Positions 1 to 64,000 of a stretch of 64,000 nt of DNA are shown here, piece after piece. The notes beneath the pieces are model-generated. The model worked only from the letters and a program-made list of their open reading frames with translations. It made no database searches and was not told where the DNA came from. Source of the stretch: Phyllobacterium sp. T1293 (GTDB taxonomy: Bacteria > Pseudomonadota > Alphaproteobacteria > Rhizobiales > Rhizobiaceae); the NCBI RefSeq assembly GCF_020731415.2, contig NZ_CP088273.1, positions 3,291,001-3,355,000 on the forward strand, read 5' to 3'. The stretch's first letter is position 1. Every line of letters begins with the position of its first letter. Made by a program: the position numbers and the translations under genes.

Positions 1-92
1 TGGATGCGATTGCCAAGGAAAAGCAGCTGAGCGACGATATCAAGGGCAAGCTTAAAGCTGCCGTTGATGCCTTTGCCAAGTCTTTCGCTTAA
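1..92 (+). CDS. atpA: ATP synthase F1 subunit alpha, C-terminal end (partial)
   Basis: The frame that opens at base 3 encodes the last 29 residues of a protein ending KSFA and stops at TAA 90-92. The Lys/Asp/Ala-rich helix with a DDIKGKLK-like stretch matches the C-terminus of alphaproteobacterial F1 alpha. The position directly upstream of atpG fits the usual order atpH-A-G-D-C. Only the tail is present, so nothing can be said about its nucleotide site. The 20-base gap to atpG indicates one transcript. Confidence 0.85.
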   Translation, partial: DAIAKEKQLSDDIKGKLKAAVDAFAKSFA

Positions 93-112
93 ACCACTGA
101 CGGGATGAACGG

Positions 113-991
113 ATGCCTTCGTTAAAGGATCTGAGAAACCGGATCGCCTCGGTCAAGGCGACGCAGAAAATCACCAAGGCGATGCAAATGGTCGCCGCGG
201 CGAAGCTGCGTCGTGCGCAGGAAGCTGCGGAAGCCGCGCGTCCCTATTCACAGCGCATGGCCGCAGTTCTGGCTAACATCGCCGCCAATGTTGATGGTGA
301 CGATGCGCCTATTCTGATGAGCGGAACCGGTAAGGATGATGTGCATTTGCTCATCGTCTGCACGTCGGAGCGCGGTCTTTGCGGCGGTTTCAACTCGCAG
401 ATCGTTCGTCTGGCCCGTGAACATGCGCGCCGCCTTCTCGCCGATGGCAAGACGGTCAAGATCATCACTGTTGGCAAGAAGGGTGCAGATATCCTGCGCC
501 GCGATCTTGGCAAGCAGATAATCGAGCATGTTGATCTGCGTGAAGTAAAGCAGGTTGGTTTTGTCAACGCCGATCAGATCGGCCACAAGATCATCGCGCT
601 TTACAATGAAGGTGCATTCGACGTCGCCACTTTGTTCTATTCGGAATTCAAGTCGGTGATTTCGCAGATTCCAACTGCACAGCAGCTGATCCCGGCCAGC
701 GCCATTGGCGATGCCGAACCGGAAACAGCAGGTGATGCGGTTTATGAATATGAGCCAGATCCGGCCGCCATTCTCGGCGATCTGATCCCGCGTAATATTT
801 CCGTCCAGGTTTTCCGCGCTCTCCTTGAAAACGCGGCATCGGAACAGGGTGCGCGCATGTCCGCCATGGACAACGCAACCCGCAATGCCGGTGACATGAT
901 CAACAAGTTGACAATGTCGTACAACCGTCAGCGTCAGGCTCAGATCACCAAAGAACTGATTGAAATCATTTCGGGCGCGGAAGCGCTCTAA
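113..991 (+). CDS. atpG: ATP synthase F1 subunit gamma
   Basis: This is the central rotor shaft of F1 and couples proton flow through F0 to ATP synthesis at the alpha/beta interfaces. The 292-residue length is normal for the family. The N-terminal helix starts [20 protein letters not shown], the classic gamma signature. A central Rossmann-like region contains the conserved [10 protein letters not shown] motif near residue 85. The C-terminal helix carries [15 protein letters not shown] and ends in an [16 protein letters not shown] terminus. It lies 20 bases after atpA and 18 before atpD, so it is an operon member. The product is a peripheral protein on the cytoplasmic face of the membrane. Confidence 0.97.
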
Positions 992-1003
992 TCGCGAAGG
1001 TAA

Positions 1004-2626
<1,623 letters not shown>

Positions 2627-2639
2627 TCTGGAATATAAT

Positions 2640-2663
2640 GGCGGGCTTCGGCCCGCCCTTTCT
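2640..2663 (+). terminator. Terminator-like hairpin between atpD and atpC
   Basis: GGCGGGC (2640-2646) pairs perfectly with GCCCGCC (2651-2657) around a stable TTCG tetraloop, followed by CTTTCTT. It lies in the 91-base atpD-atpC gap. The U tract is short and interrupted, so it may act as a partial attenuator that lowers atpC expression, or as an mRNA-stabilising 3' end, rather than a full terminator. Confidence 0.6.
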
Positions 2664-2717
2664 TGTCAAGGCCATCCCTTCTATCAGGTCAATGACCGCA
2701 GGAATTGAGTGAATATC

Positions 2718-3125
2718 ATGGCAGAAGCCTTCCATTTTGAACTTGTGTCACCCGAACGTCTGCTCCTCTCGGAACAAGTCACCGAAGTTGTGGTTCCGGG
2801 TACGGAAGGCTATATGACAGTGATGGCTCACCATGCGCCGCTGATGGCGACTGTGAAGCCGGGCGTTGTTACGGTGAAGCTGGCTGACGGCAAGCCCGAC
2901 AGCTATGTTGTGTTCGGTGGTTTTGTTGATGTGACGCCCGATGGCTGCACGCTCCTCGCGGAATCGGCGGTACACGTCACTGATATAAAGGCTGATGAAC
3001 TTCAGAACCGTATCAAAGACGCCCGCGAAGATTTCGAAGATGCGACAACGCGTGAACAGCGCGCAAAAGCAGAGGATCTTCTTGGTCAGTTGACGACCTT
3101 GCAGGAAGCCATCAAGACTGCTTGA
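2718..3125 (+). CDS. atpC: ATP synthase F1 subunit epsilon
   Basis: This is the epsilon subunit of the F1 central stalk, which links gamma to the c-ring and can inhibit ATP hydrolysis. The 135-residue product begins MAEAFHFELVSPERLLL, typical of the alphaproteobacterial family. The N-terminal beta-sandwich carries VPGTEGYMTVMAHHAPLM, and two C-terminal helices follow (residues about 90-135). A GTG nine bases upstream is in frame, but the ATG at 2718 matches the family N-terminus. It is the last gene of the atp operon and a terminator follows it. Confidence 0.95.
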   Translation: MAEAFHFELVSPERLLLSEQVTEVVVPGTEGYMTVMAHHAPLMATVKPGVVTVKLADGKPDSYVVFGGFVDVTPDGCTLLAESAVHVTDIKADELQNRIKDAREDFEDATTREQRAKAEDLLGQLTTLQEAIKTA

Positions 3126-3152
3126 TTGATCATATGCAATCGACAATGATTG

Positions 3153-3179
3153 AAAGCGGGCCTTGGGTCCGCTTTTTTG
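3153..3179 (+). terminator. Rho-independent terminator of the atp operon
   Basis: AAAGCGG (3153-3159) pairs with CCGCTTT (3169-3175) and a run of T follows (TTTTTTG). It starts about 28 bases after the atpC stop codon. Confidence 0.8.
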
Positions 3180-3194
3180 TTGTGAGGGTCTTCT

Positions 3195-4145
3195 ATGTCA
3201 TTATCGACGCCGCGCGGTCCAGTTTCCACTTTTCTCATATCAATCTTGGGAGATCCGGTCGCTGGTTTGTTGTGGATTGGTCGAGGCCGGTTAGCTGTTC
3301 TCGCTGCGATCATATTATATGGCGCTGTAATTGCCGTTTGCTATGTGGGTATCCCGCCGTTTTCTCTTAAAGGGCTGCCAAGCCCGATCTTTCTGAATAT
3401 TATAGTAAAAGTGGCGCTGGCAGTCGGTATTTGTATTCTTGCAATCAAATCCATCCCAAAATGGTATTCAAGAGGCTATAGCCTGATGCCGGTGTATATT
3501 GTTTGTTCGCTGCTTGTGGCGTTTGTGGTTCGCAGTTTCATTTTGCAGCCGTTTGATATTCCCAGTAGCAACATGGCGCCTACATTGGTTGTCGGCGATC
3601 ATTTCCTAGCTTCAAAATCAGCCTATGGGTATAGCCAGTACAGCGTTCCGTTGGAGCTATTACCGATAGAGAGAAGCGTTCTCTCAAAAGCTCCGGAGCG
3701 CGGTGATATCGTGGTATTCCGCACGAACGATGTTGATTATATTGCGCGGGTTATCGGTTTGCCGGGAGAAACGGTTCAGATGGTTGACGGTGTTCTCCAC
3801 ATCAATGGAACGCCGGTTAAACTCGAAAAAATGGGTACCTATCCTTACGGCGAAGGCGGAACTAAGCGGCCGGTTCCCCTGGAGCGCGAGACCTTGCCGA
3901 ATGGAATATCTTACGCAATCCTGAACATGATGGATGGAGGTTTAGGCGACAATACGAAAGTCTATGATATTGCTGCAGGACATTACTTCGTGATGGGTGA
4001 TAACAGGGATAATTCAGCCGATAGCCGTTTTGGACTTGGACCGGTTCCATTTGAGAATATCTTCGCCAAAGCGGTGCGGATTTTCTGGAATTCGGAAGGC
4101 ATCAGTTATTCGGAACGGCAGTCCCTCGTTCCAGTGAAAGAATAA
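3195..4145 (+). CDS. Signal peptidase I-like membrane protein lacking the catalytic Ser/Lys dyad
   Basis: This is an S26 (LepB) family protein of 316 residues. Three hydrophobic segments (about 33-51, 67-85 and 98-114) precede a periplasmic-type domain with all family boxes: QPFDIPSSNMAPTL (119-131), GDIVVFR (170-176), DYIARVIGLPGE (181-192) and MGDNRDNSADSR (267-278). In active enzymes box B reads SGSM and the Ser before Met is the nucleophile; here that position is Asn126. In box D the general base Lys of YIKR is Ala184. Both dyad residues are therefore missing although the fold motifs are intact, so protease activity is not expected. The start ATG follows GAGGG. It sits alone between atpC and a convergent rppH. 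It may be a regulatory or scaffold pseudo-peptidase, or may have gained another role. Confidence 0.8.
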   Translation: MSLSTPRGPVSTFLISILGDPVAGLLWIGRGRLAVLAAIILYGAVIAVCYVGIPPFSLKGLPSPIFLNIIVKVALAVGICILAIKSIPKWYSRGYSLMPVYIVCSLLVAFVVRSFILQPFDIPSSNMAPTLVVGDHFLASKSAYGYSQYSVPLELLPIERSVLSKAPERGDIVVFRTNDVDYIARVIGLPGETVQMVDGVLHINGTPVKLEKMGTYPYGEGGTKRPVPLERETLPNGISYAILNMMDGGLGDNTKVYDIAAGHYFVMGDNRDNSADSRFGLGPVPFENIFAKAVRIFWNSEGISYSERQSLVPVKE

Positions 4146-4165
4146 GTAATTTCGAGTGACGATAA

Positions 4166-4190
4166 ATCTGGCTTTCAAGCCAGATGCTGG
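4166..4190. terminator. Short inverted repeat between convergent genes
   Basis: ATCTGGC (4166-4172) pairs with GCCAGAT (4179-4185). The hairpin overlaps the last codons of rppH on the minus strand and lies 20 bases past the stop of the plus-strand signal-peptidase-like gene. No strong T run follows on either strand, so terminator function is tentative. Confidence 0.35.
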
Positions 4191-4696
4191 AAAGCAGCCA
4201 CAACCTGCTCATAAACCCGGCGCTTGAACGGCACGATGAGATCAGGCAATTGCGCCATCGGTTTCCATGCCCATTCATCAAATTCAGCCGTGTGGCCGCC
4301 GGGTGGAGGATTGATTGCGATCTCGCTTTCGTCGCCAGTGAATTGGTAGGCAAACCATTTCTGCGTCTGGCCGCGATATTTGCCTTTCAGCGCGATTCCG
4401 ACGAGTTCGGGAGGCAAGTCATAATTGATCCAGTCTGGTGCTTCAGCGAGCAGGGAAACGGTTTTCATGCCGGTTTCCTCATAGAGTTCGCGCCGCGCCG
4501 CAATCTCGGCATCCTCGCCCTTGTCGATACCGCCCTGTGGCATCTGCCAAAGCTGGGTTGCGCCTTCCATCTCGTCATTGGGTATGACAATGCGATGTCC
4601 CGCCCAGACGAGCCTGTCTGCATTGAGGACCATAATCCCAACGCAAGGTCGGTAGGGGAGTGTCTCCGGGTCGACAGACCCATGTTTCTTGCTCAT
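4175..4696 (-). CDS. rppH: RNA pyrophosphohydrolase, Nudix family
   Basis: RppH removes pyrophosphate from the 5' triphosphate end of mRNA and so starts 5'-end-dependent decay; alphaproteobacterial forms are also known as IalA and hydrolyse dinucleoside polyphosphates. The 173-residue product has the Nudix box [22 protein letters not shown] at about residues 55-76 (G-x5-E-x7-REL-xEE-xG). The N-terminal [11 protein letters not shown] and the WAYQF/WAWKP-like aromatic segments also fit RppH. GGAG lies eight bases before the ATG. It is the last gene of the envC-ctpA-yibQ-rppH operon, 39 bases after the deacetylase gene. Confidence 0.92.
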
Positions 4697-4735
4697 GAGA
4701 TTACTCCACTGCGGGTGAGATGGTGATGATGGTGC

Positions 4736-5881
4736 CTAGCCCTTTTCAGGGTCCCGGACAAGGGCGGAAACCGGCACAATCTCGATACCGCGGGTCTTGG
4801 CTTCATTGGCCCAGGCAGCGACCGCGTCCACAGTTGCGTCGAAGGCTGAGCCTGTGCCTATGGCCGTACCCTTGGCGCGGGCAATGCGCTCCAGCTCGTC
4901 CAGTTTCTTGAGAATATTGCCCCGATCCTGCGAACCGTCGATCAGCACGTCGGCTGCCGCAAAAGGTGTTCCCTGCTGTGCTGCTATTGTATCGGCCTGG
5001 CTGCGGGCTGAACTGCCATCATCCAGATAAAGCAGACCGCGCTTCGCCACGTCCTGCATGACGGAGGTCATCGCCTTGGTATCAGCGGTAAAGCGGGCAC
5101 CCATATAATTCACAATGCCGGTGTAATTTGTAATACGGCCCATGGTCTTGTGCAAATTATCCAGCGTCTCGGCAGCAGGCGCATCGACTGTCAATGTGTT
5201 GCGACCGGGATTGACGCGTGGATAGTCAAATGGCTCCAGCGGGACTTGCATCAGCAGTTCGTGGCCGTTCTGGCGTGCTGTCTGCATCCAGCGGGTGAGG
5301 CTATTGCCTTCAGGCGCAAAGGCCAGCGTCACTTCTGCGGGCAGCACGCCGATAGCGCGCTGTGTGCCTGTTTGAGACATGCCAAGCCCGCCGATGACGA
5401 TGGCCACGCGTGCGCCACGCGCGCCAGACCAGGGCCGGGCATAGATATCAAGCGGCCTTCGACCATCGGGCGCGGTAATCGGCAAAAGGCCTTGGGCTGT
5501 TTCCTCAAGCAGATCGCGATCAGGAATATGCGCGGTCAATGGATTCTGCGACCGTCTCGCAGGATCGCCGACCACAATTATTTTCGGGCCGCCGGGACTT
5601 GTTGGTATATTTTCCGATCGTGTGGTGGCTGCCGGTGGTTTGGTGGCTGCGGACGCGATCTTTGGTTGTGGCGGTGTTGCCTCGGCGATCTCAGGTTTTT
5701 TCGGTTCCGAGGGTGGATTGCGAAAACCGTGATTGCTTGTGAGTGAAATCAGCAATGCCATCGCGCCTATGCCCAGTACGGCAGCGGAAGGCATCAGCCA
5801 GCGAGTGCCGATCTTACGACCTGATGTTTCTTTAGGCCGTTTGCTGTTTTGCCCCAGCGGCCTGTTGATATCGGAATTCAC
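4736..5881 (-). CDS. Divergent polysaccharide deacetylase family protein (YibQ/DUF610)
   Basis: The protein has 381 residues, with a cytoplasmic N-terminus, one membrane anchor (about 28-48), a Pro/Ala-rich linker (about 55-100) and a C-terminal domain from about 155 onward. The domain starts VAIVIGGLGMSQTGT and contains LAFAPEGNSL, HELLMQVPLEP and GLLYLDDGSS, all hallmarks of the YibQ divergent polysaccharide deacetylase family. The family lies with envC and ctpA-type genes in many proteobacteria, so a periplasmic cell-wall role is likely, but the substrate is unknown. The likely start is GTG with a weak ribosome site. It follows ctpA by 89 bases. Confidence 0.85.
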   Translation of the reverse strand: MNSDINRPLGQNSKRPKETSGRKIGTRWLMPSAAVLGIGAMALLISLTSNHGFRNPPSEPKKPEIAEATPPQPKIASAATKPPAATTRSENIPTSPGGPKIIVVGDPARRSQNPLTAHIPDRDLLEETAQGLLPITAPDGRRPLDIYARPWSGARGARVAIVIGGLGMSQTGTQRAIGVLPAEVTLAFAPEGNSLTRWMQTARQNGHELLMQVPLEPFDYPRVNPGRNTLTVDAPAAETLDNLHKTMGRITNYTGIVNYMGARFTADTKAMTSVMQDVAKRGLLYLDDGSSARSQADTIAAQQGTPFAAADVLIDGSQDRGNILKKLDELERIARAKGTAIGTGSAFDATVDAVAAWANEAKTRGIEIVPVSALVRDPEKG

Positions 5882-5970
5882 GCGCTTTGGCCGATGACGG
5901 AGGGAGAAAGAGAGGAAATATCATTGCTGAAAAAAGGGGGCCAGACAAAGTGTCCGGCCCCGTTCTCATA

Positions 5971-7296
5971 TTAGTTTGGCACACCCTTTGTCGGGTCCGC
6001 CGGGAAAGCTGCATTGGCCTGTTCGCCGCGCAGAAGCTTCAGGGCTTCGATCAACTGCAGATCATCCTTTGGATCTTGCGGAACATAGGCAATGGAACCT
6101 GAACCTTCTGCATCTTCCTGAACGCCCTTGATATGGCCCTTCAGGCTGGACTCGCTCATTGGCTCTGCACGGCCCTTGAGATCATCGGGCAATGGCTGAT
6201 CGACAGCGATATCAGGGACAATACCCTTACCCTGAATAGATTTTCCAGCAGGCGTATAATAAAGCGCTGTCGTCAGGCGCAGCGCGCCATTTTCACCAAG
6301 CGGGATAATCGTCTGCACGGAACCCTTGCCGAACGAACGTGTGCCAAGCACCGTTGCACGGCGATGATCCTGCAACGCGCCAGCAACAATTTCCGAGGCG
6401 CTGGCTGAACCGCCGTTGATCATGACGATCAAAGGCTTGCCATTGGTCAAATCGCCGGGACGGGCATCGAAACGGGTGATGTCCTGCGGATCGCGGCCCC
6501 GGGTCGATACGACTTCACCCTTGTCGAGGAAGGCATCGGATACGGCGACCGCCTGATCCAGAAGGCCACCCGGATTAAGGCGCAGGTCCAGTACAAAGCC
6601 CTTGAGCTTGTCCTCAGGCACCTTGCTCTGAATATCCTTGATTGCCTTCTGCAGGTCTTCAAAGGTCTGTTCGGTGAAGGAGATGACGCGGACATAACCA
6701 ACATCGTTCTCGACGCGATACTTGACGGCCTTTACCTTCACGACGTCACGAACAATCGTCAGTTTGATCGGCTTGTCTGCGCCCTGACGGATAAGTGTCA
6801 GTTCAATAGGCGTGTTGACCTCGCCGCGCATCTTGTCGACCGCATCGGTCAGGTTCAGTCCACGAACATCGGTACCATCAATCTGGGAAATATAATCGCC
6901 AGCCAGAACACCTGCCTTGGATGCCGGTGTGTCTTCGATGGGTGAAATGACTTTCACGAGTTCATTTTCCATCGTGACTTCAATACCAAGACCGCCAAAT
7001 TCACCCTTGGTCTGAACGCGCATGTCCTGCGCCTGTTCAGCGTTCATGTAAGACGAATGGGGGTCGAGCGATGTCAGCATGCCATTGATGGCGCTTTCAA
7101 TCAGCTTCTTGTCATCCGGCGGAGTGACGTACTGATTGCGTACGCGCTCAAAGATGTCACCGAAGATCGACAGTTGCTTGTATGTGTCGTTGCCCGCAGC
7201 TTCTGCAGCGGTTGTGGGCAGCGAACCCTGCACAACGACCATTGCCGTGGCACCCAACAGGGCTCCGGCCAAGAGAAGCGTTAACCTACGTATCAT
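5971..7296 (-). CDS. ctpA: C-terminal processing peptidase, S41 family
   Basis: This is a periplasmic serine protease of the S41 (Prc/CtpA) family that degrades or trims envelope proteins, often peptidoglycan hydrolases. The 441-residue product has an N-terminal signal or anchor (about 1-25), a PDZ domain (about 85-170, with GGLGIEV and VLAGDYISQIDG) and the protease core. The nucleophile Ser lies in GGSASASEIVAGAL and the general base Lys in RSFGKGSVQT. The frame opens 43 codons earlier, but the ATG at 7296 is preceded by AAGGACCACAA and begins MIRRLTLLLAGALLG, so it is preferred. This ATG overlaps the end of envC by 11 bases, which suggests translational coupling and joint control of wall hydrolysis. 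Confidence 0.93.
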   Translation of the reverse strand: MIRRLTLLLAGALLGATAMVVVQGSLPTTAAEAAGNDTYKQLSIFGDIFERVRNQYVTPPDDKKLIESAINGMLTSLDPHSSYMNAEQAQDMRVQTKGEFGGLGIEVTMENELVKVISPIEDTPASKAGVLAGDYISQIDGTDVRGLNLTDAVDKMRGEVNTPIELTLIRQGADKPIKLTIVRDVVKVKAVKYRVENDVGYVRVISFTEQTFEDLQKAIKDIQSKVPEDKLKGFVLDLRLNPGGLLDQAVAVSDAFLDKGEVVSTRGRDPQDITRFDARPGDLTNGKPLIVMINGGSASASEIVAGALQDHRRATVLGTRSFGKGSVQTIIPLGENGALRLTTALYYTPAGKSIQGKGIVPDIAVDQPLPDDLKGRAEPMSESSLKGHIKGVQEDAEGSGSIAYVPQDPKDDLQLIEALKLLRGEQANAAFPADPTKGVPN

Positions 7297-8578
7297 TTGT
7301 GGTCCTTCCAGCGAGCCTATCCGCCCACCAGGGAGCGGGATTAACAGGTTTTGTATCTTTTCGGAACTCAATGTAAAGCATTGGCGCTCCATTTCCCATC
7401 TGAACGGTGCCGGTACTGGCGACAAGTTGCTCGTTCATCACACCAACAGGCTCTCCCGCCAAAACGAATTGATTCTGCGAGACATTGATTCTCTTCATAC
7501 CCGCCAACACGACATGATAGCCATTGCCGGCATCAAGGATCAAGAGTTGACCATAGGAACGGAATGCGCCGGCATAAAGGACGACAGCATCCGTAGGCGC
7601 CGTAATGGTTGCTCCGGCGGATGTTTCCAGCGTGTCGCCCTGCAAAATTCCGCCCAAGCCGTCGTCATCGCCAAAATGCCTGATAAGCTTGCCTGCGCCC
7701 GGCATGGAAAGGTGGCCCTTGAGTGAAGCAAAATTCACCTTGGCTGAAAGGCGCTCCTGATTGGAAGCAAAATTATCGGCACGCTCCTTGCTCGCCGCAA
7801 GTTTCTGCTCTTCCTTCTGGTTGGCAGCACTCGCAGCTTTGCGCGCCTCTTCCATATCCTGCTCCATCGAGGCGATGAGATCGCGTAGCGACGTCGCCTT
7901 CCTGGCCAATTCTTCCGCCCGTTGTTGTTCCGCCTTACGGGTCTCTTCCGAGGTTGTCTGCAGCTTCTGCTTTTCGGCAAGCAGCAAATCCAACCGTTTC
8001 TTTTCTTCCGCCTGTCCTGACATGGCGGCGGTCAACCGGGTCTGTTCGTCTGAAATCGATGTCTTGATCCGGGTCAATTCCTTAAGGTCTGCAATCAGCA
8101 CTTCGGTCTGTTCGCGCATTTCAGGAACGACAGCGCCAAGCAGGACAGCACTTCGGACGGAAGCAAGTGCATCATCAGGGCGCACGAGAATAGCGGGCGG
8201 GGGATTGAGCCCCATGCGCTGCAGGGCGGCAAGCACTTCGGCAAGAGCACCCCGGCGCTCTCTCAGGGATAATTTTATACCGTCTTCCTGCTCCCGCAGA
8301 TCGGTCAGCTTGTCGCCAATTCCGGCGATATCTTCAGTCAATTTCTTTTCGGTCTTGGCCGACTGGATAAGCGCGGCTGTTATGGTTGTCTGATCTTTTT
8401 TCAGATCAGCAATTTCCTTATCGAGCGAGGCGACACGTTCGGAAGATAGACTGATCTGTCCGGTGACTTCATCCAACTGTTTGACGGTTTCGGCACGTTT
8501 TGGATCGACTTGTTCCTGAGCCCTTGCAGGGTAAAAGCAGGCAAACATCAAAAGAAGGAGGCTGGCACGCACGCCCAT
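7286..8578 (-). CDS. envC: EnvC-like murein hydrolase activator (coiled coil plus degenerate M23/LytM domain)
   Basis: This is a predicted periplasmic activator of peptidoglycan amidases at the division site. A signal peptide (MGVRASLLLLMFACFYPARA) precedes a long coiled coil (about residues 25-290, rich in Lys, Glu and Gln heptads) and a C-terminal LytM domain (about 305-430). The metal-ligand motifs of active M23 peptidases (HxxxD and HxH) are absent: the regions read ILQGDTLET and YHVVLAGM. This is as expected for EnvC, which activates amidases and does not cleave itself. An earlier in-frame ATG at 8623 would add 15 residues. The internal Met is preferred because AGGGAAGG precedes it and a compact signal peptide follows. 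Confidence 0.85.
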   Translation of the reverse strand: MGVRASLLLLMFACFYPARAQEQVDPKRAETVKQLDEVTGQISLSSERVASLDKEIADLKKDQTTITAALIQSAKTEKKLTEDIAGIGDKLTDLREQEDGIKLSLRERRGALAEVLAALQRMGLNPPPAILVRPDDALASVRSAVLLGAVVPEMREQTEVLIADLKELTRIKTSISDEQTRLTAAMSGQAEEKKRLDLLLAEKQKLQTTSEETRKAEQQRAEELARKATSLRDLIASMEQDMEEARKAASAANQKEEQKLAASKERADNFASNQERLSAKVNFASLKGHLSMPGAGKLIRHFGDDDGLGGILQGDTLETSAGATITAPTDAVVLYAGAFRSYGQLLILDAGNGYHVVLAGMKRINVSQNQFVLAGEPVGVMNEQLVASTGTVQMGNGAPMLYIEFRKDTKPVNPAPWWADRLAGRTTNDT

Positions 8579-8996
8579 AGCCTTCCCTGAACCGATTGTT
8601 GCTTTTGAAACCAGAAAACGCATATGCGGACCGAAATAAATTATGATTAGAGCCCGACAATAGGAAGACTTCGATTAATGAACTATTAACCATAAGCCGT
8701 CCACGCCGGATATTCGCGTAATGCTATCACTTTAGTCTCGAATGGGATGGCGGAATTGCGGCATGAACTTCACTCTTGCGTGAAACTCAGCCAGTTTAGC
8801 CGACATCCAAGCACTGGCTTCCTCCATTCTGTGAACATTTGTTTTGCTTTCTCATTTTGAATGCTATGGGAACGGTTACAAAAGATATTTAATCTCCTGA
8901 CGCATTGCGGTGATGCAATGATTTTCATACCGGACCGGGCATAACCCGAATCTGATCGGAATGCGGCAGGCTCATCATGGTTTCTGGATTTTTGAA
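8579..8996. other. Intergenic region between envC and the GT2 gene
   Basis: This stretch separates two divergent genes and must hold both promoters. I see no clear hairpin, repeat, small gene with a good ribosome site, or recognisable operator in it. Confidence 0.5.
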
Positions 8997-9716
8997 ATGA
9001 CCGACCTGACAGTCGTAATCCCTGTCTACAATGAATCGGGAAATATCGGTGCGCTTGTCACTGAAATCAATCAGGCCCTTTCGGGTGTCGCAGCCTATGA
9101 AATACTGATTGTTGACGATGGGTCCGCCGATGGTTCAGCCGAGGAGGCTTTGAATGCGGGCCGTCATATCAGGGTTTTGCGGCATACGAAGCGGACGGGC
9201 AAATCCAGAGCGCTGGTGAGCGGATTTCAGGCAGCAAAAGGAAAATGGGTTGCGACGCTTGATGGCGATGGACAGAACAACCCGTCGGACCTTGCACAAC
9301 TTTGGGCACGCATTGAAAAATCTCAACCGGTGCTTTTTGCCGGTGTCAGGAAGCGGCGTAATGACGGCGTGGTAAAACTGCTGACATCGAAATCCGCAAA
9401 TTTCATACGCAAGCGCCTGCTCCGGGATAATTGCCGGGATGCGGGGTGTGGTTTCAAGGTTTTACCAGCCAATATCGCGAAGGGATTGCCCTATTTCGAC
9501 AATATGCATCGCTTCCTCCCGGCACTCTCAATTCGGGCGGGATTGCCTGTGATCGAGGTCGACGTGGAAGATCGCCCGCGTCTGGCCGGAGTGTCGAAAT
9601 ATGGCTTCTTTGATCGCGCTGCTGTGGCTTTTCTGGATACGGTCGGTGTCTTCTGGCTTATCCGTCGCTATTCTGATCCGGGAGTGGTGAATGAGATGAA
9701 TAGCGCTGAAAGCTGA
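8997..9716 (+). CDS. Glycosyltransferase family 2 (polyprenol-phosphate sugar transferase type)
   Basis: This is a cytoplasmic GT-A fold transferase of 239 residues related to dolichol- or undecaprenyl-phosphate mannosyl/glucosyl transferases. It starts MTDLTVVIPVYNESGNIG and has EILIVDDGSADGS with the nucleotide-binding Asp. The metal-binding motif is TLDGDGQNNP (about residue 93), and DAGCGFKVL and VSKYGFFDR follow in the usual places. An in-frame ATG 12 codons upstream lacks support because family members begin near TVVIPVYNE. It lacks the C-terminal membrane helices of ArnC-like proteins. The convergent GT39 gene overlaps its 3' end. The GT2 enzyme may make the lipid-linked sugar that the GT39 protein uses (inference). 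Confidence 0.88.
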   Translation: MTDLTVVIPVYNESGNIGALVTEINQALSGVAAYEILIVDDGSADGSAEEALNAGRHIRVLRHTKRTGKSRALVSGFQAAKGKWVATLDGDGQNNPSDLAQLWARIEKSQPVLFAGVRKRRNDGVVKLLTSKSANFIRKRLLRDNCRDAGCGFKVLPANIAKGLPYFDNMHRFLPALSIRAGLPVIEVDVEDRPRLAGVSKYGFFDRAAVAFLDTVGVFWLIRRYSDPGVVNEMNSAES

Positions 9717-11103
9717 AAGTTCTCGTTCGACCGCTGAAGTTCCTCAACGGGCCGACAACCCTTGTGATCGGGCCGACCGCAACAGCATCTACCGGTAATC
9801 GCTCAAGCGTATCCTTGTTCGGTGCATCGCCGCCGCGCCAGATGAGAACGATATCGTCTGCACTGCCCTTCGCTGGCGGCCATTTTAACTGGACCGCTAC
9901 ATTGGCTGCGTCGTCCTGTCTGTCTGCCGCAATACGTGCAGGGGCTGAATTCTGCGCGCGAATAGCCCCTGCAACGGCATCAAACGGTGTGGACAGGCGT
10001 TCGGCACCAAACAGCATGACAATGGCAAAGGCTATTGGTGCGAGAATGTAAAATCCTGCGGATATGACCAGCAGATTTCGCGCACCGTATTTTTGCGGGA
10101 AATAAAGTGCCAGCAGTATAGCGGTTGGCGCCAGAATGGGTGCCATGTAGCGCTCTGCCACCGAATGATAATCGGCAAAAAGGACAATCAGACCAAAAGC
10201 CGTCAAACCGATGACAACCGTGCGAAAGAGCACTTTTCTCATATCAACGTCGCCGTCCGGCGCGGGCTTTGGATCGTCCTTGCGCCGTCCGATCAAAAAG
10301 ATCAGGAGAGCCGGGCCAGACCAGAGAAATGCCGAAATAACGAGGCTGAGAACACCGTCTATCCCAAACCATGGGAGATCGAATGGCTGTAGCATCGGGA
10401 TCGGATGGTTGAGTTTGGCCATACGTCCCGCCGTTGCAGCCAATGGCGCGTTAAGAGATGCAATGACGATGGGACTCAAGGCGACCACAAAAATGGCGAG
10501 GGAAATCCATGCCGGCTTGCGGAAGATCTGACGGCGAATGGTGGGGTTCAGCGCACAAGCGATCAAAAAACTGAAGAGGAATATGAAGAAGTTATATTTT
10601 GCCAGTCCGCCGATCGCAGCCCAAACGCCAAGCCAGATATAAGCGGTGTAACCTCGTCCCGAGCGGATCAACGTCAGGGCATGAATGATGCCGATGGACG
10701 CGACAATCACCAGAAGTGTATGTGCGGTTGTCTGGATCGACATCCACACGATTTGAGGCAGCAAAGCCGAGGCTGCAAGGGCCAATACTCCTGCGCGATC
10801 TCCGCCCAGACGGCGTGCTGTATCGAATGAAAGCCAGTGGTAAAGACCAAGCAGGCAAAGACGGACGGTGACGGTTGCGACAACCCAGTTCCAGCCGGTC
10901 AGGTCAAGCGCCAGCCGGACAAGCCAGTTGTAAAGCGGTGGGTGTGAGTTGCCGTAAATCCAGGAAAAATCAACCGAACCTACAAACTGCGCTTCATCAA
11001 TATCGAGAAACGGCGATAGTGCCAGCCTCAACGCGATGACACCTACTGTGTAGCACACTATGGCAATGGGTATTTGCCGGGCGAGATATGTCCAGTTGAT
11101 CAT
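9658..11103 (-). CDS. GT39/ArnT-like integral membrane glycosyltransferase
   Basis: The 481-residue protein has about ten to eleven hydrophobic segments and a short soluble C-terminus. The first periplasmic loop reads SPFLDIDEAQFVGSVDFSWIYGNSHPPLYNWLVR. Its acidic DEAQ motif and the HPPLY motif are typical of GT-C transferases of the PMT/ArnT group, which move sugars from a polyprenyl-phosphate donor outside the inner membrane. The acceptor cannot be read from sequence. ATG at 11103 is chosen over an upstream in-frame TTG. Its last 59 bases overlap the 3' end of the plus-strand GT2 gene. Confidence 0.85.
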   Translation of the reverse strand: MINWTYLARQIPIAIVCYTVGVIALRLALSPFLDIDEAQFVGSVDFSWIYGNSHPPLYNWLVRLALDLTGWNWVVATVTVRLCLLGLYHWLSFDTARRLGGDRAGVLALAASALLPQIVWMSIQTTAHTLLVIVASIGIIHALTLIRSGRGYTAYIWLGVWAAIGGLAKYNFFIFLFSFLIACALNPTIRRQIFRKPAWISLAIFVVALSPIVIASLNAPLAATAGRMAKLNHPIPMLQPFDLPWFGIDGVLSLVISAFLWSGPALLIFLIGRRKDDPKPAPDGDVDMRKVLFRTVVIGLTAFGLIVLFADYHSVAERYMAPILAPTAILLALYFPQKYGARNLLVISAGFYILAPIAFAIVMLFGAERLSTPFDAVAGAIRAQNSAPARIAADRQDDAANVAVQLKWPPAKGSADDIVLIWRGGDAPNKDTLERLPVDAVAVGPITRVVGPLRNFSGRTRTFSFQRYSSHSPLPDQNSDG

Positions 11104-11243
11104 TGGGCCGTCCAGTTTCAATGCTGCACTTAAAGGGATGCAACCTGACCGTTATTGTCATTTTATATCTTCCCACTACAACCAAGTGGGGCGACCCGCA
11201 ATGCTACAAACGTCAGACTAAATTGATACCTGCCGGAAATGCA

Positions 11244-11270
11244 AAAACCGCCGGTACAACCGGCGGTTTT
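11244..11270 (-). terminator. Strong intrinsic terminator downstream of the DUF1328 gene
   Basis: AAAACCGCCGGT (11244-11255) pairs perfectly with ACCGGCGGTTTT (11259-11270) around a three-base loop. The A and T flanks make it potentially bidirectional. On the minus strand it lies about 20 bases beyond the DUF1328 stop codon. Confidence 0.85.
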
Positions 11271-11289
11271 AAGAAAGTTCCCGTTTTGA

Positions 11290-11454
11290 CTAGGCTTTGC
11301 GAAGGAGCCCTGCAATCAGGGAAATCACCAGCAGCGCCAAGAATACAAAGAAGATAATCTTTGCAATACCGACAGAAGCGCCAGCAATTCCGCCAAAGCC
11401 CAATACACCTGCCACAAGGGCAATAATCAGAAAAACGACTGCATAATAAAGCAT
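11290..11454 (-). CDS. DUF1328 family small membrane protein
   Basis: The 54-residue protein starts [25 protein letters not shown] and has two transmembrane helices separated by a Gly-rich turn, then a short basic tail (LLRKA). This is the DUF1328/YtjA pattern. The function is unknown; family members are often induced by stress in alphaproteobacteria. GGGAG lies seven bases before the ATG. A perfect EcfG-type promoter lies 29 bases upstream, and a strong terminator follows, so it is a monocistronic stress gene. Confidence 0.88.
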
Positions 11455-11482
11455 TATTATCTCCCTATCTTGTTGCTTTCAG

Positions 11483-11507
11483 AACGCTTCCGAAGAGACT
11501 TTGTTCC
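11483..11507 (-). promoter_or_regulatory. EcfG-type promoter for DUF1328
   Basis: Read on the minus strand, GGAAC (11507-11503), exactly 16 bases, then CGTT (11486-11483). This matches the GGAAC-N16/17-CGTT consensus of the alphaproteobacterial general stress sigma factor. It lies between the phyR stop codon and the DUF1328 start. Confidence 0.88.
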
Positions 11508-11542
11508 GATGCGGATAGTTTGATGGAATGCTTTGAGCAGTC

Positions 11543-12337
11543 TTATGCCTTTGCCTTGCTGCTTTCCTTGAAGAACAATGCCTGTGTAATCAATGCCTTG
11601 ACCATATCAGGATTAAAAGGCTTGGTGACAAGGAAGGTTGGCTCCGGCCGTTCACCAGTCAGCAGCCGTTCCGGAAATGCAGTGATGAAGATAACAGGAA
11701 CAGCATCCTGGCTAAGGATATTGTTCACGGCATCGATACCCGAACTACCGTCGGCCAACTGGATGTCTGCAAGGATCATGCTGGGATGGGTCTGGGCATA
11801 TAGCTTGATCGCCTCATCCCGGGTACGGGCAATCCCGACGACCCGGTGGCCCAGGCTTTCAACCATGTGTTCGATATCCATGGCGATTAACGGCTCATCC
11901 TCGATGATCATGATATCGGTGGCAATCTGCTTGGAGATGCCGACAGAAGCCTCATCGAGCAGGCCATAGAGTTCCTGCTCATCAATATCCAGGATATCCA
12001 GTGTTTCGGCCTGACTGAATCCTTCAAGGCTGATGAGAAGGAAAGCCTGCCGCGCCCGTGGTGCGATGGCCGTCAGATTCGCTGCGGCATGCTTTTCCCA
12101 ACCGAATTCTGATTGCAGTTCGAGGGGGCGCACATTGACCGAGTTGAAATGCTTGATCAGCAGCTTGTAGAGACTGACGCGATCAGATGATGTTTCAGGG
12201 AAAAGGGAGACATCGCTGATGAGAATTTCAAGTGTGGCCGCCACATAGGCATCACCGGAGGACTGCGAACCGGTAATGGCACGAGCAAAACGACGAAGGT
12301 AGGGCAGATGAGGAGCGATCCGAGTGGACAATGACAT
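11543..12337 (-). CDS. phyR: General stress response anti-anti-sigma regulator PhyR
   Basis: PhyR has an N-terminal sigma-like domain and a C-terminal receiver. Phosphorylation frees the sigma-like domain to bind NepR and so releases EcfG. In this 264-residue protein the sigma-like part covers about 1-135, including ARQAFLLISLEGFSQAETLDILDI, the sigma4-like part. The receiver covers about 140-260 with acidic residues in MIIEDEPLIAMD, phosphoacceptor Asp in ILADIQLADGSSG and Lys in VTKPFNPD. An upstream in-frame GTG would start inside the promoter -10 element, so the ATG of MSLSTRIAPHLPYL is chosen. It is divergent from nepR-ecfG, the classic arrangement. Confidence 0.95.
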   Translation of the reverse strand: MSLSTRIAPHLPYLRRFARAITGSQSSGDAYVAATLEILISDVSLFPETSSDRVSLYKLLIKHFNSVNVRPLELQSEFGWEKHAAANLTAIAPRARQAFLLISLEGFSQAETLDILDIDEQELYGLLDEASVGISKQIATDIMIIEDEPLIAMDIEHMVESLGHRVVGIARTRDEAIKLYAQTHPSMILADIQLADGSSGIDAVNNILSQDAVPVIFITAFPERLLTGERPEPTFLVTKPFNPDMVKALITQALFFKESSKAKA

Positions 12338-12389
12338 TATGATGATTTCCCTGTTCCCCTTGGGGATATTGAAGAAGAATACGAACCAA

Positions 12390-12414
12390 AACACATTCGC
12401 GAAAAAAAAGTTCC
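12390..12414 (-). promoter_or_regulatory. Probable EcfG-type promoter for phyR
   Basis: On the minus strand GGAAC (12414-12410) is followed after 16 bases by TGTT (12393-12390), one mismatch from CGTT. The start codon of phyR lies about 50 bases downstream. Autoregulation of phyR by EcfG is well known in related bacteria. In the opposite direction GGAAC at 12423-12427 has only TATT at the right distance, a weaker candidate for nepR-ecfG. Confidence 0.65.
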
Positions 12415-12506
12415 CCGGTGACGGAACTTTTCGTCATCTAAAGTATTATCGACATTAATGTGCCTGCCAAAAGCTTTTGCGACGAACGACCAGCAAAGAT
12501 AGTAGA

Positions 12507-12710
12507 ATGAACGCAAACAAAAGTCTCTCCGACGGCCCTGACAAGGGACGCGTCCGCCGCCGCGACGTCAGAAACGCGGAATCAGAAATCGGTTTAAAGC
12601 TTCGAGCACTTTATGCCTCTGTTCAGGAGGAGGAAATCCCTGTGCGATTTCTGGACCTTTTGGAAAAGCTCGACGAAGCTGAACGCAACCATGCTCAGTC
12701 GTCAAAATAA
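12507..12710 (+). CDS. nepR: Anti-sigma factor NepR
   Basis: This short, mostly helical anti-sigma factor binds and holds the EcfG sigma factor until PhyR~P removes it. The 67-residue product has a basic, disordered N-terminus (GRVRRRDVRN) and the conserved NepR core IGLKLRALYASVQEEEIPVRFLDLLEKLDEAE at about residues 29-60. It begins at the ATG of MNANKSLSD; an upstream in-frame TTG is less likely. It is cotranscribed with ecfG 11 bases downstream and divergent from phyR. Confidence 0.93.
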   Translation: MNANKSLSDGPDKGRVRRRDVRNAESEIGLKLRALYASVQEEEIPVRFLDLLEKLDEAERNHAQSSK

Positions 12711-12721
12711 CAGGCGGTCGA

Positions 12722-13273
12722 ATGGTACATGAATCTCCTGATTTCAAGAGAAATCTGATTGCGTCGCTGCCCAAGCTGCGTGCTTTTGCCGTATCGCTGA
12801 TCGGCAACCCCGATCGCGCCGATGACCTTGTCCAGGACACGATCATGAAGGCGTGGGCCAAACAGGATTCTTTTGAGGCCGGTACCAACATCAAGGCTTG
12901 GCTGTTCACAATCCTGCGCAATGAATTTTATAGCCAGATGCGCAAACGCGGGCGTGAAGTGCAGGATTCCGACGGAATTTTCACTGAACAGCTCTCTGTG
13001 CATCCGGCACAATATGGATCACTCGATTTGCAGGATTTTCGCAAGGCTCTGGAAAAACTGCCCGATGATCAGCGCGAGGCAATTATTCTTGTTGGTGCAT
13101 CCGGCTTTTCCTATGAGGAAGCGGCCGATATTTGCGAATGCGCTGTCGGAACGATCAAGAGCCGGGTGAGCCGTGCGAGAACGCGATTGCAGGAGCTTCT
13201 TGATGTGCAGGGCGAGGTGGATTACGGACCCGACTCTATCTCCACGCAGGTTACTTCAAACAAATTTGCCTGA
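12722..13273 (+). CDS. ecfG: General stress response ECF sigma factor EcfG
   Basis: This ECF15-type sigma factor of 183 residues recognises GGAAC-N16/17-CGTT promoters. Region 2 (about 10-75) contains NPDRADDLVQDTIMKAWAKQDSFEAGTNIKAWLFTILRNEFYS. Region 4 (about 110-160) contains LPDDQREAIILVGASGFSYEEAADICECAVGTIKSRVSRARTRLQ, with the helix-turn-helix that reads the -35 element. Its 3' end overlaps the convergent receiver gene by 18 bases. At least ten matching or near-matching promoters lie in this window. Confidence 0.95.
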   Translation: MVHESPDFKRNLIASLPKLRAFAVSLIGNPDRADDLVQDTIMKAWAKQDSFEAGTNIKAWLFTILRNEFYSQMRKRGREVQDSDGIFTEQLSVHPAQYGSLDLQDFRKALEKLPDDQREAIILVGASGFSYEEAADICECAVGTIKSRVSRARTRLQELLDVQGEVDYGPDSISTQVTSNKFA

Positions 13274-13675
13274 AATATCATCCTCATTTGTCTCTTGAGG
13301 CATTGGCGATGGCTTGGAAAATGCGGCTGCTACTGCCTGCAGGATCTGGGTCTTGCCATAGGGTTTCAGAACGACAGGAACATTGGCAAAGCCTGTAATG
13401 CCACTCCTTTGCTGGTCATAGGCGGTGGCGAAGACAATAGGGGTGCCCTGTCGTTGCAAAAGCATTGCTGCTTCGAACGATGAAGCGCCTCGGGCCTGAA
13501 CCTCAAGAATGGCGATGTCGCATGGCTGCCCGCTCTGGACCCAGAAAAGCAGTTCTGCAACGGTTGAAACCACGTGAACAGATTTCGCACCGCACTCTTC
13601 GGCGATGCGTTCCAGCTCCAGTCCTATCAGAAATTCATCGTCCAGAACGAGAAGTCGCTTGCCGGTTAATTCCAT
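13256..13675 (-). CDS. Receiver-only protein with Glu at the phosphoacceptor position
   Basis: This single receiver domain of 139 residues has no output domain. Acidic pocket residues are Asp12 and Asp13 (LVLDDEFLIGLEL), and the conserved Lys is in VVLKPYGK (about Lys104). The strand-3 residue that normally accepts phosphate is Glu58 (GAG codon in DIAILEVQARG). Such a change can mimic permanent phosphorylation or abolish signalling. The FATAYDQQ segment resembles the FAT-GUY receiver group, several of whose members act in the general stress pathway. ATG at 13675 is chosen because AGGAG lies eight bases upstream; a GTG two codons earlier is too close to it. It converges on ecfG with an 18-base overlap. 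Confidence 0.85.
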   Translation of the reverse strand: MELTGKRLLVLDDEFLIGLELERIAEECGAKSVHVVSTVAELLFWVQSGQPCDIAILEVQARGASSFEAAMLLQRQGTPIVFATAYDQQRSGITGFANVPVVLKPYGKTQILQAVAAAFSKPSPMPQETNEDDISGKFV

Positions 13676-13816
13676 ATTCACTGCTCCTAAAAACAGTGCC
13701 TATGCGCCCAATCGCTGATGTCTGTCATTTAACTATGACATGTCGAATGCGAAGAATTATCGGGCATTTGAACGCCATCGTGCTAGCGTGCCGAGCAACT
13801 CTCAATTGAGAAAAAC

Positions 13817-14572
13817 ATGAAAACAAGCTCAGCTTCAACGGTGCGGCAATTCCCTTGCGAAAAATGTCCCTTGCAGGATTTTCCGCATTTTCAACCGCAT
13901 GACAAGGAAGAGGTGACGTTTCTGTCTGGCTTCAAGTCGGGTGAACTTGTAGCCGATGCCGGTACAACGTTTCTGGTTGAGGGCGCCAACAGCGCTCATC
14001 TGTTCACGGTTCTGTCAGGGTGGGCGTTCCGCTATAAAACCCTTGAAGATGGCCGCAGGCAGATACTCAACTATGTGCTGCCCGGTGATCTTATTGGACT
14101 GCAAGGGTCCCTGATGAAAGAGATGCAGCACTCCATCGAGGCAATGTCGCCAGTCATTCTCTGTGTATTCCAACGCGATAAATTGCCTAATCTTTTTCGC
14201 AATTTCCCCAGCCTTGCCTACGACATTACATGGCTGGCATCACGTGAAGAGCAGATGCTGGATGAAATTCTGCTGAGCGTCGGCCGGCGCTCTGCACTGG
14301 AGCGCGCGGCCTATCTGTTTGCTTTTATTTTCCAGCGGGCCAAATCGGTGGGCATGGTGAAGAACAACAAACTTTTTGTTCCGCTCAGACAACAGCACGT
14401 CGCCGATACGCTCGGCCTGTCGATTGTGCATACCAATAAAACACTGAAGAAACTCGCCGCTCGCGGTGCATTGCGCTGGGTTGATCGCGGGTGTGAAGTG
14501 CTTGATGAAGCAATGCTTCTGGATATATCGGGGTGGCAGGGTTTGCCGAAGGTTCAGAGACCCTTTATCTAA
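13817..14572 (+). CDS. Crp/Fnr family transcriptional regulator
   Basis: The 251-residue protein has a cyclic-nucleotide-like beta-roll domain (about 30-140), a long dimer helix and a winged helix (about 175-235, with VPLRQQHVADTLGLSIVHTNKTLKKLAARGAL as the helix-turn-helix). The N-terminus has Cys14 and Cys17 (CEKCPL) and a Cys near 115. This recalls Fnr, but the third N-terminal Cys of the 4Fe-4S site is missing, so oxygen sensing is uncertain. It is followed at 45 bases by a sensor kinase gene on the same strand and sits inside the general stress island. No EcfG-type promoter is visible before it. Confidence 0.85.
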   Translation: MKTSSASTVRQFPCEKCPLQDFPHFQPHDKEEVTFLSGFKSGELVADAGTTFLVEGANSAHLFTVLSGWAFRYKTLEDGRRQILNYVLPGDLIGLQGSLMKEMQHSIEAMSPVILCVFQRDKLPNLFRNFPSLAYDITWLASREEQMLDEILLSVGRRSALERAAYLFAFIFQRAKSVGMVKNNKLFVPLRQQHVADTLGLSIVHTNKTLKKLAARGALRWVDRGCEVLDEAMLLDISGWQGLPKVQRPFI

Positions 14573-14617
14573 GTCATCCATGGAGTGCAGGCCGATGTGA
14601 ACGGCCCGGTTGGAGCA

Positions 14618-16039
14618 ATGCATGTGATGCAATGGCGCAGATTATTGACGGGTTTTTCCGAGAGGCCGGGGCGCGGGCTGGCAATTTTGATCTCGCTCGT
14701 CCTGATTGTCACGGCAGCTGTATCAACGATTATTCTGACCCGCGGTTTCAATAACCAGATGGATGACGTCATCGCCACATACCGGGTGCGCGAGCAGGCG
14801 GATAGTACTCTGGCGCTTCTGAATGCGGCCCATAGCAACCAGCGTGGTTTTCTTCTAACCCAGAACCCGGCCTTTCTCGATCTGTATCGCACTTCATCGT
14901 CGCATCTGGATGAATCGCTCAATACGTTAAACGAGATGACAAGGGGTAATTCTCGCCAGCAGGTCATCGTTAGCCAAATTCAGGGGTTGGCGAAACAGAA
15001 ACAGCAAAAAGTTGATTCAGCCATTGCGCTGTCGCTGGCCGGAAACAACAGCGATGCTCTTGCTTCACTTGGACCGGATTTCGGCATCGGGCAAATGGAT
15101 GAAATCAAGAAAACGATTAACGGTTTTCTGGCTGAAGAGGACCGGCGGCTCATCGCGCGCAATATTGCGATGGATGACCTGCGTTTCTGGCTTACGATCG
15201 CGTCAATTGCAGCTCTGGGTGGCGCTCTCATTCTGGCCTATATCCTCGCCAGCCGTACCAAGCGCTATGTCCGCAAGCTGACCGAGGGCCAATCAACGCT
15301 CCTTTCTGAAAAATCACAGCTGGAAGAAATGGTGCAGTTGCGTACCGCCGAGCTGGAAAAAGCCATGATGGTGGCCACACGCGAGAGGGCGCGTGTCGAA
15401 ACGCTTCTTCAGGATTCCGATCATCGCATCGGTAATTCATTGGCGACAGTTTCATCGCTTCTCGGTATCCAGATGCGTGATGTGTCGTCGGAGGAAATCC
15501 GGGCGGCACTTGGGGCCGCGCGTGATCGTATCCAGACGATTTCTTCGGCGCATCGTCGCCTCCGGCTGGGCAAAGATCATGAAACTGTCCGCGCCGACGA
15601 ATATTTGCCAGAGGTTATCGCTGATCTCAAGGATTCCCATGTCCATGACCGGGATATCCAGATCAGCGCCCATATTGAACCGATTGACCTGAGTTCGCGC
15701 GACGCCACAACACTAGGTATCATCATTGGCGAGTTGACCATGAACGCAATCAAGCACGCCTTCCCGCATAATCGCACCGGATCGATTGCAATCAGTCTGG
15801 CGCATGATGTGAACGGTGTAGTCGCGCTTGATATCGCAGATGACGGCGTTGGTATCCAGAAGAAGCTCCAAAAACGTGCATCCGGTATTGGATCGGTGAT
15901 TGTTGCGCAGCTGTGTCAACAGTTTGGAGGTGAAGTGAATTACGCTGCAAATCCGAGCGGCGGCACATTGGTGACGGTCACTTTTCCTTCGCTCCAGAGC
16001 GCTAGGACCCCAGAAGAAAAGAAGGCAGAAAACGAATGA
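14618..16039 (+). CDS. Membrane sensor histidine kinase with CHASE3 domain and HisKA_2-type core
   Basis: The protein has about 473 residues. Transmembrane segments lie near residues 18-40 and 190-212 and flank an extracytoplasmic helical CHASE3 domain (SNQRGFLLTQNPAFLDLYRTSSS is typical). A coiled coil leads to the DHRIGNSLATVSSLLGIQ H box. The ATPase part contains ELTMNAIKHAF (N box) and DDGVGI (G1). HisKA_2 kinases of this kind phosphorylate PhyR in relatives, and the gene lies two genes from ecfG, so it is a candidate PhyR kinase (inference). The ATG at 14618 follows TTGGAG; an in-frame GTG 11 codons earlier is possible. Confidence 0.88.
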   Translation: MHVMQWRRLLTGFSERPGRGLAILISLVLIVTAAVSTIILTRGFNNQMDDVIATYRVREQADSTLALLNAAHSNQRGFLLTQNPAFLDLYRTSSSHLDESLNTLNEMTRGNSRQQVIVSQIQGLAKQKQQKVDSAIALSLAGNNSDALASLGPDFGIGQMDEIKKTINGFLAEEDRRLIARNIAMDDLRFWLTIASIAALGGALILAYILASRTKRYVRKLTEGQSTLLSEKSQLEEMVQLRTAELEKAMMVATRERARVETLLQDSDHRIGNSLATVSSLLGIQMRDVSSEEIRAALGAARDRIQTISSAHRRLRLGKDHETVRADEYLPEVIADLKDSHVHDRDIQISAHIEPIDLSSRDATTLGIIIGELTMNAIKHAFPHNRTGSIAISLAHDVNGVVALDIADDGVGIQKKLQKRASGIGSVIVAQLCQQFGGEVNYAANPSGGTLVTVTFPSLQSARTPEEKKAENE

Positions 16040-16046
16040 AGGCGCG

Positions 16047-16268
16047 TCAGAGCGTTGCCGCGCCGGTCTCCGGCATATCCGCTTTTAGCTTTTCAAGGGC
16101 AAGCTCGATATCGCGCAGGTTTCGAGTAAAACCATCGTCAGTATCCATTCCGCCTTCGGTTGCCGCGCGTTGCAATCCTCTTGCTTCACTTAAAAGTTCA
16201 TGCAGTTTTTCAATTTTCGCGGGCCTTGTCAGACTATTGTCGGATAGAATGTCTTTGACTTCGAGCAT
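16047..16268 (-). CDS. Small conserved-type helical protein of the stress island
   Basis: The 73-residue protein starts MLEVKDILSDNSLTRPAKIEKL and is predicted to be helical, acidic and soluble, with no Cys and no membrane segment. I do not recognise a family. The frame stays open 48 codons upstream, but GGGAG eight bases before this ATG and a perfect EcfG-type promoter 33 bases upstream fix the start. It converges on the CHASE3 kinase with a seven-base gap. A role in the general stress response is likely from the promoter alone. Confidence 0.75.
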   Translation of the reverse strand: MLEVKDILSDNSLTRPAKIEKLHELLSEARGLQRAATEGGMDTDDGFTRNLRDIELALEKLKADMPETGAATL

Positions 16269-16300
16269 AAATTTCTCCCTTGCATTGTTGATCAGAGAGA

Positions 16301-16325
16301 AACGGCGCTGGCGAATAAATGTTCC
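16301..16325 (-). promoter_or_regulatory. EcfG-type promoter, minus-strand half of a divergent pair
   Basis: On the minus strand GGAAC (16325-16321), 16 bases, CGTT (16304-16301), a perfect consensus match in front of the small gene that starts at 16268. Confidence 0.9.
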
Positions 16326-16331
16326 GATTGG

Positions 16332-16356
16332 GGAACAAAGGGTAATTCGTCGCGTT
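16332..16356 (+). promoter_or_regulatory. EcfG-type promoter, plus-strand half of a divergent pair
   Basis: GGAAC (16332-16336), 16 bases, CGTT (16353-16356), a perfect match in front of the HWE kinase gene that starts at 16413. Its -35 element lies only six bases from the -35 of the opposite promoter, so two EcfG holoenzymes could hardly bind at once. Confidence 0.9.
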
Positions 16357-16412
16357 GATATCCGAAGCTGTTTTAATGTTGAGAGTAAGGACGGCTCGAC
16401 AAGGGGCGTCAT

Positions 16413-17945
16413 GTGAATATGAAGTCAGGCCATATTTCCGAAAACATGTCAGAATCTCTGTCAGCCCCAGCGCGGTTGGACATGCTTTCGGCCGTAAGTC
16501 AGCTGGAATTTCAGCAAGACAATGAGCTTTATGATCTGGTGTCTCTGGCGTTGTCATTGTTGGGCAGCGACGTGGCTCAAATTGTACTGGTGGGCGAAAA
16601 TCAAAACCACATATTGGCGCAAGCAGGAACAATTTCCGACCGCTCGCCTGACCTGTGGGCTTTCGGGGCGAGCGCACTGGCTTTAACAGGGAGTGATTGT
16701 CTGGTCCTTCCCGATGCGCGCGCAGACAAGCGCTTTGCCGATAATCACGCCGTGTCCACGGCCCAGGGAGTGCGGTTCGTCGCGGCTGTTCCTGTGCGCG
16801 TTGAAGAAGAGCCTGTTGGCGCATTGATGATTGCATCCGTTGAACCCGTTCATGCCATCGCGCCACAGCTTCAATCCCAGCTCAACCGGGTAGCCCGGCT
16901 TGCAGGTTCGTTTCTTGGCCTGAAGCGTGATGCGCAAAGCCGCACCGATTCCATTGCAACATTGCACCGAGACGAGTTGCGCAACGATATGGCGCTGGAG
17001 GTCGGCAATGTTGGCAGCTGGGTGTGGGACCTGAAAACAGGGAAATTTACAGGCAACAAGATGGCCTATTCCATGCTTGGGCTCAACGATGACAAGCCGA
17101 TCAATGGGGAAGATGTGTTTCGGGCAATGCATCCGGATGATTTTCCGCTGATGAAATCCGCATTTACGCGGGCGCTCGCCCATAATCAGGATTATGTCGG
17201 TGAATTTCGCGCGGCATCCTCAGGTCAATGGCTAATGGGTCGGGGTCGTATTTTCGAGCGTGATGCGGCGGGCAAGCCGCTGGTGGCTGTTGGTGTGAAT
17301 ATCGATATCACCAGCACGCGCAATGCTGCGGAGAAAACGCGGCTGTTGCTGCGCGAATTGAATCACCGGGTCAAAAACACGCTGGCCATGCTGCAGTCTC
17401 TGGCGCGGCAGACGCTGAACCGGACATCCGATCCGGCAGAATTCATGGAGGCATTTTCCGGCCGCCTGAGAGCGATTTCCGAGGCGCATACGCTTTTATC
17501 CGATCGGGAATGGAGCGGTATCAGTCTCATTGATCTCATTACAAAACAGGTCGAGCCCTATGCGATCTATGACCCATCACAGGTCGTTCTCGAGGGCGAG
17601 GATATGGTTCTGCCACCGGATCATGCGCTGGGTCTTGGCATTGCGTTGCATGAACTCGCTACCAATGCAGCCAAACATGGTGCGCTGTCGTCAGCACATG
17701 GCCGGGTGCGTGTTTCGTGGCAGACGGAACCCGGTCTCGATGAATCGCGTGTCGTTATCCATTGGGTGGAAACAGACGGTCCGCGTGTCACGCCTCCGGC
17801 AGCCCGCGGTCTGGGTGAGCGATTGATTGAGCGCAGTCTGGATAAGGTTTTGTCGAGCAGTGTCCGGTTGAGTTATCCTGAAACCGGCATGGAAGTTCTG
17901 ATTTCCATGCCGATAAAGGAAAGCTCAAACATCGTCGTTGGTTGA
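16413..17945 (+). CDS. Soluble HWE-family sensor histidine kinase with GAF and PAS domains
   Basis: The 510-residue protein has no membrane segment. Domains in order are a GAF-like domain (about 20-175), a PAS domain with PAC (about 190-305, VGNVGSWVWDLKTGKFTGN to VGVNIDITSTRNAAE) and an HWE kinase core (about 312-505). The H box is LRELNHRVKNTLAMLQSLARQT, the N box is LHELATNAAKHGALS, and the W-x-E motif is IHWVETDG. HWE kinases are the usual PhyR kinases of the general stress response. The start is GTG with AAGGGG upstream; an ATG two codons later is possible. A perfect EcfG-type promoter lies 57 bases upstream, so the kinase is itself in the regulon, giving positive feedback. Confidence 0.92.
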   Translation: MNMKSGHISENMSESLSAPARLDMLSAVSQLEFQQDNELYDLVSLALSLLGSDVAQIVLVGENQNHILAQAGTISDRSPDLWAFGASALALTGSDCLVLPDARADKRFADNHAVSTAQGVRFVAAVPVRVEEEPVGALMIASVEPVHAIAPQLQSQLNRVARLAGSFLGLKRDAQSRTDSIATLHRDELRNDMALEVGNVGSWVWDLKTGKFTGNKMAYSMLGLNDDKPINGEDVFRAMHPDDFPLMKSAFTRALAHNQDYVGEFRAASSGQWLMGRGRIFERDAAGKPLVAVGVNIDITSTRNAAEKTRLLLRELNHRVKNTLAMLQSLARQTLNRTSDPAEFMEAFSGRLRAISEAHTLLSDREWSGISLIDLITKQVEPYAIYDPSQVVLEGEDMVLPPDHALGLGIALHELATNAAKHGALSSAHGRVRVSWQTEPGLDESRVVIHWVETDGPRVTPPAARGLGERLIERSLDKVLSSSVRLSYPETGMEVLISMPIKESSNIVVG

Positions 17946-18371
17946 AGGCTTTTTCTTCGTAAGGAGAGAGAGGCCGGCAAAAGCAATGACGGGAACGGCG
18001 AGCATCAGCAGTCCGCGGGATTTCAATACGGTCGGTGCTGCTGCCAGCGCAGCGATGGTCAGAAGGGTTGACTTATCAACCTTTGACCGTTCGCGTTGGC
18101 GCTTGCGGGCAATCATTTCGGAAATTTTCATAACGATATAGGCCAGCAGTGCAAGAACAAACGCGCCTCCGGCCAGAATCAGGGCGGCATGCAGTTCGCC
18201 GAAACGTTCTGTCAGCGCGATGTAGCCTGCCACCAGCAGGAAGATCGCGCCAACTACCGACAGAATGCCAATCAGCGCCAGAAAAATGGCGCGGCGTTTT
18301 GCCCGGTTCACCGCAGAACCAAGCTCTCCAGAAACAGCACTGGACAGAAGTGGGGCCAGCAATTTCAGCAT
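17925..18371 (-). CDS. Phage-holin-like / DUF1469 small membrane protein
   Basis: The 148-residue protein has two hydrophobic hairpin helices (about 27-52 and 58-82), a basic loop (ARKRQRERSKVDK) and a third segment near 117-138. This is the pattern of the DUF1469 or phage-holin family superfamily III membrane proteins common in proteobacteria, where it is chromosomal and not a lysis gene. It follows the DUF883 gene by one base and probably shares its EcfG-type promoter. Its 3' end overlaps the HWE kinase gene by 21 bases. The pairing of DUF883 with DUF1469 is common (ElaB/YqjD-YqjE in E. coli). Confidence 0.8.
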   Translation of the reverse strand: MLKLLAPLLSSAVSGELGSAVNRAKRRAIFLALIGILSVVGAIFLLVAGYIALTERFGELHAALILAGGAFVLALLAYIVMKISEMIARKRQRERSKVDKSTLLTIAALAAAPTVLKSRGLLMLAVPVIAFAGLSLLTKKKPSTNDDV

Positions 18372-18372
18372 G

Positions 18373-18711
18373 TCAGCGACGGGCTATCAGAGCCAGAAGA
18401 AATCCGACACCCGCAGCGACTGCGACCGTCGTCAACGGATTTTCCCGTACAGTCTCCGTCAACTGATCTTCGAGTGCCTTTGCCTGCGAACGGATTTCGT
18501 CCAAAGCGTCTTCACCGCGCGCACGGGCGTTTTCAAAGCTTGAGGATGCATTGCTTGTCGCCTCTCTCGCCGAATTCTTGCCAATTTTGGCGAGTGTCGC
18601 AGCAATACTCGCAATATCCTCTTTCAATGCCGCCACCTGTGCCTGAAGATCAGGATTGGTTTCGGTTGCATCATCCACGGCTTTGCGAACTTTTGAAGAT
18701 ACTGACGCCAT
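18373..18711 (-). CDS. DUF883 (ElaB/YqjD-like) tail-anchored membrane protein
   Basis: The 112-residue protein has a long amphipathic helix (about 10-85, rich in Ala, Glu and Lys) and one C-terminal membrane helix, TTVAVAAGVGFLLALIARR, ending in two Arg. This is the ElaB/YqjD/YgaM family, whose E. coli members bind ribosomes at the membrane in stationary phase. The ATG at 18711 follows AAGGAG by eight bases; the longer open frame lacks support. A perfect EcfG-type promoter lies 40 bases upstream. Confidence 0.87.
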   Translation of the reverse strand: MASVSSKVRKAVDDATETNPDLQAQVAALKEDIASIAATLAKIGKNSAREATSNASSSFENARARGEDALDEIRSQAKALEDQLTETVRENPLTTVAVAAGVGFLLALIARR

Positions 18712-18750
18712 TAAAGGAACTCCTTGAGAAATATAGGTTTCATGGGTGGA

Positions 18751-18775
18751 AACGCCCCGCACAGATATTGGTTCC
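18751..18775 (-). promoter_or_regulatory. EcfG-type promoter for DUF883-DUF1469
   Basis: On the minus strand GGAAC (18775-18771), 16 bases, CGTT (18754-18751): a perfect consensus match. Confidence 0.9.
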
Positions 18776-18835
18776 AAACCGGCGCGAAGACCAGCGCCGG
18801 TGCCGCAGCCCATTTTTCGTCATGGTAAACAGGTG

Positions 18836-19708
18836 CTATTCGGCGCTGCCGCGCAGAAGAATTTTCTCGCTGTCTGCCTTGTAAGCCTCCTCGGTATAGG
18901 CAGGATGCGCTTCAAGCTGCTGTTTGGTGAACGGCGTATAGACAGCGATCTTGCCATCCTTGCCAGCGAGCAGGTCAAGATTCTCAATTGAAATAGCGAT
19001 TGGTTTCTTTCCCAAACCGAGAAAGCCACCAACATCCACGACAAATGCTTCCACCTGACCATCAGGCGTCATCAGGGCATCTCCTACAGTGCCCAATGTC
19101 TCTTCGTCAGAACCGTAAACCGTCGTGCCAATCAGCTTTTCGGCGCTGACAGCAGTTGCCGGTACGGCTTTCAAACCATCTCGCACGCTTGTTGTTGCTT
19201 CCGGCACGGGCTTTGCGGGCTGAAGTGCGGGTTTTGCAAATTCTGCAGAAACGCCTTCGCCAGCCAATGCAGCCTTGTCAAAGGCGGGTGCTTTTTCGAG
19301 CTCCTCCTTGCTGGTGGTGATAACGAGCCAACGGCTGCCGTCCGCGCGGTTTGCCCAGTTCAGGTCATTCAATATAACAGCCACATCTTTCTCGCCGATA
19401 CCGAGGAAACCGCCCACACCGACGATTGCAGCCTGCGCCATACCATTGGCATCGAGCACCACATCTTTTACGCCGCCGATTGAGACAGCATCATCCTGAG
19501 GGCCGGTATAGACTTTCTGCCCGATCAGTCCTGATGTCAGAATTTGTCCTCGCTCAGCTTTCAGATAGCGTCCGGCTGTTGGCACTGGCTTGGCCGCCTC
19601 GTTAAAAATTCCGTGCATTTCCGTTGAGTTGGAATTCTGGCTCTGGGCGAAGCCGGAAGTGGTCAGAACTGTCATCAAAGCGGTGGTGATCAAGAGGCGT
19701 TTCATCAT
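18836..19708 (-). CDS. Exported protein with two PRC-barrel domains
   Basis: The 290-residue protein starts with a signal peptide (MMKRLLITTALMTVLTTSGFAQS). Two PRC-barrel repeats follow: GLIGQKVYTGPQDDAVSIGGVKDVVLD with VGGFLGIGEKDVAV, and KLIGTTVYGSDEETLGTVGDALM with VGGFLGLGKKPIAI. A Pro/Ala linker separates them. Both barrels carry the same GGFLG-x-G motif, so they look like an internal duplication. The role is unknown; such proteins sit in the envelope of many rhizobia and are often stress-induced. AAGGA lies upstream of the double ATG. A hairpin separates it from the 27-residue gene upstream. Confidence 0.85.
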   Translation of the reverse strand: MMKRLLITTALMTVLTTSGFAQSQNSNSTEMHGIFNEAAKPVPTAGRYLKAERGQILTSGLIGQKVYTGPQDDAVSIGGVKDVVLDANGMAQAAIVGVGGFLGIGEKDVAVILNDLNWANRADGSRWLVITTSKEELEKAPAFDKAALAGEGVSAEFAKPALQPAKPVPEATTSVRDGLKAVPATAVSAEKLIGTTVYGSDEETLGTVGDALMTPDGQVEAFVVDVGGFLGLGKKPIAISIENLDLLAGKDGKIAVYTPFTKQQLEAHPAYTEEAYKADSEKILLRGSAE

Positions 19709-19748
19709 GGGAATATGATTCCTTTGCAATGTGGTGATGAGAAAGAAA

Positions 19749-19768
19749 CGCCGGCCCAGTGGCCGGCG
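19749..19768 (-). terminator. Perfect hairpin between two small minus-strand genes
   Basis: CGCCGGCC (19749-19756) and GGCCGGCG (19761-19768) form an eight-base-pair, all-GC stem with a four-base loop. On the minus strand it follows the stop codon of the 27-residue gene by 24 bases and the tail is TTTCTTTC, so it is a probable terminator. Confidence 0.7.
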
Positions 19769-19792
19769 CAAAGGACATGGGTTGAAGTGCTC

Positions 19793-19876
19793 CTATGAAA
19801 GGTAGCCAAGGAACCAGAGAATGAGAATGATCGGTAATGGCAAGCCGATGAGCCAAAGCAAAACTCCACGCAGCAT
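19793..19876 (-). CDS. 27-residue single-helix membrane microprotein
   Basis: ATG at 19876 follows AAGGAG by eight bases, and the frame encodes 27 residues that start MLRGVLLWLIGLP and are almost wholly hydrophobic with Trp, Pro and Gly, then a stop. I do not recognise a named family. The good ribosome site, the downstream hairpin and the position among stress-linked small membrane proteins support it as a real gene. No EcfG-type promoter is visible directly upstream. Confidence 0.6.
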   Translation of the reverse strand: MLRGVLLWLIGLPLPIILILWFLGYLS

Positions 19877-19938
19877 ATTCAATAACTCCTTATTGTGATG
19901 TCTGATCTGTGGGTCAGGTCAGAATTCAAGCATTTCAA

Positions 19939-20097
19939 TTAGATGCGGCCCAAAAGAAGCAAGATAAGCAGGATCACCAGCACAATTCCAAACAGGCCGG
20001 ACGGGCCGTAACCCCATGCCCGCGAGTAGGGCCAGCTGGGAAATACGCCGATGAGGACCAGTATCAGAATGACAATCAGAATGGTGGTCACTGGCAT
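19939..20097 (-). CDS. DUF3309 family small membrane protein
   Basis: The 52-residue protein starts MPVTTILIVILILVLIGVFPSWPYSRAWGYGPSGLFG and ends in a second hydrophobic helix, LVILLILLLLGRI. The SWPYSRAWGYGPSG loop between the two helices is the DUF3309 signature. The function is unknown. GGAGAGAGG precedes the ATG. The longer open frame upstream lacks support. A near-consensus EcfG-type promoter lies 39 bases upstream. Confidence 0.87.
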   Translation of the reverse strand: MPVTTILIVILILVLIGVFPSWPYSRAWGYGPSGLFGIVLVILLILLLLGRI

Positions 20098-20135
20098 GTC
20101 TGCCTCTCTCCTTTTGAGCGGTCCGTTATTCTGAA

Positions 20136-20160
20136 AACTTCCGATATCGTTTTTTGTTCC
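20136..20160 (-). promoter_or_regulatory. Near-consensus EcfG-type promoter for DUF3309
   Basis: On the minus strand GGAAC (20160-20156), 16 bases, AGTT (20139-20136): one mismatch in the -10 element. Confidence 0.65.
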
Positions 20161-20325
20161 GGGGCATTGCAGCTTCCATTTCGGACCGTCTGATCGCGAG
20201 ACGATCATTTTGTCCGCTTTGCAGTGATGTCAGCATGGCTGATGCAACCAAATTCAGCCGGCTTCGTTTCAGTGGCGTGTTTCAAAAGGAGAGGGATTGT
20301 ATGATTTCGGGGGAGTGGGGCAATT

Positions 20326-22278
20326 ATGCCTTCTGAAACGACGCGGAAGACTTCGCCTCGCGCGGTAGAGCGCGTTACGCAAAAATCAGTTTATGCGCCG
20401 AGCCAGGCTGAGATTGACGGGCGAATGCAATTTCCGCCCGTTATTGTTGCCATTGCCGTGATTGGTGCGCTCTATTTTGCCCGTGATATTTTGGTGCCGC
20501 TCGCCTTGGCACTGCTCTTGACCTTTGCCCTGTCGCCTTTGGTCACTTATCTCCATCGCTTCGGAATTCCGAAAGTTCTGTCGGTTATCAGCGTTGTGCT
20601 GACTGCCTTTATCGCAATATTCCTGTTTGCCACGATTGTGGTTGGCCAGTTGACGGTGCTGGCGCAGAATTTGCCAAGTTATCAGTATAATATCGAGGCG
20701 AAGATCCGGACCATCAAAGATGCTCAGTCGGGCAACGGTGTTTTTGATCGCGGCGTGCGCATGTTCAAACGCCTTGGCGAGGAAATTGGCCGGTCCGATG
20801 AAGTGGAGCGGTTTGCTGCCAACAATAATGAGGATCAAAAGGCCCAGCCGCCGCAAAATGTGGCACCGGCGGACCAGCAAAACCGGGCCCCTCTGCGCAA
20901 GGACGATCCCGACAAGCCCGTTCCGGTGGAAATTCGCTATCCTGCGCCTGATCCCCTGCAATTGCTGCAAACCGTTGCCGGACCCTTGATCCAGCCATTA
21001 GCCACGGTTGGCATTGTCGTTGTGTTTGTCATCTTCATGTTGCTGCGGCGCGAGGATTTGCGTGATCGCTTTATAAAGCTCGTAGGAGCCAGCGATATTC
21101 ATCGCACGACTACAGCCTTGCATGATGCGGGCAAGCGTGTCGGCCAATATCTCCTGATGCAGTTGGTAATCAATATCTGCTTTGGTGTTCCGATCGGGAT
21201 TGGTCTTTGGCTTATCGGTATTCCCAATCCCATGCTTTGGGGGCTTCTGGCGATTGCGCTGCGCTTTGTGCCCTATATCGGCCCATTCATCGCCGCGTCT
21301 TTCCCGCTTATTCTTGCACTGGCGGTCGACCCCGGCTGGATGCTTTTGCTGTGGACCGCTGCCCTGTTCATCGTTCTGGAACTTATCAGCAACAACATTA
21401 TGGAGCCTGTGCTTTATGGTTCAAGGACCGGGCTCTCGCCGGTTGCCATTCTGCTCGCGGCCATTGTCTGGACCTGGATATGGGGTCCTATCGGACTTCT
21501 TCTTTCCACTCCCCTGACCGTGTGTCTTGTCGTGCTTGGCCGCCATGTGCCGCGCTTCGAGTTTCTCGATGTGCTGCTGGGCAATGAGCCTGTGCTTTTG
21601 CCGCCACAACAGCTTTATCAGCGGTTATTATCAGGTGATCCTGATGAAGCCACGGAGAAGGCAGAAGACTATCTCCAGTCGTCAACAATCAGCGATTATT
21701 ATGTATCGGTTGCTGTCCCCGCACTGTTTCTCGCCGAGCACGACCGGGGGCGGGGTGTGCTGGATGCGTCCCGTCGCGGCCGGGTTGTGCAGAGCATGAT
21801 ACGCCTCGTTGAAAACCTATCCGATCATGAGGATATGGAAGAGGAAGCAGAGGAGGGTGCTAGGAGTGCCGACCCTGCACAAGCAAAGGACGATACAACC
21901 AAAAAACCGAAGACGATCATCTCGGCGGGCGGGCGTGGCAATCTTGACGATGCAGCGGCAGTAATTGTTGGAGACATTCTGGAGCGGCAGGATTTCGATG
22001 TTCGTGACATTACCCACGATGAACTTGAGACCGTTAATATCGATAAACTTGATCTTACCGATGCGAGCGCTGTTTATGTAAGCTATCTCAACACGTCTTC
22101 CATAGCGCATGCCCGCTATCTCGTTCGCCGGATACGGCGGCGCAACGCGCGCATTAAAATCATCATCGGGTTCTGGGCGGAAGATTCCGGGAATGTCGAG
22201 GGTGAAAAGATCGTTGGGTCGACCAAAAATTGCTATTTTTCCTCGTCTATCAAAGAAGCTGTCGCTTTGATTGCCTAA
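20326..22278 (+). CDS. AI-2E family transporter (PerM-like) with extra C-terminal cytoplasmic domain
   Basis: The 650-residue protein has eight-helix PerM/AI-2E exporter features: VIVAIAVIGALYFARDILVPLALALLLTFALSPLV near the N-terminus, then helices around 70-105, 215-240 and 285-410, with a P-rich loop at about 160-200. Typical members are 350-400 residues. Here about 230 residues follow the last helix: an acidic linker (about 495-530) and a terminal alpha/beta domain (about 535-650, GRGNLDDAAAVIVGDILERQDFDVRDI and KIIIGFWAED). That domain resembles a Rossmann-like or B12-binding fold but lacks the cobalamin DxHxxG motif. Substrate unknown. It borders the stress island but has no clear EcfG-type promoter. 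Confidence 0.83.
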   Translation: MPSETTRKTSPRAVERVTQKSVYAPSQAEIDGRMQFPPVIVAIAVIGALYFARDILVPLALALLLTFALSPLVTYLHRFGIPKVLSVISVVLTAFIAIFLFATIVVGQLTVLAQNLPSYQYNIEAKIRTIKDAQSGNGVFDRGVRMFKRLGEEIGRSDEVERFAANNNEDQKAQPPQNVAPADQQNRAPLRKDDPDKPVPVEIRYPAPDPLQLLQTVAGPLIQPLATVGIVVVFVIFMLLRREDLRDRFIKLVGASDIHRTTTALHDAGKRVGQYLLMQLVINICFGVPIGIGLWLIGIPNPMLWGLLAIALRFVPYIGPFIAASFPLILALAVDPGWMLLLWTAALFIVLELISNNIMEPVLYGSRTGLSPVAILLAAIVWTWIWGPIGLLLSTPLTVCLVVLGRHVPRFEFLDVLLGNEPVLLPPQQLYQRLLSGDPDEATEKAEDYLQSSTISDYYVSVAVPALFLAEHDRGRGVLDASRRGRVVQSMIRLVENLSDHEDMEEEAEEGARSADPAQAKDDTTKKPKTIISAGGRGNLDDAAAVIVGDILERQDFDVRDITHDELETVNIDKLDLTDASAVYVSYLNTSSIAHARYLVRRIRRRNARIKIIIGFWAEDSGNVEGEKIVGSTKNCYFSSSIKEAVALIA

Positions 22279-22293
22279 AGCAATAATTTGATG

Positions 22294-22318
22294 GGAACCA
22301 AGACAATTCTGTGACGTT
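22294..22318 (+). promoter_or_regulatory. EcfG-type promoter with no protein gene behind it
   Basis: GGAAC (22294-22298), 16 bases, CGTT (22315-22318): a perfect consensus match. It starts 16 bases after the AI-2E transporter stop codon. A strong terminator begins about 30 bases beyond the predicted transcription start, before any coding frame, so it probably makes a short RNA. Confidence 0.85.
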
Positions 22319-22324
22319 TCGGAT

Positions 22325-22394
22325 TAGCTGATCACATGGTGGTCGGTACGTTCAGAACCCGGCGCCTGTTCCCCCGTGGGCGCCGGGTTTTCTC
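22325..22394 (+). ncRNA. Candidate EcfG-dependent small RNA with C-rich terminator loop
   Basis: The predicted start is about seven bases after the promoter -10 element and the end is the T run of the terminator, giving about 70 nt. The 5' part (about 30 nt) is single-stranded-looking. The 3' hairpin has an 11-base-pair stem and a 12-base loop that contains TTCCCCC. C-rich loops pair with Shine-Dalgarno sequences in several alphaproteobacterial sRNAs, and GsrN of Caulobacter is a precedent for a stress-sigma-controlled sRNA. No start codon with a ribosome site lies in it. The alternative is that it is only a terminator for the upstream gene with a chance promoter, but the promoter match is exact. 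Confidence 0.65.
22356..22394 (+). terminator. Strong intrinsic terminator
   Basis: AACCCGGCGCC (22356-22366) pairs perfectly with GGCGCCGGGTT (22379-22389), followed by TTCT. It would end both the AI-2E transporter mRNA and the candidate small RNA. Confidence 0.85.
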
Positions 22395-22452
22395 GTATAA
22401 AAAATTCATATTTCACTTTATTTTCAATATCTTGAATATTTCGTTGGCCGTT

Positions 22453-22477
22453 GGAACCTGATGCCATGTGGGCCGTT
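22453..22477 (+). promoter_or_regulatory. EcfG-type promoter for the csbD-like gene
   Basis: GGAAC (22453-22457), 16 bases, CGTT (22474-22477): a perfect match 36 bases before the csbD-like ATG. Confidence 0.9.
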
Positions 22478-22512
22478 TAGAATGCGTGAATAAATACGCA
22501 AGGAGTTCCCCG

Positions 22513-22704
22513 ATGGGTAGCACAAGTGACAAGATTTCCGGACTTGCAAACAAGGCAGCCGGTAACATCAAACAGGCAGCTGGCAAGGCGACAGGTTCGA
22601 CGAAACTGCAAGCCGAAGGCAAGGCTCAGGAGCTGAAGGGCGATGCCCAGCAGATGAAGGGCAAGGCCAAGGATGCGGTCAAAAAGGTCGTTGACCGGGC
22701 GTAA
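22513..22704 (+). CDS. CsbD family stress protein
   Basis: The 63-residue, very Lys/Ala/Gly-rich hydrophilic protein starts [24 protein letters not shown] and has [19 protein letters not shown] repeats, the CsbD pattern of tandem amphipathic eleven-residue units. CsbD proteins are among the most strongly induced general stress proteins in many bacteria, but their activity is unknown. AAGGAG lies eight bases before the ATG. It is monocistronic between its own EcfG-type promoter and terminator. Confidence 0.92.
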
Positions 22705-22727
22705 TCGCCGATATGGTTTAACGTTCT

Positions 22728-22758
22728 AACCGGCTCCTCATCGAGCCGGTTGCTTTTT
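22728..22758 (+). terminator. Intrinsic terminator of the csbD-like gene
   Basis: AACCGGCTC (22728-22736) pairs with GAGCCGGTT (22743-22751), then GCTTTTTG. Confidence 0.82.
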
Positions 22759-22825
22759 GCCCGATAGTCTGTCGTCCTGAACATCATTCAAAAAATAATA
22801 ATCCAATATCTTGAGGGGCCTGCTG

Positions 22826-23632
22826 ATGAGACTGAGTGTCGGGTGTGAGTTGAGTTTCGATTTCGCGCAGGAAACACCCCTGATTGCCATTTTGAATGTG
22901 CATCATTCGCGGGTGAATGACATTGAAGGCATTGAGACATTTGAGGCGACACGGGGCTCCAGCGTTGATGGTTATCACGACCAGTTCGGCAATTGGTGCA
23001 ATCGAATCCTTGCCGCGCCCGGTCCATTCACCTGCTCGACCAATGCGGTGGTTTACGACAGCGGAATGCCTGATCCAGTTGTTGTGGACGCCGTTCAGCA
23101 CCGGGTACAGGACTTGCCCGCTGAAACTCTGGTCTATCTTCTGGGTAGCCGCTATTGTGAGACGGATGTATTGAGTGAGGACGCATGGCGGCTTTTCGGT
23201 TCCACGCAGGAAGGCTGGCCGCGGGTTCAGGCCGTTTGCGACTATGTCCATAATCACATTACATTCGGCTATGAGTTTTCCAATCCGACGCGCACCGCTG
23301 CATCGGGTTATTGGGAAGGCCGTGGCGTTTGCCGGGATTTTACCCATTTGGCGGTGGCATTTTGCCGGAGCCTCAATATTCCGACCCGCTATTGCACCGG
23401 TTATATAACCGATATCGGTGTTCCTCCGCCGCACGCCGCCATGGATTTCTGCGCCTGGATGGAAGTTTATCTTGGCGGACAGTGGCATGCATTCGATCCG
23501 CGCAACAACAGGCCTCGTATCGGACGGGTGAAGGTAGCGCATGGGCGGGATGCTGCCGATGTTCCGCTGACCAATGTTTTTGGCCCCAATGTGCTGACCA
23601 AGTTCACTGTTTGGGCAAAAGAGGCAGTGTGA
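22826..23632 (+). CDS. Transglutaminase-like cysteine protease family protein
   Basis: The 268-residue protein has an N-terminal beta domain and a transglutaminase-like core. The catalytic Cys169 lies in GYWEGRGVCRDFTHLAVAFCRSLNIPTRY and the Asp in WHAFDPRNN (about 224). The position that carries His in classic HAW-x-E motifs reads CAWMEVYL here (Cys209), although His203 lies nearby; the true catalytic His needs alignment. Bacterial members act as peptidases or amidases and their substrates are mostly unknown. ATG at 22826 follows GAGGGG; an in-frame TTG five codons upstream overlaps that site and is rejected. Confidence 0.85.
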   Translation: MRLSVGCELSFDFAQETPLIAILNVHHSRVNDIEGIETFEATRGSSVDGYHDQFGNWCNRILAAPGPFTCSTNAVVYDSGMPDPVVVDAVQHRVQDLPAETLVYLLGSRYCETDVLSEDAWRLFGSTQEGWPRVQAVCDYVHNHITFGYEFSNPTRTAASGYWEGRGVCRDFTHLAVAFCRSLNIPTRYCTGYITDIGVPPPHAAMDFCAWMEVYLGGQWHAFDPRNNRPRIGRVKVAHGRDAADVPLTNVFGPNVLTKFTVWAKEAV

Positions 23633-23699
23633 TATTCTGCTTTTTTCGCAACCTTCTCCGCCGCCGGCAGTTTTGACTGGAGGTATATAGGAGGACAGT

Positions 23700-23942
23700 A
23701 TGAGCCAACGCGCGATTGATTTCGTCAATAACTGGATTGAAGCCAATGTCCATGCAACGCGTCCGGCGGATATGGCGCATCATGATCCAAGGCCAAAACA
23801 GCTTGTCGCCAGATGCACCGCCGATGCGGAGGCAGCCGGTATTTCGAGTGAAGAAATACTTGATGGTATTGGTGATCTGGAGATTTGCATGATCACCGCC
23901 ATTGATCGGACCGCCTTGGTCAAAGGCCGCAAACAGGCTTAA
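23700..23942 (+). CDS. DUF768 family small protein
   Basis: The 80-residue soluble protein starts MSQRAIDFVNNWIEANVHATRP and has EAAGISSEEILDGIGDLEICMITAIDR, the DUF768 pattern seen almost only in Hyphomicrobiales. The function is unknown. AGGAGG lies before the ATG. Its last four bases overlap the convergent dnaE2 gene. Confidence 0.85.
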   Translation: MSQRAIDFVNNWIEANVHATRPADMAHHDPRPKQLVARCTADAEAAGISSEEILDGIGDLEICMITAIDRTALVKGRKQA

Positions 23943-26900
23943 TGAAAATCCCGGGATTTGGGTAGGATGCGCACATTGCGCGGATGGCGCGCTCTTGATT
24001 GATCCGGAACCGGATGCACCACTTCGTCGCCCCGAGATACGGGCAAAGATGGTAATTGCTCGGAAAGACGGTAAAGGTCAGCCGTGCGATCAATCAGCTT
24101 GGCAGCAACGATATGCGTGACGTTATCGCTGCTTTGCACGATACCCTCAATGAGGATGAGACGGGAACTCATGACTTCCTTGCGGTAGATGCTCATTATC
24201 TTTGACCAGACGATGATATTGGCAATGCCGGTTTCATCCTCGATCGTCATAAAGACGACGCCCTTGGCGCTACCAGGTCTTTGCCGGACAGTGACAACAC
24301 CGGCAAGTTTGACGCGCTTTTTACTGGTCATCGAAGTTGCCTGTCTGCAGGTCACAATGCCTTCTGCAATAAGAGATTCACGCAGAAACTGCATGGGGTG
24401 GCCCTTGAGTGAGAGCCGGATCGATTCATAATCGGCAATGACATGTTCGGCCATTTGCATTTGCGGCAATAGCGTCGCTGGCTCCTGTGCGAGTTCGTTG
24501 GTTTCAGCAATCTGAAATAATGGCAGGGTTGTGTTGTCGGGAAACCTGCGAACGGCCCAAAGTGCTTCGCGCCGGTCGATACGAAGCGAGCGAAACGCAT
24601 CCGCATCGGCAAGCAGGACAAAGGCACGGCGCTCCAGTCGTGTCATGCGCCGCACTTCTTCAATGTCCGCATAAGGCCGCAACCGTTTTGTGCAAATCTC
24701 CTTCGCCCAGTCTTTCGAGAATCCATCGACCTGCCGAAAGCCCATGCGCATGGCCAATTGGTTATGGGCGTCTCTTTCCAGCGTATTGTCCCACTGGCTG
24801 AAATTGACATCAACAGGAAGCACTTTGACCCCATGATCCCGTGCATCGCGAATAATCTGAGCCGGAGCATAAAAACCCATGGGTTGGGAGTTCAGCAAAG
24901 CGGCAGCAAAAACCTCCGGATGATGACATTTGATCCACGAGGAAATGTAGACAAGAATGGCAAAACTTGCCGCGTGGCTTTCCGGGAATCCATATTCACC
25001 GAAGCCTTTGATCTGGTTGAAGCAATTCTCGGCAAAGGTACGCTCATAGCCCCGGCGCACCATGCCTTCGACCATCTGCTCCTGCATTTTATGAATGGTG
25101 CCGCGATTGCGGAATGTGGCCATGGCGCTGCGCAATTTATTGGCCTCATCGGCGGTAAAGCCTGCGGCTTCAATGGCAATACGCATGGCCTGTTCCTGAA
25201 ACAGCGGAACGCCAAGGGTTTTTACCAGAACGTTCTTCAGCTCGTCCTTGTCACCATGCTCAGGGGATGGGGACGGGTAGTGGACTTTTTCTATACCTTT
25301 GCGGCGTCGCAAGTAAGGATGAACCATATCGCCCTGAATAGGTCCCGGACGCACAATGGCAACTTCAATGACCAGATCATAAAACTCCCTCGGGCGCAGG
25401 CGCGGCAACATATTCATCTGGGCACGGCTTTCCACCTGAAACACGCCAAGGGAATCGGCTTCGCAGAGCATGTCGTAAACTTTCAAATCCCCTTGCGGGA
25501 CGGTCGCAAGTTCGTAGCGTTCGCCGCCTTTATGCAGATGAATGAGATCAAAGGCCTTGCGGATGCAGGTGAGCATGCCGAGCGACAACACATCGACTTT
25601 CATGATCCGGAGTGTGTCAATGTCGTCCTTGTCCCACTCGATGAAAGAGCGATCTTTCATGGCGGCAGGACCAATGGGAACCGTTTCATCCAGCCTTTGC
25701 TGTGTCAGTACAAAACCACCCACATGCTGTGAGAGATGGCGGGGGAAACCCATAAGCTCCGTCGCCAATTTGACGGCGCGGCGGATCATGATGTTATCAG
25801 GATCGAGCCCCGCCTGACGCACCTCATGCTGTTCCACGGTTGTACCCCAACTGCCCCACACCGTATTGGCAAGGGCAGCGGTTACGTCTTCCGTCAGTCC
25901 CAAAGCTTTGCCGACATCGCGGATGGCGCTGCGCGGGCGATAGCTGATGACAGTGGCAACGATAGCCGCGCGATGCCGGCCATAGCGCTCATAAACCCAT
26001 TGCATGATTTCTTCGCGCCGCTCGTGTTCGAAGTCGACATCAATGTCGGGGGGCTCTTTACGTTCAGCCGAAAGAAAGCGTTCGAAAAGCGCATTGCCGT
26101 TGGTGGGGTCAACAGCAGTGATATGCAGGCAATAGCAAACGGCTGAATTGGCGGAGGAACCGCGTCCCTGGCACAGGATGTTCAGTGACCGTGCGTGGGT
26201 GACAATATCATGCACCGTCAGGAAATAGGGCGCATATCCAAGCGTTCCGATCAGCGTCAGCTCCTTGTTCAGGAGGTCGCGGACCATATCAGGAATACCG
26301 TCAGGATAACGTTTTGCGGCTCCTTTCCACGTCTCGTCGACCAGATGCTGCTGCGGCGTTTTACCGGGTGGGACCGGTTCATCCGGATAGAGATATTGCA
26401 ACTCACCCATGGAGAAGGTGATCGGTTTGACGAAGCGCGGGACTTCCTCAAGGGCAGAGCGGAAATGCCGGAAAAGATGCTGCATCTCCTCCTGTGATTT
26501 CAGATGTCTTTCCGCATTCTGTTCCAGTCTGCGTCCCGCCGTATAAATGGTTACATGCTCGCGAATGCAGGTCAGCACATCCTGCAAGGGACGACGGGAA
26601 GGTGTGTGATAGAGCACATTATTGACCGCCAGCAGAGGAACGCCAGCAGCAAGGGCTGTTCGCTCCAGCCGCTCACCATAGCGCCGGTCAGCCCCTTGAT
26701 AGGGCATGGCGAGCCCAAGCCAGACGCAGCCCGGAGCAACCACAGCAATTTTTTTGAGTAAAGATCCGAGGCCTTTATCGGGGTTTGCCGGAGGCATAAC
26801 CACCGTCTGGAAATCTTTGGCGCGAAAGAGGAAGTCCTCAAGCACAAGATGGCACAGGCCTTTGATTTTGGCGCGTTCTTTGCCCTCGCTCAAAAGGCGG

Positions 26901-27190
26901 CAAAGCTGACCATAGGCTGCGCGGCCGCGCGGGTAGACAATCAGATCGGGTGTGCCGTCGGTAAACATTAGCCGGCAGCCGATATAGAGATTGAGCTTTA
27001 CCCCTTCTTCCTCCGTCAATTCCTTATGGGCCTTATAGGCGCGTACCACCCCGGCAAGCGTATTGCGATCTGCAATGCCAATGCCTTCAAGCCCCAGCAA
27101 TGCCGCCGCCTGTACCAGTTCTTCCGGCTGTGATGCGCCTTCGAGAAAGGAGAAATTGCTGGTGACTGCAAGTTCCGTATAGCTCGCCAT
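23939..27190 (-). CDS. dnaE2: Error-prone DNA polymerase DnaE2 (ImuC)
   Basis: This C-family polymerase acts with ImuA and ImuB in damage-induced mutagenesis and lesion bypass. The product has 1083 residues. The PHP domain starts YTELAVTSNFSFLEGASQPEEL. The catalytic palm carries the Asp pair in PPDIDVDFEHERREEIMQ (about residue 380) and a later Asp in SFIEWDKDDIDTL. The GRGSSANSAVCY motif and a C-terminal OB fold (VKLAGVVTVRQRPGSAKG) fit DnaE2. The helix-hairpin-helix region ends in a long basic tail. ATG at 27190 overlaps the imuB stop codon by one base (TGATG), so translation is coupled. It is regulated by LexA through the imuA promoter. Confidence 0.95.
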   Translation of the reverse strand: MASYTELAVTSNFSFLEGASQPEELVQAAALLGLEGIGIADRNTLAGVVRAYKAHKELTEEEGVKLNLYIGCRLMFTDGTPDLIVYPRGRAAYGQLCRLLSEGKERAKIKGLCHLVLEDFLFRAKDFQTVVMPPANPDKGLGSLLKKIAVVAPGCVWLGLAMPYQGADRRYGERLERTALAAGVPLLAVNNVLYHTPSRRPLQDVLTCIREHVTIYTAGRRLEQNAERHLKSQEEMQHLFRHFRSALEEVPRFVKPITFSMGELQYLYPDEPVPPGKTPQQHLVDETWKGAAKRYPDGIPDMVRDLLNKELTLIGTLGYAPYFLTVHDIVTHARSLNILCQGRGSSANSAVCYCLHITAVDPTNGNALFERFLSAERKEPPDIDVDFEHERREEIMQWVYERYGRHRAAIVATVISYRPRSAIRDVGKALGLTEDVTAALANTVWGSWGTTVEQHEVRQAGLDPDNIMIRRAVKLATELMGFPRHLSQHVGGFVLTQQRLDETVPIGPAAMKDRSFIEWDKDDIDTLRIMKVDVLSLGMLTCIRKAFDLIHLHKGGERYELATVPQGDLKVYDMLCEADSLGVFQVESRAQMNMLPRLRPREFYDLVIEVAIVRPGPIQGDMVHPYLRRRKGIEKVHYPSPSPEHGDKDELKNVLVKTLGVPLFQEQAMRIAIEAAGFTADEANKLRSAMATFRNRGTIHKMQEQMVEGMVRRGYERTFAENCFNQIKGFGEYGFPESHAASFAILVYISSWIKCHHPEVFAAALLNSQPMGFYAPAQIIRDARDHGVKVLPVDVNFSQWDNTLERDAHNQLAMRMGFRQVDGFSKDWAKEICTKRLRPYADIEEVRRMTRLERRAFVLLADADAFRSLRIDRREALWAVRRFPDNTTLPLFQIAETNELAQEPATLLPQMQMAEHVIADYESIRLSLKGHPMQFLRESLIAEGIVTCRQATSMTSKKRVKLAGVVTVRQRPGSAKGVVFMTIEDETGIANIIVWSKIMSIYRKEVMSSRLILIEGIVQSSDNVTHIVAAKLIDRTADLYRLSEQLPSLPVSRGDEVVHPVPDQSRARHPRNVRILPKSRDFH

Positions 27191-28752
27191 CACGCAAAAA
27201 GCCCATGCAGGTACCAGCGCGGTGTGGTCTGGCCACGCTCATACAGACCTTCACGGAACACCCAGAAACGATGGCCCTGATTGTCCTCAAGCCGATAATA
27301 ATCCCGTGTCAGGGCACCCGCATGTTCACGCCACCATTCCGGAGCGATGCGTTCCGGCCCTTCAGCAAGAACAATATTGTGCCTGATTTTTCGCCAGACG
27401 AATTGTGCCGGAGCGCCATCGGGAACGCCTGCCATGGTTTCGATCCGCTCCGGCGGCTGAAACAGCCGGACGGGGCGCTCGGGTGGTTCACCCGGATGAT
27501 GATCCGGTGTCCATTCAACAGGCAGATTTGTCGTTGTCTGTGATGCAGGTTCCAGCGAAACGGCACGTTCGGGAATGTGTGTATCGACGGCATGCGGGCG
27601 CAAGACCCGGCTCGTGCCGAGACGAATGGAAAGCCGGTCGATCAGGCTGCCGATTTCCTCGGTTTCCTGAATATTATTGTCGAGACTTCTCTGCAGGGCC
27701 TGTGTTCGCTCGACCCGTACGGCAGCGAGGCGGATAATATCAAAACCGTAACCGGCATCGAGTGGTTCGGAAAGCGTCGATAACCGTTCCTTCAACAGCC
27801 TGAACAGGGTTTTGGTATCAACAAGCGGCTGTCCCGCCTGAATGCTGATACGCCTGACATTTCCGTCGACGCGGAAAAAGGAGGCTTCGATTTCCCGCGC
27901 GCCCTCGACGCGCTGTTGCAACTGTCTGAAGAGTTCGTCGCCCAGCCCGTGAAGTACAAGTTCAACAGAGTCCATGACGATCAGCGGCTCGGCCATTCGC
28001 CGCTCGACCATGCAGACCGGTACAATACGCCGAGGGGAGATCGGGTGGTTCGCGTAGCCGAAAAGTGCATCCAGACGGTCAATCAATTCGGAGCCGAAAC
28101 GGGCGGCAAGGGCTGCGCGGGGAAGCACCTCAATATCCCCAACACTGCGCAGTCCGGCCCGTTTCAATCCGGCCAGATGCACGTCTTCGATATCAAGGCT
28201 GATGAGACGCAAACGGCGCAATTTCTCGTTGAGTGATGCATCATCAATCACACCACCCGGCGAATGGCGGGCAAAGGCATGGGCAGCCGGGGCATTGCCT
28301 GCAATGGCAGAGCGGACAATCATGCCATGCTGGTTCAGGCGCTGGTGGATATCCTCAAGCATAGTCTCTTCGTCACCGAAAAGATGCACGCAGCCTGTGA
28401 TATCAAGCATGAGCCCATCGGAGCCATCAAGCGCCACCAGCGGCGTATACCGGTCGCACCAGTCGGCCAGTTTTTCCAGCAAAGCGGCATCCTTGCGCGG
28501 TGAAGCAAAGGCAATATCCAGCTGTTCAAATTGCGCGCGGGCGTCGGTCAAAGCCATGGTCTTGTATAATCCTGCCTTGGTGGCGCGCTCATCGAGTGCA
28601 GTCAGGCGCAGGGCATTGGCCACCTTGTCGACAACGATCAGAAACTGATCGGATTTAGCCCGTTGCGGATTTTCGCGTTTGAGGCGGTCGGTGGGCAGAT
28701 GCGGAAACCACAGCGCCAGAAACCGGTTCGATCTGTCTGAAAACATGATCAT
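27190..28752 (-). CDS. imuB: Inactive Y-family polymerase homologue ImuB
   Basis: ImuB is the adaptor of the mutasome; it binds the beta clamp, ImuA and DnaE2. The 520-residue product has the Y-family fold but starts FLALWFPHLPTDRL where active polymerases have DMDAFF, so the catalytic acids are missing, as known for ImuB. LDGSDGLMLDITGCVHLFG and an HhH region (about 190-225) follow. The C-terminus is long and basic. Its 5' end overlaps imuA by about 100 bases, which is unusually long. The start is one of GTG 28755, ATG 28752 or ATG 28746; GGGAG lies closest to ATG 28752. Confidence 0.92.
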   Translation of the reverse strand: MIMFSDRSNRFLALWFPHLPTDRLKRENPQRAKSDQFLIVVDKVANALRLTALDERATKAGLYKTMALTDARAQFEQLDIAFASPRKDAALLEKLADWCDRYTPLVALDGSDGLMLDITGCVHLFGDEETMLEDIHQRLNQHGMIVRSAIAGNAPAAHAFARHSPGGVIDDASLNEKLRRLRLISLDIEDVHLAGLKRAGLRSVGDIEVLPRAALAARFGSELIDRLDALFGYANHPISPRRIVPVCMVERRMAEPLIVMDSVELVLHGLGDELFRQLQQRVEGAREIEASFFRVDGNVRRISIQAGQPLVDTKTLFRLLKERLSTLSEPLDAGYGFDIIRLAAVRVERTQALQRSLDNNIQETEEIGSLIDRLSIRLGTSRVLRPHAVDTHIPERAVSLEPASQTTTNLPVEWTPDHHPGEPPERPVRLFQPPERIETMAGVPDGAPAQFVWRKIRHNIVLAEGPERIAPEWWREHAGALTRDYYRLEDNQGHRFWVFREGLYERGQTTPRWYLHGLFA

Positions 28753-29443
28753 CACTCTCCCATTGCAGTATCCAATGGCCTGTCATGCCCTGCCTGTTGC
28801 GGATAAGGGTTGCGTCAAACACTGGCTGACCGGGTGCATTGGCGCCACTCGACTGCGAAGGTGCAGAGCGGATCATCCAGCGGGTCACGGCGGAATTGTC
28901 GATAGGAACGGCGCCCAGCCGGAGAAGTAAGGCGGGCACATCGGTCTGTTGGGCGGTGAGCAGCAATTTTCGGGTGGCAGTGAGGTCAAGGCACTTTGGA
29001 TTGCTCCATGGTGCAATGATGACAGCACCCGTTCCCCTGATACCAAGACTGTCCGATGCGGCTTTCAGAACATCCTGTGGTGACGAGCAGCGAACGATCA
29101 CCAGACGTTCCGGGTCCAGTCCGAGATTTTTCAACCCCGGCGCATAAGGAAAACCATGTTCCTGAGCTGCAAAATCTTCTTCGAGCCAGATAATTGGGCT
29201 TTGACCTGAGGAAGAACGCAAGGCGAGAGCGATGACAAATCCGGTTGCTGCTCCTGCATCGTTCATTTCAGCTGAAAAGACCTCGTGCAGGGCGCCCCGT
29301 TGCAGGCCTTTGCCAAGCAGTTTGTCGATGCTTCTGTCGCCAAAACCAAAGGCGCTGCGCTGCGCATGCGCTTCCAGCGCATCTCGCTCGCTTAAAGACG
29401 CGATATCGCGTCGCAACGCCGTAAGGTCGACGGTTGTCACCAC
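28655..29443 (-). CDS. imuA: SOS mutagenesis protein ImuA (RecA-like fold)
   Basis: This is the first gene of the imuA-imuB-dnaE2 operon. The 262-residue product has the RecA-related ImuA fold: FGFGDRSIDKLLGKGLQRGALHEVFSAE at about residues 31-58, SPIIWLEEDFAAQEHGFPYAPGLKNLGLDPERLVIVR, and ALLLRLGAVPIDNSAVTRWMI. The Walker A motif is degenerate, as is usual for ImuA. ImuA modulates RecA filaments and supports ImuB (family knowledge). A perfect LexA box lies 15 bases upstream of the start. Confidence 0.92.
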   Translation of the reverse strand: MVTTVDLTALRRDIASLSERDALEAHAQRSAFGFGDRSIDKLLGKGLQRGALHEVFSAEMNDAGAATGFVIALALRSSSGQSPIIWLEEDFAAQEHGFPYAPGLKNLGLDPERLVIVRCSSPQDVLKAASDSLGIRGTGAVIIAPWSNPKCLDLTATRKLLLTAQQTDVPALLLRLGAVPIDNSAVTRWMIRSAPSQSSGANAPGQPVFDATLIRNRQGMTGHWILQWESDDHVFRQIEPVSGAVVSASAHRPPQTRKSATG

Positions 29444-29457
29444 GGTTTCCCCTGAAT

Positions 29458-29472
29458 GTTCATGATATGTTC
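29458..29472 (-). promoter_or_regulatory. LexA (SOS) box for imuA-imuB-dnaE2
   Basis: GTTC (29458-29461), seven bases, GTTC (29469-29472): the direct-repeat GTTC-N7-GTTC operator of alphaproteobacterial LexA. It lies directly before the imuA start codon, so bound LexA would block transcription. Confidence 0.9.
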
Positions 29473-29533
29473 TATTATGGAATCCATTGGGTCAAAGAGT
29501 CAAGCGGACTCTACAAGAGGCGGATTCTATAGT

Positions 29534-29983
29534 TTAGCGGTCGATGCGTGTGGACAGGATAATGGAAGAAATGGTGCGTTCCACGCCTTCCAACGCGCCG
29601 ATCTGATCCAGTAGGGTATCGAGTTCACTGATGGAGGGGGCTTCGAGGATGACGATCATATCATACTGCCCACTGACCGAATGCAGGGTGCGCACCCAGG
29701 CAATCTCGCGCAAGGCTATTTCAACCCGCTTGGCAAATTTGGGCAAAGCCGTCACCAGCACATGAGCTTTGACCAGATCGCGCTCATATTCAGGCGACAG
29801 CAGCACGCTGTAGCCGCGAATCATGCCGCGTTTTTCCAGCCGCTCTATCCGGCTTTGCACGGTGGTGCGCGATACACCGAGCCTACGGGCAAGGTCAGCG
29901 GTGGAGGCGCGGGCATTTTCGCGTAGCAGGGAAAGCAGGGCGTGATCGGCATCTGTCAGCATAATGTCAAACTCATACGGCAT
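29534..29983 (-). CDS. Lrp/AsnC family transcriptional regulator
   Basis: The protein has 149 residues. The N-terminal helix-turn-helix reads ADHALLSLLRENARASTADLARRLGVSRTTVQSRIERLEKRGMI. A RAM effector-binding domain follows (about 68-145, KAHVLVTALPKFAKRV and SVSGQYDMIVILEAPSISELDTLLDQIGALEGVE). The G-x-YD pocket suggests an amino-acid-like ligand. It is divergent from the saccharopine-dehydrogenase-like gene by about 100 bases, so it probably controls that gene and itself. ATG at 29983 is chosen over an in-frame TTG. Confidence 0.9.
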   Translation of the reverse strand: MPYEFDIMLTDADHALLSLLRENARASTADLARRLGVSRTTVQSRIERLEKRGMIRGYSVLLSPEYERDLVKAHVLVTALPKFAKRVEIALREIAWVRTLHSVSGQYDMIVILEAPSISELDTLLDQIGALEGVERTISSIILSTRIDR

Positions 29984-30084
29984 ATTGACCAAAAATAGGG
30001 TGGCATATCGTCAGTTTACACGCTTCATTTCGCCGAGCAAGAGTGGAATAATGATGAAAGTTCTGAAATCCTGAGGGGAATCAC

Positions 30085-31188
30085 ATGAAAGAGATCGTCA
30101 TTGTCGGTGCAGGCAAAATCGGCGGAACAATCGCCAATCTGCTCGCAAACACCGGAGATTACCGCGTAACCGTCGTCGACCGGGCCCAGGCACAGCTTGA
30201 TGCTCTTGAAGTTTCCCCGCTCGTCGTTACGCGTTGTATTGAAATCGGCGAAGAAGGTGCGCTTGAAAAGGTTCTAGCCGGCAAATTCGCGGTGCTCAGC
30301 GCCGCTCCTTTCCACCTGACCACACGCATTGCCCAGGCTGCGGCTTCGTCAGGCGTACATTACCTCGATCTGACCGAAGACGTTGCCAGCACCCGTATCG
30401 TCAAGCAGCTTGCCACAACGGCAAAGACCGCCTTCATTCCCCAGTGTGGTCTGGCTCCGGGCTTCATCTCGATTGTTGCCAATGATCTGGCCAAGCGCTT
30501 CGATACGCTGGAAAGCGTGCGTATGCGTGTTGGCGCGCTGCCGCAGTATCCGTCCAATGCACTCAACTATAACCTTACATGGAGCACGGACGGCGTTATC
30601 AATGAATATTGCGAGCCATGCGAAGCCATTGTCGATGGCGAACTGACCGAAGTACCGCCGCTGGAAGAGCGCGAGGAATTCTCGCTTGATGGCGTAACCT
30701 ATGAGGCCTTCAACACATCGGGTGGTCTCGGCACTTTGTGCGAAACGCTCCTCGGCAAGGTTCGCACCCTGAATTACCGCACCATCCGTTATCCCGGCCA
30801 TGCGGCCATCATGAAGGCTCTGCTCAACGATCTTGGCCTGCGTGATCGCCGTGACGTTTTCAAGGACATCCTTGAGAATGCGCTGCCTTCGACGATGCAG
30901 GACGTTGTGGTTATTTTCGTAACAGTCAGCGGTCGCAAGAAGGGCCGTCTGTTGCAGGAAACCTATGCCAACAAGGTTTATAGCGGTCACATTGGTGAGA
31001 TGCTCTATAGCGGCATTCAGATTACCACGGCTTCGGCTATCTGTGCTGTTCTCGACATGTTGGCCAATGGCGATCTGCCGCAGCAGGGCTTCCTCAAGCA
31101 GGAAGACATTGCGCTTGATGCCTTCCTCGCCAATCGTTTCGGCAAGGCCTATGCCCAGAGCGATACAGCAGGTCGCCTCGTCGCCTGA
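30085..31188 (+). CDS. Saccharopine dehydrogenase-like NAD(P) oxidoreductase
   Basis: The 367-residue protein starts MKEIVIVGAGKIGGTIANLLANTG, a Rossmann nucleotide-binding motif. The fold continues with LSAAPFHLTTRIAQAAASSGVHYLDLTED and QCGLAPGFISIVANDLA, typical of saccharopine dehydrogenase / lysine 6-dehydrogenase proteins. It is shorter than classic saccharopine reductase and could be an L-lysine 6-dehydrogenase, which makes aminoadipate semialdehyde; the exact substrate is not certain. A divergent Lrp/AsnC regulator upstream supports an amino-acid substrate. TGAGGGGA lies before the ATG, and a strong terminator follows. Confidence 0.87.
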   Translation: MKEIVIVGAGKIGGTIANLLANTGDYRVTVVDRAQAQLDALEVSPLVVTRCIEIGEEGALEKVLAGKFAVLSAAPFHLTTRIAQAAASSGVHYLDLTEDVASTRIVKQLATTAKTAFIPQCGLAPGFISIVANDLAKRFDTLESVRMRVGALPQYPSNALNYNLTWSTDGVINEYCEPCEAIVDGELTEVPPLEEREEFSLDGVTYEAFNTSGGLGTLCETLLGKVRTLNYRTIRYPGHAAIMKALLNDLGLRDRRDVFKDILENALPSTMQDVVVIFVTVSGRKKGRLLQETYANKVYSGHIGEMLYSGIQITTASAICAVLDMLANGDLPQQGFLKQEDIALDAFLANRFGKAYAQSDTAGRLVA

Positions 31189-31218
31189 TCGTTTCATCTG
31201 ACCGCACAGAATAAAATC

Positions 31219-31251
31219 ACGCGCCTGGCCCTGTGTCCGGCGCGTTTTTTG
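31219..31251 (+). terminator. Intrinsic terminator
   Basis: ACGCGCC (31219-31225) pairs with GGCGCGT (31239-31245), followed by a run of T. Confidence 0.85.
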
Positions 31252-31400
31252 TTGCGGTATTTCGTCCATTTCCTTGCCTTGCGCTTCTGGAATCCGGGTG
31301 GTAGCGTTTTGAAAACATGTGAAAACAGGTGGACATCACGCGGATCGTCAAGGCGTTTCGATCGTCTTGTGAGCTGGAAAGTGATGCCGGGAGGAAGAGA

Positions 31401-32420
31401 ATGGAACGGCGTGAATTTCTTGTGGGCGCAGCAGCACTGTCGATGCTGGCTGCGTCAAACACCAGGCTTATGGCTCAGACAGGCGGGGCACTGGAAAAGA
31501 CCAGTCTGACGCTGGGCGTTGGAGGAAAGCCGCTTCTCTATTATCTGCCGCTGACCATTGCCGAGCGCCGCGGCTTTTTCAAAGATGCTGGCCTTGACGT
31601 GACAATCAATGATTTTGGCGGTGGTGCCAAATCTCTGCAGGCACTGGTTGGCGGCTCTGTCGATGTGGTGACGGGCGCCTATGAGCACACCATCCGCATG
31701 CAGGCCAAGGGGCAGGATGTCCGGGCCCTGTGTGAACTCGGTCGTTTCCCCGCTATTGTCATTGCCGTGCGTAAGGAACTGGCTGACAAAGTTAAGTCTC
31801 CGGCGGATTTTGCCGGTTTGAAACTTGGTGTTACGGCACCGGGTTCCTCGACTGCGCTCACTATCCAGTATGCAATGGTCAAGGCTGGTCTGAAAGCCAG
31901 CGATGCACCGCTGATCGGTATTGGCGGCGGTGCCAGTGCTGTTGCTGCAATCAAGCAGGGTCAGGTGGATGTGATCTCGCATCTCGATCCTGTCATTGCC
32001 AAGCTTGAAGCCGATGGTGATATCCAGGTGCTTATCGATACACGCACGGAGGAAGGCACGCGCGCGCTGTTTGGCGGCTCCAATCCGGCGGCAGTTCTCT
32101 ACGTGAAAAAGGATTTTGCGGACGCCAATCCCAACACCTCGAAAGCGCTGGTTGGAGCCTTTGTCAAATCTCTGAAGTGGTTGCAGACAGCCTCGCCAGA
32201 AGAGATTGCCGATAGTGTTCCTGCCGAATATCAGCTTGGCGATAAGCCGCTCTATCTCAAGGCGATTGCCAATTCGCTGCCCACCTATTCGCTGGATGGG
32301 GTTCTTCCCATGGAAGGCATGCAATCCGTTCTCAATACGCTGAAAATCCTCGATCCCGAATTTGCCAATGCAACCATCGATCTTGCCGCGACCTATGATG
32401 ACCGTTTCATCAAGGGATAG
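31401..32420 (+). CDS. ABC importer substrate-binding protein, NitT/TauT (SsuA-like) family
   Basis: The 339-residue protein has a twin-arginine-type signal peptide: MERREFLVGAAALSMLAASNTRLMAQ, with RR-x-FL. The core matches the periplasmic binding proteins for sulfonates, nitrate, taurine or thiamine precursors: YYLPLTIAERRGFFKDAGLDVTINDFGGGAKSLQALVGGSVDVVTGAYEHTI. The actual ligand cannot be decided. ATG at 31401 follows GGGAGGAAGAG. It forms an operon with the ATPase and permease downstream. Confidence 0.88.
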   Translation: MERREFLVGAAALSMLAASNTRLMAQTGGALEKTSLTLGVGGKPLLYYLPLTIAERRGFFKDAGLDVTINDFGGGAKSLQALVGGSVDVVTGAYEHTIRMQAKGQDVRALCELGRFPAIVIAVRKELADKVKSPADFAGLKLGVTAPGSSTALTIQYAMVKAGLKASDAPLIGIGGGASAVAAIKQGQVDVISHLDPVIAKLEADGDIQVLIDTRTEEGTRALFGGSNPAAVLYVKKDFADANPNTSKALVGAFVKSLKWLQTASPEEIADSVPAEYQLGDKPLYLKAIANSLPTYSLDGVLPMEGMQSVLNTLKILDPEFANATIDLAATYDDRFIKG

Positions 32421-32433
32421 GGCATAAGGACCG

Positions 32434-33285
32434 ATGATCATTGCACATAAGACCACATCAGGGCTGAACGCGGCACAAGACGCCAACGCCGTCGAACTCA
32501 ATGGTGTCCATATCGCGTTCAGTCTGCCAGATGGCGGCATGTATGAGGCGGTTGGCGAAACCAACCTTGTGGTGAGCGACCGGGAGTTCGTGGCGATTGT
32601 CGGGCCAACCGGCTGCGGAAAATCGACATTGCTCAATGCAACGGCAGGTCTTCTCAAGCCTGCGCAGGGACAGGTGAGGACATTCGCCAAGCCCTTGTCG
32701 GGCCTGAACAAACATGCGGGCTATCTCTTCCAGCAGGATTCGCTGATGCCGTGGAAGACCGCCATCGACAATGTAGCAATCGGGCTGGAGGTGTCAGGTA
32801 CACCGCGCCGCGAAGCTTTGGAACAGGCACGTATCTGGCTTGGCAAGGTTGGGCTTGCAGCTTTTGCTGATCGCTATCCGCACATGCTGTCGGGCGGGCA
32901 GCGCAAGCGCGTTGGACTGGCGCAGGTGCTTATCCGTCATCCGAAAATATTGCTGATGGACGAGCCATTTGGGCCGCTGGATGCCCAGACGCGGCTGATC
33001 ATGGGCGATCTCCTGCTCAGTCTCTGGTCGGCGGATCGCAAGGCAGTGATGTTCGTCACCCACGATCTTGATGAGGCCATTGGCCTTGCCGACCGTGTGA
33101 TCATCATGTCAGCTGGTCCGTCCTCCCGTATTCTCGGCAATTATACGATCCCGCTGGAACGCCCGCGCAATATGGCTGATATCAAGTCGGAACCGCAATT
33201 CCATGAAGTGCATCGCGAGATATGGAATGCACTGAAGGAGGAAGTTCTCAAGGGCTACCGGCAGAGCGAAGAGGTGCAGTCATGA
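32434..33285 (+). CDS. ABC importer ATPase, NitT/TauT family
   Basis: The 283-residue protein has Walker A VGPTGCGKSTLL, a Q loop (YLFQQDSLMPWKT), the signature LSGGQRKRVGLAQ, Walker B ILLMDEPFGPLD and the H loop VMFVTHDLDEA. It energises uptake by the binding protein before it and the permease after it. A 14-base gap follows the binding-protein stop, and the next gene overlaps it by four bases (ATGA). Confidence 0.95.
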   Translation: MIIAHKTTSGLNAAQDANAVELNGVHIAFSLPDGGMYEAVGETNLVVSDREFVAIVGPTGCGKSTLLNATAGLLKPAQGQVRTFAKPLSGLNKHAGYLFQQDSLMPWKTAIDNVAIGLEVSGTPRREALEQARIWLGKVGLAAFADRYPHMLSGGQRKRVGLAQVLIRHPKILLMDEPFGPLDAQTRLIMGDLLLSLWSADRKAVMFVTHDLDEAIGLADRVIIMSAGPSSRILGNYTIPLERPRNMADIKSEPQFHEVHREIWNALKEEVLKGYRQSEEVQS

Positions 33286-34073
33286 ACAGGCTGACGCTCA
33301 TAAGCCTTCAGGTCCTCGTGGCCGTGGTCACTCTCGTCTTCTGGCATATCGCATCAACAACGACGTTGATCGGTAATCCGAAAACCATCAGTTTCTTCTT
33401 TGCCGAGCCTCTTGCGGTGGGCAAACGCATGGTTCAGTGGTTCATGGAAGGGTCGATCTGGTATCACCTTGGCATTACACTGACTGAAGCGGCACTGGCC
33501 TTCATCATCGGCTCGCTGGGCGGGGTCATCATCGGATTCTGGTTTGCCCGCAAGCCTTTGCTGGCAGCGGTGTTTGATCCCTATGTCAAGGCTGCCAATG
33601 CCTTGCCGCGTGTTGTACTTGCGCCGATTTTTGCGCTGTGGCTGGGTCTCGGTATCTGGTCCAAAGTGGCGCTCGGCGTGACGCTGGTTTTCTTCATTGT
33701 CTTCTTCAACGTCTATCAGGGCGTCAAGGAAGTCAGCCCAGCGGTTCTTTCCAATGCCCGCATGCTCGGGATGAATGAGCGGCAATTGCTGCGCCACGTC
33801 TATATGCCCTCAGCTCTTTCGTGGATGTTTTCATCGTTGCACACGTCGGTGGGCTTTGCCGTGGTTGGTGCGGTGGTGGGCGAATATCTCGGGTCAGCTG
33901 CCGGTCTTGGTTATCTCATTCACGAGGCTGAGAGTGTGTTTGATGTTACCGGTGTTTTCGCCGGGATGTTCGTGCTGATGGGGTTTGTCATTCTGGTGGA
34001 CTGGCTGGTGACGCTGGTCGAAAACAGACTGCTTGTCTGGCGGCCCAAAACCTCGGTTATTACCAACCGTTGA
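33282..34073 (+). CDS. ABC importer permease, NitT/TauT family
   Basis: The 263-residue inner-membrane protein has six predicted membrane helices. The coupling motif EAA-x3-G lies in KEVSPAVLSNARMLGMNERQLLRHVYMPSAL. ALPRVVLAPIFALWLGLGIWSKV is typical of the family. It forms a dimer channel with the ATPase. ATG at 33282 overlaps the ATPase stop codon, so translation is coupled. Confidence 0.94.
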   Translation: MNRLTLISLQVLVAVVTLVFWHIASTTTLIGNPKTISFFFAEPLAVGKRMVQWFMEGSIWYHLGITLTEAALAFIIGSLGGVIIGFWFARKPLLAAVFDPYVKAANALPRVVLAPIFALWLGLGIWSKVALGVTLVFFIVFFNVYQGVKEVSPAVLSNARMLGMNERQLLRHVYMPSALSWMFSSLHTSVGFAVVGAVVGEYLGSAAGLGYLIHEAESVFDVTGVFAGMFVLMGFVILVDWLVTLVENRLLVWRPKTSVITNR

Positions 34074-34076
34074 GAT

Positions 34077-34105
34077 GACCGCCACCGGCAATGCCGATGG
34101 CGGTC
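34077..34105. terminator. Hairpin between convergent genes
   Basis: GACCGCCA (34077-34084) pairs with TGGCGGTC (34098-34105). It lies between the permease stop and the stop of the minus-strand MFS gene. No long T run is present, so it may serve both directions weakly. Confidence 0.5.
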
Positions 34106-34111
34106 CCATAT

Positions 34112-35404
34112 TCAGATGATGGCCGTGAGATCTCTGCCATGGGTTTCCTTCGACAGAAGCACGCAGATGATGCCGGGAATAACCATAACCGCCGCATAGA
34201 TGATCACCGAATGGGGCGAGCCTGTTGCGCCGAGTAACAGCGTTGCAATGAGCGGCGCGACCGATCCGCCAACCACTGAGGCGACCTGATAGCTGATGGA
34301 CATGGCGGAATAGCGCACATGGGTCGGAAAGAGTTCGGTAAAGAACGGTGCCATGCTGCCAACGATGATGCCATGGAATGTCAGGGTGAGCAGTGTCGCT
34401 TGCAGGACCAGTTGCGGATCAGCGCCATGCGGCAGGCTGAACAGGTAGGCACCTGCAGCGAGGCCGCCGACAAGCCCCAGCAACATCAGTGGTTTGCGGC
34501 CGAAGCGATCCGAAGCATAGGCGGCTGCCATGATCACGACCACTTCAAGGATCGATCCCCAAAACAGTGCCCCTACACCCACTGACCGGGCAAGTCCGAG
34601 ATACTGCACGGTGAGGACGAGGAAGAACGTTGTAAACAGATAGAACAATGTGTTCTCGGCAGTCTTGACCAGAAAAACCTGACCCATGGGCTTGCTGAAA
34701 TGTTTGAAGGCTTCCGACAGTGGTGCGGCGGGTACGGATTTGCGCTTTTCAACAAGCTCGATGAAGGCGGGCGATTCTTCCACCTTGCGGCGCATCCAGA
34801 AGCCGAGAACAACCAGAATAATCGAGAACAGGAAAGGCAGACGCCAAGCCCAATCGATAAAGGCCTGTTCACCGAAGCGCAGGGTGAGAAAACTGATGGT
34901 GGCTGCTGCCAGCACGTTTGCGGCTGGTCCGCCAACCATCGGAAAGCTGGTCCAGAAGCCACGCTGTTTGCCCGGCATGGATTCGGCAACGATGAGCAGC
35001 GCTCCAGTGGCCTCGCCGCCAACAGCGATGCCCTGAAAAATCCGCAGCAGAACCAGTAGAACCGGTGCAAGAACACCAACCGATGCGTAGGTCGGCAACA
35101 GGCCCATGGCAAAGGTCGAACCGCCCATCATGGCAAGGCTGACCACCAGTGCATTCTTGCGGCCAATGCGATCACCAAGCACGCCGAAAATAATGCCGCC
35201 GAGCGGGCGGGCGATGAAGCCGATGGCAAAGGTGCTTAGCCCCAACAGAACACCTATTGCCGGGTCGGCGGTCGGAAAGAACGCCTTATCGAAAACCAGC
35301 ACCGCACATGTGGCGAAAATAAAGAAATCATACCATTCGATGATGGTCCCAACAGCGCTGGCAAAGAGCAACCGCGCGCGTTTTCCGAATCCGTCCTGAG
35401 CCAT
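34112..35404 (-). CDS. MFS transporter, metabolite:H+ symporter (MHS) family
   Basis: The 430-residue protein has twelve predicted membrane helices. TIIEWYDFFIFATCA at the N-terminus and RPLGGIIFGVLGDRIGRKNALV between helices 2 and 3 are the family motifs, as is GGEATGALLIVAESMPGKQRGFWTS. Such carriers import organic acids, sugars or osmolytes such as proline and betaine; the substrate here is unknown. ATG at 35404 follows GGGAGGAA. Upstream CCTCCC (minus strand) can pair with this GGGAGG and might hide the ribosome site. It lies 83 bases after ampS on the same strand. Confidence 0.88.
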   Translation of the reverse strand: MAQDGFGKRARLLFASAVGTIIEWYDFFIFATCAVLVFDKAFFPTADPAIGVLLGLSTFAIGFIARPLGGIIFGVLGDRIGRKNALVVSLAMMGGSTFAMGLLPTYASVGVLAPVLLVLLRIFQGIAVGGEATGALLIVAESMPGKQRGFWTSFPMVGGPAANVLAAATISFLTLRFGEQAFIDWAWRLPFLFSIILVVLGFWMRRKVEESPAFIELVEKRKSVPAAPLSEAFKHFSKPMGQVFLVKTAENTLFYLFTTFFLVLTVQYLGLARSVGVGALFWGSILEVVVIMAAAYASDRFGRKPLMLLGLVGGLAAGAYLFSLPHGADPQLVLQATLLTLTFHGIIVGSMAPFFTELFPTHVRYSAMSISYQVASVVGGSVAPLIATLLLGATGSPHSVIIYAAVMVIPGIICVLLSKETHGRDLTAII

Positions 35405-35487
35405 GAATTTTCCTCCCAAGGTATTATTATCCCCGGGAGGTTCTATCGGCTCATTTTGTAACCATCAACGCATGCGGTTCAGGCTCT

Positions 35488-36738
35488 TTAGGCCCATTCG
35501 CCCTTGCGCATGACGGGTATGGCGCTGCCATCCTTGTTGATGCCGTCCACATCAATCTCGCCCGATCCGATCATCCAGTCGATATGAATGAGGCTCTTAT
35601 TGCCGCCGCGTGCCGCGACTTCTTCGGGTGAAAGCTTGTCGCCATTGACGAAGCATTTTGAATAGCACTGGCCAAGCGCAATATGGCTTGCTGCGTTCTC
35701 GTCAAACAGGGTGTTGAAGAACAAAAGCCCCGATGCGGAGATCGGCGAGGAATGCGGCACCAGTGCCACTTCACCCAGACGCCGCGCTCCTTCATCCGTG
35801 TTCAGCACCTTGTTGAACACTTCTTCACCGCGCGAAGCCTTGGCTTCGATGATTTTGCCGCCTTCAAAGCGAACAGAGATATTCTCGATCAACGTGCCCT
35901 GATGCGACAGCGGCTTGGTGCTGGAAACATGGCCGTCAACGCGCAGGGCGTGCGGCGTGGTGAAGACTTCTTCGGTCGGAATGTTCGGATTGCAGGTGAC
36001 GCCGTTCTTGGCGGTCGAAGCGCCGCCCTGCCACTGATGTTCGTCAGCAAGTCCGACGACGAGGTCCGTGCCCGGTCCCTTGAAGTGCAGGGAAGCAAAG
36101 TTAAGGCCGTTCAGCCATTCCCGCCGTTTGGCCAGCACCGCATTGTGCTCCCGCCATGCACTGACTGGATCATCAATATCAACACGCGAAGCGGCAAAGA
36201 TGGCATCGGCCAGCTTGGCAATGGCTGCGTTCTCGTCAAGATCGGGGAAAACCTGCTTCGCCCACGATGGATTCGGATACGAAACGATGTTCCAGTTGAC
36301 GTCAAAACCGGCAATTTTCTCCAATGCTGGCTGGTAAGCCTTCGACGTGGCCCTGTTGGCGCGGGCAACCTTTTCAGGGTCTTCCTGTGAGAGCAGCATC
36401 GGATTGTCACCGGCGATGGCAAGGCGTGCGGTGTTCGATGAAAAGGCCTTGGCCATTCCCTCATAGAGCCATGTGGCAGCATGGTCGAAGCTCTCCACTG
36501 GCGCATGACGATAGCGCATCAGCGTCGCTTCTTCGTCCGCATAGAACGGCGTTACCAGACCGGCGCCCGCCTTGTAGGCATGCTCGGTAATACGACGCAC
36601 CAGTGGCAAGGCAGCCAGCGGTGCCGTGATCAAAAGATCCTGCCCGGCCTGCAGCTGCAGCCCGATCTTGACGGCGACTTCTGCCAGACGGTCGAGCTTG
36701 ACGGGATCAACGGGATTGATTTTCGCGGATAAGGTCAT
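35488..36738 (-). CDS. M29 family leucyl aminopeptidase (AmpS-like)
   Basis: The 416-residue metallo-aminopeptidase removes N-terminal residues from peptides in the cytoplasm. Family residues are visible: the metal-ligand Glu in NIPTEEVFTTPH (about 253), RFEGGKIIEAKASRGEE, LGEVALVPHSSPIS (Glu and His), HIALGQCY (His and Tyr) and IHIDWMIGSGEIDVDG (His-x-Asp). Length is normal for the family. It lies between two MFS genes on the same strand and is separated from kgtP by a terminator, so it likely has its own promoter. Confidence 0.9.
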   Translation of the reverse strand: MTLSAKINPVDPVKLDRLAEVAVKIGLQLQAGQDLLITAPLAALPLVRRITEHAYKAGAGLVTPFYADEEATLMRYRHAPVESFDHAATWLYEGMAKAFSSNTARLAIAGDNPMLLSQEDPEKVARANRATSKAYQPALEKIAGFDVNWNIVSYPNPSWAKQVFPDLDENAAIAKLADAIFAASRVDIDDPVSAWREHNAVLAKRREWLNGLNFASLHFKGPGTDLVVGLADEHQWQGGASTAKNGVTCNPNIPTEEVFTTPHALRVDGHVSSTKPLSHQGTLIENISVRFEGGKIIEAKASRGEEVFNKVLNTDEGARRLGEVALVPHSSPISASGLLFFNTLFDENAASHIALGQCYSKCFVNGDKLSPEEVAARGGNKSLIHIDWMIGSGEIDVDGINKDGSAIPVMRKGEWA

Positions 36739-36767
36739 GACGGTTCCAGAATGTCAGCTGAGGGATA

Positions 36768-36797
36768 AGAAAACGGGGAAGTCGGATCACTTCCCCG
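36768..36797 (-). terminator. Intrinsic terminator of the kgtP-like gene
   Basis: CGGGGAAGT (36774-36782) and ACTTCCCCG (36789-36797) form a perfect nine-base-pair stem with a six-base loop. On the minus strand TTTTCTT follows. It starts 14 bases beyond the stop of the MFS gene. Confidence 0.82.
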
Positions 36798-36810
36798 CAT
36801 GTTTATTTGA

Positions 36811-38124
36811 TCAATCCTCGTGGATGAGGCTGTGATCCCGGCTGTCGCGCATCTTGACGTAGACGATCAGGGACAAGCCGATCATGATGGTCACATACCA
36901 GAAGAACCAAGTCTCATGGCCCATTTCCTTGAACTTCAGTGCCACCCATTCAGCGGTGCCGCCAAAGATCGTATTGGCTAAGGCATAGGGCAGCGCGACG
37001 CCGAGCGCCCGGATATGTGCCGGGAAAAGCTCGGCCTTCACCACCGCATTGATCGAAGTATAGCCGGTGACGATCAACAGACCTGCCAGTGAAAGGGCAA
37101 AGGCAGTATAGGGATTGGTTGTGACTGCCAAAGTCGAAAAGATCAGATAGGTGAAGAGAACACCGAGAATACCGAAACCGACCATCAATGGCTTGCGGCC
37201 GATCTTGTCAGACAGAGCACCGGCGATTGGCTGGCACAGCATGAAAATCAAAAGGGCCAGTGCGGTGATTTCAGTGGAGGATTCCTTGCTGAAACCTGAG
37301 GTGTTGACGAGGAACTTTTGCAAATAGGTGGTGTAGGCGTAGAAGGCGAGCGTGCCGCCCGATGTCAACGCCAGAACAGTAAATGCTTCTCTCGGATAAT
37401 GCCGGAACAGGGCAAAGCCACTGGATTTCGGCCCGGTGTCGTTCTTGGCGTTATGAAAGGACTGGGTTTCGGCAAGACCGCGACGGATATAGAACACCGC
37501 AATTGCCAGAACGCCGCCAATGGCGAAAGGAATGCGCCAACCCCATACACCAAGCTGTTCCGGTGTGAGAATGCGCTGCAGGATGAGTAGAACGACGAGG
37601 GCAACCAGCTGTCCGGAAATCAGCGTTACATACTGGAAGCTTGAATAGAAGCCGCGGCGATTCTTGCCGGCCATCTCGCTGAGATAGGTGGCGCTGGCGC
37701 CATATTCACCGCCGACGCTGAGGCCCTGCAACAGGCGCGCCAGAACCAGAAGTGCCGGTGCCAACAGACCGATCGACGCATAACCCGGCGTGATAGCGAT
37801 GAGAAGCGAGCCAAGGCACATCAATGTCACCGATAGTGTCAGACCGGCTTTACGGCCCTTGCGGTCAGCATAGATGCCCATGACCCAGGCACCGATGGGC
37901 CGCATCAGGAAGCCGACGGCAAAGACGGCAGCGGCGCTCAAAAGCTCTGCCGTCTGGTTGCCTGATGGGAAGAACACCGGCGCAAAATAGAGGGTGAATG
38001 CGGCATAGACATACCAGTCGTACCATTCGACGAGATTACCTGCCGATCCACCAATGATGGATTTCAGTCGGGTTTTGACATCGGGGGCGACGGCGAGTGG
38101 CGCGGTTTCAGCAATATCGGTCAT
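36811..38124 (-). CDS. kgtP: MFS dicarboxylate / alpha-ketoglutarate:H+ symporter
   Basis: The 437-residue protein has twelve membrane helices and strong similarity to KgtP: GGSAGNLVEWYDWYVYAAFTLYFAPVFFP, RPIGAWVMGIYADRKGRKAGL and GLSVGGEYGASATYLSEMA. KgtP imports alpha-ketoglutarate with protons. The assignment to ketoglutarate rather than another organic acid rests on these motifs. Terminated by the hairpin just after its stop. It is divergent from the superoxide dismutase gene across a 300-base gap that holds an EcfG-type promoter. Confidence 0.88.
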   Translation of the reverse strand: MTDIAETAPLAVAPDVKTRLKSIIGGSAGNLVEWYDWYVYAAFTLYFAPVFFPSGNQTAELLSAAAVFAVGFLMRPIGAWVMGIYADRKGRKAGLTLSVTLMCLGSLLIAITPGYASIGLLAPALLVLARLLQGLSVGGEYGASATYLSEMAGKNRRGFYSSFQYVTLISGQLVALVVLLILQRILTPEQLGVWGWRIPFAIGGVLAIAVFYIRRGLAETQSFHNAKNDTGPKSSGFALFRHYPREAFTVLALTSGGTLAFYAYTTYLQKFLVNTSGFSKESSTEITALALLIFMLCQPIAGALSDKIGRKPLMVGFGILGVLFTYLIFSTLAVTTNPYTAFALSLAGLLIVTGYTSINAVVKAELFPAHIRALGVALPYALANTIFGGTAEWVALKFKEMGHETWFFWYVTIMIGLSLIVYVKMRDSRDHSLIHED

Positions 38125-38328
38125 GAAATTCCTACCTTTGACTATGACTGACCGTCTGTGCCGCTGAGATTTTCAGCACGACGTTTATCGGGTTTGGAAC
38201 GGGGACTCCCTGACTCAAGTCTTAAGGTAGCAACAGGCAGAATTCAAACGCTTATCCGATCCAATGGATTCGAAGCGACGCAACTGCACCAAAGCGTGAT
38301 AAGAAGGAGCAGAAAATTGCCACGATCC

Positions 38329-38353
38329 GGAACTCCTTCTGAATTGTACCGTT
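38329..38353 (+). promoter_or_regulatory. EcfG-type promoter for the exported superoxide dismutase
   Basis: GGAAC (38329-38333), 16 bases, CGTT (38350-38353): a perfect match 72 bases before the start codon. It lies far from the main stress island. The rest of the 300-base gap back to kgtP shows nothing clear. Confidence 0.88.
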
Positions 38354-38424
38354 CTTTCAGATCGAGAAAGGCGCGCTTCAAGACAAATTTCGCTCACCTT
38401 GCCCTCAACAATCAGGAGAAGAAG

Positions 38425-39105
38425 ATGGATCTCAACAGACGCGATATGCTGGTGCTCTCGGGCGCGGCGGCGGCGACAACGCTCTTTGCTCCAACCATTC
38501 AGGCGCATGCGGCGGTTCCCTTCAAGCAACCGGAATTGCCCTATGCGGAAGATGGTCTGGCGCCTGTGATATCCGCGCGCACTGTCGGCCTGCATTACGG
38601 CAAGCATCATGCGGGCTATTTCAAGAAGCTCAACACGCTGGTGGAAAAGACACCCTATGCCGATCTTTCATTGGAAGAGGTGGTTGTCCGGGCGAAGAAG
38701 GAAGGCAATGCGCCTATTTTCAACAATGCGGCGCAGGCTTGGAACCACAATCTCTACTGGCAACAGTTCAAGGGCGGGCCATCAACTGCAAAGGGCGCTT
38801 TTGCGACAGCAGCGGAAAGCGGCTTTGGCGGAATTGATGGTTTGAAAAAGAAGATTGTTGCCGAGTCGGACAATGTATTTGGAACCGGCTGGGTCTGGCT
38901 GGTCAAGGATGGTGATAAGCTTGCCGTCGTGGGCATGAAAGATGCTGGTGATCCTCTTGCGGAAGGCAAGAAGGCCGTGCTTGGCATCGATGTCTGGGAG
39001 CACGCCTATTATCTTGATTATGAAAACCGCCGCGCCGACCATGTTGCAGCGGTTCTCGACAAGCTTGTTAACTGGCAGTTCGTTTCCGAACAGTTTGACG
39101 CCTGA
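38425..39105 (+). CDS. Tat-exported Fe/Mn superoxide dismutase
   Basis: This enzyme converts superoxide to oxygen and hydrogen peroxide. The 226-residue product has a twin-arginine signal: MDLNRRDMLVLSGAAAATTLFAP, with cleavage likely after AHA, so it acts in the periplasm. Metal ligands are seen in TVGLHYGKHHAGYF (His), AQAWNHNLYW (His) and GIDVWEHAYYLDY (Asp and His). NNAAQAWNHNLYW-x-QF suggests the iron form, although Mn/Fe choice is not safe from sequence. A frame extends upstream, but AGGAG five bases before ATG 38425 fixes the start. An EcfG-type promoter precedes it. Confidence 0.93.
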   Translation: MDLNRRDMLVLSGAAAATTLFAPTIQAHAAVPFKQPELPYAEDGLAPVISARTVGLHYGKHHAGYFKKLNTLVEKTPYADLSLEEVVVRAKKEGNAPIFNNAAQAWNHNLYWQQFKGGPSTAKGAFATAAESGFGGIDGLKKKIVAESDNVFGTGWVWLVKDGDKLAVVGMKDAGDPLAEGKKAVLGIDVWEHAYYLDYENRRADHVAAVLDKLVNWQFVSEQFDA

Positions 39106-39109
39106 TCAG

Positions 39110-39955
39110 CTATTCCTCGCGCTTAAGGAAATCGGCAAATTCGTCTTTATACGCCGCATGCCAGCGCGACAAAGGCGGGCGATTTTCTATTATATCGCCC
39201 GCTGCCCAAAGGATGCGCCGCTCGTCGGTACGGCGAACCACATCATTATCAGGGCACAGGATGTAGAAATCTCCTGCCGTTACGCTCTCAAGCAGGAAGT
39301 CGACCGTTTGCTCGGATGTCCATGCACCTGCGGGCTTTTCCGTCCTGCCGCTTGATGTCAGCGCAGTAAAGACAAAACCCGGAATGAACAGATGCGCAGT
39401 CACCTGACAGCCTTCGATGTTGCGCAGTTCATGTTGCAGGGCTTCGGTAAAAGTTTTCACGCCTGATTTGGAGACATTATAGGCAGGATCGCCGGGCGGG
39501 GTGGTGATACCCTGCTTTGAGCCTGTGTTGATGATGAGACCGGGTTTGCCCCGGGCAATCATATCAGGTCCGAATACCTGTGTTCCACGCACAATGCCGA
39601 ACAGATTGACCTCGATGATCCTGTCCCACCCGCCGGGTTCAAAAATACTGCTGCCGGGCTGGATGCCGGCATTGTTCATAAGAAGGCTGACAGGACCAAG
39701 CTCCGTCTCAACGTGTCGTTTTAGCCGCTGCAGGTCTTCGACCTTCGTTATATCAACTCCGATAGCAATACTATCGGCCGGATTGCCGTGTTCGCGAACC
39801 TTGGCCAATGCTGCATCCAGTTTCTCGCCGGGTAGATCAGCAATGCAGACCTTAAGGCCCAGCGCAGCAAAGCGGATGGCTGCAGCAAGGCCTATGCCCG
39901 ATGCGCCGCCAGTAACCACAGCAATGTTGGACGGCATAAGAACCGGATGTGTCAT
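39110..39955 (-). CDS. Short-chain dehydrogenase/reductase
   Basis: The 281-residue SDR enzyme has the NAD(P) motif TGGASGIGLA (about residues 15-24), NNAGIQ, the catalytic Ser region INTGSKQG and Y-x3-K in YNVSKSG. The substrate is unknown. DLPGEKLD after strand 2 suggests NAD(H) preference. It converges on the superoxide dismutase gene with a four-base gap. Confidence 0.9.
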   Translation of the reverse strand: MTHPVLMPSNIAVVTGGASGIGLAAAIRFAALGLKVCIADLPGEKLDAALAKVREHGNPADSIAIGVDITKVEDLQRLKRHVETELGPVSLLMNNAGIQPGSSIFEPGGWDRIIEVNLFGIVRGTQVFGPDMIARGKPGLIINTGSKQGITTPPGDPAYNVSKSGVKTFTEALQHELRNIEGCQVTAHLFIPGFVFTALTSSGRTEKPAGAWTSEQTVDFLLESVTAGDFYILCPDNDVVRRTDERRILWAAGDIIENRPPLSRWHAAYKDEFADFLKREE

Positions 39956-40004
39956 GGCAATTCTCCTGACTGGATTTCAATTCGGCTTTGCGATGGGGCA
40001 GAGC

Positions 40005-40451
40005 TTAGCCGAAATTCGGCACACGAATATAATGTTCCAGCGGACTGATATGTTCGCGTGCTTCGTCATCGCGATCATCGTCATGTAAATCCTGCGCAAG
40101 CGCGGCATCTTTCTGCCTGCGCGCCTCGAGGATTTCGTTGTCGGAACTTTCGCCCATGCACAGCGCACCAAGCAGGACCATGCGTGCTTTGTCGGCTAGC
40201 CCCGAATGGTTTTCATCGAGGGCAATATCCAGAATAACCCGGCTGAAATCGGTCGGTTCCAGCATTTTTTCCATACTGTATCCGGCCTTTTCGCGGCGCG
40301 TATTTTCGGTATCGATCAGGATATAGAGCTTTTCACGCAGATCAGCGCCGACATTCTCATACTGGATTGCCAGACTTGGTGCGGCTGTGGCGAGCTTCTG
40401 TTTTTGCCGCTCCCGGTGCCGCTTTTGTCTCTCTGCGTTGGATAATGCCAT
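40005..40451 (-). CDS. Unrecognised protein with basic bZIP-like N-terminus
   Basis: The 148-residue soluble protein begins MALSNAERQKRHRERQKQKL, a basic Arg/Lys/Gln helix of the kind seen in some small phage and plasmid DNA-binding proteins. The rest is acidic and helical with an Asp-rich stretch, LHDDDRDDEARE, near the end. I know of no function. The CGTAAC repeat cluster lies directly upstream of its start and it is divergent from the MCE gene. ATG at 40451 is chosen because the basic motif begins there. A role in binding the repeat cluster is a guess. Confidence 0.6.
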   Translation of the reverse strand: MALSNAERQKRHRERQKQKLATAAPSLAIQYENVGADLREKLYILIDTENTRREKAGYSMEKMLEPTDFSRVILDIALDENHSGLADKARMVLLGALCMGESSDNEILEARRQKDAALAQDLHDDDRDDEAREHISPLEHYIRVPNFG

Positions 40452-40465
40452 GGGTATGTCTGTGC

Positions 40466-40642
40466 CGTAACGAACGCGAATCACTTACATTAACTTGATA
40501 AGGGTGCGTTCCCTAACGGGCAACATTATGGTCACGTAACACACAGACTGTTGATAACAGCCGTTACGATTACGTGAGTTACGTAACGAGAATGTTATGA
40601 GATTTGGCTCTTGCCGTAACGTGAGAGGTCAAACGTAACGTT
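40466..40642. repeat. Cluster of CGTAAC/GTTACG hexamers upstream of two divergent genes
   Basis: The hexamer CGTAAC occurs at 40466, 40535, 40582, 40615 and 40634, and its complement GTTACG at 40563 and 40578. The copies at 40578-40587 form the perfect palindrome GTTACGTAAC, and the last copy lies in AACGTAACGTT. Seven occurrences in about 180 bases, some followed by GTGAG or GAG, is far above chance. It looks like an operator array for a DNA-binding protein. The intergenic gap 40452-40785 also holds the EcfG-type promoter and nothing else I can identify. Confidence 0.7.
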
Positions 40643-40686
40643 GGTCGCAGCCTCCTGATGACAGCAAATAAGACAGTTCTTGTATC

Positions 40687-40712
40687 GGAACCATCAAGAA
40701 GATAGTGGCGTT
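40687..40712 (+). promoter_or_regulatory. EcfG-type promoter for the MCE protein gene
   Basis: GGAAC (40687-40691), 17 bases, CGTT (40709-40712). The 17-base spacing is within the accepted range. It lies 74 bases before the MCE gene start and downstream of the CGTAAC cluster. Confidence 0.7.
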
Positions 40713-40785
40713 TGGTGACATGCAAGGCTAGGGATATCGCACGATGTGGTTGTAAGCATGTCGGTCTGGATGAATGGAATCGTGA

Positions 40786-41772
40786 ATGGAAACCAAGGCC
40801 AATTATCTTGTGGTCAGTATTTTCACCGTGCTGGTGAGCGTGCTGGCCCTTGGTTTTGTCTACTGGATCGAGCGTTTGGGCGATACCCGTCCGACATCAA
40901 TGCTTGAAATCCGCATTCCCGGTTCCGTAACCGGGCTGGTCGTCAAGAGCCAGGTTTTGTTCAATGGCTTGAAAGTCGGCGAAGTCACGCGGCTTTTCAT
41001 TGATGCAAGCAACCCTGATGTGGTTATCGCCCAGACAGAGATCGATTCAACCACGCCGATCACGCGGTCGACTCAGGCGGAACTGGCCTTCGTCATGCTG
41101 ACCGGACAGGCCTATATCGAGTTGAAGGGCGGCAAGAGCTATGAGCCCAAGCTGCTTGAAGAGGCGGAAAAGGAAGATACGGTCGCGCGTATCGATATTG
41201 ATCCCTCATCCCTGAAAACACTGGTGCAAACGGTGCAGGACGTTCTTCAGAAGGTGGATCGCGCGATGGACGCCACCGAAAGCTATCTGGACGAAATGAA
41301 GGGGCCGGCTCTCGACAGGGCGCATGAGGCAAAGGATTTTACCCAGCAGCTTGCTGATAGCACTGAGATGATCAACCGTTATGGACAGCGGGCGCAGGAT
41401 GTACAGGCTGTTATCAAGGATGCGCGCGAAACCATGTCGCGGATCAATGAGGCCTCGCTAAAAGTCGATGATGCCCTGACCAAGCTGGACAAGGAACTTT
41501 CCGAGGACAAGGGTGGTACGGTTGCCAACATCCGCGAACAGCTGCAATCCTACCGCGACACGGCTGATGGCCTGCAGGCGCGCCTTGCCCCGATCATGAA
41601 AACCCTGGGAACTTATACGGGCGAAAAGCTGCGCAATGCGCAGAAGTTTATTTCCGATAGCCGCCGTTCGGTGGAGAGTATCGAACGGGCTATTTCCAAT
41701 TTCGACAGCAATCCACAGGAACTGCTGTTTGGCGGAGAAAACAAAGTACCTGAATATAACGGGCGGCGCTAA
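40786..41772 (+). CDS. MlaD/MCE family lipid-transport protein
   Basis: The 328-residue protein has an N-terminal membrane anchor (about 8-28), an MCE domain (about 38-115, with RIPGSVTGLVVKSQVLFNGLKVGEVTRLFID and VMLTGQAYIELKGG) and a long coiled-coil C-terminus (about 140-310). It is expected to form a hexameric ring in the periplasm that carries phospholipids between membranes. MCE proteins usually sit in an operon with a permease (MlaE) and ATPase (MlaF); neither is present here. A small lipoprotein gene follows. EcfG-type promoter upstream. Confidence 0.88.
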   Translation: METKANYLVVSIFTVLVSVLALGFVYWIERLGDTRPTSMLEIRIPGSVTGLVVKSQVLFNGLKVGEVTRLFIDASNPDVVIAQTEIDSTTPITRSTQAELAFVMLTGQAYIELKGGKSYEPKLLEEAEKEDTVARIDIDPSSLKTLVQTVQDVLQKVDRAMDATESYLDEMKGPALDRAHEAKDFTQQLADSTEMINRYGQRAQDVQAVIKDARETMSRINEASLKVDDALTKLDKELSEDKGGTVANIREQLQSYRDTADGLQARLAPIMKTLGTYTGEKLRNAQKFISDSRRSVESIERAISNFDSNPQELLFGGENKVPEYNGRR

Positions 41773-41840
41773 CCAACCAAGGTTGCGCTCGACAGGTTTC
41801 TTGTCGACGGGTAGCGTTGCAGCACATGATGGGGGATGCG

Positions 41841-42212
41841 ATGCGGTTTGCGGTGATCGGAACGGGATTTGTGATTGCCTTGTTGGCGGGCTGTACGACA
41901 CCATCCGGTGGCAAGAGCGGTGAAGCCAGTCTGATCGCCGATGTCAAACAGCTGGTGACGACTTCCTATCAATGTCAGAACGCACTTGGCCGCGAGCCGC
42001 ATTATTCCGCCATTGAAAGCAGCGAAACCATTCTCAAGGCGCTGGGTCGCTCGCCCGAAGATGCCGACAAGACAGTGCGGGGCTGGCTGAAAGGGTTGAT
42101 TGCTTCGTCCAAACAGCCAACGGATATGGACCGCAAGGCGTGTAAAGACACATTGCTGAAGCAGGCGGAAAAAGTGCGAATCGAATTTGAGGCACGAAAA
42201 GCCAGGGGATGA
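41841..42212 (+). CDS. Small lipoprotein downstream of the MCE gene
   Basis: The 123-residue protein has a lipoprotein signal: MRFAVIGTGFVIALLAGCTTPSG with lipobox LLAGC, so Cys17 would be acylated. The mature part is helical with two further Cys (SYQCQNAL and RKACKDTL) that could form a disulfide. I recognise no family. In classic Mla-type operons an accessory outer-membrane lipoprotein often comes after MlaD, which would fit this place, but sequence proof is lacking. ATG at 41841 follows GGGGGA; earlier in-frame ATG or TTG codons overlap that site. Confidence 0.7.
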   Translation: MRFAVIGTGFVIALLAGCTTPSGGKSGEASLIADVKQLVTTSYQCQNALGREPHYSAIESSETILKALGRSPEDADKTVRGWLKGLIASSKQPTDMDRKACKDTLLKQAEKVRIEFEARKARG

Positions 42213-42215
42213 TGC

Positions 42216-42368
42216 ATGGATGAGCCGCAGCCACCGCGTTCAGGGCTCCTCTCGCCAGTGCAATTCGTGCTGGTGCTTGTGTTTGCAGCTGGTGTAAGTT
42301 CGATCCTGTTTTATCCGGTGATGTCTCTGCTGGGGCGGATTGTCGGTCTGTTCCGGGCAACAGGATAA
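42216..42368 (+). CDS. 50-residue membrane protein in the MCE operon
   Basis: ATG at 42216 lies four bases after the lipoprotein stop; AGGGGATGATGC gives a ribosome site. The frame encodes 50 residues: a Pro-rich start (MDEPQPPRSGLLSP), then two hydrophobic stretches (QFVLVLVFAAGVSSILFYP and VMSLLGRIVGL). I recognise no family. Tight spacing to both neighbours supports it as a real operon member. Confidence 0.6.
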   Translation: MDEPQPPRSGLLSPVQFVLVLVFAAGVSSILFYPVMSLLGRIVGLFRATG

Positions 42369-42371
42369 CGG

Positions 42372-42611
42372 ATGGGAAAAACGCTTGGGACGGAACAGCA
42401 CAAGGCACTCATTGCCATGCTGATTGCCAAGCGTGAAGCTGCTGGCTTTACGCAAGCTGAACTTGCCGACGCATTAGGCGAATACCCGTCTTTTGTTGCC
42501 AGATTGGAAAGCGGTCAACGCCGTGTGGATGTGGTCGAGCTTATCGGGCTTGCACGGGTTCTCGGCTTCGATGCGGCGCAGCTGGTGAAGGCGATTGAAG
42601 CTGTCAGATGA
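42372..42611 (+). CDS. XRE-type helix-turn-helix regulator
   Basis: The 79-residue protein is almost only one helix-turn-helix domain: IAKREAAGFTQAELADALGEYPSFVARLESGQRRVDVVELIGLARVLGFD. It is of the Cro/CI type and is likely a dimeric transcription factor. The start lies three bases after the stop of the 50-residue gene, so it is part of the MCE operon. It may regulate that operon. No toxin partner is seen next to it. Confidence 0.85.
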   Translation: MGKTLGTEQHKALIAMLIAKREAAGFTQAELADALGEYPSFVARLESGQRRVDVVELIGLARVLGFDAAQLVKAIEAVR

Positions 42612-42727
42612 AATAGACAGCACCGTCCCTATACCTAATATGGGGCTGATATAGTTCAGTACAAGACTGTCTGAATTACAGAAATTCGTATAACTAGAGC
42701 GCCCTTTCATTCTGTTCGGGGGCGATG

Positions 42728-43666
42728 ATGAACCTTACAAAAACTTTTCGTCGGACAACGACAATGCGTTCGCCTGAAATGCTGCCTTCGTTTAAAACCG
42801 ACGAGGCTAGAGAACGCTATATGGCTGCTTATGATGCCTTGCTTCAGGACTGGCCGGTTCCCTATGAAGAACTCGATTTTGTGACCAATTTTGGATCAAC
42901 CCATGTTATCGCCAGTGGCCCTCTGAATGCACCGTCGCTTTTGCTGCTGCCGAGTTTTGCTGGCAGCGCTACGGTCTGGCGCTTGAACATTGCAGGGTTG
43001 AGCCGTCACTTCAGAACCTATGCGGTTGATGTTATCGGTCAACCGGGCAAAAGTCTGACGCCAGAACCATTGCGTGACAGGTATGATTATGCGCAGTGGC
43101 TTACCGGACTGCTTGATGCCCTGAGCATTGAAAGAACATCAATCGTGGGATGTTCTTTTGGCGGCTTTCTGGCGTTGAATCAGGCATCGCTGATGCCGGA
43201 GCGAATCAACCGCGTGATACTCATCAGCCCGGTTGGTATCTTCGCCTCTCAATTCTGGCGGCTATTCTATGTGTTTCGGATCAAGCGGCCCATTCTGAAA
43301 TTAAAGCGACTGCTCACGGGCGGTAAACAACCATCCAGTCTTGCGGATTTGGGTGTCTCGCCTCCACGGGACGCGAAGTGGGGTGCTCTGATGGCCGCAA
43401 CGATGTCCGCTTTTGCCAGAATGAGCGTGATTTCACCGCCCGTGTTCAGCACCCGCGAACTGCGCGCCATCCCGGTACCCGCGCTGTTGTTGATCGGCGA
43501 TGCGGAACGGAGCTATGATCCGTCTGCAATGTTGAAATCGGCACAAAAACGCATGCCTCTTCTGGAAGGTGCGATTGTGCCAGATGCCAATCACATTGCC
43601 GCCATGGCGCAACCCGACGATGTCAATGATCGGATTATCCGGTTTCTGCGACCAGAAAAACAATAA
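42728..43666 (+). CDS. Alpha/beta-fold hydrolase
   Basis: The 312-residue protein has the nucleophile elbow VGCSFGGFLALNQ (about residue 141), the oxyanion loop LLLPSFAGSATVWRLN and the final His in DANHIAAMAQPDDV; an acid in LLIGDAERSYDP completes a triad. Substrate unknown. It resembles esterase and haloperoxidase-like hydrolases without a signal peptide. An ATG one codon earlier is equally possible. The gap upstream from the XRE gene is about 115 bases. Confidence 0.86.
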   Translation: MNLTKTFRRTTTMRSPEMLPSFKTDEARERYMAAYDALLQDWPVPYEELDFVTNFGSTHVIASGPLNAPSLLLLPSFAGSATVWRLNIAGLSRHFRTYAVDVIGQPGKSLTPEPLRDRYDYAQWLTGLLDALSIERTSIVGCSFGGFLALNQASLMPERINRVILISPVGIFASQFWRLFYVFRIKRPILKLKRLLTGGKQPSSLADLGVSPPRDAKWGALMAATMSAFARMSVISPPVFSTRELRAIPVPALLLIGDAERSYDPSAMLKSAQKRMPLLEGAIVPDANHIAAMAQPDDVNDRIIRFLRPEKQ

Positions 43667-43705
43667 AGACCGACTCAGATGCTTTCGTTGCTGTGATCAC
43701 GGGAT

Positions 43706-44482
43706 TTAGCCGTGCTGCCGTACACTCAAGCCGCCGTCGATAGTCAGGCATGTGGCATTCATGAAGGGACACTCGTCAGAGATCATGAACACGGCGGCGA
43801 GTGCTATTTCTTCGGGGGACGCGATCCGCCCGCCGGGATGCAGGGCCATTGTTTCAGCTTTGGCAGCGTCAGGATCGGGGAATGAATTCCAGTAATCTAT
43901 GACCTTCTGTGTCGAGACATAGCCGGGCGCCAGTGCGTTTACCCTGATGCCTCTGGCGGCATATTCCAGCCCCAAAGATTTCGTCATGCCGAGCAATGCA
44001 TGTTTGGCAAGAGGATAGGGGAAGGTATGGGGAATGATGGTGAAGGCATGGGTGGAGGCAATATTCAAAATGGCGCCACCACCGTTCGCGATCATGTCAG
44101 GCAGAACCGCTTTGCAGCAATTCCATGCGCCCTTCAGGTTGACATCGAAACAACGTTGCCATTCTTCATCTGTTGTCAAAAGCGGCTCATTGAAGACGTT
44201 GATACCTGCATTGTTAATCAAGGCATTCAACGGACCGATGACAGCTTTTGCCCGGATCACCGCTGCCATAATGGCTGGCTCATCGGTGATACTCACCGCA
44301 CTCGATTCTACCGTCGCACCGCTGGTGCGGAGGTCGGCTGCAACCTGCTGCAAGAGCAGTTCGTCCGTGTCAATGAGATATAGGCCCGCCCCTTCTCTGG
44401 CGGATGCCTGAGCGATGGCAAGCCCTATCCCTTGGGCGGCGCCCGTGATCATGATCCGTTTGTCCGAAAGCCGACCCGCCAT
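43706..44482 (-). CDS. SDR family sugar dehydrogenase-like protein
   Basis: The 258-residue SDR has TGAAQGIGLA, NNAGINVF, the catalytic region LNIASTHAF and Y-x3-K in YPLAKHA, plus the C-terminal CLTIDGGLSV. After strand 2 DTDELLL indicates NAD use. It is the last gene of a sugar operon (araFGH, epimerase), so oxidation of an aldose to a lactone, for example galactose or arabinose, is a reasonable inference. The gap to the epimerase gene is five bases. Confidence 0.87.
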   Translation of the reverse strand: MAGRLSDKRIMITGAAQGIGLAIAQASAREGAGLYLIDTDELLLQQVAADLRTSGATVESSAVSITDEPAIMAAVIRAKAVIGPLNALINNAGINVFNEPLLTTDEEWQRCFDVNLKGAWNCCKAVLPDMIANGGGAILNIASTHAFTIIPHTFPYPLAKHALLGMTKSLGLEYAARGIRVNALAPGYVSTQKVIDYWNSFPDPDAAKAETMALHPGGRIASPEEIALAAVFMISDECPFMNATCLTIDGGLSVRQHG

Positions 44483-44487
44483 CTGTA

Positions 44488-45327
44488 TCAGTCCTTCATT
44501 TCGTCGATGCGCAGTGTAATGCCGCCGCTTAATTTATCGTCAGGCTCAAGAATGGTGAGATCGCCCAGATCAGGCAAGTGGTGCCCGTTCGGCAGATGGC
44601 TCATCGGCTCGAAGCAAAAGAAGTCTATTCGATCTTCGGGGGCATGAATCATGTATTGAGAAAACAAAGGATCGCTTGATATTGCCGCAGTCATGCGCGC
44701 TTCCGGCCAGTCGATTTGTGCTGTTCCGTCCCAGCCCGCAAATGCATTGTTGACCCACCGGTCCGGCAGGTGATTGAAGGCCGCAAAATTCAAATCATCA
44801 GGGACCGGTCCTGCCGTATCAGGTAGATGTCCCGTCTTTTCACTCCAGAATAGCTTTGCCGGTGCTCGCAGCCGCGTTTGCGGTGTCCTTGGAAAAAAGG
44901 GATGGAATCCCAGTCCGAAAGGCAACGCAACGTCTCCCCGGTTTTCCACACTCAGGTCAAGTTTGAGCGTGGTCCCGTTGATCGCAACTGTCTGATCAGC
45001 GCGATAAGAATAGGGAGATTGGTGCGACGCCTGATGTTCATAAACCAAACGAACATGCGTTTGGCTTTCGTCCACCACCCGCCAAGGTGCCAGCCAGCCA
45101 TCACCATGCAGATAAAGCTGATCGTCTTTCGTATTGGGCCTGAGCACATGTGTCTGGTTGCGGAAGCGAAATTGGTTCCCCGCGACGCGGTTGCCAAAGG
45201 GGACCAGTGGAAAGCATCCAACAGGTGCTGGTTTCAGAAAGGGCTTTCCACGGAAAGTGGCTACCATCAGGCAGCCACCTTGAAGGTTGATTTGAATGTT
45301 CAGCTCGCTGTTGCCAAGCCGGACCAT
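44488..45327 (-). CDS. Aldose 1-epimerase family protein
   Basis: The 279-residue beta-sandwich protein interconverts alpha and beta anomers of sugars. PFLKPAPVGCFPLVPFGNRVAG and LHGDGWLAPWRVVD (with the catalytic His) match the galactose mutarotase family, as does PFGLGFHPFFPR (second His). The catalytic Glu may be in DFFCFEPMSHLPNGHH. The start overlaps the araH stop codon by one base, so the two are coupled. Confidence 0.88.
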   Translation of the reverse strand: MVRLGNSELNIQINLQGGCLMVATFRGKPFLKPAPVGCFPLVPFGNRVAGNQFRFRNQTHVLRPNTKDDQLYLHGDGWLAPWRVVDESQTHVRLVYEHQASHQSPYSYRADQTVAINGTTLKLDLSVENRGDVALPFGLGFHPFFPRTPQTRLRAPAKLFWSEKTGHLPDTAGPVPDDLNFAAFNHLPDRWVNNAFAGWDGTAQIDWPEARMTAAISSDPLFSQYMIHAPEDRIDFFCFEPMSHLPNGHHLPDLGDLTILEPDDKLSGGITLRIDEMKD

Positions 45328-46280
45328 CAGCCTTTGCGGCCCACCGCACCAGATCTGAGATTGTCGAGGAGTACCGCCAGAAGCAAAATCAAACCGCGCA
45401 CAACATATTGATAAAAAGCCTGAATGTTCAAAAGGTTCATGACATTCTCGGCGATACCCATGATCAGAACGCCTACAATGACACCCGCCATAGCAGCACG
45501 GCCACCGGCCAGCGAGACACCGCCAAGCACGCAGGCCGAAATTACAGATAGCTCAAGGCCTGTCGCCGCATTTGGCTGTCCCGAGGTAATGCGCGAGGCA
45601 AGAAGAATACCCGCAATGGCGCAGACAAAGCCCTGCAGCGCAAATATCCAGACGCGCATGGAAACGACATTGACGCCGGCCAGTCTGGAGGCTTCAGGAT
45701 TGCCACCGATAGCAAGTGTATTTTTGCCAAAGACCGTACGGTTGAGAATAAAGCCAAAGGCAATGAAAAGCACAAGCATGACCCAGATGGGCGCGGGAAT
45801 TCCAAGGAATTTTGACAGGGCAAGCTGGTAGAAATTGGGATCGTTGATACCGACAGCTCTGCCATCGGACGAAATGAGCGCGAGGCCGCGAACGATCTGC
45901 ATGGTCGCAAGCGTCGTGATCAAGGCATTGATGCGAAAGCGCGCGATGACCACACCATTGACCAATCCGACGAGCGCGCCACACAGAAGCGCTGCGATCA
46001 GGCCGAGCAATATGGAACCGGTGGCGTTTGAAGCCATGACAGCGATCATCCCGCAGAAGGCAACCGTTGAACCGACAGAAAGATCGAAATCCCGTGAGGC
46101 GAGGCAAAACATCATTGTGCAGGCGACAATGCCGATTGTCACAACCGACTGCAGCAAGCCGAGCATGTTGCGTTCCGTGAGAAAGTTAGGAACGAACGCG
46201 GCAACGACGATAAAGGCCAAAGCAAAGATGACAACGAGACCTTGTTCGCCAAGGAGAAGCTTTTTGAGAGACACGCTCAT
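45327..46280 (-). CDS. araH: Sugar ABC importer permease (AraH type)
   Basis: The 317-residue inner-membrane protein has about eight to ten helices, of the ribose/arabinose permease family. FDLSVGSTVAFCGMIAVM and AVGINDPNFYQLA, together with GGNPEASRLAGVNV and CVLGGVSLAGGRAAM, are conserved family motifs. It works with the AraG-like ATPase (start 47811) and AraF-like binding protein. A 22-base gap separates it from araG. Confidence 0.92.
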   Translation of the reverse strand: MSVSLKKLLLGEQGLVVIFALAFIVVAAFVPNFLTERNMLGLLQSVVTIGIVACTMMFCLASRDFDLSVGSTVAFCGMIAVMASNATGSILLGLIAALLCGALVGLVNGVVIARFRINALITTLATMQIVRGLALISSDGRAVGINDPNFYQLALSKFLGIPAPIWVMLVLFIAFGFILNRTVFGKNTLAIGGNPEASRLAGVNVVSMRVWIFALQGFVCAIAGILLASRITSGQPNAATGLELSVISACVLGGVSLAGGRAAMAGVIVGVLIMGIAENVMNLLNIQAFYQYVVRGLILLLAVLLDNLRSGAVGRKG

Positions 46281-46302
46281 ATCAAACCTTTTTCAAATCA
46301 GT

Positions 46303-47811
46303 TTAGGCCACGGCTGCGGCAGATCTGTCGGGAAGGGCAGCTGCAAGGATTTTTCTCTCGTCGAAAGCGTCCCGATCATATAGGGCGGCGATACGCCCCT
46401 GACACATCACGGCAATTCGGTCCGAGATACCCATGACTTCCGGCAGCTCGCTCGAAATCACGATAATAGCCATGCCATTTTCGGCCAGTTCGTAAAGAAT
46501 GTTGTAAATTTCCGCTTTCGCACCGACGTCTATTCCACGTGTGGGTTCATCAATGACAAGCACCTTGACGCCCTGCTCGGAAAGCCAGCGGCCAAGAATG
46601 ACTTTCTGCTGATTGCCGCCGGAGAGATTGACGATGTCCTGCTTGCGTGAAGGGGTCCGTATTCGCAATTTTTCGATGAAACGATCCGCGAGCCTTGCCT
46701 CTTTACCCGGCTGTAATATGCCCAAAGGTGAAAAATGACGGCGCGATGAAACCGCAATATTCTCCTCGATGGAACGGCCCTGAATAATGCCATCGAATTT
46801 GCGGTCTTCCGGGCACAAGACCATACCGGCTTCAATGGAATGCCGGGGATTGTTACCGCCAACCGCCACGCCGTCGATCGTGACGGTGCCGGTATGGCGA
46901 TGGTCAGCGCCATAGAGCAGCCGTGCCATTTCCGACCGCCCGGCACCGATCAGGCCGAAGAAACCGAAAATCTCGCCCGAGCGAGCGTCAAAGGAAACGG
47001 GGCTGGGTAGAAGCCTGCCGCCAAGTTTTTCAACCTTCAGGCGCTCGGTTCCTATTTTGCGGGGGCGCCAGCCCCAGATATTGCTGATCTCACGCCCGAC
47101 CATCTCCGTAATCACCTGATCGCGCGTCACCTCTGCGAGACTGGCATGATGGGCGGCAAGCTTGCCGTCCCGCAAAACAGTCAGACTATCACAAAGACGA
47201 AACACCTCGTCGAGCCTATGGGAAATGTAGAGGATAATCTTGCCTTGCGCTTTCAGTTTGCCAATCAGTGCAAACAGAATTTCGCTCTCACGGGACGACA
47301 GGGAGGAAGTCGGTTCATCCAGAGCAATCACGCGTGCATCAAGCATGACCGCCTTGGCAATCTCGACCATCTGGCGCTGGCCGATCGAAAGATTTGCAAC
47401 CTTGATTCTGGGATCAACATCAATGCCGATCGCTTCAAGCTTTTGCGACACATCCGAGACAAGCTTCTTGAAATCGATCATGCCTGCCTTGGCAGGGAAC
47501 CGTCCGAGCCAGAGGTTTTCAGCAACCGTCAGTTCGGCGACAAGCTGCAGTTCCTGATGAATGACGATGACGCCAGCGTCAAACGCATCGCGCGTCGATG
47601 AATAGTGTTGGATGGAACCATCAAGAGAGATTTCACCAGTGTCAGCGGACTGGTCTCCGGAGAGAATACGGATCAGCGTGGATTTCCCCGCACCATTCTC
47701 GCCCATGAGGCCGTGTACAGCGCCCTTTTCCACTGCGAAGGAAATGCCGGATAGCGCCTGTACGCCCGGGTACCCCTTGCTGATGTTTTTGAATTCAAGA
47801 AAAGATGCCAT
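46303..47811 (-). CDS. araG: Sugar ABC importer ATPase with two ATP-binding domains (AraG type)
   Basis: The 502-residue protein has two fused ATPase domains. The first has GENGAGKSTLIRILSG and LSIGQRQMVEIAKAV with LDEPTSSLS; the second has the degenerate FFGLIGAGRSEMARLLYG and LSGGNQQKVILGRWL with IDEPTRGIDVG. This is the arabinose/ribose/galactose importer type. ATG at 47811 begins MASFLEFKNISKGYPGV; an in-frame TTG six codons earlier is less likely. It is second in the araFGH operon after a stable hairpin. Confidence 0.93.
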   Translation of the reverse strand: MASFLEFKNISKGYPGVQALSGISFAVEKGAVHGLMGENGAGKSTLIRILSGDQSADTGEISLDGSIQHYSSTRDAFDAGVIVIHQELQLVAELTVAENLWLGRFPAKAGMIDFKKLVSDVSQKLEAIGIDVDPRIKVANLSIGQRQMVEIAKAVMLDARVIALDEPTSSLSSRESEILFALIGKLKAQGKIILYISHRLDEVFRLCDSLTVLRDGKLAAHHASLAEVTRDQVITEMVGREISNIWGWRPRKIGTERLKVEKLGGRLLPSPVSFDARSGEIFGFFGLIGAGRSEMARLLYGADHRHTGTVTIDGVAVGGNNPRHSIEAGMVLCPEDRKFDGIIQGRSIEENIAVSSRRHFSPLGILQPGKEARLADRFIEKLRIRTPSRKQDIVNLSGGNQQKVILGRWLSEQGVKVLVIDEPTRGIDVGAKAEIYNILYELAENGMAIIVISSELPEVMGISDRIAVMCQGRIAALYDRDAFDERKILAAALPDRSAAAVA

Positions 47812-47839
47812 GGTCGGCCAAGCCCTCAAGGATTGTACT

Positions 47840-47859
47840 GCCCGGCAAAATTGCCGGGC
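47840..47859 (-). promoter_or_regulatory. mRNA-stabilising type hairpin between araF and araG
   Basis: GCCCGGC (47840-47846) pairs with GCCGGGC (47853-47859), extendable by two A-T pairs. No T run follows on the minus strand. A hairpin without U tract just after a binding-protein gene often protects that transcript part and explains its higher expression. Confidence 0.55.
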
Positions 47860-47880
47860 GTTTAGTGCCTGTTCCGAGGA

Positions 47881-48864
47881 TTATTCGATGCCGAGTTCCT
47901 TGCGCACTTCGGTATAATTATCGCGCAATGCCAGCTGCCCGGCTGTCAGGGTCAGCTTTTCCGGCTGTTTGCCGTTGGCGATCCACTCGTACATGTTGAG
48001 GGCAGTTTCGTAGCCGTGACGCTTTGGCGAAATGATCACCGTACCGAAGAAACCGGTTGGAGTTGGCTTCTTGAACTCGTTGATTGCCGATTCCGCACCA
48101 CCGATTCCGATACCAATGACACCATCAGCGGGAATGCCGACACTTTCAGTAGCACGGACGGCACCCAGCACGGATTCATCGTTCAATCCCACCGCAACCC
48201 AATGTTTGATGCCAGCGTTTTTGTTGAGAACAACCGTTGCCGCGTTGAGTGCGGCTTCCGTGTCAGTCTTGGCCTGCGGGGCGTCAAAGATATTGGCTTG
48301 CGGGAAGCCGGCTGCTTTGAGCACCGACAAGGCGCCTTCAACGCGATCGACGGCAGTCGGCAACTGGTCATAGGAAACCCGGATTGCACCGACGGTCTTC
48401 ATATCCCAGCCGCGCTTTTTGATTTCGTCGACCATTGCCTGGCCTACAGCTTCGCCAATCTTGGAGGCGGAAATTCCCATATGCGGAACATCTTCCAATG
48501 GTTTGCCGTCCGCACCGACAAGGCGGTCATCGACCGTCATCATCTTGAGTTCATTGGCTGTTGCCTTGGCGACGATGCCAGGCCCGAGCTTCACATCGGG
48601 TGTGCAGATGATGAAACCCTGCGCACCCTGCGCACCGAGATTATCAATCGCAGACTGAACTTTCTCACCGTCTTCCGCGCCGATCTTCACCAGAGTGAAG
48701 CCTTTTTCCTTGGCAGCGACGTCGGCAAATTTCCATTCATCCTGAAACCACGGTTCTTCGGGCTGCTTGACGATGAAACCTATTTTGACATCTGCAGCAA
48801 AAGCACTGCCAGCTGCAATTATGGCGACTGTGCCAGCCAATATGGCTGCTTTTATAAAGCGCAT
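47881..48864 (-). CDS. araF: Periplasmic sugar-binding protein (AraF-like)
   Basis: The 327-residue protein has a signal peptide (MRFIKAAILAGTVAIIAAGSAFA) and a core very like E. coli AraF: VKIGFIVKQPEEPWFQDEWKFADVAAKEKGF, GFIICTPDVKLGPGIVAKA, VGLNDESVLGAVRATESVG and GIGIGGAESA. Expected ligands are L-arabinose, D-galactose or D-fucose. The nearby galactonate dehydratase makes galactose a serious alternative to arabinose. Confidence 0.92.
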   Translation of the reverse strand: MRFIKAAILAGTVAIIAAGSAFAADVKIGFIVKQPEEPWFQDEWKFADVAAKEKGFTLVKIGAEDGEKVQSAIDNLGAQGAQGFIICTPDVKLGPGIVAKATANELKMMTVDDRLVGADGKPLEDVPHMGISASKIGEAVGQAMVDEIKKRGWDMKTVGAIRVSYDQLPTAVDRVEGALSVLKAAGFPQANIFDAPQAKTDTEAALNAATVVLNKNAGIKHWVAVGLNDESVLGAVRATESVGIPADGVIGIGIGGAESAINEFKKPTPTGFFGTVIISPKRHGYETALNMYEWIANGKQPEKLTLTAGQLALRDNYTEVRKELGIE

Positions 48865-48916
48865 ATCTCTCTCCCAAAATTTTGGCTGCTCCCAGCAGCA
48901 CCATAGGAATAAGTTA

Positions 48917-48953
48917 AATCATCATACCAGTCAATTGCCAATGTATGATGATT
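48917..48953. promoter_or_regulatory. Long inverted repeat upstream of araF, probable sugar-regulator operator
   Basis: AATCATCATAC (48917-48927) and GTATGATGATT (48943-48953) are perfect reverse complements of 11 bases with centres about 26 bases apart. The repeat lies 53 bases before the araF start, in the gap shared with the divergent GntR gene. It is the obvious candidate site for that regulator. Spacing suggests two turns plus a little of helix between half-sites. Confidence 0.7.
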
Positions 48954-49070
48954 GAGATAGTAGAGAGAAGTGCTGTAGAGTGATAGGACGAGGAGCCCAT
49001 CAACGGTGATGGGTATGGATTATAGCGCCGACTTATATGCGGGATGTCGTGCCGGGGTTTGGAGGACAGG

Positions 49071-49826
49071 GTGGAGACAGTGATCTTGGGGCAAGCGGAG
49101 CAAGACGCCGATGGAGTGCTTCGGCGCCCGCGCGTTCAAAAGAATGTCACAGCGGCCATTGCCATGGAGATTTGTGCCGACCGTTATCCGTCCGGTTCAC
49201 TCCTTCCGCGCGAAAACGATCTTTGCGCGCAGTACAATGTCAGCCGCACGGTCATTCGCGAATCATTGAAAACACTGGAATCAAAGGGCCTTGTGCGTGG
49301 CAAACCACGGGTTGGCACGACGGTCTGTGACAAGGATGACTGGAATATTCTTGACCAGCAGGTGCTGGAGTGGATGGGCCCGAACATAGCCAATTTCGAT
49401 CTCCTCGGCTGTATTCTTGAAGCACGCCGCACGGTGGAGCCTATGGCTGCCGAATTAGCTGCCGATAGAGCGACGGCACAGGAGATCGCCGATCTTGAAA
49501 AGGCTTGGCAAGACATGCGCGACAGTGAAGGCGATATTGGCCGGTTCACCGAAGCCGACGTGAATTTTCACGCGACTCTGCTCAAGGCCAGCCACAATCA
49601 GGTTTTCCGGCAATTGTCGGGAATTATCCATGCGGGCCTCAAATACTCGCTGCAGGCCTCCAACGAGGCGGTGGAAACGCGGGATGAAGCGATAGCCGCC
49701 CACGGAGAGCTTGTTGAGGCGTTGCGTATGCGTGACAGAACCGCTGCCCGCAGATGTTCCGGGCATCTGCTCGACCTTGCCGCCAGAGATCTGGCGTCAG
49801 CGCTCAACGACAGCAAACCGCGATAG
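49071..49826 (+). CDS. GntR (FadR subfamily) transcriptional regulator
   Basis: The 251-residue protein has a winged helix (about 25-90, with [35 protein letters not shown]) and an all-helical FCD ligand domain (about 105-235). FCD metal-site residues are seen in [16 protein letters not shown] and [11 protein letters not shown]. Position next to the galactonate dehydratase and opposite the sugar importer suggests it is a DgoR-like repressor. GTG at 49071 has GGAGG five bases before it; an upstream in-frame ATG at 49044 has no ribosome site. Confidence 0.88.
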
Positions 49827-49855
49827 ATTATCTGAACACTGAAAGTGCAGACACC

Positions 49856-51004
49856 ATGAAGATCACCAAGCTCACCACTTACATTGTCCCGCCCCGTTGG
49901 CTGTTTCTCAAAATCGAAACTGACGAAGGTGTTTCCGGATGGGGCGAACCGGTTGTTGAGGGTAGGGCTCTGACGACGGAAGCCGCGGTCCATGAACTGG
50001 CGGATTATCTGGTCGGTAAAGACCCATTTCTGATTGAGGATCACTGGAACGTTCTCTATCGCGGTGGTTTCTATCGCGGCGGCGCTATTCACATGAGCGC
50101 TCTGGCAGGCATCGATCAAGCTTTATGGGACATCAAAGGCAAGGCACTCGGCCAGCCAGTACACGCTCTGCTTGGCGGTCAATGCCGTGATAAGATCAAG
50201 GTTTATTCCTGGGTTGGCGGTGATCGCCCTTCCGATGTGGCCCGCAATGCAACGGAAATGGTTGCGCAGGGTTTCAAGGCCATCAAGCTCAATGGATGCG
50301 AGGAAATGCAGATCGTTGACAGCTGGGAGAAAGTCGACAAGGCAGTTGCAACAATTGCGACCATCCGCGAGGCGGTAGGCCCGCATGTCGGTATCGGCGT
50401 CGACTTTCACGGGCGCGTTCACAAGCCAATGGCAAAGGTGCTTGCCAAGGAACTCGATCAGTTCAAACTGATGTTCATCGAAGAGCCGGTCCTGTCCGAG
50501 AATTATGAGGCGTTGAAAGAGATTGCGAACCATTGTTCGACGCCAATTGCGCTTGGAGAACGCCTTTACTCACGCTGGGATTTCAAACGAATCCTTGCGG
50601 AGGGCTATGTCGACATTATCCAGCCTGATCTTTCGCATGCAGGGGGCATCACGGAGTGCCGTAAGATCGCAGCAATGGCTGAGGCCTACGATGTCGCTCT
50701 CGCGCCCCATTGTCCGCTCGGGCCTATTGCTTTGGCCGCATGTCTGCAGATCGATGCGGTCAGTTACAACGCATTTATTCAGGAACAGAGCCTCGGTATT
50801 CATTACAACGAGTCCAACGACATTCTTGATTACATTCGCAACAAGGATGTTTTTCACTATGAAGACGGCTTTGTCAGCATTCGTCAAGGACCGGGATTGG
50901 GTATTGACGTTGATGAGGCCTATGTTGCGGAACGTGCCAAAGAGGGGCGCCGTTGGCGCAACCCGATCTGGCGTCACGCAGATGGCAGCTTTGCCGAATG
51001 GTAA
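49856..51004 (+). CDS. dgoD: D-galactonate dehydratase
   Basis: This enolase-superfamily enzyme converts D-galactonate to 2-keto-3-deoxygalactonate. The 382-residue length equals that of E. coli DgoD and the similarity is high throughout: [112 protein letters not shown] and [15 protein letters not shown]. Metal ligands and both catalytic His regions are present. It starts 29 bases after the regulator gene. Confidence 0.94.
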
Positions 51005-51022
51005 GCGGGTGATACTGCAATC

Positions 51023-51055
51023 GCCCTTCGGGCATCCAATGCCAGTAGGGCTTTT
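51023..51055 (+). terminator. Possible terminator after dgoD
   Basis: GCCCT (51023-51027) pairs with AGGGC (51047-51051) outside an inner GGCAT/ATGCC stem, followed by TTTT. The branched shape makes this only a moderate candidate. Confidence 0.4.
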
Positions 51056-51083
51056 GGCTGCCCGATTTTCGCAGAGCATTTGT

Positions 51084-51158
51084 TCAGTGACGGGGTTTTG
51101 TCTCGTAGACCAAGACAATAATCACTGCCAAAGCCAGAAGAAAAGTAAAATCACGCAT
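51084..51158 (-). CDS. Possible 24-residue membrane microprotein
   Basis: On the minus strand ATG (51158) follows AAGGA by eight bases. The frame encodes 24 residues that begin MRDFTFLLALAVIIVLVYE and end in a basic tail, a single-helix membrane peptide. No family is recognised. The ribosome site and clean hydrophobic helix support it, but there is no second line of evidence. Confidence 0.4.
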   Translation of the reverse strand: MRDFTFLLALAVIIVLVYETKPRH

Positions 51159-51563
51159 TTCTTAATCCTTGCATCAATCACCGATGCGCCGCCCAACCAG
51201 AAGGCCTCAACGCTATCGATGAGGCGGCTATTTACCGCTACAAAGGACAACACATGGCCAAGCTGCTATCTGCATGTTCACGTTCTTGACTACGCTCAAT
51301 TCGCGATGTCCTTTGTGCCTGTAAGCAGGAACCTCGCCATTCAATAAGTCAAATAAATATTCTCCTATAGTCGTTCCAATATAAAATTCGGAATTTTGTT
51401 TATAGGATTTTTATTTCTTTCCAACTTCGTCGCAATCGAAAAAATATCCGTTCGTCGTTAGTGTTCAGACGCCGTTGTTGCTCTGTGGTTATAAACTTTT
51501 TCCAAAGTGAAAAACCGCATTTACTCGCGACAGCTGGCATACTCAACAAAAGGACAGAATGCG
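51159..51563. other. AT-richer intergenic region
   Basis: This stretch (about 400 bases) is visibly richer in A and T than its surroundings, notably near 51350-51440. It probably holds promoters for the small genes on both sides. No clear repeat, hairpin or credible coding frame is seen. Confidence 0.5.
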
Positions 51564-51764
51564 ATGTTTACGCGCTCCGGAATGTATTATTTCGCGCATC
51601 ACAGACAGAATGAACAACCCGTAAGGTTGCCTCCATCCAGCGCAAATCAGAATGATGTTCACGCCGCACCCGGCCACGAGGAGCTGGGTGTGTTTCTGCG
51701 GCTATGGGGCGTCATTCTCACCGGCGTTGCTGTCATTCTGTGCGGCAGCTGGCTGCTCAGATAA
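51564..51764 (+). CDS. Small hypothetical tail-anchored protein
   Basis: The 66-residue protein starts MFTRSGMYYFAHHRQNEQP, is hydrophilic for the first 40 residues and ends in one membrane helix (LWGVILTGVAVILCGSWLLR). I know of no family. ATG at 51564 lies a few bases after GGACAG, a weak ribosome site. The longer open frame upstream is not supported. Confidence 0.5.
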   Translation: MFTRSGMYYFAHHRQNEQPVRLPPSSANQNDVHAAPGHEELGVFLRLWGVILTGVAVILCGSWLLR

Positions 51765-51874
51765 CGGGCACCCACTCCACGCCATCGATGCAATCCGTAG
51801 CGACTGTAACGGCTAAGAGAAGCCCGCATCCTTGTGGTGGTGGAAACGTGTTTGTTGCGCAATCGGAGACAATC

Positions 51875-52030
51875 ATGTCGGAGCAGCAAATGGATAAGCA
51901 GCGCCCCAAGATGCCAACGAATGACGTCAAGGCCGACGCTGCGCGGATAAAATCATTGATACCGATTGCGCTCGGTATGCTTGTGTTGATGGTCGCAATT
52001 GATGGTCTTCTCAGGTTTTTCGCCAGATAA
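51875..52030 (+). CDS. Small hypothetical tail-anchored protein
   Basis: The 51-residue protein starts MSEQQMDKQRPKMPTNDVKAD, a charged segment, and ends in one helix (SLIPIALGMLVLMVAIDGLLRFF). GGAG lies eight bases before the ATG. Similar design to the previous small gene; both precede the kdp operon. Function unknown. Confidence 0.55.
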   Translation: MSEQQMDKQRPKMPTNDVKADAARIKSLIPIALGMLVLMVAIDGLLRFFAR

Positions 52031-52230
52031 CCGCCGGGCAAATCCTTATAGGAATTTTATATCTTTCCTACGTGTGACGTCTCGAACCTTTATGGCGTTC
52101 GGAGTCATACTCCCCCACGGTTTGCATTCTATGTGCCGCACAAGCAAGCGTAGCATTTATTGAAGATCAGCTAAGTCTTCAATGCAGTTCTGTCTTGCAA
52201 TGATAAAATCAATAAAAGGAGTTTTCTTCG

Positions 52231-52311
52231 ATGGACTTCATTGTTCTCGGAATGGGCGTTTTGTTCTTGGCTCTATCGCTGGCTTATACAAAAGCCTGCG
52301 ATATCCTTTGA
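52231..52311 (+). CDS. 26-residue membrane microprotein upstream of kdpF
   Basis: AGGAG lies 12 bases before ATG 52231. The frame encodes 26 residues, MDFIVLGMGVLFLALSLAYTKACD and two more, a single membrane helix that ends in a Cys-Asp motif. A short hydrophobic frame of this kind before kdpF is seen in many proteobacterial kdp operons (recalled, not checked). It lies 16 bases before kdpF, so it is probably cotranslated. Confidence 0.65.
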   Translation: MDFIVLGMGVLFLALSLAYTKACDIL

Positions 52312-52327
52312 TCGGAAAGACTGACAA

Positions 52328-52417
52328 ATGATTATCGATTACATCCTCAGTGGTGCTGTCACCTTGTTCCTTCTCGCCTATCTCACCTACGCCCTTGTTC
52401 GCCCAGAGCGGTTTTGA
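52328..52417 (+). CDS. kdpF: K+-transporting ATPase small subunit KdpF
   Basis: The 29-residue single-helix peptide starts MIIDYILSGAVTLFLLAYL and ends ALVRPERF, the conserved KdpF C-terminus. KdpF stabilises the KdpABC complex. It lies 33 bases before kdpA. Confidence 0.9.
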   Translation: MIIDYILSGAVTLFLLAYLTYALVRPERF

Positions 52418-52450
52418 CCGCATCTGGCGCCCGGCTCGGAAAGCTTCACC

Positions 52451-54154
52451 ATGACTCTCAACGGTTGGTTACAGATCCTCGTTTATTGCGGGATCATCAT
52501 TCTGCTCGTGAAGCCGCTCGGCGGCTACATGACGCGCGTTTTCAACGGCGACCGCACGTTTCTTTCGCCACTTCTCGTTCCTGTTGAACGGGGACTTTAT
52601 AAAATAGCTGGAACGAATGAGCGCGACGAACAGCATTGGACCACCTACACGGTGGCTTTGTTGCTTTTCAGCCTGGCCGGGTTCCTTGTGCTTTATTTCC
52701 TGCAGCGGTTCCAGGGGGCTCTGCCCTTTAATCCTGCGGGGATGACAGCAACAGAGCCAACCCTCGCATTCAACACAGCCATCAGCTTTGTAACAAATAC
52801 CAACTGGCAGAATTATGGCGGCGAGAGCACGATGTCGTATCTCGTGCAGATGGCTGGCCTCACCGTACAGAACTTTGTCTCTGCAGCGACAGGCATAGCC
52901 ATCGCTGTTGCGTTGATCCGGGGCTTCGCCAGAGCATCCGGCAATTCCATTGGCAATTTCTGGGTCGATCTGACGAGAGCGACACTCTACATTCTATTGC
53001 CTATCTGCATCGTCCTGACGCTTGTTTATGTTTATCTCGGTGTTCCGCAGACCCTTGGGACCTATGTCGAGGCGACGACGCTGGAAGGGGCCAAGCAGAC
53101 GATCGCGGTTGGCCCGGTCGCTTCGCAGCTCGCTATCAAGATGCTCGGCACCAATGGCGGCGGCTTCTTCAATGTCAATTCCGCTCATCCATTCGAAAAT
53201 CCCGATGCAATTTCCAACTTCCTCCAGATGGCTTCAATCTTTGTGATTGGTGCAGCATTGACCAACGTGTTTGGCCGTATGGTCGGCAATCAGCGTCAGG
53301 GCTGGGCGATCTTCGCTGCCATGGGCATATTGTTCCTGGCGGGTGTGACCATTTGCTATTGGGGTGAAGCCGCCGGCAACCCGCTGGTCCACTCCCTTGG
53401 TATTGATGGCGGCAATATGGAAGGCAAAGAGGCGCGTTTCGGCATCGCCCTATCTTCTCTCTTTGCTGTGATTACCACGGCTGCCTCGTGTGGCGCAGTC
53501 AATGCCATGCATGACAGTTTCATGGCGATCAGCGGCATGATCCCACTCATCAATATGATGCTGGGCGAGGTGGTTATCGGCGGCGTCGGTGCCGGTCTTT
53601 ACGGTATCCTGCTTTATGTGATCATTGCAGTCTTCGTGGCTGGCCTGATGGTTGGCCGTACGCCTGAGTATCTTGGCAAGAAGATCGAAGCGAAGGAAGT
53701 CAAGATGGCCATGCTGGCTGTCCTGTGCCTGCCTTTGGCAATGTTGGGTTTTACAGCCATTGCCAGTGTACTGCCATCAGCAGTTGCTTCTGTCGCCAAT
53801 GCTGGTCCTCACGGCTTTTCCGAGATTCTTTATGCCTACACATCTGCCGCAGCCAATAACGGTTCGGCCTTTGGCGGGCTCTCGGGTAACACCCCCTGGT
53901 ACAACATCACTCTCGGCATCGGCATGTGGATGGGCCGCTTCTTTGTCATCATCCCGGCTCTGGCCATCGCTGGCTCGCTGGTAGCGAAGAAGACTGTTCC
54001 GGAATCCGCGGGCACTTTCCCGACCCATGGTGGGCTGTTCGTTGGTTTGCTGGTGGGTGTGATCCTGATTGTTGGCGGCCTCACATTCTTCCCGGCACTC
54101 GCTGTCGGACCGATTGTCGAGCATCTCGCCATCGGTCTTGGCCAGACATTCTGA
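52451..54154 (+). CDS. kdpA: K+-transporting ATPase subunit A
   Basis: KdpA is the channel-like subunit that selects K+ in the high-affinity KdpFABC pump. The 567-residue product has about ten membrane helices and the four selectivity-filter repeats: [43 protein letters not shown] and [12 protein letters not shown]. Length is that of the family. It is expressed under low K+ through KdpDE. Confidence 0.97.
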
Positions 54155-54165
54155 TGGAGCGTCCA

Positions 54166-54333
54166 ATGCGTCATGGCTATCTGCAATTCAACGCTCATGC
54201 CCGCGCCCGAAAGCTGGCGCGGGGGGCAGCCAAACGTGTGCGGGCTTCCGATATCGTCCTCGGCATGATGCTGGCGACGCTTGTTGTCTGGCTCATCGCA
54301 TACGCATTTATTCACATGGTTACGCCGGTCTGA
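54166..54333 (+). CDS. 55-residue membrane protein inserted between kdpA and kdpB
   Basis: ATG at 54166 follows GGAG by seven bases. The product has a basic N-terminal half (MRHGYLQFNAHARARKLARGAAKR) and one membrane helix (DIVLGMMLATLVVWLIAYAFIHM). An ATG at 54154 that overlaps the kdpA stop is also possible. Standard kdp operons run kdpA directly into kdpB, so this is an extra component. It could be a small accessory subunit of the pump. Confidence 0.7.
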   Translation: MRHGYLQFNAHARARKLARGAAKRVRASDIVLGMMLATLVVWLIAYAFIHMVTPV

Positions 54334-54366
54334 TCGACCGCTGTTCAGTCACAACTGGAGTCTCAA

Positions 54367-56439
54367 ATGAGCCAGTCCAAATCCGCGAGCCTAATGGACG
54401 CTCGCATATTATTACCAGCCGTCGGAGGCGCTTTCAAAAAGCTTGATCCGCGCACTCTTGCCAGAAATCCGGTGATGTTCGTCGTCGCTGTGGTTTCGGC
54501 GCTGACGACGATTTTGTTCATAAAGGACATCATCGCTGGCGGTCATGACCTCAGTTTCTCGTTTCAGATCATAGTGTGGCTATGGTTTACGGTGCTTTTT
54601 GCGAATTTTGCCGAAGCGGTCGCGGAAGGCCGTGGTAAGGCACAGGCCGATTCATTGCGCAAGGCCCGTACAGAAACCCAAGCAAAGCTCTTGTCGGGTG
54701 AAGGCCGCACCAATTTCAAACTGGTTCCGGGCACCAGCCTCAAGGTTGGAGATGTCGTTCTGGTTGACGCTGGCGACATCATCCCATCAGACGGCGAAGT
54801 TGTTGAAGGCATCGCGTCAGTCAATGAATCAGCAATAACAGGCGAATCTGCACCGGTCATCCGGGAATCCGGTGGTGATCGATCCGCGGTAACAGGTGGT
54901 ACGCAGGTGCTGTCCGATTGGCTTCGTGTCCGCATCACGGCAGCAGCCGGTTCAACATTCATCGACCGGATGATTGCGCTCGTTGAAGGCGCTGAACGTC
55001 AAAAGACACCCAATGAGATTGCTCTCAACATTCTCCTTGCAGGCATGACGCTTATATTCGTGTTGGCAACGGCGACTATTCCAAGCTTTGCGTCCTATGC
55101 GGGCGGCGCAATTCCTGTTGTGGTGCTCGTCGCTTTGTTCGTGACGCTTATTCCGACCACGATCGGTGCATTGCTCTCAGCCATCGGTATTGCCGGTATG
55201 GACAGGCTCATCCAGTTCAATGTGCTTGCGATGTCTGGCCGTGCGGTTGAAGCAGCTGGTGATGTGGATACATTGCTGCTTGATAAGACCGGCACCATTA
55301 CTTTCGGTAACCGTCAAGCCACCGAGTTCAGTCCGGTAAAGGGTGTGAGTGAACAGGAACTTGCCGATGCAGCTCAACTTGCATCGCTCGCTGACGAAAC
55401 TCCTGAGGGACGCTCCATCGTGGTGCTGGCCAAGGAAAAATACGGAATCCGTGCGCGCGATATGGCGACCTTGCACGCCACATTTGTGCCATTCACAGCA
55501 CAGAGCCGTATGAGTGGTGTGGATATTGATGGTTCTTCAATCAGAAAAGGCGCGGTTGAGGCTGTCCTTTCATATGTCGACCTCTCGACTGTTGCGACAG
55601 GCGCAACACGCGCCAGCAGCGAAACCGTTCGCGAGCTGCAGGCGATTGCCGATCAGATTGCCAAAGCCGGTGGAACGCCGCTCGCAGTTGTCAGGGACGG
55701 CAAACTTCTGGGTGTCATCCATCTTAAAGACATTGTGAAGGGCGGCATCCGGGAGCGTTTCGCTGAATTGCGGCGCATGGGTATCCGCACCGTCATGATC
55801 ACCGGCGACAATGCTTTGACTGCAGCGGCTATCGCTGCTGAAGCTGGCGTTGACGATTTTCTCGCTCAGGCAACACCTGAAAACAAGCTTTCGCTCATCC
55901 GCGATGAACAGTCCAAGGGCAAACTGGTCGCCATGTGCGGTGACGGTACAAATGATGCTCCAGCGCTGGCGCAGGCGGATGTCGGCGTTGCCATGAACAC
56001 TGGTACAGTTGCTGCTCGTGAAGCCGGAAACATGGTCGATCTTGACAGTGACCCGACGAAGTTGATCGAAATCGTTGGTATCGGCAAGCAGTTGCTCATG
56101 ACGCGTGGTGCCTTGACGACATTTTCCATCGCCAATGATATCGCCAAATACTTTGCGATCATTCCCGCAATGTTCCTGGCGTTCTATCCGCAATTGGCCG
56201 CGCTCAATATTATGGGTCTGCAGACACCTCAGAGCGCCATCCTATCGGCCATCATTTTCAACGCGCTTATTATTGTTGCCCTTATCCCCCTGTCACTGAA
56301 AGGTGTAAAATACCGGGCAGTGGGTGCCGGGGCGCTTCTAAGCCGCAATCTGCTCATCTACGGCCTTGGCGGCGTTATTGTTCCGTTCGTCGGAATTAAA
56401 GCGATCGACGTGGTCATAACAAGCCTTGGGCTTGTGTAA
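54367..56439 (+). CDS. kdpB: K+-transporting ATPase subunit B
   Basis: KdpB is the P-type ATPase subunit. The 690-residue product has the phosphorylation motif [13 protein letters not shown] (Asp near 308), the actuator motif [12 protein letters not shown], the nucleotide-binding [10 protein letters not shown] and the hinge [25 protein letters not shown]. Several membrane helices lie at both ends. It lies 33 bases after the inserted small gene and 11 before kdpC. Confidence 0.97.
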
Positions 56440-56450
56440 AGGATATCCCG

Positions 56451-57017
56451 ATGCTCAAACAACTTAAGCCCGCGATTGTCATGATAGTCGCACTCACAAT
56501 TATCACAGGCCTTCTCTACCCATTGGGGATGACCGGATTATCGCAGCTCCTTTTCGCACGCCAGGCAAATGGCAGTCTTGTCGAAAAGGACGGCAAGATA
56601 ATCGGGTCTGAATTGATCGGTCAGGCTTTCACGAGCGACCAGTATTTTCATGGGCGGCCATCAGCTGCCGGTGACGGGTACAATGCTTCAGCTTCCAGCG
56701 GCTCCAATCTCGGGCCCACTAACCCGAAATTGATTGATCGCATCAAGACGGATGCTGCCTCCCTGAAGGAAAGCAACCCCGGCGCACCGATTCCTATCGA
56801 TCTTGTGACCACCTCGGGAAGTGGACTTGATCCGGACATTTCACCTGAAGCGGCTTATTTCCAGATTGGGCGCGTAGCCAAGGCTCGTGGCGCCGATGAA
56901 GCGGCCATCCGCAAACTGGTTGACCAGCATATTGAAGGCCGTGAACTCGGCTTCATGGGTGAACCGGTTGTGAATGTTCTGAAATTGAATCAGGCCCTTG
57001 ATAGCCTGGGCAAATAA
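56451..57017 (+). CDS. kdpC: K+-transporting ATPase subunit C
   Basis: The 188-residue product has one N-terminal membrane helix (about 8-30) and a periplasmic domain: [21 protein letters not shown] and [15 protein letters not shown], then [17 protein letters not shown]. These are the KdpC signatures. It helps KdpA bind K+ tightly. A hairpin follows before kdpD. Confidence 0.96.
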
Positions 57018-57030
57018 CTTTTGAATATGG

Positions 57031-57067
57031 AGGCCGGAGATTTGCATAAGCATAGCTCCGGCCTTTC
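57031..57067 (+). terminator. Hairpin between kdpFABC and kdpDE
   Basis: AGGCCGGAG (57031-57039) pairs perfectly with CTCCGGCCT (57056-57064), then TT. The T run is short, so read-through to kdpD is likely; it may lower kdpDE levels relative to the pump. Confidence 0.65.
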
Positions 57068-57089
57068 GTCATTGGGAGAGGCTTTGTAA

Positions 57090-59795
57090 ATGCCTGACGA
57101 CAATCGCGACTTGGATCGAAGACCGTCTCCGGATGCGCTTCTCGACAATGCCGATCGTGAACGTCGCGGCCGACTGAAGATTTTTCTCGGCGCTGCTCCG
57201 GGTGTAGGCAAGACCTACGAAATGTTGATGTCGGGCCGGGCGGCAATTGCCGACGGATCAGATGTTGTGATTGGTGTTGTCGAAACCCATGGTCGTAAAG
57301 AGACGCAGGCTCTTGTCGAAGGTTTTGAAGTCGTGCCGCGCAGAAGCGTGGACTATAAAAATCATCAACTTGAAGAGATGGATATTGACGCAATCCTCGC
57401 GCGGCGTCCGGCTCTCGTATTGGTTGATGAACTTGCACATACCAATGCACCGGGCAGCCGCCATCCCAAGCGGTATATGGATGTTGAGGAGATTCTGTCT
57501 CAGGACATTGATGTCTATTCGACCTTGAATATCCAACATGTCGAGAGCCTGAACGATATTGTTGCCCAGATCACGCGGGTCCGTGTACACGAAACCGTGC
57601 CGGATTCGGTGATTGATGAGGCAGATGAAGTTGAAATTATCGATCTCACCCCGGTCGATCTCATCAAACGGTTGCAGGAGGGCAAAGTATATCTGCCTGC
57701 AACGGCCAAACGAGCAACAGAGAACTATTTTTCCCCTGGCAATCTGACCGCACTGCGTGAGCTTGCCTTACGCCGGACCGCCCAGCGCGTTGACGATCAA
57801 TTGCTTACACATATGCAGGCCAATGCAATATCGGGACCTTGGGCTGCCGGGGATCGTGTTTTGGTATGTGTTGACGAGCAGCCGCGCGGTGCCTCGCTCG
57901 TCCGTTATGCCCGGCGACTGGCAGACAGGCTCCGTGCTCCATGGGCCGCTGTTCATGTCGAAACGCAGCGTTTTGCTCGCCTCTCAGAGGCAGAACGGGA
58001 CCGATTGGCATCAACCCTGCGTTTGGCCGACCAATTGGGTGGGGAGACGATCACACTTCCCGGTCGGAATGCCGCAGAAGAAATCGCCCGGCATGCACGG
58101 GAGAACAATGTCACTCATATCGTAACGGGCAAGCCGAACAAGCCACGGTGGCGTGAGCTGTTTGAGGGTTCGGTATCTCACGATCTGATACGGCATGCCG
58201 GAAATATCAGCGTCCACGTTATTTCAGGCAATGATCAGGAGGTGGTCTCCTCGCAACGGCGTTCAGCGAGTGCGCCAAGACCAAGCTTCCAGATCAAACC
58301 GTATCTCGTGAGTACCGGGTATGTTGTAGCAGCCCTCGGCTTTGGTCTTCTGCTGTCGCGCTTTCTCGATGTGCGCAACATCGCGCTCGTATTTCTCATG
58401 GCAGTGCTGGCATCAGCCGTAACACTGGGTTTATGGCCTGCCTTGTTTGCCTCTGTCGTCAGCGCAGCGGTGCTTAATTTCTTCTTCCTTGATCCGCTTT
58501 ATACGCTGGTAATAAGTGATCCGGAGAGCGTGATCGCCCTCGGGTTTTTCTTTGTGGTTGCGGTGATTGCCAGCAATCTGACGGCGCGGGTCCAGCGGCA
58601 AGCCTCGTCTGCACGTCAGCGGGTTCGGACCACGGAAGACCTCTATTCGTTCAGCAAGAAACTGGCAGGAACGGGTACCCTTGATGACGTCCTTTGGGCG
58701 ACGGCATTTCAGATTGCATCGATGCTTAAAGTGCGGGTGGTGCTTCTTTTGCCTGATCATGGTTCCATTCAGGTCAAGGCCGGATATCCGCCGGATGATA
58801 CGCTGGATGAGGCTGATATAGCAGCGGCCCGGTGGGCTTGGGAAAACAACCGCGCGGCAGGTCGGGGAGCTGACACGCTACCGGGGGCAAAGCGGCTCTA
58901 TTTGCCCTTGCGAACGGGCCGTATGGCGGTTGGTGTCATTGGTCTCGACAATGATAAGCAAGGTCCGCTTCTGTCGCCGGAGCAGCAACGGCTGCTGGAC
59001 GCACTGGCTGATCAGGCGGCGGTTGCTATTGAACGGACACAGCTTGCCGCTGATGTGGACCGCGCAAAGCTAGCGGCGGAAGCAGATCGCCTGCGCTCGG
59101 CACTGCTGACGTCAATTTCACACGATCTCAAAACACCGCTTGCGGCGATTATGGGAGCGGCTGGAACGTTGAAGGAATTTGCCCCCGCACTTGCCGAGGA
59201 GGCCAAGGCTGACCTGTTGTCGACAGTGCTTGATGAGTCCGAAAGGCTCAATCGGTTTATTTCCAATCTGCTCGATATGACGAAGCTGGAATCCGGAGCA
59301 ATGGAACCAAACTACGCCTTCCAGTATGTTGGTGATATCGTTGGGACGGCGCTCGATAGGGCCAGAAAAATTATTGGCCGGCATAAGACGGAGATTGATA
59401 TTCCTGCTGCTTTGCCCGTGTTGAGGCTGGATGCGGTTCTGTTCGAACAGGTTCTGTTCAACCTGCTCGACAATGCCTCAAAATATGCACCTGAAGGATC
59501 ATGTCTGCGGATACAGGCCTGGAGCGATGATGGCTGGGTGATACTGCAAGTTATGGATGAGGGGCCGGGTATCCCCGAAGAGGATCTGGAGCGCATATTC
59601 GATACGTTTTATCGCGTAAGGAAAGGCGATCGGGTAACTGCGGGTACCGGGCTCGGACTTTCGATATCGAGAGGTTTCATTGAAGCCATGGGTGGCACGA
59701 TCACCGCCGAGCGCAGAACTGACCGCTCTGGCGCGATCTTTACGATCAGAATGCCAATCCCCAAGGACACTCCAACAATAGAAGAACTGACATGA
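57090..59795 (+). CDS. kdpD: K+ sensor histidine kinase KdpD
   Basis: The 901-residue protein has an N-terminal KdpD domain with Walker A GAAPGVGKTYEMLM (about residues 33-46) and Walker B LVDELAHTNAPG. A universal-stress-protein-like domain follows (about 250-370), then four membrane helices (about 405-505), a GAF-like domain (about 530-650), and the kinase core with SISHDLKTPLAAI (His near 675), NLLDNASKYAPEG and GTGLGLSISRG. It phosphorylates KdpE under K+ limitation. It overlaps kdpE by four bases. Confidence 0.97.
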   Translation: MPDDNRDLDRRPSPDALLDNADRERRGRLKIFLGAAPGVGKTYEMLMSGRAAIADGSDVVIGVVETHGRKETQALVEGFEVVPRRSVDYKNHQLEEMDIDAILARRPALVLVDELAHTNAPGSRHPKRYMDVEEILSQDIDVYSTLNIQHVESLNDIVAQITRVRVHETVPDSVIDEADEVEIIDLTPVDLIKRLQEGKVYLPATAKRATENYFSPGNLTALRELALRRTAQRVDDQLLTHMQANAISGPWAAGDRVLVCVDEQPRGASLVRYARRLADRLRAPWAAVHVETQRFARLSEAERDRLASTLRLADQLGGETITLPGRNAAEEIARHARENNVTHIVTGKPNKPRWRELFEGSVSHDLIRHAGNISVHVISGNDQEVVSSQRRSASAPRPSFQIKPYLVSTGYVVAALGFGLLLSRFLDVRNIALVFLMAVLASAVTLGLWPALFASVVSAAVLNFFFLDPLYTLVISDPESVIALGFFFVVAVIASNLTARVQRQASSARQRVRTTEDLYSFSKKLAGTGTLDDVLWATAFQIASMLKVRVVLLLPDHGSIQVKAGYPPDDTLDEADIAAARWAWENNRAAGRGADTLPGAKRLYLPLRTGRMAVGVIGLDNDKQGPLLSPEQQRLLDALADQAAVAIERTQLAADVDRAKLAAEADRLRSALLTSISHDLKTPLAAIMGAAGTLKEFAPALAEEAKADLLSTVLDESERLNRFISNLLDMTKLESGAMEPNYAFQYVGDIVGTALDRARKIIGRHKTEIDIPAALPVLRLDAVLFEQVLFNLLDNASKYAPEGSCLRIQAWSDDGWVILQVMDEGPGIPEEDLERIFDTFYRVRKGDRVTAGTGLGLSISRGFIEAMGGTITAERRTDRSGAIFTIRMPIPKDTPTIEELT

Positions 59796-60484
59796 CCAAC
59801 TCAAATGTCAAAATATTGGTTGTCGATGATGAATCGCCGATCCGTAAATTGCTTCGGGTAGGTTTGAGTACCCAAGGATATACCGTTCTTGAAGCAGGAA
59901 ACGCATGGTCGGCAATAGAGCAGGTACGCCTCACGCGTCCCGACCTCATCATTCTTGATCTGGGCCTTCCTGATTTGTCTGGCCACGAATTGCTGCGCAG
60001 ATGGCGTGACGAAGGGCTGGAACTCCCGGTCATTATTCTATCAAGCCGGACCGACGAAAAGGGCATCGTGGATGCACTTGAGCTTGGCGCAGATGATTAT
60101 ATCACCAAGCCATTTGGAATGAATGAAATTGTGGCCCGTATCCGCGTTGCTCTGCGCCACCGACTTCAGCAACAGGGCGAAAAGCCGGTGTTCGAAACCG
60201 GGAGTCTCTCGGTCGATATCGTCAAACGCATCGTCAAGGTGGATGGCAAGGAGATCAGGCTTTCCCCGAAGGAATACGACATTTTGCGTATCCTTGTTCA
60301 GTATGCCGGGAAGGTTCTGACGCATCAGTTCCTGCTTGATCAGGTGTGGGGAGGGTCCACCGATGTGCAATATCTTCGCGTATACGTCCGGCAGCTACGC
60401 CAGAAAATCGAACAGACACCAGATCAACCAAAATACATCACGACAGAAACTGGCGTTGGCTACCGTCTCAGGGAGGTGGATTGA
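59792..60484 (+). CDS. kdpE: Response regulator KdpE
   Basis: OmpR-type regulator of 230 residues. The receiver has acidic residues in VVDDESPIRKLL, phosphoacceptor Asp in LIILDLGLPDLSG and Lys in YITKPFGMNE. The winged helix contains LSPKEYDILRILVQYAGKVLTHQFLLDQVWG and YVRQLRQKIEQTP. It activates kdpFABC. The start overlaps the kdpD stop (ATGA). Confidence 0.96.
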   Translation: MTNSNVKILVVDDESPIRKLLRVGLSTQGYTVLEAGNAWSAIEQVRLTRPDLIILDLGLPDLSGHELLRRWRDEGLELPVIILSSRTDEKGIVDALELGADDYITKPFGMNEIVARIRVALRHRLQQQGEKPVFETGSLSVDIVKRIVKVDGKEIRLSPKEYDILRILVQYAGKVLTHQFLLDQVWGGSTDVQYLRVYVRQLRQKIEQTPDQPKYITTETGVGYRLREVD

Positions 60485-60542
60485 GCATCATTTGAATTGC
60501 TTGATCACCAAGCTGCGCATCATAAATTGAATGAGTATTGTA

Positions 60543-60992
60543 ATGAAGCTTGCCGACTATATCGCTCTTGAGAGCATTGTTCCTGATCTTGACGTCTCGT
60601 CCAAGAGTCAGGCTCTGCAAGCGATTTCGACCAATATATCGCCGATGATTGGCGTATCGGCGGATGTGATCGTTCATTCGTTGCAGAAACGGGAAGAACT
60701 TGGTTCCACGGGTGTCGGTGGAGGTATCGCAATTCCGCACGCCCGCATTCTCGGCATATCAAAGCCCGTCGCGGCCTTTGCAAAATTAAAGAAGCCTATT
60801 GATTTTGAGGCGATAGACGATTTGCCCGTCGATATTATTCTTGCGCTGCTGACACCGGATCAGGCACCGGCTGAACATTTGAATGTCCTTGCATGCTTTT
60901 CCAGAAAGCTCAGGTCGCCGGATGTGCTCAAGAGGATGAGGGCGACCAGAAATGCACAAACATTATTGGATTGTCTGGTGATGGACACATAG
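60543..60992 (+). CDS. PTS EIIA-Ntr (PtsN) paralogue beside kdpDE
   Basis: The 149-residue EIIA-Ntr domain has the phosphorylatable His at about residue 66 in GGIAIPHARI. KREELGSTGVGGG and VDIILALLTPDQAPAEHLNVLACFSRKLR match PtsN. In E. coli and rhizobia dephosphorylated PtsN binds KdpD and controls potassium uptake. A copy directly after kdpE is therefore likely a dedicated KdpD partner; the usual housekeeping ptsN lies next to rpoN and hpf. An ATG four codons upstream is an alternative start. Confidence 0.88.
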   Translation: MKLADYIALESIVPDLDVSSKSQALQAISTNISPMIGVSADVIVHSLQKREELGSTGVGGGIAIPHARILGISKPVAAFAKLKKPIDFEAIDDLPVDIILALLTPDQAPAEHLNVLACFSRKLRSPDVLKRMRATRNAQTLLDCLVMDT

Positions 60993-61088
60993 AGCGGGCC
61001 CTGAAACAGGCGGCAGCTTCCCGTTCACTCAGAAACTGCCTCTGTTGATTTGTTCTGCCTCGCTTTGAAGCAATGCGCTCTTCTGGTA

Positions 61089-61358
61089 TCAAGCGCGTTT
61101 CCGCTGGCCGCTGGACGTATGTACTAGATCACTCCAGGCATCGGCGAGTATAAATTCGTTGTCATCTGCACAGCAGACGGCTCCCGGTACATGATCGCTT
61201 TCAGCAGTAGCAAAATGAACCGCCGCTTCCTTGTCAGCGAACAGGCCGCCGACCAGATGTTTGCGGTCGCATACCATCCAGCATCCGTCCGGATTTTTTC
61301 CGACAAGAAAACGGCTGCTCAAGTTTGAATTGGCGTGATTCTGATAAGCATAGGCCAT
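61089..61358 (-). CDS. Small hypothetical protein
   Basis: The 89-residue soluble protein starts MAYAYQNHANSNLSSRFLVGKNPDGCWMVCDRKHLVGGLFADKEAAVHFA. The segment with WMVCDRK and FADKEAAVHFA recalls short rhizobial proteins with a DUF2188-like beta-beta-alpha pattern; the match is not certain. Two CxxC-like Cys pairs are absent, but CC occurs at AVCCADD. GGAAAG precedes the ATG at some distance. Confidence 0.6.
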   Translation of the reverse strand: MAYAYQNHANSNLSSRFLVGKNPDGCWMVCDRKHLVGGLFADKEAAVHFATAESDHVPGAVCCADDNEFILADAWSDLVHTSSGQRKRA

Positions 61359-61442
61359 GATTGGTCACTTTCCGCTTGAGTGGGGCTCAAAGCGTTTTCT
61401 GTTTTGATGATGTTATAAGGATCGTGGAATTCGGCGTTCCAC

Positions 61443-62429
61443 TCACAGCCGCCAGGCAAGAGGCGCTGAGAGCATTTTGGACAGACCCTCGACCGCATCT
61501 GTTTTCACATTGTCCTGAGGAATTTGCCCACCAGCTGCAGGACCGCCGAGTTCGTCCAGAGCCAATCGGATCTGGTGGGCCGTTTCCTCTGATACGGGAA
61601 CCAGAGGCAGGCGGAGTTCGTCGCTCATGCCGCGTCGATGCTTGAGTGCAGACTTGATGGAGCACGGATTCGTATCGAGATCGAGTGCGCTGAGGACCGG
61701 CTGCAATCTCTGCTGGATATATCTGGCAGTAGGCCAATCATTTTTCCTGCAGGCATTGTGCATGGCGACGCAGACATGCGGCAAAACATTGGCAATGACT
61801 GAAATGGTGCCGTTGCCTCCAGTCAGATTGAACGCATGCGCGGTCGCATCATGTCCTGACAGCAGGATAAAACGGTTCTGGAATGTGTGACGAACTTCGT
61901 CGACGCGCCTCATATCCCCGGTCGCATCCTTGATACCAATGATTGAAGGTATCTGTGCAAGCCGGTCAAGGGTCTGTAGCGACAGGTCGGCACCGGTTCT
62001 TGACGGAACATTGTAAATGAAGATGGGCAGTTTCACCCGCTGCGCAATCGTTTCAAAGTGATGCGCGATGCCGTTTTGGCTTGGCTTGTTGTAGTAGGGA
62101 GTGACTACAAGAGCCGCATCGGCGCCGCATGATTCCGCAGCTGATGTGTAGGCTACCGTAAGCTCGGTGCTGTTCGTACCTGTGCCAGCAATGACAGGAA
62201 CACGTCCCTTGGATACTCTGACGGTGGTACGGATGATCTTTAAACGTTCGTCCCAGGAAAGGGTTGGAGCCTCACCTGTGGTTCCGCAGGGCACAAGGCC
62301 CTCTATGCCTGACAGAATCTGCCATTGGATATGTTCAGCGAGGGTGTCGTGATCGACAACACCATTTTTGAACGGAGTGACGAGGGCAGTCATTATGCCC
62401 GATAATCGCGGGGGGATAGGATTGGTCAT
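61443..62429 (-). CDS. Dihydrodipicolinate synthase family protein (DapA paralogue)
   Basis: Class I aldolase/lyase of 328 residues. It has PCGTTGEAPTLS (Thr pair), YYNKPSQNGIAHHF, the Tyr of IYNVPSRTGADLS and the Schiff-base Lys of IGIKDATGD, all as in DapA. About 35 extra C-terminal residues exceed typical DapA (about 292). It is not in a lysine operon, so it may be a 4-hydroxy-tetrahydrodipicolinate synthase isozyme or a related aldolase for keto-acids. The CTE is hydrophilic. Confidence 0.87.
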   Translation of the reverse strand: MTNPIPPRLSGIMTALVTPFKNGVVDHDTLAEHIQWQILSGIEGLVPCGTTGEAPTLSWDERLKIIRTTVRVSKGRVPVIAGTGTNSTELTVAYTSAAESCGADAALVVTPYYNKPSQNGIAHHFETIAQRVKLPIFIYNVPSRTGADLSLQTLDRLAQIPSIIGIKDATGDMRRVDEVRHTFQNRFILLSGHDATAHAFNLTGGNGTISVIANVLPHVCVAMHNACRKNDWPTARYIQQRLQPVLSALDLDTNPCSIKSALKHRRGMSDELRLPLVPVSEETAHQIRLALDELGGPAAGGQIPQDNVKTDAVEGLSKMLSAPLAWRL

Positions 62430-62478
62430 GGATTTCCTCTTTTGGACGATCTGGTGGGATCAGCGCAAATCCTGCAAT

Positions 62479-62637
62479 TCAGATGAAGTGATCGATGGCC
62501 GCATATATTCTCAAGGCGGCAGCGCCGGATAAAAGAGAAGCAAGTACGAGCAACGCGATCAGCGTCGGGCCGAGCTTCGATATGTGGCGGGTTTCAATGG
62601 TCTGATTGTTGACTGGCAACAAACGGTTCGACGTCAT
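62479..62637 (-). CDS. Small hypothetical membrane protein
   Basis: The 52-residue protein starts MTSNRLLPVNNQTIETRHISKLG and has one membrane helix (PTLIALLVLASLLSGAAALRIYA). AAGGAA lies before it. ATG codons two and thirteen residues upstream are alternative starts. No family is recognised. Confidence 0.5.
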   Translation of the reverse strand: MTSNRLLPVNNQTIETRHISKLGPTLIALLVLASLLSGAAALRIYAAIDHFI

Positions 62638-63019
62638 CGTCATTTCCTTGCACTCCAATTCTTTGGGTACAGGCAAGAAATACCATGGTGTCGGATAGGA
62701 ATTCCATTCCGCACCAAGTGCAAAGATATCAAGAAGTTATAAAGGTGGGACCTAAACCTTCTGGGGCGGTGGGAGCTGTTTGCGTGATGTCGTTACAGGT
62801 CCGCTTTATGCAAGCCTTGTGATGACGCCGTACAGAAAGACGAGGTTATCGGCTCGATCTCTACTGTTGTGAACTGCGACCATTGCGTCTGGTGCATAGG
62901 TGGAATGAGGGATTGTGACTGTTTTAAATCGATTGAAAGTCTTATGTTCCAGTCATCGAAACGACGCCGGGACCAAGCAAGGTTGCTGACGTCAGACAAC
63001 CCTCAGAAAGGGGATCATT
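62638..63019. other. Intergenic region upstream of the DUF1127 gene
   Basis: About 380 bases without a credible gene. It must hold promoters for both flanking small genes. No clear hairpin, EcfG-type promoter or repeat is visible. Confidence 0.5.
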
Positions 63020-63166
63020 ATGAACGTAGCACGCTCTTTCAACAACTGGCTCAAGTTCCGTCAGACCGTTACCGAACTTGGCCGCATGTCCAGCCGCGAA
63101 CTTCAGGATTTGGGCATCGACCGCGCCGATATCCGCAGTGTTGCCCGCGCATCGGTCGCTCGCTGA
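63020..63166 (+). CDS. DUF1127 (YjiS-like) small protein
   Basis: The 48-residue basic protein starts MNVARSFNNWLKFRQTVTELGRMSSRELQDLGIDRADI and ends ARASVAR. The central RMSSRELQDLGIDRADI is the DUF1127 signature. In alphaproteobacteria such short arginine-rich proteins bind RNA or affect phosphate and RNA metabolism. AAAGGGG precedes the ATG; a terminator follows. Confidence 0.92.
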   Translation: MNVARSFNNWLKFRQTVTELGRMSSRELQDLGIDRADIRSVARASVAR

Positions 63167-63198
63167 TAGCGATCGACCAACCAGCCAATAACCACTCG

Positions 63199-63226
63199 AC
63201 GCCCGCTTTTGACGCGGGCGTTTTTG
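63199..63226 (+). terminator. Intrinsic terminator of the DUF1127 gene
   Basis: ACGCCCGC (63199-63206) pairs with GCGGGCGT (63214-63221), followed by TTTT. Confidence 0.88.
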
Positions 63227-63330
63227 CATTGATCTGCCATTTCATGCCGCAGCTGTTGCTCTGGCGGTAAGGCCAATCCGGCCAATCCCACTTTGATCAA
63301 TGAAGGAAAATACAGGAAACTGAGTTTATA

Positions 63331-63420
63331 TGGCGGAGAGGGAGGGATTTGAACCCCCGATGGAGTTGCCCCCATGCCGCATTTCGAGTGCGGTGCTTTC
63401 AACCACTCAGCCACCTCTCC
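63331..63420 (-). tRNA. tRNA-Ser, anticodon CGA
   Basis: The minus-strand sequence folds as a type II tRNA of 90 nt: acceptor GGAGAGG with CCTCTCC, discriminator G and encoded CCA. The anticodon loop CTCGAAA gives CGA (positions 63386-63384), so it reads UCG codons. A long variable arm and a TTCAAAT T loop are present, as expected for serine. Confidence 0.95.
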
Positions 63421-63586
63421 GCGTATAAGTGCCTGCCTTTGACAGACCCTCGATGTGGCCGGGACGATAATCCCTGCCGATGCCGCGATGTCCGTTGGTT
63501 TGATCCGTAAGACTTAGCTTGAGCGTGCGACGCGCTAGATAGCGGGCAAAGCGCAAGGATACAAGAGCAATTTTGCGTTAAATTTC

Positions 63587-63616
63587 TTGACTCTCTTATA
63601 ATCCTCACCTTATAAG
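63587..63616 (+). promoter_or_regulatory. Probable housekeeping promoter of rplU
   Basis: TTGACT (63587-63592), 18 bases, TATAAG (63611-63616), close to the sigma-70 consensus. It lies about 170 bases before rplU. The remaining 63421-63785 gap holds the tRNA promoter on the other strand and a long rplU leader; no known leader structure was recognised. Confidence 0.65.
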
Positions 63617-63785
63617 CGCCCAACGACTGGCGTGGGGGATTCTCCGCGCCGTTTGTTTTTGAGTCCGGATGCCCAAATTCGCAAGGATAGAAAGCATCTT
63701 TCGATTAATATGTCACGACTGACAAAAAGACGGTTATTGCCTTTAGACCGGCAAAAAACCGAACCGAACGCCGAAAGGGCATAAA

Positions 63786-64000
63786 ATGTTCGCAGTCATC
63801 AAAACTGGTGGTAAGCAGTATCGCGTTGCCGCCAATGACCTCCTGAAGGTCGAGAAAGTTGCCGGCAATGCCGGTGATATCGTTCAATTTGCCGAAGTTC
63901 TGATGGTTGGTGTCGGTGCAGACGCTACGATCGGTGCTCCGACCGTTGGCGGCGCGCTGGTAACAGCCGAAGTCGTCGAGCAGGGCCGGGCGCGCAAGGT
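63786..64000 (+). CDS. rplU: 50S ribosomal protein L21 (partial, N-terminal part)
   Basis: The frame begins [27 protein letters not shown], the typical L21 start, and runs off the window edge after about 71 residues. L21 binds 23S rRNA in the large subunit. The gene is normally followed by rpmA (L27). The ATG is preceded by GAAAGGGCATAAA. Confidence 0.96.

Follow-up and report, generated by a model that had tools for sequence, protein, structure and literature searches.

A short RNA gene is very probably present at 22325 to about 22396 of the window (the whole 64,000-nucleotide stretch of DNA analyzed here), and we consider it best explained, with a probability of roughly 0.6, as a trans-acting small RNA (sRNA) that depends on the sigma factor EcfG and pairs through a C-rich loop with G-rich start regions. 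We infer that the element is transcribed, that its ends lie as listed in Table 1 and that pairing is its mechanism. RNA polymerase with EcfG, the general-stress sigma factor encoded ~9 kb away, would transcribe an RNA of ~70 nt, in which hairpin 1 would shield the 5' end, while hairpin 2 would terminate or protect the RNA and present the fixed loop UUCCCCCG. In stress, this loop would pair with G-rich stretches of the GGGGGAAC type around ribosome-binding sites and thereby alter the translation or stability of the target mRNAs, comparable to the C-rich loops of GsrN and NfeR1. Such a well-bounded, genus-wide RNA would join the small set of sRNAs linked to the alphaproteobacterial general stress response (GSR), and its single 8-nt loop would allow a clean test of target choice by a C-rich loop.

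Table 1. Features of the RNA element and its surroundings (positions within the window).
Feature	Position	Strand	Basis and remarks
phyR, general-stress anti-anti-sigma factor	11543..12337	-	NF006623, 375.9 bits, above cut-off
nepR-like anti-sigma gene	12507..12710	+	Position and motif; NF051865 only 24.3 bits, cut-off 100
ecfG-type sigma factor gene	12722..13273	+	NF009169, 355.1 bits, above cut-off; named from its place beside phyR/nepR
AI-2E family transporter gene, upstream	20326..22278	+	PF01594, 177.6 bits
P1, sigma-EcfG-type promoter	22294..22318	+	-35 GGAAC 22294-22298, -10 CGTT 22315-22318; exact GGAAC-N16-CGTT match
Predicted sRNA, ~70 nt	22325..22396 (end approximate)	+	Start set by the typical spacing after the -10 and 3' end by hairpin 2, both inferred
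Hairpin 1	22327..22347	+	Sequence variable, pairing kept; 97.6% of cells paired, 2 pairs changed on both sides
Hairpin 2, terminator-like, weak U-tract	22356..22389	+	100% of cells paired, 3 pairs changed on both sides
Loop UUCCCCCG, invariant, presumed working part	22369..22376	+	Within hairpin 2; surrounding 16-mer identical in 20/21 loci
P2, separate sigma-EcfG-type promoter of csbD	22453..22477	+	Exact match; in 20/21 loci
csbD, downstream	22513..22704	+	PF05532, 66.3 bits; at the locus in 19/20 relatives, absent in L031

The window belongs to the genus Phyllobacterium; the protein encoded by the upstream AI-2E gene is 99% identical to that of Phyllobacterium sp. OV277. With this protein, 19 loci were found, of which 15 were assigned to Phyllobacterium, one to Candidatus Phyllobacterium, two to 'Rhizobiales bacterium' and one to a distant Rhodobacter metagenome-assembled genome (MAG). 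The element itself was matched in 20 of 20 genomes of the genus, even though in six of them BLAST recovered only the last hairpin. By reading the sequences, we obtained the full element in 21 loci (the window, L027-L044, L023 and L025), one of which, L028, lies outside the 20 genomes. The pattern GGAAC-N16/17-CGTT was kept in every one of these 21 loci, and the perfect general-stress promoter that an earlier, sequence-only reading had proposed for the window is indeed exact and on the forward strand. Sites of this type (GGAAC-N15-18-CGTT) occur nine times in the window compared to 2.19 expected, a number that none of 100 shuffles reached. Three more exact matches are found on the forward strand at 38329, 40687 and 50929, while the minus-strand site at 11483 faces, by reading of the sequence, a small membrane-protein frame and therefore does not mark a second sRNA.

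The earlier claim that no protein gene follows the promoter likewise held, given that no ORF of at least 60 aa overlaps 22294-22394 on either strand or covers the element between the stop codon of the AI-2E gene (22278) and csbD (22513). An ATG at 22336 opens a 41-codon frame in the window; a small protein as the product was rejected, since an ATG lies inside the RNA in only 4 of the 21 loci. We also discarded an EcfG promoter on the opposite strand running through GGGGGAAC, which was present in none of the 21 loci.

Conservation was distributed unevenly along the element. Pairwise identity among the 21 aligned loci was 0.99 at the -35 (GGAACCAAG) and 0.98 at the -10 (CGTTT), with 0.46 in the spacer; within the RNA, hairpin 2 reached 0.92, with 25 invariant columns out of 34, and the loop region 0.98, compared to 0.70 in hairpin 1 and 0.44 in the linker, and in the flanks of the element identity was 0.30-0.38. 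Frozen -35, -10 and loop segments beside variable flanks are the pattern of a promoter followed by an RNA with one working loop. The sequence-only reading had made its candidate depend on conservation of the promoter and the loop in related species, and this was what we observed: all loci keep the promoter and 20 of 21 carry an identical CCTGTTCCCCCGTGGG, the exception being L029 with TGTGCCCCCCGTG. A covariance-model search, also suggested at that time, was run as model R1 and matched eight genomes of the same genus at 78-90 bits. At the level of sequence, these comparisons establish that the promoter, the helices and the loop are under selection across the genus, and they strongly support the proposal of a non-coding RNA of ~70 nt behind a sigma-EcfG promoter.

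When the strand was folded from position 22325, the predicted energy was -38.8 kcal/mol (z of -4.9), and none of 200 shuffles was as low. Alignment A1 and model R1 comprised 18 of 19 distinct sequences, with L021 omitted as a near-copy of L019 and L023 absent because it did not fit the first pattern. Over both helices, standard pairs were formed in 99.1% of the cells of these 18 sequences, and 5 of 19 pairs changed on both sides; sliding the partners as a control lowered the paired cells to 28-45%. In the shuffle control, paired cells, double changes and the covariation score passed (0/500 each), the number of double-change pairs passed in part (24/500) and the number of pair types failed (133/500). 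RNAalifold, unprompted, returned the same two helices, one or two pairs longer. The element thus has the sequence features of a putative EcfG-dependent sRNA, namely a sigma-EcfG-type promoter upstream of a predicted non-coding RNA whose helices covary. Hairpin 1, which was missing from the sequence-only reading, has no invariant column among the eight of its loop. In hairpin 2, 8 of 12 pairs never vary, including the stem pairs adjoining the loop, and since UUCCCCCG is the only invariant unpaired stretch, it is likely the working part.

The description of hairpin 2 as a strong terminator was borne out for its stem, which is very stable and paired throughout, but not for its tail: among the eight bases that follow CCGGG, the 21 loci have no more than 2-6 T residues (5 in the window), and the hairpin is absent from the list of the consensus terminator scan. 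Its outer pairs alternate between A-U and G-C at the expense of the T-run. What is preserved is the stem rather than the U-tract, and termination at hairpin 2 may be leaky in many species.

The phyR-nepR-ecfG genes (11543-13273), which the sequence-only reading did not mention, are located ~9 kb from the RNA element in the same window, separated from it by two HisKA_2/HWE histidine kinases and by small genes encoding DUF883, PRC-barrel and DUF3309 domains. On the other side, csbD is the next gene in 19 of 20 relatives, P1 and P2 are both of the EcfG type and many relatives have only a weak T-run behind hairpin 2, all of which would fit a cis-acting csbD leader, whereby readthrough from P1 past the poorly U-tailed hairpin 2 would yield a long structured 5' UTR and P2 a short one. 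This explanation became highly improbable because of P. brassicacearum STM 196, where csbD is missing from the 9,950-base locus (L031; 6002-6901), even though P1, the two hairpins and their loop UUCCCCCG have remained intact; csbD is therefore not the reason for the conservation of the element, which is not a csbD leader there. In addition, the sequence from hairpin 2 to P2 is unconserved (0.30-0.38), and in 20 of 21 loci csbD is preceded by a promoter of its own. That the hairpin serves solely to end transcription of the AI-2E gene, and that the promoter next to it is a relic or arose by chance, would agree with a very stable stem that starts 78 bases after the stop codon. We regard this as scarcely credible, given promoter elements of 0.98-0.99 identity against flanks of 0.30, an invariant loop that a terminator does not need and outer pairs in which G-C replaces A-U to the detriment of the T-run.

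Alternatively, the element might be a real EcfG-dependent sRNA whose loop binds a protein or another RNA (as a sponge) instead of mRNA start regions. The frozen stem pairs next to the loop and the weakness of the target evidence described below point in this direction; we nevertheless consider it rather unlikely, as GsrN and NfeR1 are both reported to use C-rich loops for pairing with G-rich sites in mRNAs (PMC5869019, PMC10746234). Given the gene, pairing by the loop is, on the strength of this analogy, probably the mode of action of the RNA.

GsrN of Caulobacter crescentus uses a C-rich loop to pair with G-rich mRNA sites; its description reports BLASTn matches only in Caulobacteraceae and proposes GsrN-like RNAs for Rhizobiaceae (PMC5869019). 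The sequence-only reading had cited GsrN as a precedent at a different locus, which applies to C. crescentus itself but not to most gsrN homologues: according to the same publication, these are typically found near GSR core genes, with C. crescentus being the exception (PMC5869019), and the Phyllobacterium RNA, ~9 kb from phyR-nepR-ecfG, resembles them in this respect. It also shares with GsrN a sigma-EcfG-type promoter and the strongest conservation in a C-rich loop. In contrast, and comparing descriptions rather than sequences, its C-loop is located on the 3' hairpin and that of GsrN at the 5' end; it has five C residues (six in L029) versus six in GsrN, and the loop of its hairpin 1 is variable. 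For NfeR1, CCUCCUCCC loops acting at the ntrB start region and Hfq-independent pairing at start regions were reported (PMC10746234). As described, ar14/NfeR1 and other Rhizobiales RNAs with the anti-Shine-Dalgarno sequence CCUCCUCCC (RF02344; PMC10746234, PMC3927594) resemble the element in having C-rich hairpin loops, one of them terminator-like, and in stems that vary around fixed loops; they differ by three CCUCCUCCC loops versus the single C-loop UUCCCCCG and by a sigma-70-type instead of an EcfG-type promoter.

No Rfam family was found above threshold at the element. Its assignment to ar14 (RF02344) was rejected at 17.6 bits against a gathering cut-off of 58.8, and that to 6C RNA (RF01066) at 19.1 bits against 47; true ar14 copies exist elsewhere, with 4-7 ar14 matches per genome. 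Given the C-loop on the 3' hairpin and the low ar14 score, we filed the RNA under neither GsrN nor NfeR1. The best reading, by analogy, is still that it would work like GsrN or NfeR1. In the related genus Sinorhizobium, a study on S. meliloti RpoE2 lists sigma-E2 motifs upstream of 23 sRNAs (PMC3616915), to which the element is similar in kind, as a predicted stress-sigma-driven sRNA. The element also suggests that stress RNAs with C-rich loops beside GSR core genes recur with differing architecture. A narrow literature search for the genus found no publication that joins Phyllobacterium, small RNA and general stress.

As candidate targets of the loop, we compared the start regions of 12 gene sets, including the TRIC-family channel gene and phyR, which were picked because of matches in the window genome. 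Using unique start regions only and single-letter shuffling, duplex z averaged -2.29 for TRIC and -2.52 for phyR, with the other ten sets between -1.33 and +0.88. A complement to the loop of at least 7 nt was present in the TRIC start region in 11 of 20 genomes; for phyR, at least 6 nt were found in 14 of 20 and at least 5 nt in all 20. Complements of at least 6 nt are likewise carried by the start regions of TGase (6/12) and AI-2E (7/18). Other genera argue against these targets: the phyR duplex is predicted to be just as stable in S. meliloti (-10.0 kcal/mol) and Shinella (-10.8 kcal/mol) as in Phyllobacterium (median -10.2), with no such RNA found near phyR in those two. For TRIC, other genera showed GGGGAA (Shinella), GGGGAAC (an Aminobacter plasmid) or nothing comparable (S. 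meliloti), and in the only genome with a changed loop (G307) the TRIC site has no matching change.

Across the genome, GGGGGAAC-N3-12-ATG sites numbered 12, as opposed to 3 for the reversed-pattern control. Five of these 12 head ORFs of at least 217 aa (L126, L127 (TRIC), L129 (rhomboid), L131 and L132), and the comparison across genomes covered L127 and L129; the rhomboid gene was rejected as a target, since no more than the 5 closest of 20 genomes retain its site. These data only suggest the TRIC-family start region as the best candidate target, and phyR as the second. A genus-specific stress sRNA that is made by EcfG, holds all of its information in the loop of a single terminator hairpin and pairs with the TRIC start region and that of phyR, the activator of EcfG, would close a circuit on the stress response; we consider this quite improbable.

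Outside the genus, a DNA search of 297 family genomes yielded no clear homologue: five of seven matches belonged to the genus, and the two others (L007 and L008) were dismissed as chance-like on reading. Model R1, applied to 394 family genomes with stricter filters and 12 candidates scored per genome, also gave no clear homologue beyond the genus, the best score after the eight same-genus genomes being 34.3 bits. This absence rests on samples of genomes and on strict filters. Two pattern searches were too narrow, as their patterns recognized just one of the 21 loci that carry the element, and their tallies of 1/297 and 2/199 say little; the second match of the latter (G014) corresponds to L060. 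The 22 non-genus R1 loci that we read (L054-L075, weaker matches excluded) were mostly terminator-like hairpins; four of the 22 loci (L057, L062, L071 and L072) have CCTCCTCCC loops, and an EcfG-like promoter (GGAAC-N16-GGTT) was seen only in L068. L060 and L068, from two other genera of the family, share a CCTGTTCCC(C/T)CG hairpin apex and are possibly distant relatives or a case of convergence. In S. meliloti and Shinella, no clear homologue was found up to ~14 kb from phyR, and R1 had no match in the 28.8 kb of S. meliloti sequence surrounding phyR (rsiB1). The search downstream of AI-2E genes in other genera, where 26 of 28 loci could be read, likewise gave no clear homologue: three loci (L092, L093 and L097) have an EcfG-like site, and none has a C-run within 110 nt. 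An EcfG-like site (GGAACCAAG...CGTT) also follows the AI-2E homologue in the Rhodobacter MAG (L045).

Some variation was also seen around csbD. In L031, P2 is still present and is followed, by reading, by a DUF768 gene, with no transglutaminase gene. In genome G311 (L023, 1380-1640), the csbD ATG directly follows the -10 of P2, which leaves out the usual leader and may make the mRNA almost leaderless. Upstream of P2 in the window, at 22420-22445, there is an AT-rich imperfect palindrome, TTCAA-N4-TTGAA (TTTTCAATATCTTGAATATTTC), with similar sequences in L028, L029 and L037, which is perhaps a regulator site.
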